Origin: Desulfobacterales bacterium
GTDB taxonomy: Bacteria; Desulfobacterota; Desulfobacteria; Desulfobacterales; JAFDDL01
Reading direction: 5' to 3'
Assembly: GCA_034003325.1 (NCBI GenBank)
Contig: JAVEYW010000007.1
Span: 62,001 to 126,000 of the forward strand
DNA: 64,000 nt
The notes under the pieces were generated by a model. The model ran no database searches. It saw only the letters and a program-made list of their open reading frames with translations, and was not told the origin of the DNA. Positions 1-64,000 of this stretch are shown here, piece after piece; position 1 is the stretch's first letter, and each line of letters opens with the position of its first letter. The translations under genes were made by a program, and so were the position numbers.

Positions 1-471
1 ACCAAGACAATCTATGACAACACCGCTTTCATTAAAACACCTCTTTTGTCCCGTCTGAAACAACTTGCTTTCAGGACAGGTTTCCACCGTTCGAACGGGC
101 CAAACCATATATGAACCAGATTTCATTCCTTTGAACACCCTGGCTCCCCCCAAATGGATATACCACGCTTGGTTTGGTAACCTCGCACAGGTTGAAGAAG
201 TCCAGTAGTAGCCGCTAAACACATTAATAAACGGATGGCCGATCGGCAGACTGGGATTAATCGTTTCATAACTCATCAGGCTGAACAATTCTTTACGATT
301 TGGAATCTTCCAGTCGTGATAACCATAAAGGCCTGACTTATTGAGTGCTTTAATAGTATTTAATGCCTCAGCCCAACTTTGAGGCAAATCTATTAAAGAA
401 GCATTTTGGGTCCACATCAAACCAGTCTGATTGTCAATTACAGTTTCATTTTCTAAAAGAAAACGACACAT
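1..471 (-). CDS. DUF1566 (Lcl C-terminal domain) protein, 3' end outside window
   Basis: An open frame of 157 codons runs from an ATG at 471 off the left edge without a stop. The product reads as a DUF1566/Lcl C-terminal-like domain: an early 'DNQTGLMW' segment, a 'DWKIPNRKELFSLM' segment, and 'YYWTSS' followed by 'VWPVRT'. These are hallmark motifs of the family, which occurs in secreted or surface-associated proteins and is frequent among integron cassettes. No signal peptide is visible at this start. The gene is AT-rich compared with the DUF2254 gene just upstream and lies after a weak attC-like segment, so I read it as a further cassette of the minus-strand array. Molecular function is unknown. 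Confidence 0.75.
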   Translation of the reverse strand, partial: MCRFLLENETVIDNQTGLMWTQNASLIDLPQSWAEALNTIKALNKSGLYGYHDWKIPNRKELFSLMSYETINPSLPIGHPFINVFSGYYWTSSTCARLPNQAWYIHLGGARVFKGMKSGSYMVWPVRTVETCPESKLFQTGQKRCFNESGVVIDCLG

Positions 472-501
472 TATTTAAACTGCCTCCGAAAGAATGCTAA
501 T

Positions 502-603
502 GCTCAACTGTGCGGCGCGGCTTCTTGCGTTCGCACCAGTGAAGGGTTCGGCCAATTTGCCACCGGGGTGCTGGCTGCGTATGTGCATTTCAGAGGTTAG
601 GAT
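502..603 (-). other. weak attC-like site after the DUF2254 cassette
   Basis: On the minus strand a core TCCTAAC (597-603) overlaps the last codons and stop of the DUF2254 gene, and a core GTTGAGC (502-508) matches the GTTRRRY consensus. About 100 bases with only partial self-complementarity lie between. Position, orientation and cores fit an attC, but the internal stem is poor, so this is the least certain of the three sites. Confidence 0.4.
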
Positions 604-1936
604 CTGGCGACTCGCTCAACAATTGGTTCGCAAATTGAAAGCGTTCTTCCACCTCTTGGCGGTCCTCGTCTTCCAGCAACCCGCCGCGTGCCCCTCGGAC
701 GATCATCTTGGCTTGCCGTAACAGCGCAGCGCGGTCCTCTGGCCGATGTACGGATCCCGCAACCTCGGCAATTATTTCCAGCAGACGGATGGTCACCGCA
801 GTGCTGGAACGGCCATATTGCCGGATCTGGTTGAACGCCGCGTCCGTAATCTCCGGGAACGTGAAGACAGGCGTAATGACCCGAAGCTGATCCTGAGTGT
901 CATGTCGATAAGGCGCCGGCATGTCTCGTTGAGCCAAGCGGCACAGTGCCGATCCCAAGTGATCCACACACGTCATCGCCGTGAACGGGTCATTCACCCC
1001 GGGGGAAAGGGCTCGTATTGCGACTTCGACAAGCTGGTTGACCACGAACTCGATGTCCTGACCGGACGTACGTTGGTTACCCAGGGCGAACGCGGAATTA
1101 ACGCGGTCCATCAGCTGATCGGTAACCCTGTTTCCTGGCCAGACAAGCGCCAGCGGGCGCGTGGCAACGACATAGTGGCCGGGTCGTCGCTCCAGTCGAA
1201 TAACGACATCCTCTTGCATGGCCAACGCCATCAAAGCGTCCCCATCGACAAACTGTAGATAGCCGTCCCCGGCAGAGCCAATCGGACGCGCCTCCCGATC
1301 GAACGTGTCGAGGAAACCAGCGTCAGGTGGCTCCGTCGGAATCCGCGGTGATCCCCGTCCAATGTTTTCCGGAAACAGCCGCTCTATTCCCTCGATCAAC
1401 TCCGTTCCGACCCGCGCCACGATCTCGTTGGCCTGGATAGAAACGGACACGTGATGGATAAAGTAGATCAAAACCCCCACACTTACCACCGCGAGCAGCA
1501 CACCGAGGGTGACAGACAGGTGGGGGATGAAGGCGATCTCCTCAGCGCGGCGGATGGTGCGCAGGACGAGCAAGCAGTACAGGAAGGTAGCGACGAACGT
1601 ACCCAGTACCGTTTGGGTCGTGGTGTCGCGCATGAAATTGCGGAGCAGACGGGGACCGAGCTGTGACGAGGCGAGCGATAGAGCGACCAGGGTCATCGAA
1701 AAAACCACCCCGGCGATGGTGATCATCGATCCGGCGATGGCCCCCAGCAAGGAACTGGCCCCCTCCGCTCCGCCGGTGAAAGTCCAACCCCAGTTAAGCG
1801 TCAACCAGTCCGTCACCGGCTCATCCAGGGCGACGGTTGCAAAGGCGAACACAATCGCACCGCCGGCCATGACTGCCGGGAGAAACCAGAAACTCGAACG
1901 AACGCGGTCCCATGTTTTGAAAACCTGTACTCTCAT
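590..1936 (-). CDS. DUF2254 family membrane protein
   Basis: The 448-residue product matches DUF2254 predicted membrane proteins. There are N-terminal hydrophobic segments near residues 17-36, 55-90, 108-125 and 142-162. The conserved 'SMITIAGVVFSMTLVALSLASSQ' region is present (residues about 70-92), as is 'QLGPRLLRNFMRD', and a soluble C-terminal half follows. No biochemical function is established for the family. The gene is GC-rich, unlike the AT-rich genes on either side, and is bounded by attC-like sites at 1973-2031 and 502-603, so it is best read as an acquired cassette. At 1.35 kb it is long for a cassette. Its stop lies inside the R'' core of the downstream attC-like site. Confidence 0.85.
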   Translation of the reverse strand: MRVQVFKTWDRVRSSFWFLPAVMAGGAIVFAFATVALDEPVTDWLTLNWGWTFTGGAEGASSLLGAIAGSMITIAGVVFSMTLVALSLASSQLGPRLLRNFMRDTTTQTVLGTFVATFLYCLLVLRTIRRAEEIAFIPHLSVTLGVLLAVVSVGVLIYFIHHVSVSIQANEIVARVGTELIEGIERLFPENIGRGSPRIPTEPPDAGFLDTFDREARPIGSAGDGYLQFVDGDALMALAMQEDVVIRLERRPGHYVVATRPLALVWPGNRVTDQLMDRVNSAFALGNQRTSGQDIEFVVNQLVEVAIRALSPGVNDPFTAMTCVDHLGSALCRLAQRDMPAPYRHDTQDQLRVITPVFTFPEITDAAFNQIRQYGRSSTAVTIRLLEIIAEVAGSVHRPEDRAALLRQAKMIVRGARGGLLEDEDRQEVEERFQFANQLLSESPDPNL

Positions 1937-1952
1937 GACGACGCTACCTCAT

Positions 1953-2546
1953 TTATTCACATGTCCTGCGGGGCCGAACATGGTAATCAGACGCGCGGCT
2001 TTTTGCAGCGGCTGAATTAGCATTGTTGGGCGATTTTCCGTGATCGACAAATATCAATTTGCTCGTGTCGAAACCCGATGTTGCTGCTTTTTCTATAAGC
2101 GCAACTTTTATATCTTCTTTTAATATTGGGCTTCTTGATAGAATCCATAAATAAGACTTGTTTGGGCCGCATACGAGTGAATATTGGTAATTCTCATGAT
2201 CAAGTCCAAAAACGACATAAGAACCATAAAATGGGCCAAAAAAAGAAACTTTCAGATAACCCTGGTTCGATCCTTTCACAAAATAAGCCGTTCCTTCGGC
2301 TTCTTTCCACGAGTCCGTTTCAGCAGCGTACCCACGATTCATTACGCTGACACCACCATCATCCCGCAAACTGTAATCTGCTGTTACGTGGGTCAAGCCG
2401 CGCTCAAATGAATGATCCAGTCTCGCAATTTCGTACCACTTGCCCAGATAGCGCGCTATCTTGAAATTATCTACTGGTTTTACATTTTGGGGTATTCCAA
2501 CACACCCCATTAGGAATAAAAAAAATATTATTGATAGTTTCTTCAT
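1953..2546 (-). CDS. blc: bacterial lipocalin (Blc-like) lipoprotein with attC-encoded C-terminus
   Basis: A 197-residue lipocalin with a lipoprotein signal ('LFLMGC', Cys15). The lipocalin motif 'YLGKWYEIARLDHSFERGL' lies near residues 34-52 and the characteristic 'WILSRSP' segment near 132-138. Blc-type proteins are outer-membrane lipoproteins that bind fatty acids or lysophospholipids. The family fold ends around 'LIFVDHGK'. The last 26 or so residues, rich in Ala, Arg and Ser, are translated straight through the attC-like hairpin at 1973-2031, so the tail is probably encoded by a recombination site and not part of the fold. The gene is AT-rich and transcribed with the neighbouring cassettes. 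The start ATG at 2546 begins directly with the lipoprotein signal. Confidence 0.88.
   Translation of the reverse strand: MKKLSIIFFLFLMGCVGIPQNVKPVDNFKIARYLGKWYEIARLDHSFERGLTHVTADYSLRDDGGVSVMNRGYAAETDSWKEAEGTAYFVKGSNQGYLKVSFFGPFYGSYVVFGLDHENYQYSLVCGPNKSYLWILSRSPILKEDIKVALIEKAATSGFDTSKLIFVDHGKSPNNANSAAAKSRASDYHVRPRRTCE
1973..2031 (-). other. attC recombination site (lipocalin cassette)
   Basis: On the minus strand R'' GCCCAAC (2025-2031) and R' GTTCGGC (1973-1979) bound a 59-base imperfect hairpin. ATGCTAATTCAGCCGC on one arm pairs with the complement ATGGTAATCAGACGCGC on the other, with single unpaired bases as in known attC sites. The loop is TGCAAAAAGCC. The site lies inside the 3' end of the lipocalin reading frame and directly precedes the DUF2254 gene. 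Confidence 0.7.
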
Positions 2547-2562
2547 CTCTTTTATTTGTTAG

Positions 2563-2637
2563 ACTCTAACGCCGCGCTCACCGGCAATTTTGGAGCGCAG
2601 CGGAAAAATTGTCCGAGTGTAGCGCCTTGTTATGGCT
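2563..2637 (-). other. attC recombination site (methyltransferase cassette)
   Basis: On the minus strand the core CCATAAC begins at 2636, just after the methyltransferase stop, and the distal core GCGTTAGAG ends at 2563. Between them GGACAATTTT pairs with AAAATTGCC, with an extra unpaired A, and an outer GCGCT/AGCGC stem closes it. The arrangement and sequence (ACACTCGGAC and CCGCTGCGCTCC blocks) closely resemble chromosomal attC sites of environmental integrons. The site lies exactly between two cassette genes in the expected orientation. Confidence 0.85.
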
Positions 2638-2638
2638 T

Positions 2639-3427
2639 TTACGCATTGAACTTTCTCGCGATATATACGCCGTAGCTGTAATGCGCTTTGTAGTTTTCAT
2701 AAAGTCCGATTTCGTGGCGCTCTGCCTCTACGATTGAACGAGCCTCTTCGCTATTTCCGTTCCGACTTAGGAAGGTCTGAAAGTTGGAGCGCATTGGCTC
2801 GTAATAATTGTCAAGCCAGCAATGTTCGGGCAAAACGAAGTAGCCAATTGGTGAATATCCATTATCTTCCAGCACTTTCATCTTTGCTGATGCCGTGTCG
2901 ATTTCGGGATATTCCCTGTTCCAATGATTTTGAAGCTCCTGAGGACGAGCGCTTGTAATCCAGGTAATCTCTGAGGCAATAAGCAGCCCACCTGGCTTCA
3001 GGTAGCGCCTCCAATCTACGACGCCTTTTTTAAAGCCGATGTTGTAGATCGCGCCCTCAGACCAGATAACATCAAACTCCTCTTCCTCTAAAGGTAGCTT
3101 TTCCATTGGAGCGCAAAGAGGAGTGATTTTTTTCTCAACGCCCTCACTCTGGGTTCTGGTTTTCAGAACATCCAGAAAATCTTGAAGGAGGTCGACAGCC
3201 GTAATTTTGGCATTTAGCAAGCGGGCTAAAATCAACGTAGAGGCACCTGTGCCACAGCCAATATCGGCAATATTCAATGGCATATCCCGGTTTAGACCGG
3301 CAAGGTCAATCGCCCGCTCGGTCTCGGCATCACCTCCTGGCCCCTGACGGTTTGCACCTTTATGAAGATCTATAAGTAATTCAAATTCGTCCACTATCGT
3401 ATCCTTATTGGCTTGTAGCCATAACAT
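2639..3427 (-). CDS. class I SAM-dependent methyltransferase (cassette gene)
   Basis: The 262-residue product has the class I methyltransferase core: motif I 'IADIGCGTGASTLILA' near residues 53-68, an acidic motif II 'ITAVDLL', and 'FDVIWSEGAIYNIGF' followed by 'YLKPGGLLIASE' (motifs IV-V). The substrate cannot be told from the sequence. It resembles small stand-alone methyltransferases often seen as mobile cassette cargo. An attC follows its stop within a few bases. It is the cassette nearest the integrase remnant, and so nearest the presumed promoter side of the array. Its start overlaps ATGTTATGG at the putative cassette boundary. Confidence 0.85.
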   Translation of the reverse strand: MLWLQANKDTIVDEFELLIDLHKGANRQGPGGDAETERAIDLAGLNRDMPLNIADIGCGTGASTLILARLLNAKITAVDLLQDFLDVLKTRTQSEGVEKKITPLCAPMEKLPLEEEEFDVIWSEGAIYNIGFKKGVVDWRRYLKPGGLLIASEITWITSARPQELQNHWNREYPEIDTASAKMKVLEDNGYSPIGYFVLPEHCWLDNYYEPMRSNFQTFLSRNGNSEEARSIVEAERHEIGLYENYKAHYSYGVYIARKFNA

Positions 3428-3987
3428 TATATTATACGGTCTAGAAAAAATAGCAATTACACCGGAATCAACCGCCTATACCGAAAGCCAGCCTTGGTTT
3501 TAAAAATTATCATCAATTTATATTACAGCATAATAACCTATATTAGGGCAAATTCGCCCGTTTGTTTATACGGCGCAAACATGCCATCAGACGGAGTCCT
3601 GGACCGTATGGCAAATTTGCCATAATCCATTTATTCCCTGTCATTTGGGAGAGGAGCGTCTTCATCTCATCTCGTGGCAATACCTTCGGGGGGAGGGGTT
3701 TTGAACGCCTGGCCCAAATAACCCGTTTGATCCATTGAACATAAGCGAAAAGATGGGACATTATGATGTGAAGCGATCATAAAACGGCGGTCAAATCAAT
3801 TCGACGATTCAGCCAATACCCGGAACATAAAACATGACCTATCGGCACCGCTTTTCTATATTGCCTTCGGTTGCTTGTATTCGAATCGACTTTCAAAATC
3901 AATGCAGAAAATGCCCGTAATGCTGCTTCCCTAGTCATTTGATCCTTGTGCGATTTAAAACAAACGCTCATGGACATACGATCCAAC
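3428..3987. other. non-coding flank of the integron with possible attI region
   Basis: Apart from the integrase fragment (3543-3761) I see no credible gene here. The segment 3428-3542, between integrase remnant and first cassette, is where attI would be expected. It is AT-rich, but I could not identify a convincing attI core. The segment 3762-3987 carries a 69-codon minus-strand frame without recognisable features, which I do not call. Confidence 0.4.
3543..3761 (-). pseudogene. intI: truncated integron-type tyrosine integrase remnant
   Basis: A 72-codon fragment contains 'LPYGPGLRLMACLR', matching the 'LLYGTGMRLMECLRL' block of integron integrases with the first catalytic Arg, preceded by 'LPRDEMKTLL' and an Arg/Lys/Pro-rich linker typical of the segment before the catalytic domain. 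Everything after LMACLRR is missing, including the His-x-x-Arg and the Tyr nucleophile. The N-terminal core-binding part is also gone, with an in-frame TGA just upstream. It therefore cannot be active. It lies at the proximal end of the cassette array and on the same strand as the cassettes, whereas classical intI genes point away from the array. Confidence 0.7.
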
Positions 3988-4473
3988 TCAGAATACCTTT
4001 ATCCCGGCAATGGTTCGGCGCGCCCTCCAGCCATACAAAACCCCGCACAGGCCGAAAATAACCGACAGGCCGACGATGATCTTAAGCGGCCGGTTTGCGC
4101 CCTCGGCCGCAGCAACCGGTGAACGAACCCCTTCCGTTGTCTGCGCCGCCGCTTCGCCCCCTTCAACCGCGATGTCAAGGCTCACTTGATGCCCCATGCC
4201 GTCCGAAACCACCGCCCGCCATTGGCCCGGGCCATCCGGCTTGAACAGAAAACGGCCGTTGCGATCGGTTCGGCCACTTTGAAAAATCGTCTCCGAGCCC
4301 GGCGACTTTATCTCAACCGCCGCATAGCCCATGGGTTCGCCATCATCATATTGGGCGGCCACACACCAGGCTTCCGCTCTCTCCACCCATCCTTCAACCC
4401 CATGGGACCAGGCCGTTGCGGCCGAAAGCCACACTACCCCCCAGCATCCCATCGATAAAAAAAATGATTTCAC
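3988..4473 (-). CDS. nikL: NikL-like periplasmic component of Ni/Co uptake
   Basis: Small exported protein of 161 residues from a GTG at 4473, chosen because AAGGA lies 7 bases upstream; upstream starts have no ribosome site. A signal peptide ends at about 'TAWS' and the mature chain starts with a His (HGVEGW). A carboxypeptidase-regulatory/Cna-B-like beta domain follows ('GYAAVEIKSPG', 'TDRNGRFLFKPDGPG'), then a Glu/Ala linker and a C-terminal membrane helix (LKIIVGLSVIFGLCGVLYGW). This matches NikL, an accessory component found with nickel ECF transporters in Desulfobacterota. It is last in a minus-strand series with NikK-like, permease and receptor genes, which supports a metal-handling role. 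Assignment rests on architecture and context. Confidence 0.65.
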   Translation of the reverse strand: MKSFFLSMGCWGVVWLSAATAWSHGVEGWVERAEAWCVAAQYDDGEPMGYAAVEIKSPGSETIFQSGRTDRNGRFLFKPDGPGQWRAVVSDGMGHQVSLDIAVEGGEAAAQTTEGVRSPVAAAEGANRPLKIIVGLSVIFGLCGVLYGWRARRTIAGIKVF

Positions 4474-4499
4474 ACGCATGTCCTTTTCAGATAAACGCT

Positions 4500-5918
4500 T
4501 CACTTTTTATTTTCAACCGGTTTCAATTGCGCCAAACCGCTTTTCCGGGATTGCCTTCGCTCAAAGAAAGCATAAGCAACCATCCCCAGCCCGATGGTTG
4601 CCAACCCGAAAAGGGCGGTTACCGGCCGGCTTTTAACAGAATAAAGGATAATCCATAAATTGCAGCCAATAAACACCAGCGGTGTCACCGGGTATCCCCA
4701 GGTGTTGTACCCCTTTTGTTCTTCCAAAGACATCATTCGAATCCGCATCAACCCGATCACGGTCAGCGAAGCAAAGAGAGACAGGGTAAAGCCGATGTAA
4801 ATCAGCAGCGTTTCAAAGGAAGCCGACAAAACCATTACAACGGCAATCGCCGCCTGCAAGAAAATGGAGGAGGCCGGCGTTTTATGCGCTGAATTGAGCT
4901 TACCGAAGACGGGAAAGAACACGCCGTCCTTGGACATGGCGTAGTAAATCCTTGGCCCTGTCATCACCATGGCGCTCAGAACAGATAAAATCCCCAGCGC
5001 GACAGCGCCGCTGAAAATTCGGCTCACGTTCTCGCCGAAAAGATGAATCGCGGCAGTAGCACCGATCTCCATCACCCCGATCATCTCCCCGGGTGAAACG
5101 GCATAGATGTATATCAGGTTCAGAAAAAGGTAGAGAAGAATCACCACCGCGGTGCCGATAAAAAGCGCCCGGGGAATATTGCGTTTCGGATCGATGATCT
5201 CAGATCCCAGATAAGCGGCCGCATTCCATCCGCTGTAGGCAAATGAGACAAAGATAAGCGCGATGGCAAACTTCTCGGCGGACAGGGGTGAAGAAAGCGT
5301 TTGGGTCGCTTGAAGGTGATTGAAAGAACCGTTACCGGAAAAAAAACCGGCGATGAGAAATGCGACCACGAGGAAAACTTTAAAGAGGGTGAGCAGGTTT
5401 TGCACGCGGCTGCCCATCCGCAAGCTATGGTAGTGAACCAGGGTAAAGAGGCAAATAACGCCGATGGCCGCAAAGGTCGCGGGAGAAAGGGTGATGAGGT
5501 TCACTCCGAAAAGACCCACCACGGTTTTCTCCCCCGCCGGAATCGAAAACGCCTGAAAAAAATAGCCGCCAAACGCAATGGCTGCCGCCGCGATGGGCGC
5601 CGAAAAGCCGACAATGAGGGAGATCCAGCCGGATAGAAATCCCACGGGTTTTCCGAAGCTCTCTCTTAAAAAAACATATTCACCGCCAGCCTTGGGAAAC
5701 CGCGCGCCCAGCTCGCCGTAGCAAAGCGCGCCGCAAAGCGCAAAAACGCCGCCGCAAAACCAGCACAGCAGCAGGGCACGAGGATTCCCCAGCTCGGCCA
5801 TGATGAAACCAGAGGTTGTGAAAATCCCGGTTCCCACCATGTTGGCAATGACAAGGATCGTAGCGGAAAACAAACCGATTTCCCGGCTCAACCCATTTCC
5901 GTTCATTGCATTTTTCAT
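4500..5918 (-). CDS. APC family amino acid permease
   Basis: 472 residues with about twelve hydrophobic segments. The family motif 'ANMVGTGIFTTSGF' lies near residues 25-38, followed by 'GGEYVFLRESFGKPVGFLSGW' in the third helix region (APC/LAT-like amino acid-polyamine-organocation permeases). It should import or exchange an amino acid at the inner membrane; the substrate is not predictable. AGGTGAG precedes the ATG. It sits between the exported tetrapyrrole methylase and the NikL-like gene, an unusual neighbour for an amino acid permease. One possibility, purely inference, is uptake of an amino acid such as histidine used to complex nickel. Confidence 0.88.
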   Translation of the reverse strand: MKNAMNGNGLSREIGLFSATILVIANMVGTGIFTTSGFIMAELGNPRALLLCWFCGGVFALCGALCYGELGARFPKAGGEYVFLRESFGKPVGFLSGWISLIVGFSAPIAAAAIAFGGYFFQAFSIPAGEKTVVGLFGVNLITLSPATFAAIGVICLFTLVHYHSLRMGSRVQNLLTLFKVFLVVAFLIAGFFSGNGSFNHLQATQTLSSPLSAEKFAIALIFVSFAYSGWNAAAYLGSEIIDPKRNIPRALFIGTAVVILLYLFLNLIYIYAVSPGEMIGVMEIGATAAIHLFGENVSRIFSGAVALGILSVLSAMVMTGPRIYYAMSKDGVFFPVFGKLNSAHKTPASSIFLQAAIAVVMVLSASFETLLIYIGFTLSLFASLTVIGLMRIRMMSLEEQKGYNTWGYPVTPLVFIGCNLWIILYSVKSRPVTALFGLATIGLGMVAYAFFERRQSRKSGLAQLKPVENKK

Positions 5919-6006
5919 AAAAATAGACTCACCTGCTCAAAAAAAGAAAAATATGTTACATCCCTGCCCGTATTATTTTAACAAACCGCAAGGGCAAGGC
6001 ATTATG

Positions 6007-6028
6007 GGGGCACGACGCGCCGTGCCCC
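6007..6028. repeat. REP-like palindrome
   Basis: GGGGCACG and CGTGCCCC form an 8-base perfect inverted repeat around ACGCGC, 7 bases past the stop of the exported methylase on its downstream side. It is the same style (GGGGC-G...C-GCCCC) as the palindromes at 11376-11397 and 16054-16115. Confidence 0.6.
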
Positions 6029-6035
6029 TGAGGGT

Positions 6036-6920
6036 TCACGAACCACTATTAAACCGCCTGGTGAGAAAATCCCCCACATAGATCATGTATTCAAAATCCT
6101 TGTTTTCTTCCTTGACGGCGTCGAGGATCGTATCAAGGGTAGCACGAATTACCTGCTCCTTTTCCCGATACCCGGCATGCCGCACGATGGCAATGGGAGT
6201 GTCCGGCGGATAATGGGTCCTTAATTGCTTGACCACTTCCGGAATATTTAAAAACATCGTGAAAAAGGCCATGGTCGCCTGATGCCGGGCCAGGTTCTCG
6301 ATGCTGTCCGGGCCGTCGTAATCTTCACGGCCGAAAGAAGCGGTCAGAATCACCGAATGGGCCTTTTTCCCCGAGGTCACACCCTTTCCCAGGGCTGCAT
6401 TGGCGGCATTAAAGCAGCTTATCCCGGGGATTATCTTCGGCTTTAAATCTTCAAAGGCCTCCATGTACCACATATTCGGCCCGTAAATGGTAGGATCCCC
6501 GCTATCCAGAACGGAAACGGTTTTGCCTTTCGCTACGGCCTCGCGAATGATGGCGGAAATCTCGTTAAACTGCTTCATTTTTTCTTCATAGTTGAAGCGC
6601 TTGTTGCCTTTGGCCTGTTCCGCGGTTTTTCCGTAAACGCCGAAAATACCAAATCCGGTGTCATGAATTTCCTTTCCCTGCAGCAGATCCGGAAATTTTT
6701 TCCGGTCCCGCTCACCGCAAAAGATGATGTCCGATGCCTTGATGGTGTTCACGGCACGCAGCGTGATATTATCCGGGTCACCACTTCCGATACTGACCAA
6801 ATACAGATGCGTAGGTGCCGTCGCTTCGGCCCGAACCTGGGGAACAGCGCCCGCCGATAGGATGAGTAAGCCTGTAACTGCCGTCATTATCCATTTTCCA
6901 ATGGAAGAAAAGGGTATCAT
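6036..6920 (-). CDS. exported CbiF/CobM-like tetrapyrrole methylase
   Basis: Predicted 294 residues from ATG 6920, chosen because GAAGGAG lies 6 bases upstream; an ATG ten codons earlier lacks a ribosome site. A signal peptide (hydrophobic core WIMTAVTGLLILSAGAV, cut near VRA-EA) precedes a complete tetrapyrrole (corrin/porphyrin) methylase domain. It has 'LYLVSIGSGDPDNITLRA' (SAM site), 'VLDSGDPTIYG' and 'IIPGISCFNAANAALG', then 'ATMAFFTMFLNIPEVV' and 'YPPDTPIAIV', closest in pattern to CbiF/CobM (cobalt-precorrin-4 C11-methyltransferase). Methylases of this family are cytoplasmic because SAM is. An exported version could bind a metallo-tetrapyrrole rather than methylate. Periplasmic CbiK in Desulfovibrio is a known precedent for an exported tetrapyrrole enzyme. 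It sits 41 bases after the NikK-like gene. Confidence 0.82.
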   Translation of the reverse strand: MIPFSSIGKWIMTAVTGLLILSAGAVPQVRAEATAPTHLYLVSIGSGDPDNITLRAVNTIKASDIIFCGERDRKKFPDLLQGKEIHDTGFGIFGVYGKTAEQAKGNKRFNYEEKMKQFNEISAIIREAVAKGKTVSVLDSGDPTIYGPNMWYMEAFEDLKPKIIPGISCFNAANAALGKGVTSGKKAHSVILTASFGREDYDGPDSIENLARHQATMAFFTMFLNIPEVVKQLRTHYPPDTPIAIVRHAGYREKEQVIRATLDTILDAVKEENKDFEYMIYVGDFLTRRFNSGS

Positions 6921-6961
6921 TAACATCTCCTTCGTCTTTATGCGTTTCATGATGGGGGTAA

Positions 6962-7831
6962 TCAGGGGGTTGCCCCGATTTCCAAGGTAAAGGCCATATG
7001 ATACATATGTTCATCGCAAATCTGTGTATCCGCGAAAGGCGGCTTATGGGACAGCAGAATCATCCAGTAACCCGATCGATCCAATGGAACCACAGCCTCT
7101 CCGGATTCGTCGGTAACGGTTTCCACCGGAAACCGTTTGACCGGGGGCTTGCCGCTTTTGCCCGCCTTCTCGTCGGCGCCGGCTTTGGCATTCTTTTGGA
7201 CGGCCCCGTGCGACGCCATGTCCTGGCTTTCAAAACCCGCATAGGTGGCCTTTACGGAAGCATTGGGGAGTGGTTTCCCGTCGAACAGCACCCTGACGGC
7301 GAGTTTGTCGCCTTTTCCCGCCGTTTGAAGGTTGGTCAGCGGAATCATCTCCAGGGAATTCCCGGTGAAATAGCCGAGATTCTTATCCGTTCCGCCGGCC
7401 ATGATCACCGTTTTGGCCTCGATATGAAAATTGGTGCATTTGATGGGGTTTTCAACCGACTTTTTATCACCCCATTTTCTACCCTCGGCCGTCATCGTGA
7501 AAAAGCCGGGTTTGATTCCGGCGAGGATCTGATAGGCCCCCGCTTTTTTAATGGAAAGTTTGTAGAACGTGGCCGATGTCTGGGTCAGGGCTACCGGCAG
7601 GCCGTCGGGGTCCACCGCGCTGATGGATTCCACGCGATCCGCCTTAACTTCCTGATCTACCCGGTCAGCGGGGTATTTGTGTCCCCAGCCGATACCGATC
7701 GTCACGGTGGAGCCGACCTGCGGGTAGTAATTATCGGGATTGAGCCATAGGTTGTGAGCCATGGCGGATTGGCAAATCACCATCAACGACAAGGTGGCAA
7801 TAACCATAATGATGCGGATTTTGGCTTTCAT
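6962..7831 (-). CDS. nikK: NikK-like DUF4198 periplasmic protein
   Basis: 289 residues: signal peptide ending at 'SAMA', then a mature chain starting with His (HNLWLNPDNYYPQVG) and a DUF4198 domain ('VTIGIGWGHKYPADR', 'KPGFFTMTAEGRKWG'), with a beta-rich C-terminal half ending in 'GYWMILLSHKPPF' and 'EHMYHMAF'. DUF4198 proteins are the NikK/CbtX-type periplasmic components found with nickel or cobalt transporters. His residues at the mature N-terminus and in the C-terminal region are plausible metal ligands. GGAGGAA precedes the ATG. It is 63 bases downstream of the TonB-dependent receptor, so probably co-transcribed, and would carry metal from receptor to inner-membrane transporter. Confidence 0.78.
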   Translation of the reverse strand: MKAKIRIIMVIATLSLMVICQSAMAHNLWLNPDNYYPQVGSTVTIGIGWGHKYPADRVDQEVKADRVESISAVDPDGLPVALTQTSATFYKLSIKKAGAYQILAGIKPGFFTMTAEGRKWGDKKSVENPIKCTNFHIEAKTVIMAGGTDKNLGYFTGNSLEMIPLTNLQTAGKGDKLAVRVLFDGKPLPNASVKATYAGFESQDMASHGAVQKNAKAGADEKAGKSGKPPVKRFPVETVTDESGEAVVPLDRSGYWMILLSHKPPFADTQICDEHMYHMAFTLEIGATP

Positions 7832-7880
7832 TGAATTCCTCCATTCAAGATAATATTTTGAAAATATTACGTTTGAGTAA

Positions 7881-7898
7881 CCGGCCGGTCGCCCCTAC
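7881..7898. repeat. REP-like fragment overlapping a stop codon
   Basis: On the minus strand GTAGGGGCGACCGGCCGG has the same GTAGGGGCG head as the other REP-like palindromes of the window. The TAG inside it is the stop codon of the TonB-dependent receptor gene. Confidence 0.5.
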
Positions 7899-9898
7899 AG
7901 CTTCATGCTGAACGAGACGCCGAAGGTTTGGTCCATGGCCGGATACCCTGTTGAATTGTAGTATTCTTCATCGAAGAGATTTTTGACATAAACGCTTACC
8001 ACCCCGTCGCTGAGCCAGCCGGCCTTTTTAAAAAGCGTTTGGCTGACACCAAAATCAACCACATGGTAGGCGTCAATTTCCTGCTCGCCGATGAGAATCT
8101 CATCCTCCCAGATTTCCGTGATCTCGTCGCTCTGGTAGGCATAATCGAGCTGCAACTCGGTGTTTTCAAACAGCGCGTACCGCAACCCCGCGCCGATGCG
8201 GTGCTCGGCTCGCTGGTCCACATTGGTTGCGCCCACGACTTCGTCGCCCTTGTTCTTTAAATCCTGCCAGGCATAGGTCAGGTAAAAGGAAAGCGCATCG
8301 GTCAGATAGCCGCCCAATTCCAAGTCCACCCCCTTGCGATCGACCTGCTCCACATTGACGCTGCTGGCGATGAAATCTTCGATCTCGTAAAAGGAGTAAT
8401 CAATTTTAAAGGCGATATCCCGCCATAGCCTGCGGGAAAATATCAGGTCGTAGCCGATGCCGTGCTCGGGATCGAGGTTCAGGCCGAGCGGCCGGCCCTG
8501 GGGATTGTAAATCCCGTGCGCGTCCGGGCCGTGCCAGATACGGCTGACGCCCGCGGACAAGGAGGAATCCCGCAGCCAGGATGCAAGCCCGTCCAATTTC
8601 CAGGTAGCAAAGGATTTGGGCATGAACCCATCAAAATGCCGCTCGACCAGTCCGTTGTTGGTGATCCATATGTTCAGATCCTCGTAGCGGGCACCCAGCT
8701 TCACATCCAGCGAGGGCAGAAGCTGCCACCGGTGCTGAAGGAAAGTGCCGTTTTTGTCGATACGCTTGGTTTTGCTGTCGTTGAGGCCGTCATCATACAT
8801 TCGGACGGCATCATACCCCACAATGGTCGAATGATCGGATGACCAGCGAATCTCATCCTGAATTTTACCGCCCTGCTGCCACCAGTCCGTGTCCATATGG
8901 GTTTTTGCCGTTGCCGTGCGGTTGGCGTAATAGGCGCGGTCACGATTGTCTCGACCGTAATAAGCGCCCAGCGTCAGTCGACCGACGGGCAGAGATTGCT
9001 CATAATTGAGGCGGTAGTTTTTGGATAGACTGTCCCAGGTGGGTTGCTGATAGGGGTCGAACAAGCCGCCGATGGTTTGCGGATAGTCCGGGTCATAATC
9101 GGTACCGTCGCTGGCGGGGTTATGCACGGGCGCAAGCCGGTCCACATCGGAATAAGAGGCGCTGATGGTCACAAAGCCGTCGGACGGCAACACGACGCCA
9201 AAGCGGCCGTAAACGGTGTCTTGGTCGATCTCGTTGTTACGCAAGTAGCCGTCGGTCTCGTATTTCCGATAGGATAGATCATAAGTGAAGACCGTGATGC
9301 CGCCGCTCACCGAGGTGTTACTGATAAAAGTATCGTAAGCGCTGTAGCCGGTGCTAAAATTGAGTTCCGGCTTGATGCTCTCCCTGCGCCGGGGCGCGCG
9401 GCTGATGAAATTGAGCACGCCACCAATGGCCTTTCCATCGTACATGGCCGAATGCGGGCCGGGCAGAATTTCGATTTTATCGATCAAAAAGGCGGGCAAG
9501 AGGCTATAGTCAACAATATTGGTGGATTTTCGACCGCCGGTTTTCTGGACAGTAAGATTGTCCAGGGCCGTGACAAACCGTTGACTTTCAAACCCCCGCA
9601 GATAGATGCTGTCAATGCCGGGGTCCAAGTCCGATTCTCCCCGAAAGTCGATGGCCGCCTGCGTTTTCAGCACATCCAGAATACTGTTGGGAACGCCGAT
9701 GCTGGAAAAGGCGTCCACCTCGATCAGGGTCCTGGCGGGGGTCAGCGAAATGCCAGGCGCGCCGGTTTTATCCTTGACCAATACGTCCTCTAATTGTTGC
9801 ACCCCCTCATCCGGTTGAATCTCGGATGCCTTTGGGCTGGATACAAGCATTACCGAGAAACAACTCAACCACAATAAAAGAATACCCATCCGTTTCAT
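7895..9898 (-). CDS. TonB-dependent outer membrane receptor (probable Ni/Co complex uptake)
   Basis: 667 residues: signal peptide cut near 'PKASE', a TonB-box-like 'EDVLVKD' (about 37-43), a plug domain ('SIYLRGFESQRFVTALDNL', 'LIDKIEILPGPHSAMYDGKAIGGVLNF'), and a 22-strand-type beta barrel ending in the aromatic-rich 'TFGVSFSMKL'. Receptors of this family use the proton gradient through TonB-ExbB-ExbD to import metal chelates, cobalamin or siderophores. Nothing in the barrel fixes the ligand. The neighbours NikK, NikL, ECF NikMQO and the TonB2-like genes point to nickel or cobalt, free or complexed. AAGGAG precedes the ATG. The stop TAG falls inside a REP-like sequence. Confidence 0.9.
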   Translation of the reverse strand: MKRMGILLLWLSCFSVMLVSSPKASEIQPDEGVQQLEDVLVKDKTGAPGISLTPARTLIEVDAFSSIGVPNSILDVLKTQAAIDFRGESDLDPGIDSIYLRGFESQRFVTALDNLTVQKTGGRKSTNIVDYSLLPAFLIDKIEILPGPHSAMYDGKAIGGVLNFISRAPRRRESIKPELNFSTGYSAYDTFISNTSVSGGITVFTYDLSYRKYETDGYLRNNEIDQDTVYGRFGVVLPSDGFVTISASYSDVDRLAPVHNPASDGTDYDPDYPQTIGGLFDPYQQPTWDSLSKNYRLNYEQSLPVGRLTLGAYYGRDNRDRAYYANRTATAKTHMDTDWWQQGGKIQDEIRWSSDHSTIVGYDAVRMYDDGLNDSKTKRIDKNGTFLQHRWQLLPSLDVKLGARYEDLNIWITNNGLVERHFDGFMPKSFATWKLDGLASWLRDSSLSAGVSRIWHGPDAHGIYNPQGRPLGLNLDPEHGIGYDLIFSRRLWRDIAFKIDYSFYEIEDFIASSVNVEQVDRKGVDLELGGYLTDALSFYLTYAWQDLKNKGDEVVGATNVDQRAEHRIGAGLRYALFENTELQLDYAYQSDEITEIWEDEILIGEQEIDAYHVVDFGVSQTLFKKAGWLSDGVVSVYVKNLFDEEYYNSTGYPAMDQTFGVSFSMKL

Positions 9899-9959
9899 TT
9901 TTTTCGTTTTCTCCTTTTTCGTTCCTCATTTCTCCAGATTCAGTCAGCGTTTACCTACA

Positions 9960-11321
9960 TCACAGATTCGTGTTCTCCTTCTCAGAGGCCATCTTCGGCA
10001 GTCTCTGCATCGCGAGCCGGGCAGCCGTGCGATGCTGGTCAAAGGCGGCCGCTTTCTCAAAGGCGAGGCGGCAGGTGGGCACATCGCCATCCTGAAGCGC
10101 GGCGTATCCGGTCATGAGCCAGGCGCGGCCTTTTTGTTTTGATTCCATTCCCGCAACCTGCCGGTAGGCCTGCGCCGCCGCTTTAAAGTCAGAAAGACTG
10201 TACAGAAAATCCGCTTTCAGCATGAGCAGATTCGGCTCTTCGGTTTGAGGCGCAAACTGTTGCAATGCATTCAGCGCCGCTTCGAACTGCCCCATTTGTT
10301 GCAAGGCCACCATTAGGTTTTGCAGCAACCGGTCGCTATAGTGGTTCCGTAAACTCGCCTCGTACAATGGCGCGGCTTTGACCGGTATGCCCAGTTGCAA
10401 GGACAGGTCCGCCAAGAGTTTCGTTTCCTGATCCGTCAGGGGGGTGAGATAACTGTATATCATCAGCGCAACCAGCGCGGGCTCGTGTTTTCCGTCCTGC
10501 AATTCCACATGCGCAAGCGCCTTCCACCACTTGGCCCGGGTGGGCGCCTCTTGAGTGAGAAGCCGGGCATAACTGCGCGCCTCGGACCGCATATCAAGCT
10601 GCATATACTGCTTAAGCAGAATCTCCTGCCACTGAATTTTCTTCTCGTCGGTACATTGTTCGGCCATACGGCGAATCAGGGGTAGCGCCTCTTTCGGGCG
10701 GTTCGCCGTGAGCAGGGCGTGAATGAAGTTTTCGCGCCACTCGGCTTGAATCTTATCGGCGTGCTCGCTGAAAAGCCGTTGAAAGGCTTCGATGCTGCGA
10801 TCATGCTGCTGCGCCATCAGGAAAGCGGCCGCGCTGTAATAAAGATACTCCGGCTTTTTATTCACAGCGGCGTCATAAGCCTTGGTGTAACTTTGCGCTG
10901 CCCGGGAAAAATCGCCGAGATCATAGCTGGCTTTGGCCAGATTCAGCCATGCGGAAAGGTGACCCGAATCTTTTTTCAGCGTCTCTTCAAAGTTTCGCAC
11001 GGCCTGCTGATAATTGCCTTTAAAAAGATAGCAGGTTCCCAAGGTGAAATAGACTTCCGGATGGTGGCGCCCATTGGGATCCGCCCCGGTTCCGTCAGAA
11101 GATTCAGCCTTTGCCTGAAACGCTTTTAGGATGTCAATGGCCCGATCATAGGCTTTTTCATTCATTTGGGCGATCGCGGCTGAAAGCGCTGCACGAGCCC
11201 GCGTGGGAATGGCATTCGGATCGGTCGCCGCTGCTGCCCGCCGCAAATAAAAGCCGTTGCCTGCCATCACGAGCATCGTTGTTATCAATGCGATTTGAAA
11301 CCGTATGGTCATGGGCTTCAT
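9960..11321 (-). CDS. exported TPR protein of the TonB2-type cluster
   Basis: 453 residues with an N-terminal signal or anchor (IALITTMLVMAGNGFYL) followed by tetratricopeptide repeats over most of the length, for example 'YFTLGTCYLFKGNYQQAVRNFEETLKKD', 'AWLNLAKASYDLGDFSRAAQSY' and 'AWLMTGYAALQDGDVPTCRLAFEKA'. TPR proteins of this kind close the DUF3450-TtpC-ExbB-ExbD-TonB cluster in Vibrio and Shewanella, where they are thought to help the TonB2 complex. The position between tonB and the receptor gene is the same here. No catalytic residues are expected. The gaps to both neighbours are short, so it is likely part of one operon. Confidence 0.82.
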   Translation of the reverse strand: MKPMTIRFQIALITTMLVMAGNGFYLRRAAAATDPNAIPTRARAALSAAIAQMNEKAYDRAIDILKAFQAKAESSDGTGADPNGRHHPEVYFTLGTCYLFKGNYQQAVRNFEETLKKDSGHLSAWLNLAKASYDLGDFSRAAQSYTKAYDAAVNKKPEYLYYSAAAFLMAQQHDRSIEAFQRLFSEHADKIQAEWRENFIHALLTANRPKEALPLIRRMAEQCTDEKKIQWQEILLKQYMQLDMRSEARSYARLLTQEAPTRAKWWKALAHVELQDGKHEPALVALMIYSYLTPLTDQETKLLADLSLQLGIPVKAAPLYEASLRNHYSDRLLQNLMVALQQMGQFEAALNALQQFAPQTEEPNLLMLKADFLYSLSDFKAAAQAYRQVAGMESKQKGRAWLMTGYAALQDGDVPTCRLAFEKAAAFDQHRTAARLAMQRLPKMASEKENTNL

Positions 11322-11375
11322 ATGGGCCTCATTGAGAACCTAAAAAAATTCATTGCCATGGTTGTCGCCGCTATT

Positions 11376-11398
11376 GGGCGGCCACATAGGGCCGCCCC
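11376..11398. repeat. REP-like palindrome abutting the tonB stop
   Basis: GGGCGGCC (11376-11383) and GGCCGCCC (11390-11397) form a perfect 8-base inverted repeat around ACATAG. On the minus strand the element reads GTAGGGGCGGCC..., and the TAG at 11400-11398 is the stop codon of tonB. Confidence 0.65.
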
Positions 11399-12093
11399 TA
11401 CTCCAATTCAAATCGAACCGTCGTTTCCGCCCAAGCCCTGACCGGCCGGCCTTCCACCGTACCCGGTTTGAACCGCCAACTGGAAACGCAATCCATCACG
11501 CTTTGATCAAAAACCCCGGCCGGCTTGGCACCTTCAATCGAAACCTGTTCCACATTCCCCAGTTCATTGACCAGGATTCTCACCTTCACCCACCCCTGAA
11601 TGCCACGGCGTTTGGCGCTCATGGGATAGACCGGTGGAACACGGCCCAGGGGCGTCATCGGGCTATCCAGATCCGCCGCCTCAAAAGGCTCCTTCACATC
11701 CAACGCGTCGATATCAGCCGGTTTCATGGGCGGCAGATTCAGCGTGGTCGGTCCGGCGGGAAGCCGGGGGTTGATTTCAAAGGGAAGGCTCAGCTTCGTC
11801 ATGACCGGTTGCTGAACCACCGGCTGAGGCGTTAACGGGTCCTGTTTTGGCGCCACCTCGGGCGTTTTTGCGCTTTTGCGATGCACCGCCGAGTCGGGCC
11901 GCTTAATACGAATGACGTTGATTTGAGAAATCATTTCCTCATAGGCGGGCGGCGCCGAATCTCGATGCAACAAAAAGGGCATCATGGCAAAAAGCGCCAG
12001 GTTCATCGCCAATGCAATGGCCGCCGCCCACATTCGGGTAACCCAGTTGCGCCGGGTCATCACGTCAAGATAGCTCAACTCCTCACTCTTCAC
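11398..12093 (-). CDS. tonB: TonB energy transducer
   Basis: 231 residues: one N-terminal membrane helix (MWAAAIALAMNLALFAMMPFLL), a periplasmic Pro/Lys-containing spacer ('KTPEVAPKQDPLTPQPVVQQP'), and a TonB C-terminal domain ('PPVYPMSAKRRGIQGWVKVRILV', 'DCVSSWRFKPGTVEGRPVRAW'). It transmits proton-motive force from ExbB/ExbD to the outer-membrane receptor. The start is uncertain. A GTG at 12093 lies inside a heptad repeat and would make the first residues repeat-encoded. ATG 12060 (MTRRNW) directly before the helix is an equally good choice. The stop overlaps a REP-like element. Short spacing to exbD implies co-translation. Confidence 0.9.
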   Translation of the reverse strand: MKSEELSYLDVMTRRNWVTRMWAAAIALAMNLALFAMMPFLLHRDSAPPAYEEMISQINVIRIKRPDSAVHRKSAKTPEVAPKQDPLTPQPVVQQPVMTKLSLPFEINPRLPAGPTTLNLPPMKPADIDALDVKEPFEAADLDSPMTPLGRVPPVYPMSAKRRGIQGWVKVRILVNELGNVEQVSIEGAKPAGVFDQSVMDCVSSWRFKPGTVEGRPVRAWAETTVRFELE

Positions 12094-12109
12094 TTTTCAC
12101 TCTTCACTC
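12075..12109. repeat. heptad tandem repeat (GAGTGAA type) at exbD/tonB junction
   Basis: Five 7-base units on the minus strand, reading GAGTGAA, GAGTGAA, AAGTGAA, GAGTGAG, GAGTTGA. The exbD stop (TGA at 12104-12106) and the possible GTG start of tonB both lie inside it. Confidence 0.75.
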
Positions 12110-12523
12110 CGTTTCCGGCAAACTCGCCGCCAACGACACATTTTTCGCGCCGGCAATCCGGCATCCGTCCATGACCATGATGGCCGTCCCGGTGGTGCTG
12201 GTTTTGTCCGCCACCACGATCACGGCCCCTTCCGGGTTTTCGGCCAGGCCGCGCTCCACGTTCGCCCGCACCGCGCGCACATCGATCTCCCGGCGGTCCA
12301 TAAAGATTCGGTTGGCCGAGTCGATGGCGATCATAATGGTCGCCTTGGCCTTACTGACCGCCGTAGCGGCTGTCGGCCGCTGCACATCGATGCCGGTCTC
12401 CTTCACAAAACTGGTCGTCACCATAAAAAAAATCAGCAGGAGAAACACCATGTCGATCAGAGGGGCCATATTCAGCTCGCAAACGGCGCGTTTGTTTCGT
12501 CTGGCAGCGGTTATGTTCAGCAT
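12104..12523 (-). CDS. exbD: ExbD/TolR family biopolymer transporter
   Basis: 139 residues: short cytoplasmic N-terminus, a single membrane helix (MVFLLLIFFMVTTSF) preceded by the conserved 'APLIDM' with the functional Asp, and a periplasmic domain ending 'CRIAGAKNVSLAASLPETE'. ExbD forms the proton channel with ExbB and couples it to TonB. AAGGAAA precedes the ATG by about 9 bases. It is separated from exbB by 148 bases that hold a 16-unit heptad repeat, yet gene order (DUF3450, ttpC, exbB, exbD, tonB, TPR) is that of TonB2-type operons. The stop codon is provided by a second heptad repeat. Confidence 0.93.
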   Translation of the reverse strand: MLNITAARRNKRAVCELNMAPLIDMVFLLLIFFMVTTSFVKETGIDVQRPTAATAVSKAKATIMIAIDSANRIFMDRREIDVRAVRANVERGLAENPEGAVIVVADKTSTTGTAIMVMDGCRIAGAKNVSLAASLPETE

Positions 12524-12549
12524 GGTTTAAGTTTCCTTATATAGTAATT

Positions 12550-12661
12550 AGCTGATAGCTGATAGCTCATAGCTCATAGCTGATAGCTGATAGCTGATAG
12601 CTCATAGCTGATAGCTCATAGCTCATAGCTGATAGCTCATAGCTCATAGCTGATAGCTCAT
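12550..12661. repeat. 16-unit heptad tandem repeat (AGCTSAT)
   Basis: Sixteen uninterrupted 7-base units, eight AGCTGAT and eight AGCTCAT in mixed order, fill the intergenic space between exbB and exbD inside the operon. Arrays of the same unit occur at 25693-25783 and 36573-36621. The arrangement resembles the heptanucleotide STRR repeats known from cyanobacteria. Confidence 0.95.
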
Positions 12662-12671
12662 TGCTCTGCGC

Positions 12672-13283
12672 TCAAAGATACCGTCTCAAATAATACGCCA
12701 CCACGCCGATGCGTTGCCGCAAATTCCGGGCGCGGCGCTCCAGAAACCCTTTCATATAAAGCCCGGGAATCGCTACGAGCAATCCGGTCTGCGTGGTGAT
12801 CAGCGCTTCGGAAATCCCCCCGGCCATGGCTTTGGCGTTTCCCGTGCCGAAAACCGCCAGCACATCAAAGGTGGCGATCATGCCGGTGACGGTACCGAGC
12901 AATCCCAACAGCGGCGCGATGGAAGCCAGTACCCCCAAAACCGCCAGATAATCGTTCAGGGACCGGCTCACCTTGAGTACGGCTTCATCGAGAATAAACC
13001 GGTCCAAATCGTGGTTTTCGCTTCGGCGGCTTAAAAACTCGGCCACGAGCAGGGAGACGACACCGCGAAACCGATGGGGATCCGGCATGCGGTTTTCACG
13101 CACATGCGCTCTTGCTTCGGCCGCGCTCATGGTTTTCCGGTGCAACCGCGCGAAAAAAAGCGCCCGGTCCGCGATCAGCAGCCACATCACCAGGCTCACC
13201 AGGGCCAAGGGCAGCATCACCATGCCGCCGGCGTTGAAATAGTCCTCAAGCTGCCCGTAACAGGTTTGAAGCCACGCCATCAT
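12672..13283 (-). CDS. exbB: ExbB/TolQ/MotA family proton channel
   Basis: 203 residues with the three-helix MotA/TolQ/ExbB layout: helix 1 near 19-40 (MVMLPLALVSLVMWLLIADRALF), helices 2 and 3 around 'LGVLASIAPLLGLLGTVTGMIATF' and 'GISEALITTQTGLLVAIPGL', which are the conserved channel segments. Together with ExbD it uses the proton gradient to power TonB. The start overlaps the end of the ttpC-like gene by 4 bases, so translational coupling is likely. It is the canonical short ExbB, in addition to the longer paralogue upstream. Confidence 0.92.
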   Translation of the reverse strand: MMAWLQTCYGQLEDYFNAGGMVMLPLALVSLVMWLLIADRALFFARLHRKTMSAAEARAHVRENRMPDPHRFRGVVSLLVAEFLSRRSENHDLDRFILDEAVLKVSRSLNDYLAVLGVLASIAPLLGLLGTVTGMIATFDVLAVFGTGNAKAMAGGISEALITTQTGLLVAIPGLYMKGFLERRARNLRQRIGVVAYYLRRYL

Positions 13284-14713
13284 GCAACATCCCGGCTCTT
13301 ATGGACGATATTGACCAGGGCCACGGCCTTTTCCTCCATTTGGCTGATGTGCTTTTCCACCGCCCGGTTGAGCAGGGTGTGGGCCAGCATGATGGGAATC
13401 GCCACGGATAGCCCCAGCATGGTCGTCACCAGGGCTTCGGAAATACCGCTCGACATCAGGCGCGGATCTCCGGTGCCGTGCTGCGTGATCACATGAAAGG
13501 TGCCGATCATGCCGGTCACGGTGCCGAGCAGCCCCAGCAGCGGCGCAATGGCGGCCAGCATTTCCAGGGTGGAAAGGAAGCGCTCCATCAGGGGAATCTC
13601 CCTTAACATCGCTTCTTGCAACGCGTTTTCTATCTCCGCTCGCCCCATGTGACGGCAGGCAAGGCCGGCCGCCACCACCCGTGCAACGGGTTTGCGTTCA
13701 TAATCTGAACAAAGCTTCCGGCAATCCGCCCAATTGCCGTCGGCAACCAGGCCTTGGATTCGGTGCAGCAGCCCGTCGGCATCAAAACGCCTGCGAAATA
13801 AAAAAATCACCCGTTCCATCACAATGACCACGCCAATGGCCAGAATGCCGAAAATCGGCCACACTATAGGTCCGCCCTTGGGAATGAGTTCCCGGAACTT
13901 CAGCGCATGGGTCAACTGCTGCAACGCGCCGCCGCGTGAAATATCCATGGGCACAGCCTCGCTGTGACCGTCCATATAGTCCACCAACTGGTCTTGTGTT
14001 CGGCTCGCGGGCAGCCGGGAAAGGGCAAAGAGCTTTTGACCGGCGGGGGAATAATTTAAAAACCCTACCTCCTCGCCGGTGCGGTATGCGGCCGTAAAGT
14101 TTCCGATGGAGAGAATCTGCGCCTCGATGGGTACGCCGGCGCGGTCCACCATGGCGCCCTGTTGAAGACGAACCTCGCCGGAGGTCTGAATTTCATTGAT
14201 CAGCATGTCCACCATGGCGCGAATATCTTCCATGGCCGGAAACCGGGACTGCTCGGTGATGGCTTTCAAAACCGCATCCCGGCGCGGTTTAAGGGCCGAT
14301 TGCAGGTTCTGATCGATCATCGCGCCGATGTCCTTGGCGTTGATGCGAATAACGCCCACCAGTTCCCGCACCGTAGCCTCCGTTTCGGAAGACTGCGCGG
14401 CAAGTTGTTTCTCCTTTTCAAGCAGTTGCCGATGTTGCGCTTTAAGCTGCGCAACGGTTTGGGCGCGTTTGTCGTTTTGAGCCATTAGATGCGATATGGC
14501 CCGTTTCAACTCGCCGCGATCATTGGCAATCCGCTCGCGTGCGGCGGATGCGGCCTTTTCGGCGGCCGCCTTTTCAGCCGCCGCTTTTTCCAGTAACGCC
14601 TTTTTATCCTGCTGCGCCCGCATGTGTTGGTCACGCATGTCATCGGCATGTGCCGCGCCAAAACCCAACAACACCACGAGCCCGATTCCCATCATGATTC
14701 GTTTTGATTTCAT
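13280..14713 (-). CDS. ttpC: TtpC-like long ExbB with periplasmic coiled coil
   Basis: 477 residues: signal peptide ending at 'GAAHA', then a long Ala/Lys/Glu-rich coiled coil (about residues 25-115, with an 'AAAEKAAAEKAASAARE' stretch), a mixed domain, and a C-terminal MotA/TolQ/ExbB channel domain (IVWPIFGILAIGVVIVMERV; AIAPLLGLLGTVTGMIGTFHV; SGISEALVTTMLGLSVAIPI). This is the TtpC architecture that, in Vibrio, is required for TonB2-dependent iron uptake. Overlaps of 4 bases with genes on both sides indicate tight coupling. Here it would serve metal uptake by the adjacent receptor. Confidence 0.88.
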   Translation of the reverse strand: MKSKRIMMGIGLVVLLGFGAAHADDMRDQHMRAQQDKKALLEKAAAEKAAAEKAASAARERIANDRGELKRAISHLMAQNDKRAQTVAQLKAQHRQLLEKEKQLAAQSSETEATVRELVGVIRINAKDIGAMIDQNLQSALKPRRDAVLKAITEQSRFPAMEDIRAMVDMLINEIQTSGEVRLQQGAMVDRAGVPIEAQILSIGNFTAAYRTGEEVGFLNYSPAGQKLFALSRLPASRTQDQLVDYMDGHSEAVPMDISRGGALQQLTHALKFRELIPKGGPIVWPIFGILAIGVVIVMERVIFLFRRRFDADGLLHRIQGLVADGNWADCRKLCSDYERKPVARVVAAGLACRHMGRAEIENALQEAMLREIPLMERFLSTLEMLAAIAPLLGLLGTVTGMIGTFHVITQHGTGDPRLMSSGISEALVTTMLGLSVAIPIMLAHTLLNRAVEKHISQMEEKAVALVNIVHKSRDVA

Positions 14714-15486
14714 CGCTGCGCCATCCTTCCCAACGGCAAGGTCAACAACTCGATCGGCCGCCGCTTGGCACCGATGTCAATAGCGGTTCCGACAGCGCGG
14801 TTAAACGCATCGGCGAGCGGGCGCCATTCGGCCGCCGCAACATCGTAAGCACCGCATTCCTTTCGATCCAGACTCTGGTAGAAGAGACCGATTCTTCCCA
14901 AACGGAAGATATTGACCAGACGCGAGGTCCCCGCCACGGACAGGGTCTCTTGATACACCTCGACGCTATTGCCGTATTCGGCCTCCACCAGCAGCGCCTC
15001 CATGACCTTTCGGTACTTTTCGCTGACCGTCACGCCCGGATCCGTCATGAGTTCCGTCAGCCGCTCGATTCGCTGCGTGCGTTCTTTCACCAAAAAGGGC
15101 ATATCACTCAAAACCTGCTTCTTTAAGCGATTGACCAGCTCCTGAAGAAACGGCAGGATCCGGCTGGATATCTCTTCCGTGTCGCGAAGTTGCTTTTCCA
15201 TGGACGCAATCCGCACCTCGGCTGCGACCGTTTCCGCCTGCAATTGTTCTGACGTAATCCGCAGCCGCTTCTCTTCCTCTTGCAACCGGTCATAGGCAGC
15301 CAGTAGTGCCTGCTTTTCGCTTCGCCACCCTTCCTCCTCCTTTTGCGTGGCCTGACGGGTGTCGACGGCCTGCTGAACGGATTTTCCGATCTCTTCGGCG
15401 ACTTGATTTGATTGCGCCAAGACCGGTAAAGTGCCCCCCGCCACCCAAGCCATCATAAACACCGCAACCAGAATTCTCGAATACAC
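14710..15486 (-). CDS. DUF3450 exported coiled-coil protein of the TonB2 cluster
   Basis: 258 residues from a GTG at 15486 preceded by GGGGGAGG. A signal peptide (ILVAVFMMAWVAGGTLPVLAQ) is followed by a long coiled coil (EEEGWRSEKQALLAAYDRL..., to about residue 110) and a C-terminal domain with 'FRLGRIGLFYQSLD', a hallmark of DUF3450. The family is found first in TtpC-ExbB-ExbD-TonB-TPR operons, as here. Function is unknown, presumably a periplasmic partner of TtpC. It is the first gene of the minus-strand run after a strong terminator, so the promoter should lie in 15487-15561. Confidence 0.87.
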   Translation of the reverse strand: MYSRILVAVFMMAWVAGGTLPVLAQSNQVAEEIGKSVQQAVDTRQATQKEEEGWRSEKQALLAAYDRLQEEEKRLRITSEQLQAETVAAEVRIASMEKQLRDTEEISSRILPFLQELVNRLKKQVLSDMPFLVKERTQRIERLTELMTDPGVTVSEKYRKVMEALLVEAEYGNSVEVYQETLSVAGTSRLVNIFRLGRIGLFYQSLDRKECGAYDVAAAEWRPLADAFNRAVGTAIDIGAKRRPIELLTLPLGRMAQR

Positions 15487-15561
15487 ACGAACCTCCCCCT
15501 GCCGTTATGAGGCACAATTGGCCCATTCTCTACAAACCGATAACGGCTGCCCGGTTTGCCG

Positions 15562-15624
15562 AAAAAAAAAGCCACGAAGAATCCTTCTCTAAGAAAGAGA
15601 AAAAGAAACCTTCGTGGCTTTTTT
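15562..15624. terminator. bidirectional intrinsic terminator
   Basis: GCCACGAAG (15571-15579) pairs with CTTCGTGGC (15610-15618). A run of A precedes and a run of T follows, so the hairpin can terminate in both directions. The loop holds a second small hairpin (TTCTCT/AGAGAA). It would stop minus-strand transcripts from the cbiO side before the DUF3450 operon. Confidence 0.85.
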
Positions 15625-16053
15625 GATTATCTTTTCCCGCAACCGGGTTCCGAAACACACAGGCGCCCGGCTTACGAGTGATCTATTTTCACTGACGGAT
15701 TCGGCCCTTCCCCATTATATCCCGCCGAACCCAGTTTTATGGGAATCCGAGAAATTGCAAGGGAAGCGCACGGCGATTTCTACCGCCGAATATGCTGATT
15801 CTCCTAACGGATGAATTCTTCCTTGTCAACTACTTTTCACCACTATTTTCCGCTGTCTATTCTCTACCATTGCCGTCGGGTTTACGCTTTCAAATCACCG
15901 GAAAACGACCGCAAGCGTTGCGCCGATAGCAAAAAAAGAGCCCGGATAGAAAAGCCGAGAGGCACGAACAAATCGGGCTAACCGACCATATGGACACCGA
16001 TTTTTTTGATCTACCGTTTAGGTAATGCGCATTTTCGATTGACCATCAGCATG

Positions 16054-16115
16054 GTAGGGGCGAACCTGTGTGTTCGCCCTTCGTAATCAGGGCGAACACA
16101 CAGGTTCGCCCTTAC
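16054..16115. repeat. large REP-like inverted repeat
   Basis: A 23-base arm (16058-16080, GGGCGAACCTGTGTG...) is repeated as its exact reverse complement at 16089-16111 around 8 bases, extended by imperfect GTAGGGGC/GCCCTTAC ends. Each arm is itself nearly palindromic. It lies about 50 bases past the cbiO stop and belongs to the GTAGGGGCG... family seen elsewhere in the window. Confidence 0.9.
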
Positions 16116-16166
16116 GGGGTTGCGGGCAATAATCAGCATTAGGGATATCGGCATTTTCCGATTCCC

Positions 16167-17972
16167 TTATTCATGATCATGATCATGGGATTCCTGCTCA
16201 TGGCCGCTATGGTCATGAAGATGATAGCGGCGCGGCAAATGGCCGAGATCTTCTTCTCCCTGCGTATGCTGATGCACGAACCGATGCGCATGATCATGAA
16301 GATGTTCGTGAGGATGCCGGTGTAGCGTATCGCCATGCCGGTGCTCATGAATATGCAAGTGCGCGTGCGGATGGGCGTGCGCGTGTTCGTGCTGCAGGGC
16401 CTGAATCGCCGCGCCGGCGTGTTGGCGATAGCCAAGGGCCATTCCGTTAAGATTGCCCATGGGCTTATCCTGCATGAAATCCCGTGTCGTTAGATCCCGA
16501 ATGATCGCCCCCTGGTGCATGACAATCGTGCGGCGGGTCAACTCTTGCACAAAAAACAGGTCGTGGCAGACCAGCAATAAGGTCGCATTCAGATTCCGCA
16601 AAATTTCCAGCAACAATTCCTCTCCCCGAGGGTCCAGACCGGCCGTCGGCTCATCGAGAATCAGCAGCTTCGGTTCCATGGCCAATACGCAAGCCAGGGC
16701 CAGGCGCTTGCGCTCTCCACCGGAAAGATGAAGGGGCACCCGGTCCTCGAATCCGGAAAGCCGGACCTGTGCCAGGGCCAGGCGGACTCTATTTTGGGTT
16801 TCTTCCACCGAATAGCCGAGGTTCTTAGGCCCAAAGGCCACCTCCTCTTCCACGCTCGGGCTGAAGAGCTGGTCCGCGCAATCCTGAAACACCATGCCGA
16901 CCCGGCGCCACAACAGGTTGCGCCGGCGTTGCGTTACCGGCAAGCCCTCAAAGAAAAACCCGCCCTGCCCTTTTTTAAGGCCGAGCAGGCAGGAGAGCAA
17001 GGTGCTCTTGCCGGCGCCGTTTTCACCCACAATCGCGATTTTTTCGCCCTCATAAATGTTCAGATGAACCCCCTGAAGGGCGCGGGTGCCATCCGAATAA
17101 CGGTAATGAAAATTCACCAGGGAAACCAGGGCGGCCCCTTTCGGGGCATCCGGGGCAGTGGTTGCAGCAGCATCAGCGCAAGGGGGCAGCTCCGGCACTT
17201 CCGCCAGTCGAAATGAGAAATCAAGACCGTGATCCCGCAATGATCCGCGATGGGATACCAGCTCGCGCATGGTGATGTCATGGTGAACCCGGCCCCGGTC
17301 CAGAACCACGGCACGAAAGCAAAGCTCGTAAAGAAACAGCAAATCATGACTGATACAAATCAGGGTTCCCGGAAAGTTCCTGAAAAGAGAAAGGAAAATT
17401 TCCTCCTGCCGCGGGTCGAGATTGGCGGTGGGTTCATCCAGTATCAACACTTCCGGCGTCATGGCCAACAGGCCGGCAAGCGCCGCCCGTTTTTTCTGCC
17501 CGAAACTAAGGTTGTGCGGCGCCTTGTAGGCCGTTTCCACCAGCCCGACGAGTTCCAGGGACTGCCGGGCAGCTTGCGCCGCCGCAGTGATACTCAGTCC
17601 CTGGCTGCGCGGGCCGAAAGCCGCATCATCCACCAGGGTGTGGCCGAACAATTGGTCGTCTGGATCTTGAAACAGCAACCCGATTTCCAACCGGGAACGA
17701 TTTAAATGCGCGCCGGTCAACGGTTGCCCCTTGTACTGCACCCTCCCTGCCGACGGCGGCAGCAGTCCGCAAAGGAGTTTGGCAAGCGTGGTCTTTCCCG
17801 AACCATTGTGCCCCACCAGGGCAATGCGTTCGTTTTTCAACACCCGCACATTCACATTTGAAAGGGCCTCGATACCGTTCCCATAACGATAGCAAAGCCT
17901 GTCTATGCGGAACAACTCGGTTTCAGTTCCCGATTTCTGAAGCGAAGCGCTAAGTTCTTCCGTCATGACCAC
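16167..17972 (-). CDS. cbiO: double-ATPase CbiO-like ECF component with His-rich tail
   Basis: 601 residues holding two complete ABC ATPase domains. Domain 1 has Walker A 'GHNGSGKTT', signature 'LSFGQKKRAALA' and Walker B 'VLILDEPTANLDPR'. Domain 2 has 'GENGAGKST', 'LSGGERKRLALA' and 'LLILDEPTAGLDPRG'. Both match EcfA/CbiO/NikO. The last 75 or so residues contain about 27 His in HxHxH runs with Asp and Glu, a likely Ni/Co-binding tail. Fused A-A' ATPases occur in some ECF transporters; the metal tail is the remarkable part. It overlaps or abuts cbiQ (2-base gap) and ends 50 bases before a REP element. A start at the third codon (ATG ACG) is also possible. Confidence 0.92.
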   Translation of the reverse strand: MVMTEELSASLQKSGTETELFRIDRLCYRYGNGIEALSNVNVRVLKNERIALVGHNGSGKTTLAKLLCGLLPPSAGRVQYKGQPLTGAHLNRSRLEIGLLFQDPDDQLFGHTLVDDAAFGPRSQGLSITAAAQAARQSLELVGLVETAYKAPHNLSFGQKKRAALAGLLAMTPEVLILDEPTANLDPRQEEIFLSLFRNFPGTLICISHDLLFLYELCFRAVVLDRGRVHHDITMRELVSHRGSLRDHGLDFSFRLAEVPELPPCADAAATTAPDAPKGAALVSLVNFHYRYSDGTRALQGVHLNIYEGEKIAIVGENGAGKSTLLSCLLGLKKGQGGFFFEGLPVTQRRRNLLWRRVGMVFQDCADQLFSPSVEEEVAFGPKNLGYSVEETQNRVRLALAQVRLSGFEDRVPLHLSGGERKRLALACVLAMEPKLLILDEPTAGLDPRGEELLLEILRNLNATLLLVCHDLFFVQELTRRTIVMHQGAIIRDLTTRDFMQDKPMGNLNGMALGYRQHAGAAIQALQHEHAHAHPHAHLHIHEHRHGDTLHRHPHEHLHDHAHRFVHQHTQGEEDLGHLPRRYHLHDHSGHEQESHDHDHE

Positions 17973-17973
17973 A

Positions 17974-18894
17974 TCACCCTATCATCCGGTCGCAAAGCAC
18001 AAGACCCGCGCCGATGGCCAGCCAGCCCGCTGCCAGAAGCAGATCTTTTTTTTGCATAGATAGCTGAACCGGTTCCGGAAACCGGCCCGTATAGCCCCTA
18101 GCCCGCATGGCGTCGAATACCCGTTCGGTCCGCTCATAGCTTCGCACCAGCAACATCCCCAGAAAATTGGCCACAGCGCGAAGGGTCGCGGCATCGGTGC
18201 GCTTGCGAAACCCGCGCACCTGCATGCCCGTGGTCATGCGCCCGGCCTCATGCCGGAAAACGTGCACGTACCGATGGCTGAGCAATACCATCTGGCCGAA
18301 CATATCCGGAACGCCCAATTCTGAAAGGCCATACAGGGTGACCGGCAAGGGAGCGGTGCTCAACAGGGGTTCCATGAGCAGCGTGATCGCCACCCCCTTG
18401 GCGGCGATGGTCGCTGCCAGTTCCAGCCCCCTTAAGTTGAATTCGGGCCATGCCCAGCCATGAACCATCAGGACCGTGTCCCCGGCGTGCACAGGGGCGG
18501 AAAGAGGAATCACCAGAAGCAGCATTCCCATAAATCCCGTGACAGCCAAAAACCGCAGAAGGACGCGCGTTATCTCGGATCGGGCCAGCCAAACGGCGGC
18601 CAATGAAATAACGACCGCCGCCAACGCCGAAGGCAGCTGTCGCAGGCAGGCGATCAGAAAACAGAGGATCAGCATCGTCACAAGTTTGGCACGTACATCC
18701 CATTTGTGAAACGGGGAGTGACCGGGCTCATCCGAGAGTGACGGCACCGACCAGTCCGGATCCTCATTCGACGCATCCTGACGACGCACCCACCCGCGCA
18801 AAAAGACAACAGCGACCGCAAACACTGCGACGGGAATCAGCAGCAAGGCCAGAAACTGCCAGAGCGGCAGTTGTATCAATACCGAATCAGTCAT
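17974..18894 (-). CDS. cbiQ: CbiQ/EcfT transmembrane component
   Basis: 306 residues with an EcfT/CbiQ domain: several membrane helices and the two coupling motifs 'GMQVRGF' and 'AMRARGY' that contact the ATPase. Unusually, about 75 residues with a separate membrane helix (LLLIPVAVFAVAVVFLRGWV) and a charged loop precede the canonical start of the domain at 'KWDVRAKL'. No stand-alone cbiN/nikN gene is present, so this extension might supply part of that role (inference). The start overlaps the end of the cbiM gene by 8 bases and the stop is 2 bases from cbiO, a tightly coupled M-Q-O operon. Confidence 0.9.
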   Translation of the reverse strand: MTDSVLIQLPLWQFLALLLIPVAVFAVAVVFLRGWVRRQDASNEDPDWSVPSLSDEPGHSPFHKWDVRAKLVTMLILCFLIACLRQLPSALAAVVISLAAVWLARSEITRVLLRFLAVTGFMGMLLLVIPLSAPVHAGDTVLMVHGWAWPEFNLRGLELAATIAAKGVAITLLMEPLLSTAPLPVTLYGLSELGVPDMFGQMVLLSHRYVHVFRHEAGRMTTGMQVRGFRKRTDAATLRAVANFLGMLLVRSYERTERVFDAMRARGYTGRFPEPVQLSMQKKDLLLAAGWLAIGAGLVLCDRMIG

Positions 18895-19516
18895 CGGTGG
18901 TTCCGGTTGAGCCTACAAAAGCCGGTTGCAGCAATTCAGGCTTAACCCGCGCCAGAAATCCAACGGTAAAAGCGGTCACCATCCCTTCGATCAGAAAAAC
19001 CGGCACATGGGCCGCCAGGGCGATCTTGGCCACGCCGAAAAAATCTTCCCCGCCTGAAGCCAGGAGCAAGGCCAAAATTACGGCAGCCAATACTGTGCCC
19101 AAAACACCGGCCGCACCGCCGACAATCATCTGGCGCTTTCGGGTTCGGCCCTTAAAGACCTGAAAGAACCAGCCGCACAGCAGGGCGGGAAGCCCCATCA
19201 TCAGCGTGTTGGCGCCCAGGGCCGTAATGCCGCCGAACTGAAAAAGAAGGCTCTGCAGCAGCAAGCCAAGCCCGATGGAAACAAAGGCCGAAGGCCCCAG
19301 CATGGCGCCCACCAGCCCGGGAATAAGCAGGTGCACACTCGTCGGGCCAAAGGGGATGTGAATGAGCGATGCCACGAAAAAGGCCGCCGTTACCACGGCC
19401 ACCTTGGGCAGATCCTCACTCCTCGTGCGGCGCGCGCTGATGGCCACAATTGCAGCGGACACCACGTACCCACCCACGGTGACGGACATCGGCAAAACGC
19501 CGTCTGAAATGTGCAT
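18887..19516 (-). CDS. nikM: CbiM/NikM substrate-binding ECF component (Ni or Co)
   Basis: 209 residues starting MHISDG. In NikM2/CbiM the N-terminal Met1-His2 segment enters the core to bind the metal, and it is intact here. The conserved 'HIPFGPTSVHLLIPGLVGAMLG' follows at about residues 53-74, as does 'ALGANTLMMGLPA'. Sequence alone does not separate cobalt from nickel. The linked NikK- and NikL-like genes argue for nickel, and the hydrogenase genes downstream make nickel need plausible. AAGGAG precedes the ATG. The transcript leader carries a structured element and an intrinsic terminator (19564-19672). Confidence 0.92.
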   Translation of the reverse strand: MHISDGVLPMSVTVGGYVVSAAIVAISARRTRSEDLPKVAVVTAAFFVASLIHIPFGPTSVHLLIPGLVGAMLGPSAFVSIGLGLLLQSLLFQFGGITALGANTLMMGLPALLCGWFFQVFKGRTRKRQMIVGGAAGVLGTVLAAVILALLLASGGEDFFGVAKIALAAHVPVFLIEGMVTAFTVGFLARVKPELLQPAFVGSTGTTDD

Positions 19517-19563
19517 GCGTTACTCCTTAATCGCGAGCCGCCGCACAGGCGGTCCACAAAAAC

Positions 19564-19615
19564 AAAAAAAGCCGGGAATATTTCACCGGATTCATCCGGT
19601 TAAACCTTCCAGGCT
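19564..19615 (-). terminator. intrinsic terminator in the nikM leader (possible attenuator)
   Basis: On the minus strand AGCCTGG (19615-19609) pairs with CCCGGCT (19577-19571) with one mismatch, enclosing a perfect ACCGGAT/ATCCGGT hairpin, and is followed by seven T. It lies between the promoter and the ATG of nikM, so it would stop transcription early unless another fold forms. Confidence 0.65.
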
Positions 19616-19622
19616 CAATTGG

Positions 19623-19672
19623 CAATGGTGACTGTCGAAACCCTTAGCAATTTCTTATTGCTCATTGGTCAC
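19623..19672 (-). promoter_or_regulatory. structured 5' leader of nikM with possible pseudoknot
   Basis: Directly at the expected transcription start, GTGAC (19672-19668) can pair with GTCAC (19632-19628), and the adjacent CAATG (19667-19663) with CATTG (19627-19623). In this order the two helices would form a pseudoknot. Between them AGCAAT/ATTGCT makes a hairpin. It is followed by the terminator. I do not recognise the NiCo or cobalamin riboswitch consensus. Confidence 0.4.
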
Positions 19673-19674
19673 GA

Positions 19675-19703
19675 TCTCTAACCGAAAGGGAACGGGTTGT
19701 CAA
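19675..19703 (-). promoter_or_regulatory. sigma-70-type promoter of the nikM-cbiQ-cbiO operon
   Basis: On the minus strand TTGACA (19703-19698), a 17-base spacer and TAGAGA (19680-19675). The -35 overlaps the end of a tandem 14-base repeat. Confidence 0.65.
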
Positions 19704-19730
19704 TCAAGAATGCTACATCAAGAATGCTAC
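19703..19730. repeat. tandem 14-bp direct repeat upstream of the nikM promoter
   Basis: ATCAAGAATGCTAC occurs twice in perfect tandem (19703-19716, 19717-19730). On the minus strand GTAGCATTCTTGAT x2 runs directly into the -35 box. It could be a duplicated operator. Confidence 0.85.
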
Positions 19731-19832
19731 AGCACGGACACGGCGCCGACGCATTTTTCTATAAAAGCCGTTGAAAAAATAGTCATAAGGTTTTAGCATG
19801 ATGCCATCTTTTTCACATACCGACTGGATATC

Positions 19833-20465
19833 ATGGAACTAAACAAGCTTAAAAACGAGGTCGCCTATTTTATGCGGCGGCTTTACGCGCAGCGGTTAAC
19901 CACCACGCTCGGGGGCAATATCAGCCTGAAAATTTCACCGGACAACATTCTGATCACCCCATCGGGCATAGACAAGGGAACCATCACCGGAGAACAGATT
20001 GGAGAGTTGCGGATAGACGGCACCAACCTCACCCCGGCGCTGAAACCGAGCATGGAAACCCCGATGCACCTGGCCATTTACGCCGCGCGGCCGGATGTCA
20101 AAACGGTCCTTCACGCCCATCCGGTAACCGCTTCGACCTTTGCCGCATCCAACCGGAAAATAAATTGCAGGCTCATCGCTGAATCCCGGTTGTTTCTTGG
20201 GGAAGTCTTCACAGCGCCTTACGCCTGCATGGGCACCGCGGATCTGGCCGAGAGTGCGGTGAACGCGCTATCGGCTGGAAACAACGCGATTCTGATGGCC
20301 AACCATGGCGCGCTGACCGTCGGAGAAAGCCTGCTTCAAGCCTTTGACCGAATGGAAGTGCTCGAATCAGCAGCTAAAATAACCTTGATGGCCTCGCTTC
20401 TGGGAAATGAAAACGAATTAAATGAGATGCAACTCAAGCAAATTGACTGCCTGCTGACTTCATGA
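19833..20465 (+). CDS. ald2: class II aldolase (Ald2-like), methylthio/deoxy-sugar phosphate cleavage
   Basis: 210 residues of the class II aldolase/adducin family: 'TLGGNISLKI' phosphate loop, 'METPMHLAIY' with the catalytic Glu, 'VLHAHPVTASTFAA' with two zinc His, and 'NHGALTVGESL' with the third. General members include L-fuculose-1-phosphate aldolase. Next to mtnA the likely substrate is 5-methylthioribulose-1-phosphate or 5-deoxyribulose-1-phosphate, giving dihydroxyacetone phosphate plus a two-carbon aldehyde (the DHAP shunt described for Ald2/DrdA enzymes). It starts a plus-strand operon divergent from nikM. The next small gene begins 1 base after its stop. Confidence 0.85.
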   Translation: MELNKLKNEVAYFMRRLYAQRLTTTLGGNISLKISPDNILITPSGIDKGTITGEQIGELRIDGTNLTPALKPSMETPMHLAIYAARPDVKTVLHAHPVTASTFAASNRKINCRLIAESRLFLGEVFTAPYACMGTADLAESAVNALSAGNNAILMANHGALTVGESLLQAFDRMEVLESAAKITLMASLLGNENELNEMQLKQIDCLLTS

Positions 20466-20466
20466 G

Positions 20467-20679
20467 ATGCTACCGGTTACGGATCACGCCGCCATGTCCA
20501 TTCGCTTAATCGCGCTTGAAATCTACCGCCTGATGCGCGAAGCGGATAAACTTTCCGCGCAGATTGAACAGGCGCCACTGATGGCACGAGCCCGGCTGGA
20601 GGAGCGGTTGCGGGTGGTCCAGGCCGAGTTGAACGCCATGCGCCGGGCCTTGGCGGGTGCGATTGAAAAAAAAGACTGA
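20467..20679 (+). CDS. small charged helical protein between ald2 and mtnA
   Basis: 70 codons, rich in Arg, Glu, Leu and Ala, predicted fully helical ('AREADKLSAQIEQAPLM'-like region, then 'LEERLRVVQAELNAMRRAL'). It resembles a short coiled coil. The start may also be the internal ATG that begins MSIRLIALE. It follows ald2 with almost no gap and ends before mtnA, so it is probably translated from the same transcript. I do not recognise the family; function unknown. Confidence 0.6.
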   Translation: MLPVTDHAAMSIRLIALEIYRLMREADKLSAQIEQAPLMARARLEERLRVVQAELNAMRRALAGAIEKKD

Positions 20680-20725
20680 AGCAACCGGCGCTTCGCCGGC
20701 GGCCGAAACGAAAGGATACCAACGG

Positions 20726-21877
20726 ATGCTTGTGGACGAAAAACAGATGCGCCCCATTTGGCTCGATAACGCCACCGACACCGTCAAGGTCATTGATCAG
20801 CGACAACTTCCCCATGAACTGGTCATTCTGGAACTTCACACCGTGGAGAATGTCATCACCGCCATCAAGGAAATGGTGGTGCGGGGCGCGCCGTTGATCG
20901 GCGTTACCGCCGCCTACGGCGTGTTCATCGCCGCCAAAAACATACCGGACGGACGGGAATTTTCGCAACGCCTGACCGAGGCGTGCCGGCGCATTCGAGA
21001 TGCCCGCCCCACGGCCGTTAATCTCGCCTGGGCTGTTGACCGAATGCGCCGGGCCGTAACAAGCGCCCGCTGGCAACGCGAATGCATCGACATCGCCCGC
21101 GCGGAAGCAGGTCTTCTCGCCGAGGAAGAAGCCGTCAATTGCAAAGAGATCGGCGCCCACGGCCTGAAGTTGGTTGCCGAGGCCCGCGCGAAAAAAGGCG
21201 GGGGCACGGTCAACATTCTGACCCATTGCAACGCGGGCTGGCTGGCCTGTGTGGAATACGGCACCGCCACCGCGCCGATTTACGCGGCTGCGCAAGCCGG
21301 CATCGATGTGCACGTATGGGTGGACGAGACACGCCCCTTAAATCAAGGCGCACGGCTCACCGCCTGGGAACTCGGCAAATGCGGCATCGCCCACACGGTC
21401 ATCACGGATAACGCGGGCGGCCATCTCATGCAACACGGCATGGTGGACATGGTGATCGTCGGCACGGACCGGACCACCTACACCGGAGATGTGGCCAACA
21501 AGATCGGCACCTATCTAAAAGCCCTGGCCGCCAAAGATAATCATATTCCCTTTTATGTGGCGCTGCCGTCCAGCACCTTTGACTGGCAAATTTCGGACGG
21601 AATTCATGATATTCCCATTGAAGCGCGCAACCCGGATGAAGTCAGATACGTCACCGGTTTCCATAACGGCGAAACAACATCGGTGCTTATTCCGCCGGCA
21701 ACCAGTCCGGCCGCCAATTACGCCTTTGACGTGACGCCGGCCCGACTGGTAACGGCCTTTATCACGGAAAAGGGCATTTGCAAGGCCACCCCGGAGAGTA
21801 TCGGGCGCCTGTTTCCCGGCAAGATCGGCGCACCCGCCGGTAAACCGCTTCATGACGATAAACTGGACACGATATAA
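20726..21877 (+). CDS. mtnA: S-methyl-5-thioribose-1-phosphate isomerase
   Basis: 383 residues from ATG 20726, chosen because AAAGGA lies 9 bases upstream; a longer GTG frame from 20657 overlaps the small gene and adds a non-conserved head. The MtnA/eIF2B-alpha-like family is clear from 'VVRGAPLIGVTAAYG' (N-terminal phosphate site), 'ILTHCNAGWLACV' with catalytic Cys, and 'IVGTDRTTYTGDVANKIGTY' with catalytic Asp. It isomerises 5-methylthioribose-1-phosphate (or 5-deoxyribose-1-phosphate) to the ribulose form. Here the adjacent aldolase would cleave the product, so salvage probably goes to DHAP and not back to methionine. No mtnB/C/D genes are present in the window. Confidence 0.95.
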   Translation: MLVDEKQMRPIWLDNATDTVKVIDQRQLPHELVILELHTVENVITAIKEMVVRGAPLIGVTAAYGVFIAAKNIPDGREFSQRLTEACRRIRDARPTAVNLAWAVDRMRRAVTSARWQRECIDIARAEAGLLAEEEAVNCKEIGAHGLKLVAEARAKKGGGTVNILTHCNAGWLACVEYGTATAPIYAAAQAGIDVHVWVDETRPLNQGARLTAWELGKCGIAHTVITDNAGGHLMQHGMVDMVIVGTDRTTYTGDVANKIGTYLKALAAKDNHIPFYVALPSSTFDWQISDGIHDIPIEARNPDEVRYVTGFHNGETTSVLIPPATSPAANYAFDVTPARLVTAFITEKGICKATPESIGRLFPGKIGAPAGKPLHDDKLDTI

Positions 21878-21885
21878 CCTAACCC

Positions 21886-21990
21886 GGCAAAGCCGGAAGC
21901 TGGGCGGTTGGGCGGCTGGGATGCTGGGATGCTAACAACCTTCTCCAATGATACACGCTTTTTCGTGCATGTTTCTGATAAAGGGTCTAC
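21886..21990. repeat. dispersed octad element, copy A
   Basis: CCGGCAAAGCCGG hairpin, then 8-base periodic GCTGGGAT/GCTGGGCG units, then a conserved tail ACACGCTTTTTCGTGCATG... ending TGATAAAGGGTCT. Copies lie at 31986-32096 and 37788-37890. The AAAGGG of the tail serves as ribosome site of the next gene. Confidence 0.8.
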
Positions 21991-21992
21991 TC

Positions 21993-23330
21993 GTGAAACC
22001 GCCGCCGCATATTTTGCTCGTCAATCCGTGGATTCATGATTTTGCCGCTTATGATGTCTGGGCAAAGCCTTATGGATTGCTGCTGCTGGCCGCTATGTTA
22101 AGGGCCCATGGCGCGAAGGTCAGTTATATCGATTGTCTGGACCGGTTCCATCCCAAGGCGGCGCCGGCAAATCCCGATGCCCGGGGCGGCCGCGGCCCTT
22201 ACCGGAAAACCCCGCTGCCGGCACCACCCGGCCTCCTCGACATTCGCCGCCAATACTCCCGGTACGGCATCGATCCTTCCTGGTTTAAAGCCGATCTGCG
22301 GGCGATCGCGCCGCCGAATCTGGTTCTGGTCACCTCGCTGATGACCTATTGGTACCCCGGTGTTCAAGAAACCATCTCGCTCATAAAACAAATTTTTCCG
22401 AAAACACCCGTTGTTCTGGGCGGCATTTATGCCACCCTTTGCCCGGATCACGCGCGCGCGCACAGCGGTGCGGATAAGGTCGCAGCCGGTGCGACGGAAA
22501 AGAACCTTCTCGACATCGTCTTCGAATTTACGGGCTGGCGGGCAACCGCCAATTTCAACCTTGAAGATCTTGACGCCTATCCCCATCCCGCGTTCGACCT
22601 GCAACATCACATCAACTACATTCCGCTACTGACGTCCAGAGGCTGCCCGTTTGACTGCGCCTATTGCGCTTCGAAAATGCTTTATACCGGATACGACACG
22701 CGCAGCCCGGATTCGGTGGCACGCGAAATCGATTATTGGCACACGCGTTTCGGCGTGAAAAACTTCGCTTTTTACGATGATGCGCTGCTGGTCAATGCCG
22801 AAAAGCATGCGATCCCGCTGTTCGAAAAGATCATCGCGCTGGGGCATCCCTTAAGTTTTCACACCCCCAATGCCGTTCACATCCGCGGCATCACCTCGAA
22901 AATCGCGCACCTTATGGCGTACGCCGGTTTTAAAACCATTCGGCTGGGCCTTGAAACCTACCGGGATGCCACCCGGGAAAATCTGGATCATAAAACAAGT
23001 GCGACCGAGTTTCACCAAGCGGTTTACCACCTGATGGAAGCCGGATTTTCAAAAGAACAGGTGGGCGCTTATCTCCTGGTCGGACTTCCGGACCAGGATA
23101 CGGCCGAGATTGAAGCCTCCATTCAAATGGTTCACAAAACCGGCATATCTCCTATTCCAGCCCATTACACACCCATTCCGCATACCCGCCTATGGCCCCG
23201 AGCGGTGGCAAGCTCTCGCTACGACCTCGCGGCAGACCCCATCTTTTGTAATAATGCGATCTTTCCATGCAGCAAGAAACCGTTCTCATGGAATGAATTA
23301 TCGAAACTCAAACACCTGGCAGCCGATTGA
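21993..23330 (+). CDS. B12-binding radical SAM protein
   Basis: 446 residues from GTG 21993. An ATG 15 codons earlier would translate the dispersed repeat; AAAGGG sits 7 bases before this GTG. An N-terminal cobalamin-binding-like Rossmann region ('HILLVNPWIHDF', 'YGLLLLAAMLRAHG', 'VVLGGIYATLCPDHA') precedes the radical SAM cluster motif 'CPFDCAYC' (about residues 221-228) and a TIM-barrel with 'FAFYDDALLVN', 'IRLGLET' and 'YLLVGLPDQD'. Such enzymes do difficult methylations or ring changes; the substrate is not evident. It follows mtnA, an interesting neighbour because radical SAM enzymes produce 5'-deoxyadenosine, whose sugar the mtnA/ald2 pair could salvage. Confidence 0.88.
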   Translation: MKPPPHILLVNPWIHDFAAYDVWAKPYGLLLLAAMLRAHGAKVSYIDCLDRFHPKAAPANPDARGGRGPYRKTPLPAPPGLLDIRRQYSRYGIDPSWFKADLRAIAPPNLVLVTSLMTYWYPGVQETISLIKQIFPKTPVVLGGIYATLCPDHARAHSGADKVAAGATEKNLLDIVFEFTGWRATANFNLEDLDAYPHPAFDLQHHINYIPLLTSRGCPFDCAYCASKMLYTGYDTRSPDSVAREIDYWHTRFGVKNFAFYDDALLVNAEKHAIPLFEKIIALGHPLSFHTPNAVHIRGITSKIAHLMAYAGFKTIRLGLETYRDATRENLDHKTSATEFHQAVYHLMEAGFSKEQVGAYLLVGLPDQDTAEIEASIQMVHKTGISPIPAHYTPIPHTRLWPRAVASSRYDLAADPIFCNNAIFPCSKKPFSWNELSKLKHLAAD

Positions 23331-23405
23331 ATTGAATCTCGGGCGTCGGTTCTCATCACCGGCACGCTGCGACTTTTATTCAGGGGTCCGGTTTTTGAGT
23401 CCGGT

Positions 23406-23442
23406 GCCAACATGAACATTGCGGCTTGTCCGCAGGATGTTT
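23406..23442. repeat. 37-bp direct repeat, left copy, flanking HepT/MntA
   Basis: This 37-base segment (GCCAACATGAACATTGCGGC...) is 34/37 identical to 24177-24213 in the same orientation. The toxin-antitoxin pair lies between them; the left copy ends 4 bases from the hepT stop. Confidence 0.8.
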
Positions 23443-23445
23443 GGA

Positions 23446-23793
23446 TTATTCTGTTGCGTCAAGCAGTGTCTTGATTTTCGGGCGAAGATCTGGGAGCTTG
23501 GTTGTCACAACATCCCAGACTATGGTGTAATCAACCCCAAAATAATCGTGGATAAGCCTATCTCGCATCCCTGTGACCTTGCGCCACTCGATATCCGGTT
23601 GCATCGCCTTAACATCTTCCGGTATTTTTTTCGAAGCTTCACCGATTATCTCAAGACTTCGAACGAAGGCCCTCTTTAACGTTGGATTCCTAACAAATGT
23701 GTCATAATCCATATTCGATATCTGGGTTAGGAGATAGTCGATTTCGTCCAGAATGTGATGTATATATTCATGCGGCGATAGGGACACGTTCAA
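23446..23793 (-). CDS. hepT: HepT-like toxin (DUF86)
   Basis: 115 residues, all helical, with the HEPN RNase/modification motif Rx4HxY: R77, H82, Y84 in 'RDRLIHDYFGVDY'. The preceding 'SLEIIGEASKKIP' is also typical. HepT toxins cleave or are modified on tRNA ends, and are neutralised through AMPylation by the MntA partner (type VII systems). The gene overlaps the upstream mntA-like gene by 26 bases, the usual antitoxin-first order on this strand. Both lie between 37-base direct repeats, suggesting a mobile or recently inserted module. Confidence 0.9.
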   Translation of the reverse strand: MNVSLSPHEYIHHILDEIDYLLTQISNMDYDTFVRNPTLKRAFVRSLEIIGEASKKIPEDVKAMQPDIEWRKVTGMRDRLIHDYFGVDYTIVWDVVTTKLPDLRPKIKTLLDATE

Positions 23794-24085
23794 CCTCCCT
23801 TAAAATATATGGCCCAATGTGTGGGCTAAGGGCCTCTGGTGTAATCAACTCGACGCTGCGCCCCAGGACTTGTTCCAGCAGAAACGCGATTTCCATAAAA
23901 TTGTCGAAGGTGTGCTGTTCAGGAATGAATTCCACAAGAATATCTACATCACTCGTGGGCGTCTGTTCACCCCGGACAAATGACCCGAATAATCCAATAT
24001 TTTTAACACCATAAAATGCAAGTTGCTCTTTTACGCCTAAAATACGCTGGAATATTTGCTCTTTGGTGCTGGTTTTTTTGATCAT
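23768..24085 (-). CDS. mntA: MntA-like nucleotidyltransferase antitoxin
   Basis: 105 residues with the minimal nucleotidyltransferase motif GSx10DxD (G34-S35, D46, D48 in 'GLFGSFVRGEQTPTSDVDIL'). MntA AMPylates the Tyr of HepT to silence it. Both metal-binding Asp residues are present, so it should be active. The C-terminal 'EALSPHIGPYILREVERV' segment is also family-typical. It is transcribed minus and is the first gene of the pair. Confidence 0.92.
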   Translation of the reverse strand: MIKKTSTKEQIFQRILGVKEQLAFYGVKNIGLFGSFVRGEQTPTSDVDILVEFIPEQHTFDNFMEIAFLLEQVLGRSVELITPEALSPHIGPYILREVERVPIAA

Positions 24086-24176
24086 TTGATGTCCTCCGCC
24101 AATCGTTTATCGAAATTATCATAAATTAAAATTCAATTCGATACAAATTGGATCTTGTCGAAAATAAATGTGCATG

Positions 24177-24213
24177 GCCAACATGAGCATTGCGGCTTTT
24201 CCTCAGGATGTTT
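24177..24213. repeat. 37-bp direct repeat, right copy, flanking HepT/MntA
   Basis: Same sequence as 23406-23442 with three mismatches. It lies about 90 bases upstream of the mntA start on the minus strand. Confidence 0.8.
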
Positions 24214-24281
24214 TTGTTGGGTATTTATCTCCTTAAGCCTGATTGCCAAAGGGCGCGAAAAAGCAGTCCGCACAAAGCCCT

Positions 24282-24335
24282 GCAAATTTTGTCTGCAAAT
24301 TTTGTCTTGACAGGGTGGGCATTATCATTTAATAG
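24282..24335 (+). promoter_or_regulatory. rplM-rpsI promoter with tandem 13-bp repeat
   Basis: GCAAATTTTGTCT is repeated in tandem (24282-24294, 24295-24307) and runs into TTGACA (24307-24312). After a 17-base spacer comes TAATAG (24330-24335). The design, a tandem repeat overlapping the -35, is the same as at the nikM promoter. Confidence 0.7.
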
Positions 24336-24375
24336 AGTCGGATTCTTACAAAGAGGATAAAGAGGAGCGAGCCTT

Positions 24376-24810
24376 GTGAAAAAATATACGTATAGTGCAA
24401 AAGATTCCGATAATCAGGGCAAATGGCTGGTCGTCGACGCAAAAGACGCCGTGCTCGGCCGTTTGGCAACTGCCATAGCCTCCCGTTTGAGAGGCAAGCA
24501 TAATCCCATGTACACCCCCCACGCCGATACCGGTGACAGCGTCATCGTTGTCAACGCGGAAAAAATCGTTATGACCGGTCGAAAACTTGAACAAAAAAAT
24601 TATTACCGGCACAGCGGATATATGGGCGGATTAAAAACCATAACAGCCAAAAAATTAATTGAAAAAAGACCGGAAGATGTGATTCGGTTCGCTGTGAAAG
24701 GGATGTTGCCGAAAAACAAATTAGGGCGACGGCTGTATAAAAAATTGCATGTTTATGCCGGTGAGAACCATCCGCATACCGCGCAACAGCCCGAAGCGGT
24801 AACCATTTAA
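24376..24810 (+). CDS. rplM: 50S ribosomal protein L13
   Basis: 144 residues from a GTG at 24376 with AGAGGAG upstream. Typical L13 features are '[25 protein letters not shown]' (residues about 17-41), '[15 protein letters not shown]' and '[24 protein letters not shown]'. It binds 23S rRNA early in assembly. It pairs with rpsI, the conserved two-gene ribosomal operon, and a tandem-repeat promoter lies 40 bases upstream. Confidence 0.98.
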
Positions 24811-24852
24811 TTCATCCGAATCAACTTAATTTGATAAAAACTGGGGTTAGTT

Positions 24853-25245
24853 ATGACGCAAGAAAATTATTATGCCACCGGAAGACGAAAAAGCGCTACC
24901 GCCAAAACATGGATAAAAGCCGGGTCCGGTCAGATTATCGTAAATGGCCGGAATATAGATGACTATTTCACATTTGAAACGGCCAAAACCATTACGTTAC
25001 AACCGCTCGTGCTTACCAATAATCGAGATTCAATTGATGTGCGGGTCAGCGTGACCGGCGGCGGCATCACCGGACAAGCCGGTGCCATTCGCCACGGTAT
25101 CACCCGTGCGCTGATGGTAATGGACCCGGATCTTCGCCCGGCCCTTAAAAAAGCCGGTTTTGTCACACGGGACCCCAGAGCCAAAGAGCGAAAAAAATAC
25201 GGACAAAAAGGCGCCCGCGCCCGGTTCCAGTTCTCCAAACGTTAA
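24853..25245 (+). CDS. rpsI: 30S ribosomal protein S9
   Basis: 130 residues with the N-terminal '[16 protein letters not shown]' and the basic C-terminal tail ending in '[17 protein letters not shown]', whose final Lys-Arg reaches the decoding-site tRNA. Follows rplM by 42 bases, with a terminator after it. Confidence 0.98.
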
Positions 25246-25271
25246 ACCCTTGTTTCATCCTTCGCATCATT

Positions 25272-25311
25272 CAAAAGGGACTGAGGACTTCCTCCTCTTT
25301 CCCTTTTTTTT
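25272..25311 (+). terminator. intrinsic terminator after rpsI
   Basis: AAAGGGA...GAGGA pairs with TCCTC...TCCCTTT around a short loop, followed by a run of eight T. The T run overlaps the end of the convergent receiver gene. Confidence 0.8.
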
Positions 25312-25675
25312 AACCTGCGCGGGCAAGAATTTCCTTAATGGCTTTATCCAGCGCATCCGTGTCCAGCGGTTTGTTGAAGAAATAGCTGGCCTTAAGATCA
25401 CGGGCTTGACGGGCCAAATCCTTATCCCCATGGCCGGTTACCACAATCACCTCCGCGGCCGGCGCCAGGTCTTTAATTTGCCGTAAAACGGCAAACCCAT
25501 CTTTCCCGGGCATTTTGATATCGGTCAACACGATGGGCGGTTGCTCCCGCCTGAAAATTTCCAGGCCGCTTTTTTCGCTCTCCGCCGTTAACACCTCGTA
25601 TCCGCAGGCGGTTAAAAACAAACTGAGCATCTGCAGAGTGGGTCGCTCATCATCGATAATCAGTATTTTGGTCAT
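25310..25675 (-). CDS. single-domain response regulator of the hydrogenase-sensor operon
   Basis: 121 residues, a lone receiver domain with acidic pocket 'ILIIDDE', phospho-acceptor Asp in 'IVLTDIKMPGKDG' (about D53), 'VVTGHG' and Lys in 'FFNKPLD'. There is no output domain, so it must act through protein contact or phosphotransfer. It is the last gene after small subunit, large subunit and PAS kinase. The 124-base gap to the kinase is filled mostly by a heptad repeat. A cognate DNA-binding regulator is not in this window. Confidence 0.9.
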   Translation of the reverse strand: MTKILIIDDERPTLQMLSLFLTACGYEVLTAESEKSGLEIFRREQPPIVLTDIKMPGKDGFAVLRQIKDLAPAAEVIVVTGHGDKDLARQARDLKASYFFNKPLDTDALDKAIKEILARAG

Positions 25676-25692
25676 TATGGTGCTTCTTTCTA

Positions 25693-25783
25693 AGCTGATA
25701 GCTGATAGTTGATAGCTGATAGCTGATAGTTGATAGCTGATAGCTGATAGCTGATAGCTGATAGTTGATAGCTGATAGTTGAT
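25693..25783. repeat. 13-unit heptad tandem repeat (AGCTGAT/AGTTGAT)
   Basis: Thirteen uninterrupted 7-base units, nine AGCTGAT and four AGTTGAT, between the histidine kinase stop and the receiver gene start. Same unit as at 12550-12661. Confidence 0.95.
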
Positions 25784-25799
25784 AGCTAAAGGTTAATGG

Positions 25800-27947
25800 C
25801 TAACCGCTCCTTGCAAACCTGAGTTCAAAGCGCGTTCCCTTACCGACCTTGCTGTTAACGATAATGGTTCCGCCGTAACTGCGCACAATACCATAAGTGA
25901 TGGCAAGGCCAAGCCCCATGCCCTTTCCCACCTCCTTGGTGGTAAAAAAGGGTTCAAAAATTTTCTCCACCGCCTCATCGGGAATGCCAACACCGGTATC
26001 TTCGACGGCACAGAACACATCCTCGCCATCGGTATAGGTCTGCACCATGATCTTCCGGTCTTTGCTGCTCTCGCTGCTGTTGCCCGGCAATTGCTCAATG
26101 GCATCGCGGGCATTGCTGACCAGGTTGAACACCACCTGTTCCATGCGGTTATGATTGGCCAATATCGTCGGCAACGCAACATCGAGATCATAAACGACAC
26201 GGATATTATTTAAAATGAGCTGCTGCCCAATAATCTGCATCACATTGGTAATAACGGTATTGAGGTTCACCGGCTCCTTTTTGAAATCCGGCCGTCTGCC
26301 GAATTCGCGCAACCGGTTGATGATGTCGGAGGCTCGCTGCACCTGGGACGTGACCGCCGAGGCCACCCGGTCCAAGTCCTCGGGACTAACCGTCTTGCCT
26401 TGGGCGATCAGGCGCTTGAGATAATCGTTGCCGATTTTAATGGCATTCAGCGGTTGGGTCAGTTCATGGGCGATGCCGGCCGACATTTCACCCAGCGTTT
26501 TCATTTTGCTCGACTGAAAGAGTTGCGCATCCCGCTCAATGGCTTCCGTGATGTCGGTAGCCGCCAGAATGATGGCCTGCCGGTCCCCGTATTTAATGGG
26601 ACAGGCTTTGACCCGTAAATAGAACGGCGTGCCGTCCTTTTTGCGATGGCGTGTTTTTTGCTCGATCAAACAGCCGGTTAACCCGTTTTCTTCCACATCC
26701 ATGCCCAGGCCTTGCTCCGGAGGAAGTTCAAATTCACCTAACTCACTGAAATAGCGGCCAAGCAACTCGTCCTTTTCGTAGCCGTAAGTCTCGATCGCCG
26801 ACGGATTGACATCCAGGATTTTTTGCGTGGCGGGATCAAGGACAAAAATAGGGTTGGGGCCGCTATCAAACAAAGAGCGATATTTTTCCTCGGAATCGTG
26901 CAGGGCGGCCTCCGCGGCCTTTCGCTCGGTGATATCGAGAAAAGCACCGCTGATAAAGTCGATGTTTCCGCTGGCATCGCAAACAATCTGGCTGCTGGCC
27001 TGAATCCATAGGGAATCACCATCTTTTTTCCGAATACGATATTCTCGAATGTACTGGCGGTCACCCTTGAGGGCCTTAACGAATTTTGATTTTGCAATCT
27101 CCCGATCTTCGGCAAGAATCAAATCCGGCCATTTGAGCTTTCGGGATAGAAAGTCTTCTTTGCTGTAACCCGTCATCGCTTCGATCTTATTATCAAAAAA
27201 GTCTATCGATCCATCCACATAGGATTTAAACACGATATTGGGAATGTTGTTCAGCAATAACCGGTAATTCCGCTCACTTTCCTTCAGGGCCTGTTCGGAC
27301 CGCCGTTTGTCCGTGATGTCGGAGGCAATGCATAAAACGCCGTTCAAAACCCCGTCCGTGTCCCGTAACGGGTTGATGGACAGCGTCACCGGGAAGGTGT
27401 GGCCGTCTTTATGCACATAGGTCCATTCAAGCTGCTCGTGCCACCCCAGCTTGGCATATAAGAAAAAGACGTCCATTCCCTGCATCGCTTCTTGAAATTC
27501 GGCAATCAGTGCTTCAGCACGCGCCTCAATTTCATTGGGCAGATGAAAAATAAGCGGGGTTTGAAGGCCAATCACCTCCCGTGCCTTGTAACCGAGCAGG
27601 TTTTCCGCCCCCCGGTTAAAAACGATAATCGTGCCGGTTCGGTCCGTGGCGAGAATGGCGATATTGGCGGCGGAATCGAGCACGGCCTTTCGCTGAGCGT
27701 TGGCCACCTGAAAGCGCGCCAGTATGCGTTCGGTTTCTTCAAACTGCTTGACCACCAAGCTGGCGGTGATTTCGGCCGACTCGCGGGAGGTGCGTATTTC
27801 TTCTTTAAAAATCTCGTTTTCCACGATCAGGTGCTGCAATGGGCAATGCGCGGCATCAAACAGGAGGCAGCAGCTTTCGGGCCAATGGCGCCCGGGGTAA
27901 ATGGAAGGGCGCTTTTGCGTCTCCGATAATGAGGATAGCGTTATCAT
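25800..27947 (-). CDS. soluble PAS histidine kinase, probable H2-sensor partner
   Basis: 715 residues with no membrane segments. After an N-terminal helical part ('[15 protein letters not shown]') come three PAS domains (about 85-205, 215-335 and 345-470: '[23 protein letters not shown]', '[19 protein letters not shown]', '[14 protein letters not shown]'). A HisKA domain with '[17 protein letters not shown]' (phospho-His) and an HATPase_c with '[12 protein letters not shown]', '[12 protein letters not shown]' and '[15 protein letters not shown]' follow. It starts 27 bases after the hydrogenase large subunit. The order matches HupUV/HoxBC H2 sensors that signal to a PAS kinase of the HoxJ type. 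That it reads out this hydrogenase is inference from the operon. Confidence 0.9.
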
Positions 27948-27974
27948 CGCATCGACACCTTTGGGACTTTTTCT

Positions 27975-29480
27975 TTATCTTAAATCGACGGCATGCACCG
28001 TGCACACCAGGCACGGATCAAAGGAACGCACGATTTGTTCGACCGCCACCGGGTCGTCCGGATCATGAACCCGGGTGCCGATAATCGCCTGCTCGCAGGG
28101 CCCATGCACGCCTTTGGCGTCCATGGGGGATGCATTCCAGGCCGTGGGCGTAATCACCTGGTAGTTGGCAACCTTTCCGTCCTCAATCCTTACCCAATGC
28201 CCCAAAATGCCGCGGGAGGCCAGCACCAGGCCGTATCCCTTTGCGGCATCACTGACCGGATAATCCTGGAAAAAAGTGGAGCTGCAATCGGCCATTTCTC
28301 TCAACCACTGTTCAATGGCGGGTAACAAGAGGGCCGGCCGCACCAACCGGGCAAACTCCCGCAGAAACACACTGGCCCCTATCGTGCGATTCAATTCAAC
28401 AAAAAGAGGCATGCCGGCCACCAGCAAGTCGGCCAGCGGGCCGGTTTCCGCCGGTTTCCCGTTGTATCGGGGGGCTTTTGCCCAGGAGTATTTGCGGCCG
28501 CCGGCATCGTCCAGATCGGGCATGGTTCGGCCTTCGAACGGATGGCTGGTGGTACCGTGGTAAAACGCGCAGGAAATATCTTCGGCAATGTGCTGTTGAT
28601 CAAAGGGCGATAGGCCATCCGAAGAAAAGAGCCCGGACGGCAAAAACGAATTGCCGCCGCCAACCCCTTTTACGTGCGTTTGCGCCGGCAGTTCCGGCCC
28701 GCCGCAACTGATAAAGGTCTCGCATCCGCGGCCGAGTTGATCCAGCCCGGCACTTAAGGCGAATTGAATAAAAAAGCCAAGCTCACTTTGTTGATGCAAG
28801 GGGGACTCGCCGAGCCAAGCCTCCAGATCCTTTCGGGTGATTACTTCTTGCCAGCGGGCAATGGTGCATCCGAGCACCCGCCGTTCATACCATTTTACAA
28901 AATTCCGCAGAATATGGCGACACTGGAAAATATCATTGCTGCTCGGCACGGAAACAACACCGCCGGGCACCATAAAAGAGGAATGGGGCCATTGACCACC
29001 CAGAATAGCGATAATTTCGATTATTTTTTTTGTTTCCTGAACAATCTGAATGGTGCTTTCGCCTTTCAACACGCGAAAGCGGTGCAAGGCTTCACCATGC
29101 ATGGGATGGTCTTTATAAGGAGTTCGGGTGCAATCCGGCATGAACAATAAAAAAAAATGCCGCAGATCATTTTGAATATGCTCAACCAGTAACGTCACAT
29201 TGCGCAACCGCTGCGCATTATCCGGCACGCGGACGGAAAAAGCCATATCCAGCGCCTTGGCAGCCGCGTTCAAGTGAGCAGTGGTGCAAATACCGCAGAT
29301 TCTAGGCGTTATGACAAGACTGTCCAGCGGCGCCCGGCCCGTCATCAGATTTTCAATGCCCCGATACAAGGTGCCGACACTGCGGGCATCCGTGACCCGG
29401 TGGTTCTCATCCAGTTCAAAATGAATCTCGATGTCGCCTTCCACCCGGTTCAACGGGAGTATCTTCTTTATAATTGTCAT
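27975..29480 (-). CDS. [NiFe] hydrogenase large subunit, sensor-type
   Basis: 501 residues with intact Ni ligands: L1 'RICGICTTAH' (C62, C65, H69) and L2 'DPCLVCTVH' (C490, C493, H496). The chain ends only five residues after His496. Most catalytic hydrogenases carry a 15 or more residue C-terminal peptide that a protease removes; regulatory H2 sensors lack it. Together with no Tat signal on the small subunit and the downstream PAS kinase, this favours a cytoplasmic regulatory (group 2-type) hydrogenase. Alternatives are a group 1h-like cytoplasmic uptake enzyme. It lies 78 bases after the small subunit. Confidence 0.88.
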   Translation of the reverse strand: MTIIKKILPLNRVEGDIEIHFELDENHRVTDARSVGTLYRGIENLMTGRAPLDSLVITPRICGICTTAHLNAAAKALDMAFSVRVPDNAQRLRNVTLLVEHIQNDLRHFFLLFMPDCTRTPYKDHPMHGEALHRFRVLKGESTIQIVQETKKIIEIIAILGGQWPHSSFMVPGGVVSVPSSNDIFQCRHILRNFVKWYERRVLGCTIARWQEVITRKDLEAWLGESPLHQQSELGFFIQFALSAGLDQLGRGCETFISCGGPELPAQTHVKGVGGGNSFLPSGLFSSDGLSPFDQQHIAEDISCAFYHGTTSHPFEGRTMPDLDDAGGRKYSWAKAPRYNGKPAETGPLADLLVAGMPLFVELNRTIGASVFLREFARLVRPALLLPAIEQWLREMADCSSTFFQDYPVSDAAKGYGLVLASRGILGHWVRIEDGKVANYQVITPTAWNASPMDAKGVHGPCEQAIIGTRVHDPDDPVAVEQIVRSFDPCLVCTVHAVDLR

Positions 29481-29558
29481 GGGGTTTCATTCACTCCGAG
29501 TGGTTATTCCTCGCGTTTGACGGCAAGAACGCAACGCATTGGGTTGCATGTAAAATGA

Positions 29559-30497
29559 TCAGATACCGGTCTTGCGCTTTATGAGTCTCTTCGGCGCAGC
29601 GGCGGCGGCCATTCCCTTATAGGCCATGTAATGGGCCCGGCTGACGCCATCGGGCAACTCAATGGGAATGCCTTCGATATTGCGGGTCTCAAAAAACGGG
29701 TACAGGTGGGGAAAATCCGGACTCGTGCACCCAAAGCAGGGAACCCCCACCCGTGTTTTGGACGACCGGCGATTCCACAGGGCCTTGTTGCACGGCCCGG
29801 TTACCAGCGGGCCATGGCATCCCATATAAAAAAACAGGCACCCTTTTTCACCGAATTTTTTTTCCTCCACCCGGTATTCATGATACTCGTTACGGGTACA
29901 CCCCTGATGCACCATGATGCCGTACCAGTCAACGGGCGTATTGTAGTGCCCCAGGGTTAAGGGCGCCTCTTCAGCTATCGCGGAAAGTGTGCCGACCATC
30001 ACATCGCAATGACAGGGACACCCCGGTAAATTGATAACGGGGTAATCGGCGAATGAACGCCATTGCTGGCCCAAAAGCCCGCCCATTTCCCATTTGGTAA
30101 ATTGCAGGCCACCCGCCATGGTGGGGCTGTCAATGCCGATACCGCCGAAACTGGCGCAGGTTCCCACCGCGATCACATACCGCGCTTTTTGAGCCAATGC
30201 CTTGATGATGTCTTTTTTCGGACCGCCGGGCAACATGTCAAAGCGGCCGGTACCGTTAGGACCGTGAATCACCGCCCCCTCGACGCATAATATATCGAGG
30301 CGTTGCTCTCCGGATAAAATTCGCCGGTTGAGATCCTCGACCACCGCGGGCCTAGCCATCCAAAGGGCCTGGTGCCAGAGAATATCAATGCCCAACGATT
30401 CGAAGAGTTGAATGATGTCAGGGGTTTCCGCGTTGAAGAGCGACCAGGTATCGCCGCCGCAACTGCCGCCTTGAATCCAATAAAGCGTCTTGGCCAT
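29559..30497 (-). CDS. [NiFe] hydrogenase small subunit with Cys-to-Asp at the proximal cluster
   Basis: 312 residues from ATG 30497 (GGGGAA 9 bases upstream; a frame open to 30623 adds a head with no conserved features). No Tat signal is present. The first proximal-cluster motif, usually CxxC, reads C13-G-G-D16. The other two proximal ligands are present ('GTCASFGG', 'LPGCPCHC'), as are the medial and distal cluster Cys and His residues ('HQGCTRNEYHEY', 'GCLFFYMGCHGP', 'VPCFGCTSPDFPH'). An Asp ligand at the proximal cluster is established for the actinobacterial-type (group 1h) enzyme of Ralstonia. It passes electrons between the NiFe site and a partner. First gene of the sensor operon. Confidence 0.88.
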   Translation of the reverse strand: MAKTLYWIQGGSCGGDTWSLFNAETPDIIQLFESLGIDILWHQALWMARPAVVEDLNRRILSGEQRLDILCVEGAVIHGPNGTGRFDMLPGGPKKDIIKALAQKARYVIAVGTCASFGGIGIDSPTMAGGLQFTKWEMGGLLGQQWRSFADYPVINLPGCPCHCDVMVGTLSAIAEEAPLTLGHYNTPVDWYGIMVHQGCTRNEYHEYRVEEKKFGEKGCLFFYMGCHGPLVTGPCNKALWNRRSSKTRVGVPCFGCTSPDFPHLYPFFETRNIEGIPIELPDGVSRAHYMAYKGMAAAAAPKRLIKRKTGI

Positions 30498-30809
30498 GGC
30501 ATAAATTCCCCGAGAGTTGATGAGAAATGATTTTGATATTAACCCAACGCGTTTGGCGCTGCAACCATTCATTGTCACCTTCAAGAAACCGTACTCGGAG
30601 CTGTTCATCACCGATGGTATCACAAAGGGCAGTGTTTAACCCCGTAAACGTGAACGTACACATGCTCGTGCACGGTTATGGAATGGCTGTTCTCCCAACG
30701 GGAAAACAAAATAGAACTTGACTAAATCCCCCCATAATTCATAAGTAATAGCCCTGCAAAAAGCACACGGAACATTCAAAATACAATAGAGTTACCCGGA
30801 GGAAACCTT
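30498..30809. other. divergent intergenic region, hydrogenase / serC
   Basis: About 310 bases between divergent genes. It holds a GTGAACGTACACATGCTCGTGCACG-like segment (30651-30675), similar to one at 42784-42803. I see no gene. The serC promoter may be TTGACT (near 30716) with a weak -10; this is not certain. Confidence 0.4.
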
Positions 30810-31898
30810 ATGACGGAACATCGAATATACAATTTTAACGCCGGACCGGCTGCCTTGCCGGTATCGGTTCTGGAAGAGATTCAAGCATCCTTTTTAAATT
30901 TCAAGGGATCGGGCATGTCAATCGTGGAAGTCAGCCATCGCTCCAAATGGTTCGATGACGTCATCAACGACGCCGTGACGCGAATTAAACGCCTGTTATC
31001 CCTTTCCGACGATTTTGACGTCCTCTTCCTGCAGGGCGGCGCCAGCACTCAGTTTTTCATGATCCCCATGAATCTCTTGCCGCCGAACCAATCCGCCGAT
31101 TACGTCAACACCGGCACCTGGGCCACCAAGGCCATCAAAGAGGTCAAAATTCAGGGTAAATCCGTCCGGGTGGCCGCCTCATCGGAAGACCGGAATTTTT
31201 GTTATATTCCCAAAAACATTTCGTTCAGTCCGGATGCCGCCTATGTCCATATCACCACCAACAACACCATCAAAGGCACCCAGTGGGCGACCATGCCGAA
31301 TACGGGCAATGTCCCCCTGGTGGCGGATATGTCTTCGGATATTTTAAGCCGGCCCTTTGATCCCAACCCCTTTGGTCTCATTTATGCCGGTGCGCAAAAA
31401 AACATGGGACCCGCCGGGGTCTGTGTCGTCATTATTCGAAAGGACATGCTGGCAAGAGTGCCCGAAAATCTGCCGACCATGCTGAAATACACCACGTTTG
31501 CAGCCGACAACTCCATGTACAACACGCCGCCGTGCTTTGCCGTCTATACGGTTCAACTGGTCACCAAGTGGCTTGAAGAGGAAATCGGGGGGTTGGATAA
31601 AATGTCCCAGCTGAACGATCGAAAAGCCAATGCCCTCTACGGCTATATGGATGCCACCGAATTTTACAGGGCAACGGCCGATCCGGACAGCCGCTCGAAA
31701 ATGAATGTCACGTTCCGGCTGCCTACGGAGGAGCTTGAAAAACGGTTTATTGAAGCGGCCGGGAAAAACGGGTTCGGCGGTCTAAAAGGCCATCGGTCGG
31801 TCGGCGGATGCCGTGCCTCCATATACAATCCCACGCCCTTAAAGGCCGTTGAAGCGCTCGTTGATTTTATGAAAACGTTTGAAAAAGAAAACGGTTAA
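30810..31898 (+). CDS. serC: phosphoserine aminotransferase
   Basis: 362 residues of PLP fold type I: 'YNFNAGPAALPVSVLEEIQ' start, 'GGASTQFFMIPMNLL' and the PLP Lys in 'GLIYAGAQKNMGPAGV' (about K196), with 'GGCRASIYNP' near the end. It transaminates 3-phosphohydroxypyruvate to phosphoserine in serine synthesis and can act in pyridoxal synthesis. GGAGGAAACC precedes the ATG. A good terminator follows at 31921-31948. Confidence 0.97.
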   Translation: MTEHRIYNFNAGPAALPVSVLEEIQASFLNFKGSGMSIVEVSHRSKWFDDVINDAVTRIKRLLSLSDDFDVLFLQGGASTQFFMIPMNLLPPNQSADYVNTGTWATKAIKEVKIQGKSVRVAASSEDRNFCYIPKNISFSPDAAYVHITTNNTIKGTQWATMPNTGNVPLVADMSSDILSRPFDPNPFGLIYAGAQKNMGPAGVCVVIIRKDMLARVPENLPTMLKYTTFAADNSMYNTPPCFAVYTVQLVTKWLEEEIGGLDKMSQLNDRKANALYGYMDATEFYRATADPDSRSKMNVTFRLPTEELEKRFIEAAGKNGFGGLKGHRSVGGCRASIYNPTPLKAVEALVDFMKTFEKENG

Positions 31899-31920
31899 CC
31901 CGTTGAATGCCTCATCAGTA

Positions 31921-31948
31921 AAAAAGGCCTCCATTTGGAGGCCTTTTT
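31921..31948 (+). terminator. intrinsic terminator of serC
   Basis: GGCCTCC and GGAGGCC form a perfect 7-base stem with a 4-base loop, flanked by A and T runs (AAAAA before, TTTTT after). Confidence 0.92.
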
Positions 31949-31985
31949 ATTTCGGGGGGGCACCCGTTACACACGCTAACACACC

Positions 31986-32096
31986 TAATCCGGCAAAGCC
32001 GGAAGCTGGAAGGCTGGGATGCTGGGAGGCATAAAACCATCTTCCACCTTCAGTGAATATACACGCAAAAGCGTGCATATTTCTGATAGAGGGCCT
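31986..32096. repeat. dispersed octad element, copy B
   Basis: CCGGCAAAGCCGG hairpin, GCTGGGAT-type 8-base units and the tail ACACGCAAAAGCGTGCATATT...TGATAGAGGGCCT as in copy A (21886-21990). It lies between convergent serC and ilvD and touches the ilvD stop. Confidence 0.8.
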
Positions 32097-33855
32097 AAAT
32101 ATCAAAAACTGCACCCTTGTCCGCGGAGGTGACATGGGATAAATACCGCGCCAGCCACCCGTGTTTGACCTTGGGTTCAAAGGGCGGCAACTGGGCCATG
32201 CGCCGGGTGAGCGCCACTTCGGGAAGCAGCAGCTCAATCCTTCTGTTTTCGGCATCGATTCGAATGCGATCCCCGGATTGTATGGCCGCAATGGGACCGC
32301 CCGCAGCCGCTTCCGGAGAAATATGGCCGATGCAAAGCCCCCGCGTGCCGCCGGAAAACCGGCCGTCCGTAATGAGCGCGGTTTTCAACCCGGCGCCGGT
32401 AATGGCGGCCGTGGGCGCAAGCATTTCCTGCATGCCGGGGCCGCCCTTGGGGCCCTCATATCGAATGACCACCACATCCCCATCCTTGACCTTGCCCTCA
32501 AGAATTCCGGAAAGCGCCTCTTCCTGGGACTCGTAAAGAACAGCCGGGCCTTCAAATATCATCATGTCCCGTTCCACCCCGGCCAGCTTCACCACGGCAC
32601 CCTTCGGCGCAATATTGCCGAAGAGCACGGCCAGGCCGCCGTCCTTGGTAAATGCGTCTTTCACGGGCCGGATGATGTCTCCATCCGGCGAACCGGCCGG
32701 GCTGACGGCGTCCCCCAGGGTGCCGTAGACCGTTTGGGCCGCAAGCGACACCCCTCCCCCGGCATGAACGGATATTTCCTTTAATATGGTCGGAATACCG
32801 CCTGCTTGGTGGACATCCTCCAGGTGCACATCGGGCCGGGAAGGAGAGACCTTGCAAATGCACGGTGTCCGAGCCGACAATTCGTTGATGCGCGCCAGAT
32901 CATAGGAAACTCCTGCAGCCGAAGCCAGGGCCAGGGTATGGAGCACCGTATTGGTGCTGCCGCCCATGGCCATGTCCGCCATAAAGGCGTTATCGATGGC
33001 CGCCTCGGTAATAATGTCCGCGGGCCGAATATCATTTTCAAGGCAATAGTGAATCACGCCGGCGGCGGCCTTGATCAATGCGATGCGTTCCGGATTTAAC
33101 CGGGTTCGGGTTTTCTCTTCATCAGCCCAGACTTCCGCCGGAATGGTGCCGTTTCCGGGAAGGGCCAGGCCCACGGCCTCAGCCAGGCAATTCATGGAGT
33201 TTGCCGTAAACATGCCCGCGCAGGAGCCGCATCCGGGGCAACTGGTCTCGGCGAGGTCATCGAGTTCTTTTTCCGTCATTTTGCCGATAGCCCGCTTGCC
33301 GACACCTTCGTATACGGTGATAAAATCCCCCCCGGCCTTGCTGGCCAGCATGGGACCGCCGGAAACATAGACGGCCGGAAGGTTCAACCGAGCCATGGCG
33401 TTCAGCATGCCGGGGCCGATCTTGTCACAATTGCCGACTCCGATCCAGGCGTCACACGGGTGCGCCGTAATCACCGATTCGATCTGGTCCGTGATGAGTT
33501 CCCTGGAAGGCAGGGAGTATTTCATCCCGAAATGCCCCATTGCGATTCCATCACAGATGGCTGAGCCGATATGGGCATACCACACGTTAAACCCCAGTTG
33601 TTCCAATTCCCGGCACAGAATATCGCCCAGAACATTCAAATGGGCATGCCCGGGAATGTGGGTGGTATAAGAATTGATCACGGTAACAAACCGTTTTTGA
33701 AAATCCCCCAGACGCCCGATCACACCAGCGGCCTTCATCAGCGCGGCCGGGGGATGCTTTGTCTTTCCCTCCGTAATGATTCGGCTTCCTTTTTTCCTTA
33801 ATGCGTCAATCCCCTCATTAATATACGGGCCGGTTTTTCGGTTTTTCATGTTCAT
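32095..33855 (-). CDS. ilvD: dihydroxy-acid dehydratase
   Basis: 586 residues with the three cluster Cys of the Fe-S dehydratase family: '[17 protein letters not shown]' and '[30 protein letters not shown]', plus '[20 protein letters not shown]' near the end. It converts 2,3-dihydroxy-isovalerate or -methylvalerate to the 2-oxo acids of valine and isoleucine synthesis. Length is normal. It is stand-alone here, with no other ilv genes in the window. The start is MNMKNRKTG... with AAAAACTCC-type sequence upstream. Confidence 0.97.
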
Positions 33856-34137
33856 AAAAACTCCTTTTTTCGGCCTTTCCCGGGAAAGTGCCCCGTAAGA
33901 CCTATTCGTTAAAACAGATGTCTTTCTTTACGCCCCTGGCCCCGATGAAATCAAGTCCGTAATGAAGTACCGCGCTTGCGAAAAGCCTGACAATGGGATA
34001 TCTGAAGAGCACGCTGCAAGTGCCCACAAGAAAAGGATTGCACCAGCGATGGACCCAAATAATAGAGCGCCTATTACGAATGGGCACTGATTCAACGAGC
34101 CGTTAAAAAGCTTGGGAACAAAAAGGGATCTTGTACC
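33856..34137. other. intergenic region with no recognised gene
   Basis: Contains a 61-codon minus-strand frame (33902-34087) without recognisable features, which I do not call. The AAAGGG before 34138 serves the next gene. Confidence 0.5.
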
Positions 34138-34491
34138 ATGACAACCTATGAAAATGATATTGTCTTAATTTATTTTGAGGGCTCACCACTTTGCTTTGCA
34201 AGGGTTGAAAGCATTCTGCCGGATTCCAAACCGGACTGGTACCATCTGAAACTGCTGATGCTGCAAATTCCCCTTCATGTCGTCACTTGGATATTAAGGG
34301 ATGCCTATATCAACGGGGAGCCCTTTACCATGAACGGCAAAAAAATGCGTCTGGAGCGTATCGAGTGCCCGGCCGAGCCCGATATCATCGGACAGGATAC
34401 CAAAAAAGAAAAGAAACCGGCATCCAAAAAGAAGAAGACCGATAAGGCAACAGTGATCAGCTTTGCGGATCTAAGAAAAAATTCGTCTTAG
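34138..34491 (+). CDS. hypothetical protein with lysine-rich tail
   Basis: 117 residues. The N-terminal 75 form a compact mixed alpha/beta segment ('NDIVLIYFEGSPLCFARVESI', 'DWYHLKLLMLQIPLHVVTWILRDAYI', 'GEPFTMNGKKMRLERIE'). A Lys-rich stretch with 'KKEKKPASKKKKTDKA' follows, then 'VISFADLRKN'. The basic tail suggests nucleic-acid binding (inference). AAAGGG precedes the ATG. I do not recognise a named family. Codon use looks ordinary. Confidence 0.75.
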   Translation: MTTYENDIVLIYFEGSPLCFARVESILPDSKPDWYHLKLLMLQIPLHVVTWILRDAYINGEPFTMNGKKMRLERIECPAEPDIIGQDTKKEKKPASKKKKTDKATVISFADLRKNSS

Positions 34492-34564
34492 GGGTCAGGG
34501 TATCACCAATCAATGAAAAGGCCTTGATCATCGTTTCGGCCAATTTTCCACGGCAGGGAGGCCG

Positions 34565-34643
34565 CGCCAGGGGGGTTTTGGAAGAGCGGCAGGCTGTTTG
34601 AGCGACAGCGAGTTCCTGCCGGTCTGGAAAAAATACCCTGGCG
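34565..34643. repeat. 79-bp nested inverted repeat (REP-like cruciform)
   Basis: Three nested perfect stems: CGCCAGGG/CCCTGGCG (34565-34572/34636-34643), CGGCAGG/CCTGCCG (34587-34593/34615-34621) and CTGT/ACAG around TTGAGCG. The GTTTGAGCGACAGCGAGTT core is the style of RAYT-associated palindromes. It precedes the DUF1848 gene. Confidence 0.8.
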
Positions 34644-34667
34644 TGGCCGTAACCATGACCATAGCCG

Positions 34668-35600
34668 ATGGGGGCAATGAAGACACCACCCAAAATCGTA
34701 CTTTCCGCCTCACGCAGAACCGATATTCCAGCCTTTTACATGGATTGGTTCATGGCGGGAATAACCGCAGGCGTCTTTGAGGTTAAAAACCCGTATAACG
34801 GCCGCACACGCCAGGTTCCCGCCACTACGGATACGGTTCACACGATTGTTTTCTGGTCGAAAAATTTCGGCCCTTTTATTCAAGGCGGCTACGAGCGCAC
34901 CTTAAAGCAAATGGGGTTTCATCTTTTTTTCAACTTCACGATCAACTCCGAATCAACGGCACTGGAACCCCATGTGCCGCTGCTTTCAACCAGGCTGCAG
35001 CAATTATCGGCGCTCACACAAACCAACCCGGCCGAAGCCATCTCCTGGCGGTTTGATCCGATATGCCGCTATCAAACCGGGTCCGGCGCGCCAACCGATA
35101 ATTTAAAAGATTTTGACCGGATTGCCGAACACGCAAATAGTTGCGGCCTTACCCGATGCATTACCAGTTTTATGGACCTTTATCCCAAAATCAAACGCAG
35201 AACCGCCCGAAATTCAGACATCCGCTTCACGACCTTTTCCATCGCGGAACAAACGGAACGGATTCTCGCCATGCACCAAAAGCTAAACGCGATGAGCATA
35301 CAACTTCAGACTTGTTGCGAAAACGACCTGATCCAATCCCTTCCCTCAACCAGCGGCATTACCAACGGTGCCTGTATCCCCAATGATCTTTTGATGCAGC
35401 TTTTCGGCGGGCGACTCTCAATTAAAAAGGATACGGGCCAGCGAACCACCTTCGGATGTAACTGCAAGGTCTCGGTGGATATCGGCAGTTATGATCTTCA
35501 TCCCTGCTTTCACAATTGCCTGTTTTGCTATGCCAACCCGGCCCCGCCGCCTGAAAAGACCGCCTTGCGCTCATCCCCGGCGGAAGGATGCGCCAAATGA
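34668..35600 (+). CDS. DUF1848 family Fe-S protein
   Basis: 310 residues: 'ASRRTDIPAFYMDWFMAGI', 'FWSKNFGPFI' and 'YHLFFNFTIN'-like blocks of the DUF1848 family, with a C-terminal Cys cluster 'CNCKVSVDIGSYDLHPCFHNCLFCYAN' (about six Cys). The fold is thought to be related to radical SAM/DNA-photoproduct lyases; the activity is unknown. An internal ATG three codons in (MKTPPKIV) may be the start. The 3' end overlaps dusB by 13 bases, implying translational coupling. Confidence 0.85.
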   Translation: MGAMKTPPKIVLSASRRTDIPAFYMDWFMAGITAGVFEVKNPYNGRTRQVPATTDTVHTIVFWSKNFGPFIQGGYERTLKQMGFHLFFNFTINSESTALEPHVPLLSTRLQQLSALTQTNPAEAISWRFDPICRYQTGSGAPTDNLKDFDRIAEHANSCGLTRCITSFMDLYPKIKRRTARNSDIRFTTFSIAEQTERILAMHQKLNAMSIQLQTCCENDLIQSLPSTSGITNGACIPNDLLMQLFGGRLSIKKDTGQRTTFGCNCKVSVDIGSYDLHPCFHNCLFCYANPAPPPEKTALRSSPAEGCAK

Positions 35601-36598
35601 AAATCGGGTCGGTAAGCCTTCAGGACAACACGGTGCTGGCGCCCCTGGCCGGAATAACGAACCTTCCCTTTCGCCTGATGATTAAGCAGGCGGGGTGCGG
35701 ATTGGTCTGCGCGGAGATGGTGAGCGCCAATGGATTGATTTATGGCTCTCAAAAAACAGTTGCCATGTTGGCCACCGTGGCTGAAGAAAAACCCGTTTCA
35801 ATCCAGATTTTCGGGTCCGATTCATCGGCCATGGCCGAAGCGGCCCGCAGGGTCGAAAGTGCCGGGGCAACGATTCTGGATATCAATTTCGGTTGCTCCG
35901 TCAAAAAAGTCGTCAAAACAGGCGCCGGGGTGGCACTGATGAAGACACCCGAAATCGCCGAAAAAATATTGACGGCCGTCCGCCAAGCCATTACCATACC
36001 GCTGACCATCAAAATTCGGACCGGATGGGAGCCGTCCGGGCAGCAAGCCCTTGAAATCGCCCGCATTGCCGAGGGTTGTGGCGTGGACGCCATCGCCGTT
36101 CATTCACGAACCGCCACACAGGGCTTTCGCGGGACAGCGGATCGATCGATTATCCGTATGCTAAAAGCGCAAGCACGCATTCCCATCATCGGCAACGGCG
36201 ATATTCTCTGTGCTGAAGACGCCCTGTCCATGATGGCGGAGACCGGTTGCGACGGTGTAATGATCGGCCGCGCAGCCATGAACAATCCATTGATTTTTAA
36301 TCAGATTAATGCGTTATTACAAAAAAAGACGCCCCCGGAGCTTGATTTGCCGGCCCGTTTTGGCCTGATGGAATCGTATTTCACCTTATCGGTTCGGTTT
36401 TTCGGCGAGCTGCACGCCTGCCGCATGATGCGAAGTCGACTGGGCTGGTTTGTCAAAGGGCTTCATCAAAGCAGTGCCTTTCGCGAATCGATCAAGCAGC
36501 TTTCCACGAAAGCCGAAGGGTTGGCGCTGATCAGGGCGTATCGGGAGACTTTGGAGAGGTTTGCTGTTAGCTATCAGCTATCAGCTATCAGCTATTAG
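35588..36598 (+). CDS. dusB: tRNA-dihydrouridine synthase B
   Basis: 336 residues: 'VLAPLAGITNLPFRLMIKQAGC' FMN-barrel start, 'NFGCSVKKVVKTGAGVALM' with the catalytic Cys, 'IKIRTGW' and 'AVHSRTATQGFRGTAD', then 'IIGNGDILCAEDA'. It reduces specific tRNA uridines with FMN/NADPH. Odd point: the last 11 codons (AVSYQLSAISY) and the TAG stop are translated from an AGCTGAT-type heptad repeat array (36573-36621). The natural 3' end has therefore been replaced or extended by repeat sequence. The helical C-terminal domain still seems complete before it. Confidence 0.94.
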   Translation: MRQMKIGSVSLQDNTVLAPLAGITNLPFRLMIKQAGCGLVCAEMVSANGLIYGSQKTVAMLATVAEEKPVSIQIFGSDSSAMAEAARRVESAGATILDINFGCSVKKVVKTGAGVALMKTPEIAEKILTAVRQAITIPLTIKIRTGWEPSGQQALEIARIAEGCGVDAIAVHSRTATQGFRGTADRSIIRMLKAQARIPIIGNGDILCAEDALSMMAETGCDGVMIGRAAMNNPLIFNQINALLQKKTPPELDLPARFGLMESYFTLSVRFFGELHACRMMRSRLGWFVKGLHQSSAFRESIKQLSTKAEGLALIRAYRETLERFAVSYQLSAISY

Positions 36599-36621
36599 CT
36601 ATCAGCTATCAGCTATTAGCT
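36573..36621. repeat. 7-unit heptad tandem repeat at the dusB 3' end
   Basis: Units ATCAGCT x3, ATTAGCT, ATCAGCT x2, ATTAGCT, preceded by a partial unit. This is the reverse complement of the AGCTGAT units at 12550 and 25693. In the dusB frame three units (21 bases) encode SYQLSAI, and the stop TAG (36596-36598) is part of a variant unit. Confidence 0.92.
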
Positions 36622-36716
36622 TTCGACCGAAATTTATAATTCAAAATTCGTTATGTTGTTGTCGTACCGGCTGATGTTGACCCTTGGTTCATCATTTTCT
36701 GCAATAGGAGCTCGCC

Positions 36717-37790
36717 ATGACGATGCAACCCCCAGTGCCTTTCTCCAAAATAACCCCGACACCCCCCGACAACTGTTTATTATTTATTGATGACGAGGAA
36801 GGCATCCGCCGCTCGGTGTTACGCGCATTGAAAAAAAGCGCCTATACCCTTCTCACCGCCCAAAACGGGGAGGAAGGGCTTGGCATTGTCCGGCAACGGC
36901 CGCAACGGATTTCAACGGTCATTACCGATTACAAAATGCCGGGCATTAACGGGCTTGAGACGCTGATCAAAGTTCGTGCCATCAATCCCGAAATTACCCG
37001 TATTATTCTGACTGGTTACGCCACCATGGCGGTGGCGATTCAAGCCACGAACGAAGGCATTGATGGCTTTTTGAGCAAACCATTTGATAATACGGAGTTC
37101 AGGGCCAAGATTCACGATATTTGTCTCCGTAAACGCTTACGGCAATTTGTTTCCGAGCCGATCTATCAAAAAATTCAGAAAGCACCGAACGCCCTACTGC
37201 CAGTTTTTCACGAAGCTTCGGTCTTGTTTGCGGATATTCGCAATTTCACGCGCATGTCCCAGGGCGTTTCGCCGGAAGAGATCGCCGCTTTTTTAAACGA
37301 GCATTTTTTTACCCCCATGGGAGAAATCGCCTATGACCATCTCGGCACGGTGGATAAACATATGGGAGACGCGATCATGGTGGTTTTCGGCTCACCGGTC
37401 CCTCGGCCGGAAGATCCGGTGCAGGCCGTGTCGGCCGCTCAAAAAATGCAGGAAAAAGCAAAGGAAATAGATGCGCTGCTCTTGCGGGAAAACAACCGGT
37501 TTCGGCTTGAGATCGGCATCGGTATCGCAACGGGGAATGTGTTATCCGGCGTCTTGGGGTCCTTGCGAAAAAAGGAATATACCTCGGTGGGCATGGCGGT
37601 CAATATCGCCTCTCGCCTTCAGCATCTGGCCGCCGGCGGCGAGACGTTGATCAGCGAAGAGACCTATGGGGAAATGAAAAAATATGCCGAGACATCAGGG
37701 ATCGAAAGCCGCATCACCGCCCATCCCCTGCCGCCGGTCGCCGTAAAGGGAATGGATCACCCGTTGACCTGTTATCGCGTCATCGGGTGA
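36717..37790 (+). CDS. receiver-class III adenylate/guanylate cyclase
   Basis: 357 residues. A receiver domain ('LLFIDDEEG', phospho-acceptor in 'VITDYKMPGINGLE', 'TGYATM', 'LSKPFD') is joined to a class III cyclase domain with metal-binding Asp residues in 'LFADIRNFTRMSQG' and 'KHMGDAIMVVFG', 'GIGIATGNVLSGVLGS', and 'YTSVGMAVNIASRL' with the Asn and Arg of the active site. Phosphorylation should control second-messenger synthesis; the cAMP or cGMP product is not certain. AGGAG precedes the ATG. No kinase is adjacent. The stop TGA overlaps the start of a dispersed octad element. Confidence 0.92.
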   Translation: MTMQPPVPFSKITPTPPDNCLLFIDDEEGIRRSVLRALKKSAYTLLTAQNGEEGLGIVRQRPQRISTVITDYKMPGINGLETLIKVRAINPEITRIILTGYATMAVAIQATNEGIDGFLSKPFDNTEFRAKIHDICLRKRLRQFVSEPIYQKIQKAPNALLPVFHEASVLFADIRNFTRMSQGVSPEEIAAFLNEHFFTPMGEIAYDHLGTVDKHMGDAIMVVFGSPVPRPEDPVQAVSAAQKMQEKAKEIDALLLRENNRFRLEIGIGIATGNVLSGVLGSLRKKEYTSVGMAVNIASRLQHLAAGGETLISEETYGEMKKYAETSGIESRITAHPLPPVAVKGMDHPLTCYRVIG

Positions 37791-37890
37791 TCCGGCAAAG
37801 CCGGATGCTGGGATGCTGGGCTGCTGGGCAGCTAACCGTCTCGATGAAATTCGATAGGCGTGTGTCGGGATCTTTGTCTCTAAAAGGGTT
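37788..37890. repeat. dispersed octad element, copy C (diverged tail)
   Basis: CCGGCAAAGCCGG hairpin followed by 8-base GATGCTGG-type units as in copies A and B. The second half is more divergent. The element begins at the stop codon of the cyclase gene. Confidence 0.75.
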
Positions 37891-37891
37891 A

Positions 37892-38866
37892 TCAATCCTT
37901 CTTGCGAACGATACTTCCGACTTTAATCTCTCCGCTCTTTTCCCGCATAACCACTTCGGATTGCGTGTCCGAAACCGCAGTGATTGTTGCTTCCCCGACT
38001 TTGATGCCGGGAACGATGTAGCGAGATTCACCGGCGGCCCCGAGAATCTGCCCTTCAGCAAAAACCTCTAATTCATCATCAACGGAGAGCCCGACATTAT
38101 CACCGAATAAGATAAAGGCCTTATTGTTTTGCACCGAAGTAACAATGCCTTCCCACGGGACAGTTTCAAGCCTGTCGCAGATAGACCGGACGGCGGATCG
38201 CGCTGTTTTCGCCAGCTCATCTTCCGTCGCCGAGGCGTTCAACACCTTTTCATCCGCCAATGCATTGTACTCGTCTTCGGTCAACTCCACATCCATGAAC
38301 AAGGTGTCATCCAGCAACTTGGCGGCCGTTCCGGCATGATGCAGGGCAAACTCCATTTGAACACGGGCCATCAGTGCTTTTCCCTTAAACCACAACATGC
38401 CCGTGCCTTTCTGCTCACTACTGATGCGGGAAAGATGACCGGTTATCACGCCGTTGAGACCGGCTTTGCGGCAAATCTCCGCCAGTTCGATATTGTCCGG
38501 GGGCGTCACTCCCGGAGTGACAAACCGGGCCAAGTCATAGGGGTATTGGGCATCGCCGGGTGAGACCAGAATCACCCGCGCACACTTGTCTTCGAGCGCT
38601 TCGGTCAACCGGGCCAGAAAGTCCATGTGAAGCCGGTCCGCCACCCACGGCATCTGGTTTCCAAATGGAATCACGGCAAAGGTTTGAGCGACGGCATCGT
38701 CTTTCCAGCCGATATTGCTTACCATTTCCGTTGCGCTGTCCGTGACTTTCCCCAAGGTTGAACAACCGGCTGTCAGCAAAAAACAACCGATCAGGATGGA
38801 GATAAGGTGCGCGCCGTTCCGCTGTTGACCGCGCCTGTTCGTTGGTAATGCCATCATCCGCCTCAT
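37892..38866 (-). CDS. lipoprotein with FlgT-like C-terminal domain
   Basis: 324 residues: lipoprotein signal (ISILIGCFLLTAGC, Cys near 35), a central domain resembling lipoproteins that read 'VAVIPFGNQ', and a C-terminal beta domain ('GIVTSVQNNKAFILFGDNVGLSVDDELEVFAEG', 'GEATITAVSDTQSEVV') of the FlgT_C type found in flagellar and outer-membrane accessory proteins. It should sit at the outer membrane or periplasm. Function not known. The start overlaps the queF stop by 4 bases, so the two are co-transcribed, with no obvious functional link. Confidence 0.82.
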   Translation of the reverse strand: MRRMMALPTNRRGQQRNGAHLISILIGCFLLTAGCSTLGKVTDSATEMVSNIGWKDDAVAQTFAVIPFGNQMPWVADRLHMDFLARLTEALEDKCARVILVSPGDAQYPYDLARFVTPGVTPPDNIELAEICRKAGLNGVITGHLSRISSEQKGTGMLWFKGKALMARVQMEFALHHAGTAAKLLDDTLFMDVELTEDEYNALADEKVLNASATEDELAKTARSAVRSICDRLETVPWEGIVTSVQNNKAFILFGDNVGLSVDDELEVFAEGQILGAAGESRYIVPGIKVGEATITAVSDTQSEVVMREKSGEIKVGSIVRKKD

Positions 38867-39270
38867 TTGTCCCTTTCATAAACAGCAGAAATTGTAGAGG
38901 TAATCCCCCCTCTGGCCGTGAACTCTCCGATGATCTCCATTCGTTTCGGCCGAATCTGCGCCACAAGGTCATCAAGAATCCGATTTACCACATGTTCATA
39001 AAAAATACCGACATTTCGATACTGCAGCAGGTAATACTTCAACGATTTCAGCTCCACAATCTTATCATCGGGCCGATATTTGATCAGGATGGTTCCAAAA
39101 TCCGGCAACCCCGTCATGGGGCACACCGACGTAAACTCGGGCTGGCGAATCACGATATCGATATCCCGGCTGGTTCGATATTGATAGTCAATAATATCGA
39201 TAAGATCCGTCCGAACGACCTCCGGCTTGTCTACCGGATATAAAATCTTTTTTTCAACTGATGACCCCAT
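38863..39270 (-). CDS. queF: preQ0 reductase (7-cyano-7-deazaguanine reductase)
   Basis: 135 residues, the short (YkvM-type) QueF: 'QPEFTSVCPMTGLPDFGTI' with catalytic Cys (about 49) and Asp (about 56), then 'VELKSLKYYLLQYRN' substrate Glu and the T-fold end 'RPKRMEIIGEFTARGGI'. It reduces preQ0 to preQ1 with NADPH in queuosine synthesis. No preQ1 riboswitch was seen upstream. First gene of a two-gene unit with the lipoprotein. Confidence 0.97.
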   Translation of the reverse strand: MGSSVEKKILYPVDKPEVVRTDLIDIIDYQYRTSRDIDIVIRQPEFTSVCPMTGLPDFGTILIKYRPDDKIVELKSLKYYLLQYRNVGIFYEHVVNRILDDLVAQIRPKRMEIIGEFTARGGITSTISAVYERDK

Positions 39271-39401
39271 AACACCCCCTCAAGACGGGATCTGCGAAGG
39301 ATGACAACCCCGCCATAAATAAATGTATCCAACTATCAGAAGCGTAGCCCCCGTGTCAAACATCTCCGCGCACGAGCGGCCATCGGCGTTGCGACAGTGC
39401 C

Positions 39402-39430
39402 TTGACTTCCGGCCAATCATCTGTTAATGA
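39402..39430 (+). promoter_or_regulatory. sigma-70-type promoter for the MucR-like small gene
   Basis: TTGACT (39402-39407), 17-base spacer, TAATGA (39425-39430), about 40 bases before the ATG. Confidence 0.55.
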
Positions 39431-39469
39431 CCTATAATCATTATTAATAACAATAAGAAAGGCGCCATC

Positions 39470-39658
39470 ATGTCATCCATGGATGAGCAGATCCTTCGGG
39501 CCGCAAAGGAAATCATTGTGAAATTCATCGAAACCGGCCGCGTATCTCCCAGCGGGTTTTCCGAAGCCTTTAAATCCATTTACCAAACCGTCCATGAGGC
39601 CGTGAGTGAGAATCGTGCCGACACCACAGAAACATCAAATGTCAAAAAAACCGGCTAA
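39470..39658 (+). CDS. small protein resembling the N-terminus of MucR/Ros regulators
   Basis: 62 residues, mostly helical: 'ILRAAKEIIVKFIETGRVSPSGFSEAFKSIYQTVHEAV' parallels the MucR/Ros oligomerisation segment (AxDIVxAYVSNNxVPxxELPxLIxxVHxAL). The C-terminal zinc finger of MucR is missing. It could be a stand-alone oligomerisation domain or modulator. AAGAAAGG upstream and a promoter-like sequence support expression. The homology is my pattern reading and moderate. Confidence 0.65.
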   Translation: MSSMDEQILRAAKEIIVKFIETGRVSPSGFSEAFKSIYQTVHEAVSENRADTTETSNVKKTG

Positions 39659-39701
39659 GGCATTCCGCGCCCTTGTACGGACGGTCGGCCGGGCGCCCCT
39701 T

Positions 39702-42380
39702 CTAATGGACCTGCGCCCAATTATCCCCCCATTCCATGTTCACTTTTAACGGCACCCGCAGTGCCCATACGCCTTCCATAATGCCGCGAACCAGTTCCTC
39801 GGCAAGCGTTTCCTCTTCGGGCGGCACTTCAAATACCAGCTCATCATGAACCGTCAGCAACATGGCCGTTTCCATCCCTTTTTGGCGTAGCGTCTCATCG
39901 GCCTTGATCATGGCCAATTTGATCAAATCCGCGGCAGAGCCCTGAATGGGGGTATTGATCGCCGTGCGCTCAGCAAACTGGCGCACACTTAAATTCGTGC
40001 TGTCGATATCCGGCAATAACCGAATGCGATTCAACAGCGTCGTGGTTTTCCGGGTGGTATGCGCCTCTGCGATGGTTCGGTCCATAAAGGCTTTTACCCC
40101 CCGATACCGAGCAAAATAATTATCGATGTAGGTTTTCGCCATTTTCTGACTGATTCCCAGTTGCCTGGAAAGGCCAAAAGGGCTCATGCCGTAAACAATG
40201 CCGAAATTAATGGCCTTTGCCTGACGCCGAAGATCCGCATCGATAAAGGAGGGAAATACCTGAAAGACTTCCGCCGCCGTTCGGGTGTGAATATCCTCAT
40301 CATTGAGAAAGGCCTCAATCAAAATCGGGTCTTCTGAGCAATGGGCCAAAATCCGCAGCTCGATCTGGGAATAATCCGCGGAGAGTAACCGCCACCCTTT
40401 TCGGGGTAAAAAGGCGCTGCGAATCTGCCGGCCTTCTTCGGTTCGAATCGGAATATTCTGCAAATTCGGGTCCGAGCTGCTGAGCCGGCCGGTTGCGGTA
40501 ATGGTCTGGTTATAGGAAGTATGAATGCGCCCTGTTTTTGGATGAATCAGATCGATCAGCGCATCGGCGTAAGTGGATTTTAATTTTGCAAGTGTCCGGT
40601 GGCGCAATACATAAGCGGGCAGTTCATGGTGATCGGCCAGTGCGGTCAGCACATCCACATCGGTGGAATAGTTCGTCTTTTTCTTTGTTTTTTTCTGAAC
40701 CGGCAACTTCAGTTTTTCAAAAAAAATCTGCCCGAGTTGCTGAGAGGATCGAATATTGAAGCGCTCCCCGGCAAGCGCGTAAATCTGCGCTTCCAACTCA
40801 TCAAGTTGCTGCGCAAATGTTTTGGACAGCTCCATCAACCGGTCCGGACTTACCTGAATGCCCCGCCTTTCCATGCGCACCAATACCGGAACCAACGGCA
40901 TTTCAACCTGCTGAAATAAGTCCCATAACCCCAAGTTCTTCAGTTTGGGCGCAAGCACCTCATAGGCCGCCAGCGTAATATCCGCGTCTTCGCCGGCATA
41001 GGGAACGGCTTTTTCCAGCGGCACACGGGCAAAGCCGTCTGCTTTATTGGCCTTGCCGACCGTTTCTTCATAGGTAATCGTGTGGTGATTTAAGTAATCC
41101 AGCGCAATCTGATCCAGATTGTGCGCCCGTTTGGAGGGGTTCAGAAGATAGGACGCCAGCATGGTATCAAACACCACGCCGGCCAATTCAATCCCGTAAT
41201 GGGACAACACCATCCAGTCATACTTGATATTCTGCCCCACCTTTTTAAGGTCATTATTTTCCAGAATCGGTTTTAACAGGTCGAGCACCCAGTTCCGGTC
41301 CAGTTGGTTCGGCACAACGTCCGCATCGTGGCCGCAGGGAATGTAAAACCCCTCATCAACCTGCACGGCAAAAGAGAGTCCCACCAACTCGGCATTCATG
41401 GGGTCTTTGGAAGTGGTTTCCGTGTCAAGCGCAAAAACAGGGGCGGATTTTAATCGGGTAATGAGCGCCGTTAACGCTTCGATATCACAAACGGCCTTAT
41501 ACGCTTTGGTTTTCGTTGGGGTTGGCGCGAAAAACACCTGTTGAAGTTGAGAGAACTCCAGCGTTTTAAACAAGTCCTGAAGTTTTTCCCGATCCGGCTC
41601 CTGACGGCAAAAGGCTGCCGGATCAAACGAAACCGGCACATCCCGGTGAATGGTTACCAGTTTCTTGCTTAAAAAGGCCTGTTCCTTATAGTCACCGAGT
41701 TTTTCCCTTTGTTTTTTCTGCGAAACGGTATTCAAGGCGTCATAAAGCGCCTCCATACCGCCGAAGGATTGAATGAGGGACAATGCCGTTTTCTCTCCGA
41801 TTCCCGGCACGCCCGGCACGTTATCGGATGTATCACCGGAAAGGCCCATCACGTCGATCAACTGTTTCGGGTCAAGCCCGTAAGTGTTTCGAACCGAATC
41901 GTAATCAATGGTTTTCTCCTTCATGGGATCCCAAATGCTGATCTTTTCCGTGACAAGCTGCATAAAATCCTTGTCACCCGTCACCATCACCACGGAAAAC
42001 CCTGCCGATTCCGCTTGGTTTGCGATCGTGCCGATGACATCATCGGCCTCGTATCCCGGCATTTCAAAGACCGGCAGCCGCATCGCGCGGGCGACCTCCC
42101 GAATGTACGGAATCTGAATCGCCATATCCTCGGGCATGGACGGCCGGTTCGCCTTATAGGCCGAATACATCTCATGGCGAAAGGTGGGCCCCTTGGCGTC
42201 AAAAAACATACCGATATATGCCGGGGATCGATCCGATAACAGCTTGATCAGCATGCGGGTAAACCCGAAGACCGCGTTGGTGGGAAGACCCGATGAATTG
42301 GTCAATCCCCGAATGGCATGGTAGGCACGGTGAATATAGGCCGTCCCATCAATCAGATAGATCGTTTTCTCCTCTTCCAT
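39702..42380 (-). CDS. polA: DNA polymerase I
   Basis: 892 residues from ATG 42380 (AAGGA 9 bases upstream; an ATG ten codons earlier lacks a ribosome site). Three domains: 5'-3' exonuclease ('YLIDGTAYIHRAYHA', 'GYEADDVIGTIA', 'VTGDKDFMQLV'), 3'-5' exonuclease with 'FALDTETTSKDP' (the DxE pair is kept), and polymerase motifs A 'LLSADYSQIELRILAH', B 'RRQAKAINFGIVYG' and C 'LTVHDELVFEVP'. It handles Okazaki-fragment processing and repair. The stop TAG precedes AAGGGGCGCCCGG, again REP-like. Confidence 0.97.
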   Translation of the reverse strand: MEEEKTIYLIDGTAYIHRAYHAIRGLTNSSGLPTNAVFGFTRMLIKLLSDRSPAYIGMFFDAKGPTFRHEMYSAYKANRPSMPEDMAIQIPYIREVARAMRLPVFEMPGYEADDVIGTIANQAESAGFSVVMVTGDKDFMQLVTEKISIWDPMKEKTIDYDSVRNTYGLDPKQLIDVMGLSGDTSDNVPGVPGIGEKTALSLIQSFGGMEALYDALNTVSQKKQREKLGDYKEQAFLSKKLVTIHRDVPVSFDPAAFCRQEPDREKLQDLFKTLEFSQLQQVFFAPTPTKTKAYKAVCDIEALTALITRLKSAPVFALDTETTSKDPMNAELVGLSFAVQVDEGFYIPCGHDADVVPNQLDRNWVLDLLKPILENNDLKKVGQNIKYDWMVLSHYGIELAGVVFDTMLASYLLNPSKRAHNLDQIALDYLNHHTITYEETVGKANKADGFARVPLEKAVPYAGEDADITLAAYEVLAPKLKNLGLWDLFQQVEMPLVPVLVRMERRGIQVSPDRLMELSKTFAQQLDELEAQIYALAGERFNIRSSQQLGQIFFEKLKLPVQKKTKKKTNYSTDVDVLTALADHHELPAYVLRHRTLAKLKSTYADALIDLIHPKTGRIHTSYNQTITATGRLSSSDPNLQNIPIRTEEGRQIRSAFLPRKGWRLLSADYSQIELRILAHCSEDPILIEAFLNDEDIHTRTAAEVFQVFPSFIDADLRRQAKAINFGIVYGMSPFGLSRQLGISQKMAKTYIDNYFARYRGVKAFMDRTIAEAHTTRKTTTLLNRIRLLPDIDSTNLSVRQFAERTAINTPIQGSAADLIKLAMIKADETLRQKGMETAMLLTVHDELVFEVPPEEETLAEELVRGIMEGVWALRVPLKVNMEWGDNWAQVH

Positions 42381-42497
42381 GCCCTGCCGTCCTTTCCGTG
42401 GGATTGACATAAGTATCGGGCTGAATTACATTTGCCGAAAAATTCCGCCTGATTTTCTTAGCACTAAAGCGGTTAAACAACAAGGCGACATCGGCAA

Positions 42498-42707
42498 ATG
42501 AAACGAACTTTCGGGAAAAAACGCGGAACCACCCATATGATGTGTCACTGCTGCAAGCGGGAATTTTCTTTTTGCTGGCAATGCCGCCGGTGCGGTTTTA
42601 GTATCTGCCAATACTGTATGGCAGAGAATTTCTGGGGAGTGTCCTGCAACGGCATCACCTGGCAATGTCCGGATTGCGGAGAACAGAACGGATTGGGAAA
42701 TCAATAA
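42498..42707 (+). CDS. small Cys-rich zinc-ribbon protein
   Basis: 69 residues with nine Cys plus His in CxxC knuckles: 'MCHCCKREFSFCWQC', 'CGFSICQYC' and 'WQCPDCGEQNG'. Probably a double zinc-binding fold. Divergent from polA with a 118-base gap. I do not know its function; the regular Cys pattern argues that the frame is real. Confidence 0.72.
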   Translation: MKRTFGKKRGTTHMMCHCCKREFSFCWQCRRCGFSICQYCMAENFWGVSCNGITWQCPDCGEQNGLGNQ

Positions 42708-42866
42708 CTGATAAGCGCTATCCAAAAATATTTGAAATTTTGTATCTGCTCAGCCTTTCGTAAGCGCTGATGCTGTTGTTTCGTGCACGTGAACGTGAAC
42801 GAACGGATTCAACAGCGAGAGATAACCTCTCAGATTGAATTTGTTAGAATCTAACATCCACTCTCT

Positions 42867-43505
42867 TTAAAAACCATCAAACCTCGAATACCCCTCTAAT
42901 ATCACCCCCACCTCCTGAAGGCTTGAAATGTGAAAGTTTGCTTCAAGGGATGGATTTGCATAGGCCGCAAAAGGAACATTGGCGGCGTATGCCGCTTGGG
43001 AATCCAATTCTGAATCCCCGATAAAAAGCACTTCATAGGACGGCACGCCAAAATGATTCGACACCTTTTTCAACATGTCGGGATGCGGTTTGGGCTTATC
43101 CACATCAAGCGCACAGACCACCAGGTCGAACATTCCCTCCAGCCCGTGTTCCCGAATGACCTGCCCCATGGTGTTGGTCCGGTTGGTGGCAACAGCGGTT
43201 TTCATGTGCGGCCGCACCTTATTTAATAAGTCTCTGAGGTGGGGCTCAATTTCCATCAGCCGGATAAAATCCGTGTATCCGGTTTCTCTGCAAAAAGCCA
43301 ACGCCTGTCGCAGCATGTTGTCATCCGGAAAAAGAAGGGCCAAGGCCTCGCCAGCCGTATGCATATGCACATAGTCCAATTGTTCGGGCAACAAGCCGGG
43401 CCGGCCGAAATGATTTAACACCCTATTATAATAAGCCGTATTCGCTTTTTCCGAATCAAACATCACCCCGTCACAATCCAATGCAATAACCTTGAAACTT
43501 GCCAT
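42867..43505 (-). CDS. HAD-family hydrolase (phosphoglycolate phosphatase-like)
   Basis: 212 residues: motif 1 'VIALDCDGVMFDSE' (nucleophile Asp), cap domain, motif 2 'AVATNRT', motif 3 Lys in 'DVDKPKPHPDML' and motif 4 'LFIGDSELDSQAA'. All catalytic residues are present. Such enzymes dephosphorylate small sugar phosphates or phosphoglycolate; substrate unknown. It follows the DUF1573 selenoprotein gene with a 3-base gap, so both are probably on one transcript. Confidence 0.9.
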   Translation of the reverse strand: MASFKVIALDCDGVMFDSEKANTAYYNRVLNHFGRPGLLPEQLDYVHMHTAGEALALLFPDDNMLRQALAFCRETGYTDFIRLMEIEPHLRDLLNKVRPHMKTAVATNRTNTMGQVIREHGLEGMFDLVVCALDVDKPKPHPDMLKKVSNHFGVPSYEVLFIGDSELDSQAAYAANVPFAAYANPSLEANFHISSLQEVGVILEGYSRFDGF

Positions 43506-43508
43506 ATC

Positions 43509-44234
43509 CTATTCCTTGCGCTTATCGGTGTCGGGCTGAATCAGCCCATAAACCGGGACTTCAATTTCCGGTCGAATCTTGCTGTCGGTCACCAAATAGA
43601 GGGTGTCCAGATAACTCCCCACCTCTTTTTTGGTATTTTCCACGGTAATTTGATACGTCGAATTTTTCTGGTTTTCCACTTCTTCAAAACGGTACTGAAT
43701 ATGCTTGCCCTGTTTGGCCCGAACCGCTATCAGTTTGAGCGGATATTTTTCTTGCGTATCCAGCCTCAGCGCCTGTTTGATTTGCGTTCCGATCGTTCCC
43801 ACCAGCCGTAATCGCTTGGGCGAAAGGGCATAGAGTTTATCGATCTGACCGGTAACAATCAGTGTATGCTTCGGATTTACCGAATCATTCGTGATCACCT
43901 CGATATTCTTCCGAATCGGGCCACCGCCGCGATTGAATGTGTTTAATTTGATCGAAATCGTTCCCTCGCCGCCCGGCGGGATTCGCCGCGTAAATGCAGC
44001 GGCCGTGCACCCTCAGCCGGGCTTGACATGTTGTATCAGCAGCTCCGCGGTTCCCTTATTTTGTACAATAAAATCATGTTTGACTTCCACGCCCTCTAAT
44101 ATCGTCTCAAATTGAAATGTTTTTTCAGGAAAAACCGCTATCGGTGCCGGCGGTTCATTTTCCCGGCCGGCCGCCGTGAACGCCACAGCGACACAAAACA
44201 GCATGATTCCGATCATCCACGTTATTTTTCTCAT
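43509..44234 (-). CDS. DUF1573 selenoprotein (UGC motif, TGA at 44013-44015)
   Basis: Read as one 241-residue protein from ATG 44234 (GGGAGAGAG upstream). It has a signal peptide (ITWMIGIMLFCVAVAFTAAG) and a DUF1573 beta-sandwich. Ordinary DUF1573 proteins have a 'CGCT' motif after 'VK..'. Here the frame reads 'HVKPG-TGA-GCT' at codon 74. After the TGA the same frame continues as a good DUF1573 sequence ('RRIPPGGEGTISIKLNTF', 'EVITNDSVNPKHTLIV') to a natural stop at 43509. This is strong evidence for selenocysteine at the first Cys position (UGC). A possible bSECIS hairpin (TCCC-GCC-GGGC-GGC-GA-GGGA) lies about 38 bases after the TGA. Role probably periplasmic redox, unknown. Confidence 0.85.
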
Positions 44235-44331
44235 CAAAAACTCTCTCCCGAATCGGTTCAAGGGCGTCTTTGTGTTTATGGGGGAAAGCAGCCGCTGACT
44301 CACCCCTATCGACTCAAGTTCACTCCGCTTC

Positions 44332-46824
44332 TCATAGCATATAAAGGGGGTCCACATCTACATGGATTTTAACCTGCCGGTGTGAAAAGGCGGCTGTTTT
44401 ATAAAATAGCAACCGATGAACAAAGCGATGAAGTGCCCCGACTTTTTCACATTTTAATAAAAGCTGCCAGCGGTATTGGCCGGCCACGCGAGACAATGGG
44501 GATTCAATCGGGCCGAGAACTTCTATTGCGTTAAAAACAGCGGGCTGTGCCCTTTTTTCTGCTTGACACCGCTCGCCCAGCTCACGGGCCACAGTCCGCG
44601 TCCGGTCTTTATCTTTTCCGGAAATGCGAAGCTGAATCAGGCGCGTATACGGCGGGTATTGCAACGCTTTTCGAAAACCGATTTCAAGATTGTAAAATGC
44701 GTCATAGTCCTGGTTTTTTGCGCTTAATATGCTGAAATGATTTGTATTATATGTCTGAAGAATCACTCTCCCCGGCACTTTTCCGCGCCCTGCCCTTCCG
44801 GAAACCTGCGCCAATAGCTGAAAGGTACGTTCTCCGGCGCGAAAATCGGGGAAATTCAAAGAAAGATCCGCACAGATAATTCCCACCAGGGTAATATTCG
44901 GATAGTCATGCCCCTTGGCGATCATCTGGGTACCCACCAGAATATCAATCCGGGCGGCCTTGAGATCTTTTAAAATTTTTATCAGCGCCCCCTTTCGCGC
45001 CGTCGTGTCCCGGTCCATGCGTGCCACGCGGGCCTCTGGAAACAGGCGTTTGATCGCCAGTTCCACCTTTTCCGTTCCCATTCCCAAGAGTTGAATGTGT
45101 GAAGACCCGCAGGTGGGGCAATCCGATGAGGCCGCGCGGCTGAACCCGCAAAAGTGACATTTATACAGATTGGCCCCGTGGTGATGGGTAAGAGAAATAT
45201 CACAATTTTGGCAAGTTAAGGGCGAGCCGCAGGTTTTGCAAATCGGAAAATTGGCAAACCCCCGCCGGTTTAAAAACAAAAGTGCCTGCTCCCCCCTTGC
45301 CAGGGTCTCGCGCAGGGCGGTTTGAAGCTCGGGCGTGATAAACCGATCAATGCCCTGAAGACCCTTTACTTTCTTTAAATCCACGATCGTTATCTCGGGA
45401 AGCGGCCGGTCGGCAACCCGCCTGGTCAACGAGAGTTGCCGGAATTTACCCGCGCTCACATTATAAAAAGACTGAACCGAGGGCGTGGCGGATCCCAAAA
45501 GCACCACGGCATTCAACTCCTTGGCGCGCTTGACGGCAAGATCCCGTGCATGGTAGCGCAACCCGTGCTCCTGCTTATAGGACGTATCATGCTCCTCATC
45601 CACGATGATCAAGCCCAGATCCCGAAATGGCGCGAATATGGCCGAGCGGGCACCCACCGCAATCCGCACCTGGTTTTCGGCAATCCGCCGCCATTGATCA
45701 TAATGCTCTCCGACGGATAACCCGCTATGAAGCAAGGCCACGATGTCACCGAATCGGGCGCGAAAGCGCCGCTCGGTCTGGGAAATCAGCCCGATCTCCG
45801 GCACCAGAACCAGCACTGAAACCCCCTGCCGTATTGCAGCGGCCGCCACCTGAAGGTACACCTCCGTCTTTCCGGAGCCGGTCACACCGGTCAGCAAATA
45901 GGTTGAAAACCCCTTGCCAATAGCGGCGAGGACCTCCGGAACGACCCGCGCCTGTTCATCGGTCAGCACCGGCGGCGTATCCGGCGCGATGGGCTCTCCA
46001 AAAGGATCTCTATACACGGGTTTTTGCGTCACCGTCACCACGCCGACCCTCTCCAAGGCCGGAAGGATATGCGCCGCGTTGGGCACCCGGCCGGTCACTT
46101 CATGAACAGGCATTTCACCGGCATCCCTTAGAAAATTAACAAGCTGCTCCCGTTGGGGCGTTCGGCGCAGGGCGTTCCAGGCACCATCACCGGTCAACGC
46201 CACATAGCGCGCCATGCGCTGCTGCGTATTCCCGCCCACCACCTTTTTTTTCATCACCACCAGCCCCCGATGAACCAATGACTGATAAAGCGCGTGGGGA
46301 ACATCGCACTTCAGGTGCCGCGTCATTGCCTTTAACGTGCAAGGCCCCGAGCGAAGCCGCTCAAGAATAAGTTGCTCAAGCGGGGGGGATAAGCCGTCAC
46401 CAAGGGCAGCCAGCCCTTGGGATGTAATTGAAAACAGACTGGTTTCATATAGGGTCAGCCCCCGGGGCAGGGCTGTTTGAATCACTTCCCCGATGGGATG
46501 CATATAATAATCCGCGATCCACTTATAAAAGCTTGCCATGGATGCCGGAAACAACGGCACATCATCCAGAACATCCAGTATACTTTTTATTTTCTTTTCC
46601 GGTATCGGTTTTGATGCCCCTAGAATAAAGCCGGTAACCCGCCGCTGCTGAAAGGGAACCAGCACCCGCTTGCCGGGCATAATAATAGGCGACAACGATT
46701 GGGGCACAACATAAGTAAAGGTACCGTGAACGGGCAGGGCGACACCGACTTCAATATGAGCCAAATCCGCGTGCGACGGGTTCATTTCGGGCTCAAACAC
46801 CACTTTCTTTTTTCCTTGACACAC
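44332..46824 (-). CDS. priA: primosomal helicase PriA
   Basis: 830 residues: N-terminal DNA-binding domain ('VALPVHGTFTYVVP'), winged helix, helicase with Walker A 'GVTGSGKTEVYL' and 'LIIVDEEHDTSYKQ', zinc region 'CKTCGSPLTCQNCDISL' and 'CHFCGFSRAASSDCPTCGS', and 'LVGTQMIAKGHDYPNITLV' in the C-terminal helicase half. It restarts stalled forks. A start at GTG 46803 (AAGGA 9 bases upstream) is more likely than GTG 46824. The 3' end extends to about 98 bases from the DUF1573 start. Confidence 0.95.
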   Translation of the reverse strand: MCQGKKKVVFEPEMNPSHADLAHIEVGVALPVHGTFTYVVPQSLSPIIMPGKRVLVPFQQRRVTGFILGASKPIPEKKIKSILDVLDDVPLFPASMASFYKWIADYYMHPIGEVIQTALPRGLTLYETSLFSITSQGLAALGDGLSPPLEQLILERLRSGPCTLKAMTRHLKCDVPHALYQSLVHRGLVVMKKKVVGGNTQQRMARYVALTGDGAWNALRRTPQREQLVNFLRDAGEMPVHEVTGRVPNAAHILPALERVGVVTVTQKPVYRDPFGEPIAPDTPPVLTDEQARVVPEVLAAIGKGFSTYLLTGVTGSGKTEVYLQVAAAAIRQGVSVLVLVPEIGLISQTERRFRARFGDIVALLHSGLSVGEHYDQWRRIAENQVRIAVGARSAIFAPFRDLGLIIVDEEHDTSYKQEHGLRYHARDLAVKRAKELNAVVLLGSATPSVQSFYNVSAGKFRQLSLTRRVADRPLPEITIVDLKKVKGLQGIDRFITPELQTALRETLARGEQALLFLNRRGFANFPICKTCGSPLTCQNCDISLTHHHGANLYKCHFCGFSRAASSDCPTCGSSHIQLLGMGTEKVELAIKRLFPEARVARMDRDTTARKGALIKILKDLKAARIDILVGTQMIAKGHDYPNITLVGIICADLSLNFPDFRAGERTFQLLAQVSGRAGRGKVPGRVILQTYNTNHFSILSAKNQDYDAFYNLEIGFRKALQYPPYTRLIQLRISGKDKDRTRTVARELGERCQAEKRAQPAVFNAIEVLGPIESPLSRVAGQYRWQLLLKCEKVGALHRFVHRLLFYKTAAFSHRQVKIHVDVDPLYML

Positions 46825-46917
46825 GGGCAGCCTTTTTTTACTGTGAAAAAGGGAAATTAGAAGAATAATACAGATCAGGCAATCGTTCCATTCGACCTTA
46901 ATTGAAAGGAATTCACC

Positions 46918-47220
46918 ATGCGTTCAGCAATTAAAAAAATATGGGTTCTCATTATCGCGGCCGCTATGATTTTGGTGCCGCTAACATCCTCATCCATTGC
47001 CGCAACCGAATATGAAAAAGATGATATGGCGGCTGAAAAAATGGCGGCTGATCTGGTCGCTATCAGACCTGTCGCAATCGTCGGAACTATCGTCGGGTTC
47101 ACCGTTTATCTCGTATCGCTTCCCTTTTCAATCCCCGGGGGAAATTCACAAGAGGTTTGGGAAACAACGGTTGTAACACCGGCCAAATTCGCTTTTGTTC
47201 GACCGCTTGGTGATTTTTAG
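46918..47220 (+). CDS. small exported or membrane protein upstream of the FeeM-like gene
   Basis: 100 residues: signal or anchor helix (IWVLIIAAAMILVPLTSSSIA), a short charged segment, a second hydrophobic segment ('VAIVGTIVGFTVYLVSLPFSIPGG') and a C-terminal 'WETTVVTPAKFAFVRPLGDF'. AAAGGAATTCACC upstream is a good ribosome site. Such small proteins are found next to FeeM-like or PEP-CTERM-associated acyltransferases; I give no family name with certainty. Probably co-regulated with the FeeM-like gene 270 bases downstream. Confidence 0.7.
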   Translation: MRSAIKKIWVLIIAAAMILVPLTSSSIAATEYEKDDMAAEKMAADLVAIRPVAIVGTIVGFTVYLVSLPFSIPGGNSQEVWETTVVTPAKFAFVRPLGDF

Positions 47221-47487
47221 TGTCTTTGACTAAAATATAAACGCGCCCCGAATGCCATTCTAACCCTAAAAAACCCGGCCGGTTGGAAAATACATCAACC
47301 GGATGGACACTAACAAAGAGTGGCGCGGTAATCAACAAGCCTTGCGGTTGTACCGGATCGAGGCGGCTTATTGCTGATTCCGCCGCCTTATTCCGTCAAC
47401 AATCCTTAGCATCAATTTTTAATTTAAAGATTCAATGTGGCAGGTTCTGTTTCTATTTTTTCTGCGCTGTTAAGGAATTATAATGTC

Positions 47488-48360
47488 ATGACCCTCTCCG
47501 ATATCGAAAGACGGCGTACCGTCCGTCTAAAGCGCTCAGCACTGCTCACATCAAAGCTGGATGAAATAGACCGACCTGCCATCAAGATCGCTGAAACACC
47601 GGAAGAATACGAGCAGGCGCTCGCACTCGTATATCAGGAATATGTTCAATCGGGTTACGTCGCCAATCCGACGCCCGAAGGCAAAATCTTCAGTGTTTAT
47701 AACCTGCTCCCAGAGACGGCCGTCTTTGTCGCCAAATCTTATTTAACTGTCATCTCAACGCTTACTCAGATATTTGACAGTGAATTGTTCGGGTTGCCCA
47801 TGGACAGCATCTATCGCGAGGAGCTAAGGGGATTAAGAGAAGAAGGACGTAAAATCGTTGAGCTGGGCGCCCTGGCGACCAAGAAAGATTTCCGATGGCA
47901 AAATCTCTTCATGTACCTGTGCCAGATCATGTATTGGTACGCTCAGTATAAAAAGGTGAATGATCTTTGTATCACCATCAACCCCAAACATGTCCGCTTC
48001 TATAAAACCATTTTTCTGTTTGAAGAATACGGTCCTGAAAAACAATATCCCAAAGTAGGCGCGCCTGCCGTTTTGTTGCGGTTGAACATGGATGATATCG
48101 AACACAAGCTCAAACGGGTTTATAGCGATTTTGATTTTGATTGCAATTTATATAAATATTTTCATCGAATGAACGGCAACAAGCAGGAAAACTATGAAGA
48201 GGCTTTAAAGGGCCGAATGTCGCTAAGCGAACACGACCAACCGCGTCTTGATTCGACAACGGCACAGAAGCTAATCCATGTCAATCAAGTGGTTCTACAA
48301 AATCTTTCGCCGGCGCAAAAAAGCTTCATTCTGAAATATTACCCGGACCTTCAATTATAA
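47488..48360 (+). CDS. FeeM-like N-acyl amino acid synthase / PEP-CTERM-associated acyltransferase
   Basis: 290 residues from ATG 47488 (AAGGA 11 bases upstream; a further ATG 17 codons earlier has no conserved head). The core is GNAT/autoinducer-synthase-like: 'AETPEEYEQALALVYQEYVQSGYV', 'SLTVISTLTQIFDSELFGLPM'-like region, 'GRKIVELGALATKKDF', 'YKKVNDLCITINPKHVRFYKTIFLFEEYG'. This matches the FeeM/NasY family, which makes long-chain N-acyl amino acids from acyl-ACP and an amino acid, and the related exosortase-associated acyltransferases. It starts a cluster with HDOD and ThiF-nitroreductase genes. Confidence 0.82.
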   Translation: MTLSDIERRRTVRLKRSALLTSKLDEIDRPAIKIAETPEEYEQALALVYQEYVQSGYVANPTPEGKIFSVYNLLPETAVFVAKSYLTVISTLTQIFDSELFGLPMDSIYREELRGLREEGRKIVELGALATKKDFRWQNLFMYLCQIMYWYAQYKKVNDLCITINPKHVRFYKTIFLFEEYGPEKQYPKVGAPAVLLRLNMDDIEHKLKRVYSDFDFDCNLYKYFHRMNGNKQENYEEALKGRMSLSEHDQPRLDSTTAQKLIHVNQVVLQNLSPAQKSFILKYYPDLQL

Positions 48361-48429
48361 ATAAGGCACCTACGATTCCGTACCGCCTTGCCGCCTCACC
48401 TGATTGAATAATATTTTCAAGGTATTTCC

Positions 48430-49296
48430 GTGATTAACACCATACTGAATAACGTCAACCAAATTCCGCTATTACCCCAAAACGTTCAACAACTGATGTC
48501 GATTGTCAACAACCCGCAAGCAAGCACATTGGAGTTGGTAAAAATTGTAGAACAAGATCCGATGCTGGCCATGCAATGCCTGCACCTGTGTAATTCGGCC
48601 TATTATTCTCTGCCCGTAGAGGTGACATCGGTTTCCCATGCCGTCCGGTTTCTGGGTATGGACACGGTCGCAGGCCTTGCGATGGCCGCCTATTTTCAAA
48701 GTCTTATTCCCAGTCGCGGCAGCAACCAGGGTAATCCCTGGTTAAAGGGGCTAAAAGACCATTTATTAAAAACAGCCTATCTTTCCGAGGTGATAGCCAA
48801 GGCCGGGGGAAGCATTGTGGCGCCGGCCACCCTTTTTACAGCAGGCTTGCTTCATGATGTCGGCAAACTGGTGTTTTCAAAATTGGACCTGAAAGTAGCG
48901 CAACATGTTTATCGTCATGTCGGGGAAAATAAGGTCACGCTCATTGAGGCCGAGCAGGAAATTCTCGGGACAAACCACGCAATGGTCGGGCACCAATTGG
49001 CCATCAGATGGCAATTGCCGGAGGTTCTAATGGATGTGATTCGATATCACCACGACCCCTTCGGCGGTGAATACCACCAGACCTTTTATGTTTTTCTGGC
49101 CAATACCGTGGTCGGCATCCTTCACAATGATAGCGCTCTGCAAGAAAGTCTCAACACCCCGGACGTCTTGTCCGTTTCCCGCGAATTGGGATTTACCACT
49201 GACCAAATCACGGAATGGCTTAACGCCTGGTCAAATCAGCACAAAGAAAAAACGTCACCTCCTGAAAGCTTAACTAAAACAACTTCAAGCAGTTAA
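48430..49296 (+). CDS. HDOD domain protein
   Basis: 288 residues from GTG 48430 (AAGG upstream). HDOD pattern: 'IPLLPQNVQQLMSIVNNPQASTLELVKIVEQDPMLAMQCLHLCNSAYY' then 'VTSVSHAVRFLGMDTVAGLAM' and an HD-like core 'TLFTAGLLHDVGKLV' with 'HAMVGHQLAIRWQLPEVLMDVIRYHHD'. HDOD proteins act in signalling and often sit beside c-di-GMP or chemotaxis genes. Here it lies in the FeeM/ThiF-nitroreductase cluster, so a regulatory role in that pathway is possible. Ligand and partner unknown. Confidence 0.9.
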   Translation: MINTILNNVNQIPLLPQNVQQLMSIVNNPQASTLELVKIVEQDPMLAMQCLHLCNSAYYSLPVEVTSVSHAVRFLGMDTVAGLAMAAYFQSLIPSRGSNQGNPWLKGLKDHLLKTAYLSEVIAKAGGSIVAPATLFTAGLLHDVGKLVFSKLDLKVAQHVYRHVGENKVTLIEAEQEILGTNHAMVGHQLAIRWQLPEVLMDVIRYHHDPFGGEYHQTFYVFLANTVVGILHNDSALQESLNTPDVLSVSRELGFTTDQITEWLNAWSNQHKEKTSPPESLTKTTSSS

Positions 49297-49335
49297 ACCG
49301 TAAAAGCATTATTTGCCAATTTTCCCTTATCGTCA

Positions 49336-51384
49336 ATGGTGAAAAAAATGAAAAAAAATGACCTGATAGCCGGATTGAAGGAAAGAGGCATCCATACCAA
49401 AACCCATTTTTACGCAGAGGCCTTTTCGCGAAATATCGGCCTGCTGACCCCGGCCGAACTGCTGACATTGTCCAACGCCACCATCGCCATTCCAGGCATG
49501 GGGGGCGTCGGCGGCGTTCACCTGATGACCATGATCCGCACCGGCATCGGCCGGTTTCATCTGGCGGATTTCGATACCTTTGAAGTCGCCAATTTCAATC
49601 GCCAGTTCGGCGCGACAATTCCCAATCTCGGCCGCTCCAAACTGGAGGCCATGGTCGAGCAGGCGCTTTCGGTCAATCCCTATGCCGAAATCAAAACATT
49701 TCCCGACGGTGTCACCCCGGTTAATGTCGACGATTTCCTTTCCGGTGTTCAGGTCGTGCTGGACAGCCTGGATTTTTTCGCTTTTGATGCCCGGCGGCTG
49801 CTCTTTAACCGCGCCCGCGAAAAAGGCATCTATGTCGTCACGGCTGGCCCCCTAGGCTTTTCATCGGCCATGCTCATTTTTTCGCCCCACGAGGGAATGC
49901 GTTTTGACGATTATTTTCATATTGTCGAAGCCATGACGCCGCAGGAGCGGTACCTGGCCTTTGCCATGGGGCTGGCCCCTCGGCCCACCCATATTCAATA
50001 CATGGATCTTTCAAAGGTGGATCTCACCCGGAAAGCCGGCCCTTCGCTCAATATCGCCTGCCAACTTTGCAGCGCACAGGCCGGCACCGAAGCCGTTCGC
50101 ATTATCTTGAACAAGGGAAAAATCAGGCCGGTGCCCTGGTATGTTCAATTTGACCCTTTTTCGCAAAAATACCGAAAAGGAAAGCTCCATCTGGGAAATC
50201 GCCACCCGATTCAAAAGGCAAAATCCATTATTGTCCGGCAATTGCTGAAGCGAAACCAGAAAGCCTTCAAGCCGGAAATACCGGAAATACCGGGTGCGCA
50301 ATTTGAAAGCGATCTCATCATCCCCAAGACTGTCATCACCTATATTCTGCAGGCCGGAGTTCAAGCCCCATCGGGCGACAATGTGCAACCGTGGAAATTC
50401 CGGGTCGCGGATAACACCTTGTCCCTGTATCTTGATAGAAAAGCAGACCATTCATTTTTCAATATCAACCAAATCGCATCCATCATTTCCTGCGGCGCAG
50501 TCATAGAAAATATGCGTCTGGCCGCTTCCCTGTTCGGCCTTCGGCCTGAAATCAGCCTATGCCCGGATGACCGGGATCCCGACTTGATGGCTACGGTTTC
50601 GCTGACCCGCGCGAGTTGCGTCAGCGAACCGCTTGCAACCATGATCTGGCAACGCCAGACCAATCGAAAATTCTTTAAGAAAGCCCCCATCGCCCCCGCG
50701 GCGCTGGATTCCGTTTTTCATTCGATCGATGAATTCAGCGGCGTCAACCTGCATCTCGTGACAGATCGGCCGGCCCTTCAACGGTTGGCCCGACTGATTT
50801 ATCATGTCGATCGCATCCGGACGGAACACCAGCCGCTTCATGAACATCTGAACCAGATGATTCGTTTCACGCATGAAGCGGCTATACAAAAAAGAGATGG
50901 ATTTCCCCTAAACAATCTTGAAGCGGGCCTGGCAGGTGAAGCATTTTTAAAAATCACCCGGCCGTGGTTCATCATGAATATGGCCAATCGGGTTGGCATC
51001 GGAAAAATGGTCGCGCTCCATTCCCTTCAGGGCATCTTGAATTCAGGCGGCGCAGGCCTGTTAACCATAACCGGCATGGACACATCCGCCTTCATAACCG
51101 GCGGACAAGCATTGGAGCGGATGTGGCTGACCCTCACCCGGCTTGGCCTCTGCATGCAACCCATGACAGCCATTACGCTGTTCTGGCTCAGATGGCTTGT
51201 GGAAGGGGAAAAAAACTTTTTGCCGAAACACAGACGCCTTTTGACAAAGGCGTGGGAGACCTATCCAGCCATTTTTAAATCCGTTAATTTGGAGACGCAG
51301 GGCCATGTAATGCTCTTTCGGTTCGGATATGGCGCCCGAAGCAAAACGGGGACGTATCGAAAACCATTAAGATCCTTTATGTGA
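49336..51384 (+). CDS. ThiF/E1-like adenylyltransferase-nitroreductase fusion (Rv1355c-like)
   Basis: 682 residues. N-terminal half: E1/ThiF domain with 'IAIPGMGGVGGVHLMTMIRTG' (ATP-binding GxGGxG), acidic 'ADFDTFEVANFNRQFGA' and 'NIACQLCSAQAGTEA'. C-terminal half (about 330-640): nitroreductase-like flavin domain ('LQAGVQAPSGDNVQPWKF', 'WQRQTNRKFFKKAP', 'GQALERMWLTLTRLGL'). This is the architecture of Rv1355c-family proteins, of unknown function. It may activate a carboxylate and reduce or oxidise the product. Co-location with a FeeM-like synthase suggests a dedicated small-molecule pathway (inference). It overlaps the convergent membrane gene by 18 bases. Confidence 0.87.
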   Translation: MVKKMKKNDLIAGLKERGIHTKTHFYAEAFSRNIGLLTPAELLTLSNATIAIPGMGGVGGVHLMTMIRTGIGRFHLADFDTFEVANFNRQFGATIPNLGRSKLEAMVEQALSVNPYAEIKTFPDGVTPVNVDDFLSGVQVVLDSLDFFAFDARRLLFNRAREKGIYVVTAGPLGFSSAMLIFSPHEGMRFDDYFHIVEAMTPQERYLAFAMGLAPRPTHIQYMDLSKVDLTRKAGPSLNIACQLCSAQAGTEAVRIILNKGKIRPVPWYVQFDPFSQKYRKGKLHLGNRHPIQKAKSIIVRQLLKRNQKAFKPEIPEIPGAQFESDLIIPKTVITYILQAGVQAPSGDNVQPWKFRVADNTLSLYLDRKADHSFFNINQIASIISCGAVIENMRLAASLFGLRPEISLCPDDRDPDLMATVSLTRASCVSEPLATMIWQRQTNRKFFKKAPIAPAALDSVFHSIDEFSGVNLHLVTDRPALQRLARLIYHVDRIRTEHQPLHEHLNQMIRFTHEAAIQKRDGFPLNNLEAGLAGEAFLKITRPWFIMNMANRVGIGKMVALHSLQGILNSGGAGLLTITGMDTSAFITGGQALERMWLTLTRLGLCMQPMTAITLFWLRWLVEGEKNFLPKHRRLLTKAWETYPAIFKSVNLETQGHVMLFRFGYGARSKTGTYRKPLRSFM

Positions 51385-51921
51385 AGTTCTGGCAGCACGG
51401 AATTTCCGGACCTTTATTGTTTTTATCATCAGAAGAAAGATTGCCAGAGCGGCAAATCCGACTATCGCCCATTTGACGGCGGCAACAATGGAATGCAAGA
51501 AAAACAAAATACCGGGGTACCCCGGGGGGTTGTTTACGAAAGGTATTTCCATCGTATTTTCGATCCAGTCCAAGCCTCCTCCCATCAAGGAAAGGTACAC
51601 AAGCCCGCGATAGAAGGCTTTGCCCCCAAGATCATGTTTCAATATCAGCAATGAAAGGGTAACGGCAAAAAAGAAAGCGTACGCGGCAGCATATAAATAA
51701 TCAAAAACAATAAATTTATTAAACCTGCTGTGCCCGAACGGCCCCCAGGAATTGATGATTTCCACGCCCCTTTCTTTTTCAAAGGACAGTTGCAATTCCA
51801 AAACGCTGCTTCCGTCTTGCCCATCGATCAATGGATTGACGAAAAGCATGATTGCAAACATGAGCACCACGGCGACCGTTGCGATAATGAATATCTTTTT
51901 TTTACCTATCCGCTCCAGCAT
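51367..51921 (-). CDS. four-helix integral membrane protein, unknown
   Basis: 184 residues with four predicted membrane segments (about 9-27, 73-93, 105-122, 138-164) and an extracytoplasmic loop. The basic C-terminus is 'KTIKVRKFRAARTSHKGS'. I do not recognise the family, though the layout recalls small membrane proteins near acyl-transfer genes. Its 3' end overlaps the ThiF-nitroreductase gene on the other strand by 18 bases. Its 5' end abuts a decayed transposase. Confidence 0.78.
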   Translation of the reverse strand: MLERIGKKKIFIIATVAVVLMFAIMLFVNPLIDGQDGSSVLELQLSFEKERGVEIINSWGPFGHSRFNKFIVFDYLYAAAYAFFFAVTLSLLILKHDLGGKAFYRGLVYLSLMGGGLDWIENTMEIPFVNNPPGYPGILFFLHSIVAAVKWAIVGFAALAIFLLMIKTIKVRKFRAARTSHKGS

Positions 51922-51929
51922 TAAATCAT

Positions 51930-52370
51930 CCTGTGGTAATATTCGGTCATTTCCCGGTTCAATTCGGGCAAGCTTTGTCAGGGCGCTTTGTATCTCTTTA
52001 AATATCCAAGATCTTGGGAACTGACAAGTTGCTTTGTCTGAAAGTCGGAACGCCGTTTGTTCCGGTAATTCGAGAGAAGAGATTCATTGACCAGGACATC
52101 CTCACCATAAAAACGGACGTATCGAGATGTTATGGCTTCATCCGTAAAATGGTGGTCAGGGATCATCCGAATAAGAATGTGAAAATGATTTCCCATAATA
52201 CAAAAGCCCAACACTTCGATAAAGTACAACATGCTGAACCTTTAGATAATATCAACCATTCGGTCCTTATCGAAGTCTTGAAATGGAAATCCATCCAGGG
52301 CGGTTCTGGACATGACATGGTAAACCGTCCACTGGTCCGGGATCAGTAAGCGCGATGATCTGGCATAAGG
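51930..52370 (-). pseudogene. decayed REP-associated (RAYT/Y1) transposase
   Basis: The minus strand reads 'IPDQWTVYHVMSRTALDGF', then an in-frame TAA (52242-52244), then 'FIEVLGFCIMGNHFHILIRM' with the HUH motif NHFH. A run ending at 51978 then loses similarity, while another frame continues ('SWIFKEIQSALTKL'), so a frameshift follows. The first Tyr-His-Val block, the NHFH motif and order fit RAYT transposases of the IS200/IS605 superfamily. It has at least one nonsense mutation and one frameshift, so it is not functional. RAYTs mobilise REP palindromes such as those in this window. Confidence 0.8.
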
Positions 52371-52857
52371 GTCTCCGAATTATAATACATTGTAAAAATT
52401 GGGTATAATGACTATTAGTCGCAGGATTGGTTTATGGTGTCAAGTATGATATGCTTGTCTTCATTTTTTTGTCCCTTGAAGTTGGCCCAATTGTGAAAAC
52501 AATACCACAATACTATGGACTATTTTACATAAAAGCTCTCTTCTCAGAATTTAGATTCTCACTTCCATATTTGGCAATTAAATTTTTGAGATCCTAATTG
52601 TTGCATAAGCTATTTTATTTACATGGCAATTCAAATTCTAAAAAAAAATAACAACCATCCCCTTGAAATAACCCATCATGGCATCAACATTGCATTTCAG
52701 AATTGCAGTCCAGATTTAAAAAAGCTATGAATTAAACATAAATTGAAAGGGGGTGTTTTAATAAGACTGAAATTTTATGCTTAAATTTAAGTGCGTCAGG
52801 TGGCGTCAGGTGGACCCGGAATCGAATCATAAATTTAATATTTAGAAAGAGGTTATT
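52371..52857. other. AT-rich intergenic region upstream of the PEP-CTERM gene
   Basis: No gene seen. Contains a sigma-54 promoter match (52679-52695) and a tandem GCGTCAGGTG/GCGTCAGGTG segment near 52794-52813. AT-rich compared with flanking genes. Confidence 0.6.
52679..52695 (+). promoter_or_regulatory. sigma-54 (-24/-12) promoter for the PEP-CTERM gene
   Basis: TGGCATCAACATTGCAT has GG and GC separated exactly as in the TGGCAC-N5-TTGCW consensus. It lies about 163 bases before the ATG. PEP-CTERM gene regulons in exosortase species are often under RpoN with the PrsK/PrsR pair, which fits. No activator sites were identified. Confidence 0.7.
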
Positions 52858-53778
52858 ATGAAAAAATTATTCGGATTTCTATTGATTTTTTTATTTACAG
52901 TTGGATTGTTAACTAATTCTGCATCTGCTCAAAGCATTCTATCGCCCGGCGATTTAAATGAAATCTTTTTTCAGGATGTAGAATTACTTTTTGATGGTGA
53001 GGGCAATCAAGTTGACTTGGGGAACCCTGATGTCATTCAAAACAGGGAGCTTCAAGTGGGTGACGTTTTCATGGGCATTATCAATGCTCAGAATGTGGAT
53101 GTGAATTCTTCGCCGTTCTGGCAATATGATTCTATTGCCCCGGATGCCGTCAACCTCTCTGGTATTTTTGCGCAACAGGTTACTGCTGTAGATGCTGCAA
53201 CTGGCTTAGTCTTTCTTACCAATACAACGATTTTTGATTTTACCTTGTTGGATACTACGACACTCGATATTTCACCGTATTTAAACCCCGGTGAGATGCT
53301 GGCGTTATATGTTGACACTGATAAAGATGGCGCCTTTACTGCCTATAACACGAATGGAACTGTACAGGAAGATGTCGCGGACGCTACGGATTCCGATTCT
53401 GGCGCGGTTTGGTTGACGGCAGGGGTGGCAGGACTTGATGATTATGCTTATAGCTATGCCACATTGGGTGTTCTGCTGGGCGAATTTTCAGCTGAGGCGT
53501 ATGCCGGCCTAAGTGTTATTCAGAACAATACCGGCTTTTTGGGCTTCGAACTTGTTAACGATGCGGGTGAAGATCTTTTTGATACTTTTGTTCAAGTTGC
53601 ATTTACTTCTGAGATAGAAGAAAATAATGGCTTCGTCCAAGGAAATTCACCTTGGCATCTGGCGAGCAATGATCCTGCTATCATGCTGCCAACCGTTCCA
53701 GAGCCGGGAACTGTTTTGCTCCTCGGATTGGGTCTTCTTGGCCTTTCAGTGATTGCAAGAAAAAAGAAAACAGCCTGA
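52858..53778 (+). CDS. PEP-CTERM sorting domain protein
   Basis: 306 residues: signal peptide (FLLIFLFTVGLLTNSASA), an acidic Asn/Asp-rich extracellular domain, and a C-terminal sorting signal 'VPEPGTVLLLGLGLLGLSVIARKKK' with the PEP motif, membrane helix and basic cluster. Exosortase cleaves such proteins and moves them to the surface or EPS. No exosortase gene is in the window. Function of the domain is unknown. A sigma-54-type promoter lies upstream and a terminator follows. Confidence 0.95.
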   Translation: MKKLFGFLLIFLFTVGLLTNSASAQSILSPGDLNEIFFQDVELLFDGEGNQVDLGNPDVIQNRELQVGDVFMGIINAQNVDVNSSPFWQYDSIAPDAVNLSGIFAQQVTAVDAATGLVFLTNTTIFDFTLLDTTTLDISPYLNPGEMLALYVDTDKDGAFTAYNTNGTVQEDVADATDSDSGAVWLTAGVAGLDDYAYSYATLGVLLGEFSAEAYAGLSVIQNNTGFLGFELVNDAGEDLFDTFVQVAFTSEIEENNGFVQGNSPWHLASNDPAIMLPTVPEPGTVLLLGLGLLGLSVIARKKKTA

Positions 53779-53802
53779 TATTGATTTCCGAATACCGAAT
53801 CT

Positions 53803-53836
53803 AAACGGAGTGGTTTTTATATACCACTCCGTTTTT
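53803..53836 (+). terminator. intrinsic terminator after the PEP-CTERM gene
   Basis: AAACGGAGTGG pairs with CCACTCCGTTT around TTTTTATATA, with a T run at the end. Confidence 0.93.
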
Positions 53837-53872
53837 GTATTTATTATAATAGATATGAATTGACAAACTGCA

Positions 53873-54586
53873 ATGGCAATTCATCGAATAAGAGTTTTAA
53901 AAATGCGCAAAATATCAAATGAATCCATTGTTGTATTTTTAACTATGCTTTTAATTTCAGTCTTATTTTCGGTTGCAATTCTTAAGCTAACAATATTAAG
54001 AATACCTTTAGGGGCATATGAAGGAATCATTGCTACAGGTTCTTTCGTGTTTATTTACTTTGCAAATTGCGTTTTTCTCTATAGAATATTTTTTTATTTT
54101 TTCCCAATAAAAGAAGGTGATATCAGCGAGCGGACGAAAGCTGCGTTTAGTCATGACGTTTATTCTCTTTTTTATTTGTTAATATTTCGTTCAGTTATAT
54201 GTACAAGCTTCGTTCCAACCCCAATTATGCGAATTGTATACTTGCTTCTCGGGGCGCAATTAGGCGCAAATACCTACTGCACAGGCATTATTTTAGATCC
54301 CCCTCTGACAAAAATAGGTTCGAATACAATTATTGGACAAGACGCATTGTTGTATTCACATGCAATTGAGGGCCATTTTTTATCTTATAAAATCATTGAA
54401 ATAGGAGACAATGTCACAGTGGGTGCCAAGAGCGTCATCATGTCGGGGGTTACTATCGGTAGTAATTCTATTTTGGCTGCTGGCGCTGTGGTATTAAAAA
54501 ACACTCGGATTGGGTCGCATGAAGTCTGGGGAGGAGTGCCTGCAAAATTTATAAAAAGATTGAATTCATCTGAAATAACAAAATAA
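53873..54586 (+). CDS. hexapeptide-repeat acyltransferase with membrane anchor
   Basis: 237 residues. The N-terminal part has two or three hydrophobic helices ('VVFLTMLLISVLFSVAILKLTI', 'IIATGSFVFIYFANCVFLYRIFFYFF'). The C-terminal half has a left-handed beta-helix with hexapeptide repeats ('TKIGSNTIIGQDALLYSHAI', 'NVTVGAKSVIMSGVTIGSNSILAAGAVVLKN', 'WGGVPAKFI'). Similar proteins are trimeric O-acetyl or acyltransferases for polysaccharide or lipids. AT-rich, in the same block as the glycosyltransferase, suggesting an envelope polysaccharide role. An ATG ten codons in (MRKISNES) could be the start. Confidence 0.82.
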   Translation: MAIHRIRVLKMRKISNESIVVFLTMLLISVLFSVAILKLTILRIPLGAYEGIIATGSFVFIYFANCVFLYRIFFYFFPIKEGDISERTKAAFSHDVYSLFYLLIFRSVICTSFVPTPIMRIVYLLLGAQLGANTYCTGIILDPPLTKIGSNTIIGQDALLYSHAIEGHFLSYKIIEIGDNVTVGAKSVIMSGVTIGSNSILAAGAVVLKNTRIGSHEVWGGVPAKFIKRLNSSEITK

Positions 54587-54615
54587 GATATCGCGCAATT
54601 AGCTTCTCAGGTGGA

Positions 54616-55854
54616 TTATGAGGCAAAGCAGCTTTCAATAAGATTCGCGCCGGTAAAATAGCCATGATATTTTTCCAGCTTTTTTTGAAAACGGACGGCG
54701 TTATTTGAATAGGAAGGGTCCCGCAGTATTTTTTCTATTGCGTTAATGAGTATTTCCTGATTGTTATAAAAATTTTTATAGGGTATTGAGATGCCCATTC
54801 CCAAAGATTCAACTCTTCGCATATTAAATTTTTGGTCGGGAATAGTGGGGATTCCAATAATGGGCTTCCCGTGCAGCAGCGCCTGATATATTGTTCCGTT
54901 GCCTCCATGACATACGACCAGATCGCTCTTCTCCAAAACCAGATCACCGTCGATGAATTGCTCAATGTAAATCTTCCCTGAAAGGCCGGCGAATGATTTA
55001 ACCTGCCCCCCCGTGGTTATAACCGCTTTCATTTCCGTTTGTTTAAAATACTCATAAACCTTCATGAAAAAACTGCTGATGCCCGTCGAACCCATGGTAA
55101 TATATATTAGCGGATGGCCGTCTTTTTCCGGCGGCCACCAGTTGGGTGGCGGCAGGGCTGTTTTTAATGTGATCGGTCCGATAAAATGGTAGTTTCCGGG
55201 AAGATGTCTGACAGGAAAATATTCAGGTATATCCGAAAGCAAAGTAATGTCTTTTCCCGCGAGGCAATTGGTTGCCGTGACCCTTTTTTCAAGGCCATGT
55301 TTTTTGCTGAGCTTATGGAAGACATTCATCGCATGGTCAAAGATAAACATCTCTATTTTAAGGTTTAGCCTGTCGGCATATCGTTTGATACCGCTGTCTT
55401 GGCTTATACCAAATCCGCTCAGCCACTCAAAGATTGGTATGTAAGGCATCGCCCTGTATTCGGTGGAAGATACATTTACGATGGCAGCATGCCTTAATCG
55501 TGCAATATGAGTAGATATTGACGCCGTGAACCGGCCGTCCGTCAAGACAAGATCGGGGCGTATTTGCCGGTAGAGTTCGAGATCCGCCACAATCATACGT
55601 TCAATTTCATCTTGCTCCATAAATCTGAGTTTGCCTTTTCGGATATTGCCATAAAGCAAGTCCGGAGCAGGCTCATAAAGCGGGTGTACTTTAAAGCCCT
55701 CACGTTCTATGAATATAGTTTTATCGCTTTCGCCGGCAAAGATTAAATGGTGCCCTCTGGATCTCAACTCTTTCGCAATTTGAAGCGGACGGCTGATATG
55801 AGAAATTGTATGAGAATACGGAATGCAAAGAACGGTTTTTTTGTGATTTAGCAT
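54616..55854 (-). CDS. MGT-type glycosyltransferase (GT1)
   Basis: 412 residues, GT-B fold: N-terminal 'SHTISHISRPLQIAKELRSRGHHLIFAG' acceptor half, and the C-terminal donor site 'VCHGGNGTIYQALLHGKPIIGIPTIPDQKFNMRRVESLG', the GT1 signature (UDP-sugar transferases of the macrolide or rhamnosyl/glucuronosyl type). It should glycosylate a small molecule or lipid. Convergent with the acyltransferase gene (29-base gap). Acceptor and sugar not predictable. AT-rich block. Confidence 0.88.
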   Translation of the reverse strand: MLNHKKTVLCIPYSHTISHISRPLQIAKELRSRGHHLIFAGESDKTIFIEREGFKVHPLYEPAPDLLYGNIRKGKLRFMEQDEIERMIVADLELYRQIRPDLVLTDGRFTASISTHIARLRHAAIVNVSSTEYRAMPYIPIFEWLSGFGISQDSGIKRYADRLNLKIEMFIFDHAMNVFHKLSKKHGLEKRVTATNCLAGKDITLLSDIPEYFPVRHLPGNYHFIGPITLKTALPPPNWWPPEKDGHPLIYITMGSTGISSFFMKVYEYFKQTEMKAVITTGGQVKSFAGLSGKIYIEQFIDGDLVLEKSDLVVCHGGNGTIYQALLHGKPIIGIPTIPDQKFNMRRVESLGMGISIPYKNFYNNQEILINAIEKILRDPSYSNNAVRFQKKLEKYHGYFTGANLIESCFAS

Positions 55855-56610
55855 TTTTATTTTTTAATTAGCACCCATTCAAGGCTATAACTGATTGTAA
55901 AAAAAAGCACATTTTATGTTAGCTTTTTACTGCGTCATATTATAAAGAGGAAAGTAGCAACAAACCAACATAACTACAAAAACAAAAAAGGAGCCCATCA
56001 TAACATGCGAGAAAATGGCAAAATCCGATGCCCTATTGCCCCAAATTCTGAATCACCCACAGAGTCAAGAGCTTAAAATAATCATCGGGCCCATTAACGC
56101 GGACTCTACCATCTGCAGCCGCATTCTGCAAGATTTGAATAACGGCAAAGCGGAGTCTCAGACTATTTCGGGTATTAAAATTGGGGACATTCATGATACG
56201 CGCTGTCAGGTAAAAAATAAAACTTTTCCTACCCAACCCCCCAAAAAAACCTTTCACCGGCGGTGATACCCCCCTGGCACTACTTTACACATGATATTAT
56301 CGGTCCGGATCTTTGCCGTTTTTAGGTTAAAAAGGCAGCTCTTTTAACCTGACATCCATTTGCGGTATGCTCGGACGAGGCGGACGTGTGATTCTCCAAT
56401 GATGCGGTATTCACCCCATGCCGACTCTGTAAAGGCAAGCGCCTGATTCCATCCTGCTGAATTCCATCCAATACTGAACGCCACCCGGTGGTTTTTTCTT
56501 TGACAGCCAACCCCCCGCTATGTAAAATCCGAAAACATAATTTTGCTCGGTCAGAGGATAAAAGGGGGTTGGGGGGCATAACGTTTTTTTATTGATTTGG
56601 GGATATCGCT
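55855..56610. other. 750-base intergenic region
   Basis: No credible gene: an 83-codon plus-strand frame (56015-56266) lacks a start signal and family features. It holds the promoter at 56500-56528 for the next operon. Nothing else was recognised. Confidence 0.6.
56500..56528 (+). promoter_or_regulatory. strong sigma-70-type promoter of the LolA-barrel-MMPL operon
   Basis: TTGACA (56500-56505), 17-base spacer, TAAAAT (56523-56528), about 83 bases before the TTG start. Confidence 0.8.
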
Positions 56611-57396
56611 TTGAACAACAAAACAATTTGGATGTTATTTCTCCTTTTCGGGTTGGCAGGGGTATCATCCTCTCCGCTTTCTGGAGAATCAATTGATGGG
56701 CGCACTCTTGCGCAAAGAGCGTACGATCGGGACGTTGGCAATGACTCCAGGGCGGAAGTCAAAATGCTCTTAATTGATAAGGGAAACCAGAAAAGATTCA
56801 GAGCCCTTGTCATGTACGCCAAAGACTACGGGAAAACATCCAAGAGTTATTCGCGATTTACCTCCCCGGCGAGCATTGCGGGAACCGCTTTTCTGACCTG
56901 GGGAAATGAGGGCAGAGACGATGATCAGTTTCTGTACTTGCCGGCGCTTCAGCGGGTTCGCCGCATCGTTTCCAGCCAGAAATCCGGCCGGTTTGTCAAC
57001 ACCGATTATACCTATGAAGATTTTCAGACAAGAGAAGTGGACGCCGATGACCACAAAATTCTCAGAGAGGAAAAATGGCGGGATCATGACTGCTGGATTC
57101 TGGAAAGCATACCGCGGGAGTTGAAGGATACCCAGTACGGCAAACGAATTAGTTGGGTGATCAAAGACATTTATCTACCTGCAAAAGTTGAGTATTATGA
57201 CAAAAAAAACAATTTAGTCAAAGTGTTTACCAGCTCGGCGATCAAAAGAATCGACGGAATCTGGACCATTGTTGAATCGGAGATGAAGGATCTCAAGCGG
57301 CGGCATCGGACCCTGATGAAAACGGAAACTATCCGTTATAACAGCGGTATTTCGGATAGAGTGTTTACAACGGGGTATATGGAACATAAGGAATGA
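56611..57396 (+). CDS. outer-membrane lipoprotein-sorting protein-like (LolA-like) periplasmic protein
   Basis: 261 residues from a TTG at 56611 (GGGGAT upstream). Signal peptide (IWMLFLLFGLAGVSSSPLSG) followed by a LolA/LppX-like domain: 'AQRAYDRDVGNDSRAEVKMLLIDKGNQKRFRALV', 'FLTWGNEGRDDDQFLYLPALQRVRRI' and 'DHKILREEKWRDHDCWILESIP', matching PF17131-type proteins. These occur with MMPL exporters and DUF1302-type barrels and may carry a hydrophobic substrate across the periplasm. Overlaps the barrel gene by 4 bases. Confidence 0.85.
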   Translation: MNNKTIWMLFLLFGLAGVSSSPLSGESIDGRTLAQRAYDRDVGNDSRAEVKMLLIDKGNQKRFRALVMYAKDYGKTSKSYSRFTSPASIAGTAFLTWGNEGRDDDQFLYLPALQRVRRIVSSQKSGRFVNTDYTYEDFQTREVDADDHKILREEKWRDHDCWILESIPRELKDTQYGKRISWVIKDIYLPAKVEYYDKKNNLVKVFTSSAIKRIDGIWTIVESEMKDLKRRHRTLMKTETIRYNSGISDRVFTTGYMEHKE

Positions 57397-59279
57397 TGAG
57401 AGGATTGCGCATAATGAGGAAACTTTTGGCTGTTTTTGGCGGCCTTATCGTTCTAACCTTTTTTGTTCCACTAACTATCGGATGGGCAATCTCTTCCTCG
57501 CCAGGGGTACGGGGGATTATCCTTGAAAGTCACGCGGGCATCGATATCATTCATGTGCAAACAAGCCTTCCTGTTGAAAAATATCAGTCGGTTATGTTGG
57601 ATAATCCCAAACGGGTCGCGGTGGACCTATTGGGCGGCGATGCCCAAGAAAGTGTTGCCCCGGACAGAACGGAAGGCCGGTTTGTCAGAAACCTGCGGAT
57701 GGGTAAACATCCCGACAAGGTTCGAATCGCAGCGAATTTACCGGAAGACCTGCCGCTGACCTATTCCGTGGTCAAAGGTGAGGATGAAATTGAAATCCGA
57801 ATTGCGATGGCGGAGCAGGCGGAGGAGCTCGATGGTCCGGAGGAGGACATGCAAGAGGAGGATGCAGGCATTTTATCTCAGGAAGCTGATGAGGTAGCGG
57901 AGGGTGATCCGGAAAAAGAGGAAGATGTCTGGGGGGATGCACCACCGGGACCTGATGAGGAGGCGGATGCTTCCAATGATTCGCTATGGGAGGATAAGGG
58001 CGATGCCGAAGGGACGGATGAAACCGCAACCCGAAGCGTGGAATTGACCGGGCTGATCAGACACAAGATCGCCTTTGACATGAAAGAAGACAATAACCTC
58101 GAACACGACTTGCACAATCACAGCGAGGTACAACTCGGTGTAAAATATGTGCCAAATGACCGTTTTCATGCGATTTTATCTATGGATGCCGATTATTTTG
58201 TGTACGGCAATGACGGGGACTGGGATTATGACGATACCCTTCGCCTTCATAATGCGTTCGTCAATTGGAGCGGGCCGGGGTTTAACGTGAAAGCCGGCAA
58301 CCAGATCGTTCGGTGGGGCAAGACCGACGGATACAGTCCGCTGGACAACGTGAATCCCGAGGATTATCGCGAAGGGATTGCCGGACGCCGGGAGGACAGG
58401 AAACTGCCGATCCCCATTTTGAACCTCGAATGGTACCACGGCAAATCCACCCTTCAGGGGATCTATCTTCCGGTATTTGTTTCCCCGGCACTTGACCGGG
58501 AGGGAGCGGATTGGGCCTTTTTCCAGCATGCGGATAAAACGCTTGGCGCTTTCAGTGTTCACGAGCAGGATCCTTCCTTTTCACTTCGGAACAGTGAAGC
58601 GGGCATCCGGTTGTCCGGCACCGTGCATCGCTTGGATTACGCCTTCAGCTGGTTTCATACCCGGGAAGACCTGCCGGCACCCGACAGCATTATTTTGCCC
58701 GGTGGGTTTCCGGTTCCATCCGGAAACGGATCTATGACCGATCTGCTATTTCTGTGCCAGTTGACAGGGCAACCCCTGGTCCTGAAGCATGACCGGCAAA
58801 ATATATATGGATTTGAACTTGAAACGATTATGGGCGACTTCGGGATCAGGGGGGATGTTGCATACTTCGACGAAAGCAGCTATTTTACGCGTGAGTTGAA
58901 GCGGACCCGGAAACCACTGCTCCAGTACATGGCAGGCATTGATTACAACGGCGAAGGCGCGTTATATGCGAATTTACAGTTGCTTCAGAATTTCATCATC
59001 AATTATGATGACCGGATCACCGGCGCCGATGAGGTTGTAACCGCCGTAACAGGGTCGCTGTCGAAAGAATTTTTTTACGGGCATGCGAAACCTGAATTCC
59101 GGTTTTATTATGATTTTTCCGGAAATGCGTTCATGCTGAACCCAAAACTGATTCTGAATTATTTTGAACCGCTCATGATGGAATTCGGTGCGGAAGTCTT
59201 CTATGGCACCGACGGAACCATATTTGAGGTTGTTGATGGAAACGACCTGGTATATGCTGTTTTCGAGATTAACTTTTAG
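57393..59279 (+). CDS. AMIN-like domain plus outer-membrane beta-barrel protein
   Basis: 628 residues: signal peptide; an AMIN-like domain ('IIHVQTSLPVEKYQSVMLDNPKRVAVDLLGG', 'VRNLRMGKHPDKVRIAANLPE'); a strongly acidic Glu/Asp linker (about 145-210); then a DUF1302/porin-like beta barrel ('GPGFNVKAGNQIVRWGKTDGYSPLDNVNPEDY') ending in an aromatic strand (YAVFEINF). AMIN domains bind peptidoglycan or pili. Fusion to a barrel suggests anchoring of an outer-membrane channel to the wall (inference). Second gene of a LolA-barrel-MMPL operon. A start at the eighth codon ATG is possible. Confidence 0.8.
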   Translation: MMRGLRIMRKLLAVFGGLIVLTFFVPLTIGWAISSSPGVRGIILESHAGIDIIHVQTSLPVEKYQSVMLDNPKRVAVDLLGGDAQESVAPDRTEGRFVRNLRMGKHPDKVRIAANLPEDLPLTYSVVKGEDEIEIRIAMAEQAEELDGPEEDMQEEDAGILSQEADEVAEGDPEKEEDVWGDAPPGPDEEADASNDSLWEDKGDAEGTDETATRSVELTGLIRHKIAFDMKEDNNLEHDLHNHSEVQLGVKYVPNDRFHAILSMDADYFVYGNDGDWDYDDTLRLHNAFVNWSGPGFNVKAGNQIVRWGKTDGYSPLDNVNPEDYREGIAGRREDRKLPIPILNLEWYHGKSTLQGIYLPVFVSPALDREGADWAFFQHADKTLGAFSVHEQDPSFSLRNSEAGIRLSGTVHRLDYAFSWFHTREDLPAPDSIILPGGFPVPSGNGSMTDLLFLCQLTGQPLVLKHDRQNIYGFELETIMGDFGIRGDVAYFDESSYFTRELKRTRKPLLQYMAGIDYNGEGALYANLQLLQNFIINYDDRITGADEVVTAVTGSLSKEFFYGHAKPEFRFYYDFSGNAFMLNPKLILNYFEPLMMEFGAEVFYGTDGTIFEVVDGNDLVYAVFEINF

Positions 59280-59366
59280 CCGTCTCCCTGGGCCGGCAAG
59301 CCCTCGATCAGGCGCAGACACGGATAACCGGTTTGTATTTGATGGACAGTGATTTCCTTTTTTTTA

Positions 59367-59401
59367 AAGCCTTCAGCCTTCAAGCTTCAAGCCTTTAGCT
59401 T
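59367..59401. repeat. heptad-type repeat (AAGCCTT variants)
   Basis: Five 7-base units of AAGCCTT/CAGCCTT/CAAGCTT type between the barrel and MMPL genes, more degenerate than the other heptad arrays but with the same period. Confidence 0.6.
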
Positions 59402-59427
59402 CCGGGGAAGCCGGATCAGCGTGGAAT

Positions 59428-62400
59428 GTGACGGATGCGATGCCCGGAATAACGCCATCGAAAGACTCTTCCGATAAATTTCAACAGCATCTCAAAGAGG
59501 CGGAGTTATATCTGCAACAAGGCCTTTTGGATGAGGCAAGGCGAATTTTTTCCTCGCTGCATCAAAAACTAAAAGAAGAACTTGACGCAGCGGAGGCCGG
59601 TCAAAAACTGCGCCCCTCCGGCCGTGAAAAGCTCGTCAACTCCGTGCGCTCGCTTGAGGTCAGATTAAGGGAAATCGATCAAAAAAAAGCGGCTTTTCTG
59701 GATTCAGCTGGTGGCCCCGTAAAAAAGATAGAGGCGGATCTTACTGCGGAAAATATTCTTCAGAGAGGTATTTTGCTGCAAGGGCTCGGCTTTTATGACG
59801 AGGCCATCGATGAATTCCGGCATGCGGCGGCCCAGCAGGCGGAAATGGTGGGTGAATGTTATGAGCACATCGGTCTGGCCCTTTTGGGAAAGGGTGAACT
59901 TGAAAACGGGGTTCATATGCTGCGCCAGGCCATTGACCTCGAGGCGGATCAATCCGACAGCCAGATCCGTATTTATGAAAAAATCGCAGACGCATATGAG
60001 TCCATGGGGAACAAACAAAAAGCGATCGGCGTTTATCGTGAGCTTATCTCACTGGATGCGCATTATGCCCGGGCACTTCAAAAAATAGATCAACTGTCAG
60101 CGGAACTGAGGCGTTCTCCCCTGGAACTGGCCACCATCTGCCGGTATCCGAAATGGTTTCTCATCGCGAGCATTCTGGTGGCACTCTTTTTTATGGCGTT
60201 CATCCCTTCCGTTAAAACCGTTGACAATATCGATTATTTTGTTCTCGAACAGCATCCGGATACTCTGTTTTATAATCATATTAAATCCGTTTTCGGAAAC
60301 GATGAGTTCTTTATCGTGGCCTTTGAGAATGATGCGGTGTTTTCAACCCAATGCCTGACCGCCATAAAAAACATTACTGAAAAAATCGAATCACTGGAGG
60401 AGGTCGAGGAGGTTATCAGCCTGGCCAATGTCGAGGATATTGTAGGAGGCGCCGACTATTTTGAGACTGGAAAATTTTTTGAAGAAATCCCGGAGGATGC
60501 ATCCGAACTGGCCGTCCTTGGAAACCGTGCGACCGGAAATCCCTTGTATGTGAAAAACCTTATTTCCACTGACGGCAGGTCCGCGGCGATTATTGTCAGG
60601 CCGCATGACCGGCCGCAGGACGAAGGGTTGCGCAAACGGTTGGTGGAGAAAACAGAGGCAATCCTGAAACCCTATGAAACGGAAATCGGTCGGTTTTATT
60701 TGAGCGGCGGGACCATCACCAATTTACGGCTCAGCCAATACCTCAAGAAGGATATGGCGATTTTCATGCCGGCCACCTACCTACTGATCACTCTTGCCAT
60801 ATGGATGTTCTACAGGAAGGTGGTATTAACCCTGCTTGCAGTTTTAAACATATCGGTCTGTGTCGGCGCGACGTTCGGGTTGATGGGGCTTACGGGTGTT
60901 ACCGAAAATAATATCACCAGCATCGTGATCCCGTTGGTGATGTCCCTTGCATTATGCGACACGGTTCATATTTTTTCCCATCTGGACATAACGCTGCTGG
61001 ATCGGTTTCAGAACGAGAAGGAGGCGCTTGCCCATATTCTGAACCGGGTCGGACTTCCCTGTTTTCTGACCACCCTTACAACCGCCGTGGGTTTTTTTTC
61101 ATTGGCAGTGAGTGAAATTCAACCAATCAAGGAGTTCGCCTGGATCGCGTCGGCCGGCATGGTTTTCGAGTTTATGTTTTCCTTCTTTTTTCTGCCACCG
61201 CTTCTGTTGTTGTTTCACCCGCGACGTATTTATTCCGCCCATGAAGAGGGAACCCGCATGACGGCATTCCTCAAAATGTTGCATGCGATTTTAGTGAAAT
61301 ACAATCGATGGGTGCTGCTTTTCAGCGCGGTGATTGTGATAGGTGCAATCGTCATGATTCCCCGGGTGCGGGTGGAGACGAATCTCATCGAATTTTTTAA
61401 GGAAAAAAGCCCTGTTCGCGTTGCGCTCGACTTTATCGAAAAGCGTCTGGCCGGCATCGAGACGATGGATATCTCTTTTAAAGCGGACGACCCCGATGCG
61501 TTTAAGTATCCGGCGAATCTGCTCGTGATTGAAAAGGTGCAGCGGTATGTTGACGGGTTGAAGGGGGTTGACAAGTCCTTGAGCTTTGTGGACTTCATGA
61601 AGGACATGAATCAGTCCTTTCACAGCGAAAATCCGGATTTTTATCGCATACCGGAATCCCTGGAACTGGTTTCACAGTATCTGCTGCTCTATGATTCTGA
61701 GGATATCAGCGATTATGTCAATTCGAGTTATGACCATGCGCGGTTGACTCTTCGCTTATCAGTTCATAGCTCCAGCGCGCAGAAGCAGCTGATGAAAAAG
61801 ATTTCTGATTTTATCAACGAAACGGATAAACACGGCATCGATATTCGCATTACCGGCTCAACGGTCAACTTTATTCATATCATCGAAGCGTTAGTAAGCA
61901 GCCAGGTGAGCAGTTTAGGTCTTGCCACCCTGGTTATCAGCGTCATCATGCTGATTGTTTTTCGATCGGTGTCTCTGGCGGCCTTGAGCCTGGTGCCGAA
62001 TTTATTTCCGATTCTATTGAACTTCGGCATTATGGGGGCCACCGGCATCGCCCTGGATACCGGAACCGCCATTATCGCCGCTGTGGCGCTTGGCATCGCG
62101 GTTGACGACACAATCCACTTCTTATCGGAATATCAACGCAAACGGGCGCAAGGGATAGCGCTTCCGGCGGCATTGGAAGATACGATCATGCAAAAAGGCC
62201 ACGCGATTATCGCCTCTTCGCTGATTCTCAGCCTCGGGTTCGGTGTGCTTGTCCTCAGCAGTTTCGCTCCGATTGTCAACTTCGGAATGCTTTGCGCGAT
62301 TATCATGGTGACGGCGATGATAGGAGATATCATCGTGTTGCCGGCGATCATTTTATTGAAAAAAAATAGGGGACAGGCAAATAATACTCTCATCCTTCTT

Positions 62401-62430
62401 AGCAAGACCAAGAGCCAGAAAAAACGGTAA
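59428..62430 (+). CDS. MMPL/RND transporter with N-terminal TPR domain
   Basis: 1000 residues from GTG 59428. The first 230 hold tetratricopeptide repeats ('EAELYLQQGLLDEARRIF', 'GFYDEAIDEFRHAAAQQAEMVGECYEHIGLALLGKGELENGVHMLRQAI'). A typical MMPL/RND permease follows, with twelve helices in two halves, large periplasmic loops ('FNDEFFIVAFENDAVF'-like), 'SLALCDTVHIFSH' and 'GIAVDDTIHFLSEYQRKR' with the charged residues of proton-driven RND lipid exporters. The soluble TPR head facing the cytoplasm is unusual. With the LolA-like and barrel genes it should form a trans-envelope lipid or hydrophobic export route. Confidence 0.9.
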   Translation: MTDAMPGITPSKDSSDKFQQHLKEAELYLQQGLLDEARRIFSSLHQKLKEELDAAEAGQKLRPSGREKLVNSVRSLEVRLREIDQKKAAFLDSAGGPVKKIEADLTAENILQRGILLQGLGFYDEAIDEFRHAAAQQAEMVGECYEHIGLALLGKGELENGVHMLRQAIDLEADQSDSQIRIYEKIADAYESMGNKQKAIGVYRELISLDAHYARALQKIDQLSAELRRSPLELATICRYPKWFLIASILVALFFMAFIPSVKTVDNIDYFVLEQHPDTLFYNHIKSVFGNDEFFIVAFENDAVFSTQCLTAIKNITEKIESLEEVEEVISLANVEDIVGGADYFETGKFFEEIPEDASELAVLGNRATGNPLYVKNLISTDGRSAAIIVRPHDRPQDEGLRKRLVEKTEAILKPYETEIGRFYLSGGTITNLRLSQYLKKDMAIFMPATYLLITLAIWMFYRKVVLTLLAVLNISVCVGATFGLMGLTGVTENNITSIVIPLVMSLALCDTVHIFSHLDITLLDRFQNEKEALAHILNRVGLPCFLTTLTTAVGFFSLAVSEIQPIKEFAWIASAGMVFEFMFSFFFLPPLLLLFHPRRIYSAHEEGTRMTAFLKMLHAILVKYNRWVLLFSAVIVIGAIVMIPRVRVETNLIEFFKEKSPVRVALDFIEKRLAGIETMDISFKADDPDAFKYPANLLVIEKVQRYVDGLKGVDKSLSFVDFMKDMNQSFHSENPDFYRIPESLELVSQYLLLYDSEDISDYVNSSYDHARLTLRLSVHSSSAQKQLMKKISDFINETDKHGIDIRITGSTVNFIHIIEALVSSQVSSLGLATLVISVIMLIVFRSVSLAALSLVPNLFPILLNFGIMGATGIALDTGTAIIAAVALGIAVDDTIHFLSEYQRKRAQGIALPAALEDTIMQKGHAIIASSLILSLGFGVLVLSSFAPIVNFGMLCAIIMVTAMIGDIIVLPAIILLKKNRGQANNTLILLSKTKSQKKR

Positions 62431-62580
62431 GTTTAAAAATTCCAAGTCCCTTATTGATGGCCGCCCCCTTTTTTTCACTGGAAAAGCTAAAATGATACCT
62501 GCTTGCCCAATCGAGCCACCAAAGCGCTTCTGTAGCTCAAAACCAATTGGGTTTATAGTAATACAAACCGAATCCCCCCA

Positions 62581-63342
62581 TTACAGCACCCGCTCCCACA
62601 ACGTTGCCTGACTGATCGTGTGTTGAAATTTTCGAGCGGTCTCCCGAATGACAAATTCAATATCCTTTGGTGTCCCGAGCATTTTGAAATGAGGTTGCAG
62701 CAAGCCACGCAACCCTTGAAGGGTCGTATAAGGCTCGCCGTTCTTTTTGAAACCGCCGATCCAGTTGTCCCGCCGGGTAAATTCCTCAAGCCAGGTATAG
62801 GGAGAGGTGAGCACCAGCAGCCCGCCCGGGTTGAGCCGTTCATGAATGGTGGCCAATAATTTTCCGGGATCATAGAGCCGATCGATCAAATTAGCCGCGA
62901 GAATCAGGTCATAATTAGTAAACTGTGGGTTCAGGTTGATCGCGTCCGCCTGAAAAAATTCCACCCGGCCGGCAAAAGAATCAAGTCCCAAGTCGGATAA
63001 CCGTTTCTCATGGTAGGAGAACAGCTCGCCTTCTTCCGCCAATGCGTAATGGATCACCCCCTTTTCCCGAAGCTGAACCGCGATTTGAATAAACCGCGCT
63101 GAAAAATCCAGCCCCGTGACGAACGCAAAGGTTTTGGCCAGCTCAAAACTCGCCCGTCCCACGGCGCATCCCAGATCCAGCGCGCGTTTCATGGGGCGGC
63201 CCGTCATAAAGGAAAGTGTATGGGTAACGCAACGGACGGAAAAATTCCCCGTGCCAAAATGGGGAACACCGTAATGCGCATCACAGTACTGGGCAAGCGC
63301 CGAATCGGTTTCGTAAATGGCTGCGGGCGACAAGGCATTCAA
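62581..63342 (-). CDS. 4-mercaptohistidine N1-methyltransferase-like (OvoA C-terminal type)
   Basis: 253 residues: 'IYETDSALAQYCDAHYG' start, then class I SAM motif 'ALDLGCAVGRASFELAKTF', 'VTGLDFSARFIQIA', 'LIDRLYDPGKLL', and the family-typical end 'TSPYTWLEEFTRRDNWIGGF', 'VIRETARKFQHTISQATLWER'. This is the stand-alone form of the OvoA C-terminal domain, which N-methylates 4-mercaptohistidine in ovothiol synthesis. The sulfoxide-synthase half is not in the window, so it may be elsewhere or the substrate may differ. Divergent from the KAS III gene. Confidence 0.85.
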   Translation of the reverse strand: MNALSPAAIYETDSALAQYCDAHYGVPHFGTGNFSVRCVTHTLSFMTGRPMKRALDLGCAVGRASFELAKTFAFVTGLDFSARFIQIAVQLREKGVIHYALAEEGELFSYHEKRLSDLGLDSFAGRVEFFQADAINLNPQFTNYDLILAANLIDRLYDPGKLLATIHERLNPGGLLVLTSPYTWLEEFTRRDNWIGGFKKNGEPYTTLQGLRGLLQPHFKMLGTPKDIEFVIRETARKFQHTISQATLWERVL

Positions 63343-63631
63343 TGACGCTTCCTCCTTGAACGGAATCTGGGCTAAATGGTTTCCTGCTTATCTTCGGCCG
63401 TTCCAGAATTCAGAATGATGATAAGCTAGTTTTGAATATCCATGCTTTCTCCCGGGCGCGTTGGCATGTTAATAACGCAATACATCAGAGATGGACCCGT
63501 ATCAATATGGAATCGCGCCAATGCCGATGCAACCGAATTCCGCGTTTTTTTAATTCCGCTTCCTCTTGTGAACGCAACGATAATTCGATATATTGGCGCA
63601 ATTTTCAATTTAAGGAGAAAACGGTTTTCAT

Positions 63632-64000
63632 ATGGCAAACTCAATTATCACCGCCACGGGATCCTATATCCCCGATAGAAAGGTTCCGAACCAGCACTTT
63701 CTCAATCACGAATTCTATGACGAGAAAGGCGAAAGGATAGCCAAACCAACGCCCGAGGTCGTCACAAAATTACAGGAAATTACCGGTATTCAGGAACGTC
63801 GCATCGCTCCGGATGATCTGAACACGTCCGATATCGCCACATTGGCCGCGGAAAAAGCGCTGGCCAACATGGATCGCGAAACGCTTGATTATATCATTGT
63901 CGCACAAAATTTTGGGGATGTGTCTCTTGCTTTTCGTCAAACGGACATGGTCCCCTGCATCGCGGCCCGGGTAAAACACAATCTGCGAATTAAAAACCCC
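63632..64000 (+). CDS. 3-oxoacyl-ACP synthase III-like, 3' end outside window
   Basis: 123 codons, open to the right edge, starting MANSIITATGSYIPDRKVPNQHFL with AAGGAG upstream. The KAS III N-terminal pattern is clear: 'KLQEITGIQERRIAPDDLNTSDIATLAAEKAL', 'LDYIIVAQNFGD', and the truncated 'CIAARVKHNLRIKNP'. Only the region before the catalytic Cys is visible, so activity cannot be judged. It may be FabH or a KAS III-type condensing enzyme for a specialised acyl product. Confidence 0.88.
   Translation, partial: MANSIITATGSYIPDRKVPNQHFLNHEFYDEKGERIAKPTPEVVTKLQEITGIQERRIAPDDLNTSDIATLAAEKALANMDRETLDYIIVAQNFGDVSLAFRQTDMVPCIAARVKHNLRIKNP

Follow-up and report, generated by a model that had tools for sequence, protein, structure and literature searches.

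A UGA-containing DUF1573 gene of a Desulfobacterales bacterium is a member of the OS_HP2 selenoprotein family with a possible periplasmic redox role

Background

A "DUF1573 domain-containing protein, UGC" is listed among the prokaryotic selenoproteins in two reviews (PMC9312934; PMC13188914), which credit the prediction of this selenocysteine (Sec, U) protein to Zhang & Gladyshev 2007, the study of the Olavius algarvensis symbionts. In the Global Ocean Sampling paper, the family is listed as OS_HP2 (pfam07610, motif UxC), and most selenoproteins with a known function are oxidoreductases (PMC2398784). The closest Cys-form relatives are the DUF1573 proteins of Desulfobacterales and Bacteroidota, which share the domain and the CGC motif with the protein described here and have Cys in place of Sec.

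A comparison for a possible function comes from the curli accessory protein CsgC and the N-terminal domain of DsbD, both periplasmic and Ig-like in fold, with two closely spaced redox residues in a loop. In CsgC this pair is a C-x-C motif, which is redox-active on the Ig fold (−139 mV); the protein resembles the DsbD N-terminal domain, and a value of −167 mV is given for the CGC tripeptide (PMC3173608).

Here, we describe an OS_HP2 selenoprotein carried by a sulfate-reducer-type bacterium of the order Desulfobacterales and encoded in a 64,000-nucleotide stretch of DNA (the whole stretch analysed, hereafter the window). Clean and conserved across many genomes, the family lends itself to the question of what DUF1573 proteins do: the Sec form prevails in one bacterial order, natural Cys paralogues are present in some of the genomes concerned, and the Sec-Cys pair sits on an Ig-like fold, where known redox proteins are few.

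Results and discussion

A DUF1573 reading frame with one internal TGA

The minus strand of the window, read from 44234 to 43509 with TGA translated as U, encodes 241 residues with a single internal TGA at 44015-44013. The features of the coding sequence are as follows:

43509..44234, minus strand: gene for the DUF1573 selenoprotein of the OS_HP2 family, with 241 codons followed by a TAA stop, from the translation with TGA=U and matches to NF041425 and PF07610
44013..44015, minus strand: UGA almost certainly encoding Sec, codon 74, the U of U-G-C, with the second Cys at codon 76, from the aligned codon in 130 homologues
44169..44231, minus strand: hydrophobic helix at the N-terminus (residues 2-22), a probable signal peptide, from the model helix 2-22 and the sequence judged by eye

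An earlier note, made from the letters of this DNA, had described one DUF1573 frame broken only by the TGA at 44013-44015; these coordinates are correct, and the strand, which was left unstated, is minus. A Shine-Dalgarno-like GGGAGAGAG lies ~6 bases 5' of the ATG. The context of codon 74 is ...HVKPG-U-G-C-TAAAFTRRIPPGGEG, with the motif P-G-U-G-C-T, where TGA replaces the first Cys of the CGC motif of the DUF1573 family. Similarity continues on both sides of the TGA, as had also been claimed, and both profile matches cross it: Pfam DUF1573 (PF07610) over residues 35-131 (74.9 bits against a gathering cut-off of 26.1 bits, profile positions 3-98 of 98) and NCBIfam NF041425 "OS_HP2 family (seleno)protein" over residues 36-131 (133.5 bits against a curated cut-off of 100 bits, E 2.6e-39). 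Members of this family begin the U/C-G-C motif with either Sec, from UGA, or Cys; in the window gene, TGA at codon 74 is followed by GC.

The window protein shares with OS_HP2 the Sec residue in UGC, the DUF1573 domain and a host from the Desulfobacterota; nothing essential differs from NF041425, and the C-terminal second Ig-like domain lies outside the coverage of the model. The window gene is an ortholog of the known OS_HP2 selenoprotein family, and no new selenoprotein family. The earlier note, which did not know the family as a characterised selenoprotein, was wrong on this point, as OS_HP2 has a model of its own and was predicted in 2007. A search for further Sec-TGA frames across the window gave no other convincing candidate.

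Exchange of Sec and Cys at a single codon

The OS_HP2 protein was found in 175 of 194 genomes of relatives, mostly with exactly one internal TGA. For 130 loci out of these matches, all from the same order, the proteins were aligned and the codon at the column of the window TGA was read: it is TGA in 119 loci, TGC in nine and TGT in two, with no other codon present, a restriction well outside what chance would give. Cys76, two residues after the Sec column, is invariant in the 130 aligned homologues, and those bearing TGA are mostly about 35-47% identical. The column, with TGA or Cys codons only, bears out the placement of the TGA at the first Cys of CGC that had been proposed from the single sequence. 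Matches with TGA were also found beyond the order, within the same phylum.

Nine Sec/Cys changes are required on a quick tree with many weak branches, and three of these are forced by well-supported branches; judged by the sequences, Sec/Cys exchange is probably recurrent in OS_HP2. One locus (L047) has a Sec copy (UGC) with a Cys copy (CGC) nearby, a natural Sec/Cys comparison, and both forms also occur in the genomes G035 and G175. Such paired genes make the selenocysteine insertion (SECIS) signal directly testable.

A single TGA in a frame that is open elsewhere may arise through mutation, and selB is missing from the assembly (see below), which would fit a sequencing error or a decaying pseudogene in which the TGA is a nonsense mutation. 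However, 119 homologues have TGA at this codon and the remainder have Cys, no other stop breaks the frame, and residues typical of the family are kept on both sides of the TGA; its conservation at one column across the order refutes decay or error, to which we give hardly any probability. The codon counts (119 TGA, 11 Cys, 0 other) also dispose of a split into two genes, in line with the earlier note, which had thought both a pseudogene and two genes unlikely. It had named frameshifted relatives as the sign of decay, and the conserved TGA column and open frame contradict this.

Read-through of UGA in this gene would equally be expected if UGA were reassigned genome-wide, as in code 4 or 25. 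Yet half of the window's 30 long open frames (15) terminate at TGA, the tRNA with anticodon TCA that was found is tRNA-Sec, and TGA swaps with Cys and not with Trp or Gly. These observations already refute a reassignment, the least probable of all the explanations considered. UGA at codon 74 almost certainly encodes Sec.

Selenocysteine machinery and the missing selB

The genome encodes a tRNA-Sec with anticodon TCA, selA (616 bits) and selD (377 bits; locus L049, G000:C18:50475-51398). The selD gene has one in-frame TGA, and the SelD of this genome is, from its sequence, a probable selenoprotein itself. In this genome (G000), selA, selD and tRNA-Sec are on contigs among C1, C5, C13 and C18.

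Among the sel genes that the earlier note had named as a check on the selenoprotein reading, tRNA-Sec, selA and selD were thus recovered, while selB is missing from the draft assembly. All matches of the genome to the SelB model are below the cut-off, IF-2-like and LepA proteins among them; the two best are 411 and 408 aa, the length of EF-Tu, and the matches inspected are translational GTPases other than SelB, LepA for example. No SelB-wing domain was found in the genome. By comparison, selB is well above the cut-off in 33 of 40 genomes searched.

The draft consists of 46 contigs and is estimated to be 97.6% complete. A gene located next to selB in a relative (L155) was also absent when sought in this assembly, and the joint absence of the two genes suggests that both lie on one unassembled segment. 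The absence of selB is most likely an assembly gap. The failure to find SelB in a draft of this estimated completeness could instead mean that it was lost from the genome, in which case translation in this species would now end at the UGA after 73 residues and yield no more than a fragment. We consider such a loss very unlikely, as the genes for SelA, SelD and tRNA-Sec are all intact, expression of selD requires read-through of its own UGA, the sequence 3' of the UGA has not decayed and the absence of the flanking gene is as expected for an unassembled segment. Moreover, no selB was detected in the drafts of three relatives (G031, G032 and G037) that nevertheless carry TGA forms.

RNA structure after the UGA

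Two hairpins are predicted directly 3' of the UGA:

43984..44001, minus strand: hairpin 1, candidate bacterial SECIS (bSECIS) element, 14-31 nt from the T of UGA, from the centroid fold
43960..43982, minus strand: hairpin 2, codons I-P-P-G-G-E-G, possible second SECIS part, about 35-53 nt from the T of UGA

Their stability was expressed as a z score against random synonymous recodings with the codon usage of the family. Both hairpins are more stable in the 119 Sec genes than in the 11 Cys genes of the same order, in which they are absent or weak: mean z is −2.39 versus −0.55 for hairpin 1 (Mann-Whitney p 1.4e-5) and −2.04 versus +0.19 for hairpin 2 (p 5.7e-8), with p-values that are optimistic because the sequences are related. 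The mean z of 285 control windows elsewhere in the genes is −0.07. That stability exceeds synonymous recoding only in the Sec genes points to a selection on RNA structure that is tied to the UGA. For the window gene alone the effect is moderate (z −1.5 for hairpin 1 and −1.3 for hairpin 2), and the single-sequence fold of its SECIS region is not exceptional.

With RNAalifold on 111 Sec sequences, only three pairs of hairpin 2 and none of hairpin 1 were recovered, probably because the stem of hairpin 1 slides between sequences. Compared with the bSECIS consensus, hairpin 1 has the right distance and a loop that starts without G, while hairpin 2 has a G in its loop, but this loop follows the UGA at about 39 nt. 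Taken singly, neither hairpin appears to fit the consensus, and a two-part SECIS signal in the TGA genes of the family is possible. An Rfam scan of the window gave no match. The selenoprotein with UGC proposed in the earlier note is thus supported by the TGA/Cys exchange, by hairpins specific to TGA genes and by the presence of tRNA-Sec, selA and selD.

Predicted fold

An AlphaFold2 model built from an alignment of 27 sequences (mean pLDDT 92.9) has a helix at residues 2-22, followed by two beta sandwiches:

43836..44144, minus strand: domain 1, residues 31-133, ASH/PapD-like Ig sandwich with U74-G75-C76, from AlphaFold2
43530..43832, minus strand: domain 2, a further Ig-like sandwich (residues 135-235) that lacks both Sec and Cys, from the model

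In this model, U74-G75-C76 is in the loop that joins strands 65-72 and 77-81. The best single-domain match of domain 1 by rmsd is the PapD-like domain of HYDIN (2e6j; Z 11.0, 1.9 Å over 99 residues), domain 2 has Ig-like fold matches over 133-238, and the protein matches Pfam PF22544 above the cut-off. The fold of domain 1 is common to the ASH (PapD-like) domains of HYDIN and CEP192, which are eukaryotic scaffold domains, and a shared fold shows no function. A sequence search of the PDB returned 2qsv alone (E 0.0004), which is from Porphyromonas and of unknown function, and this candidate was set aside, the aligned stretch being without CGC.

Redox role or metal binding

Judging by eye from its N-terminal helix, the protein most likely reaches the periplasm. 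In the mechanism that we propose, codon 74 would be decoded as Sec by SelA, SelD, tRNA-Sec and SelB, guided by a stem-loop just 3' of the UGA, and the exported product would fold into two Ig-like domains with Sec74-Gly-Cys76 on a loop of domain 1. The Sec/Cys pair would then cycle between a selenenylsulfide and a selenol/thiol, and the protein would reduce or isomerise disulfides, or else reduce peroxides, working as an Ig-fold redox protein of the kind represented by CsgC and the DsbD N-terminal domain. Taken as a whole, this reading of a functional OS_HP2 member with UGA decoded as Sec is highly probable, with Sec/Cys redox cycling as its less certain part.

A periplasmic selenol/thiol oxidoreductase is favoured as most likely because an Ig fold can host a redox-active C-x-C pair of short spacing, and metal binding is its main rival. 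For the Sec-Gly-Cys motif by itself, a catalytic redox role is rather likely, and the earlier suggestion of a strong periplasmic redox site at the Sec-Cys pair is plausible. No sequence relation of CsgC or the DsbD N-terminal domain to the OS_HP2 protein was found, and neither is among the fold matches listed; by strand count the Sec-Gly-Cys loop appears to follow the third strand in the OS_HP2 model, whereas the loop with the pair is the BC loop in CsgC. The likeness to these two proteins is an analogy of working, not membership.

Short C-x-C motifs of exported domains often bind soft metals, and ASH/PapD domains are mostly binding modules. The motif of the window protein and the fold of its domain 1 would thus also suit a periplasmic metal- or metalloid-handling Ig domain, in which UGA is still read as Sec and the Sec-Gly-Cys binds or sequesters Cu, Hg, Zn or Ni with no redox catalysis. 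In keeping with this, no redox partner gene lies beside the OS_HP2 gene, the adjoining priA and HAD-type hydrolase genes not pointing to redox chemistry. However, Sec is found mainly at catalytic redox positions, and beyond the pair itself the alignment has no strongly conserved Cys or Met and one conserved His (H53). We regard metal handling as unlikely relative to the oxidoreductase.

More tentatively still, exported ASH/PapD-fold proteins with a Sec-Gly-Cys loop might form a class of periplasmic selenol oxidoreductases with a two-hairpin SECIS in the Desulfobacterota, a generalisation that we hold to be possible though doubtful. If true, it would be a redox enzyme class built on an Ig-like instead of a thioredoxin fold.

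Gene neighbourhood

The OS_HP2 gene lies between two conserved neighbours on the same strand:

42867..43505, minus strand: HAD-type hydrolase, downstream conserved neighbour (PF13419)
44332..46824, minus strand: priA (primosomal helicase), upstream conserved neighbour (PriA domains)

With the window locus included, the HAD gene is downstream of OS_HP2 in 24 of 30 loci and priA is upstream in 21 of 30. From this conserved order (priA, OS_HP2 gene, HAD), the window holds the ortholog at its usual place.

Elsewhere in the window, a FeeM-type N-acyl amino acid synthase is encoded at 47437-48360, followed by an HDOD protein and then by one that combines ThiF and nitroreductase domains. Three tandem arrays of 7-base repeats, at 12549-12666, 25693-25787 and 36569-36621, comprise 7.6 to 16.9 copies each and have similar units (TAGCTCA, AGCTGAT and AGCTATC).
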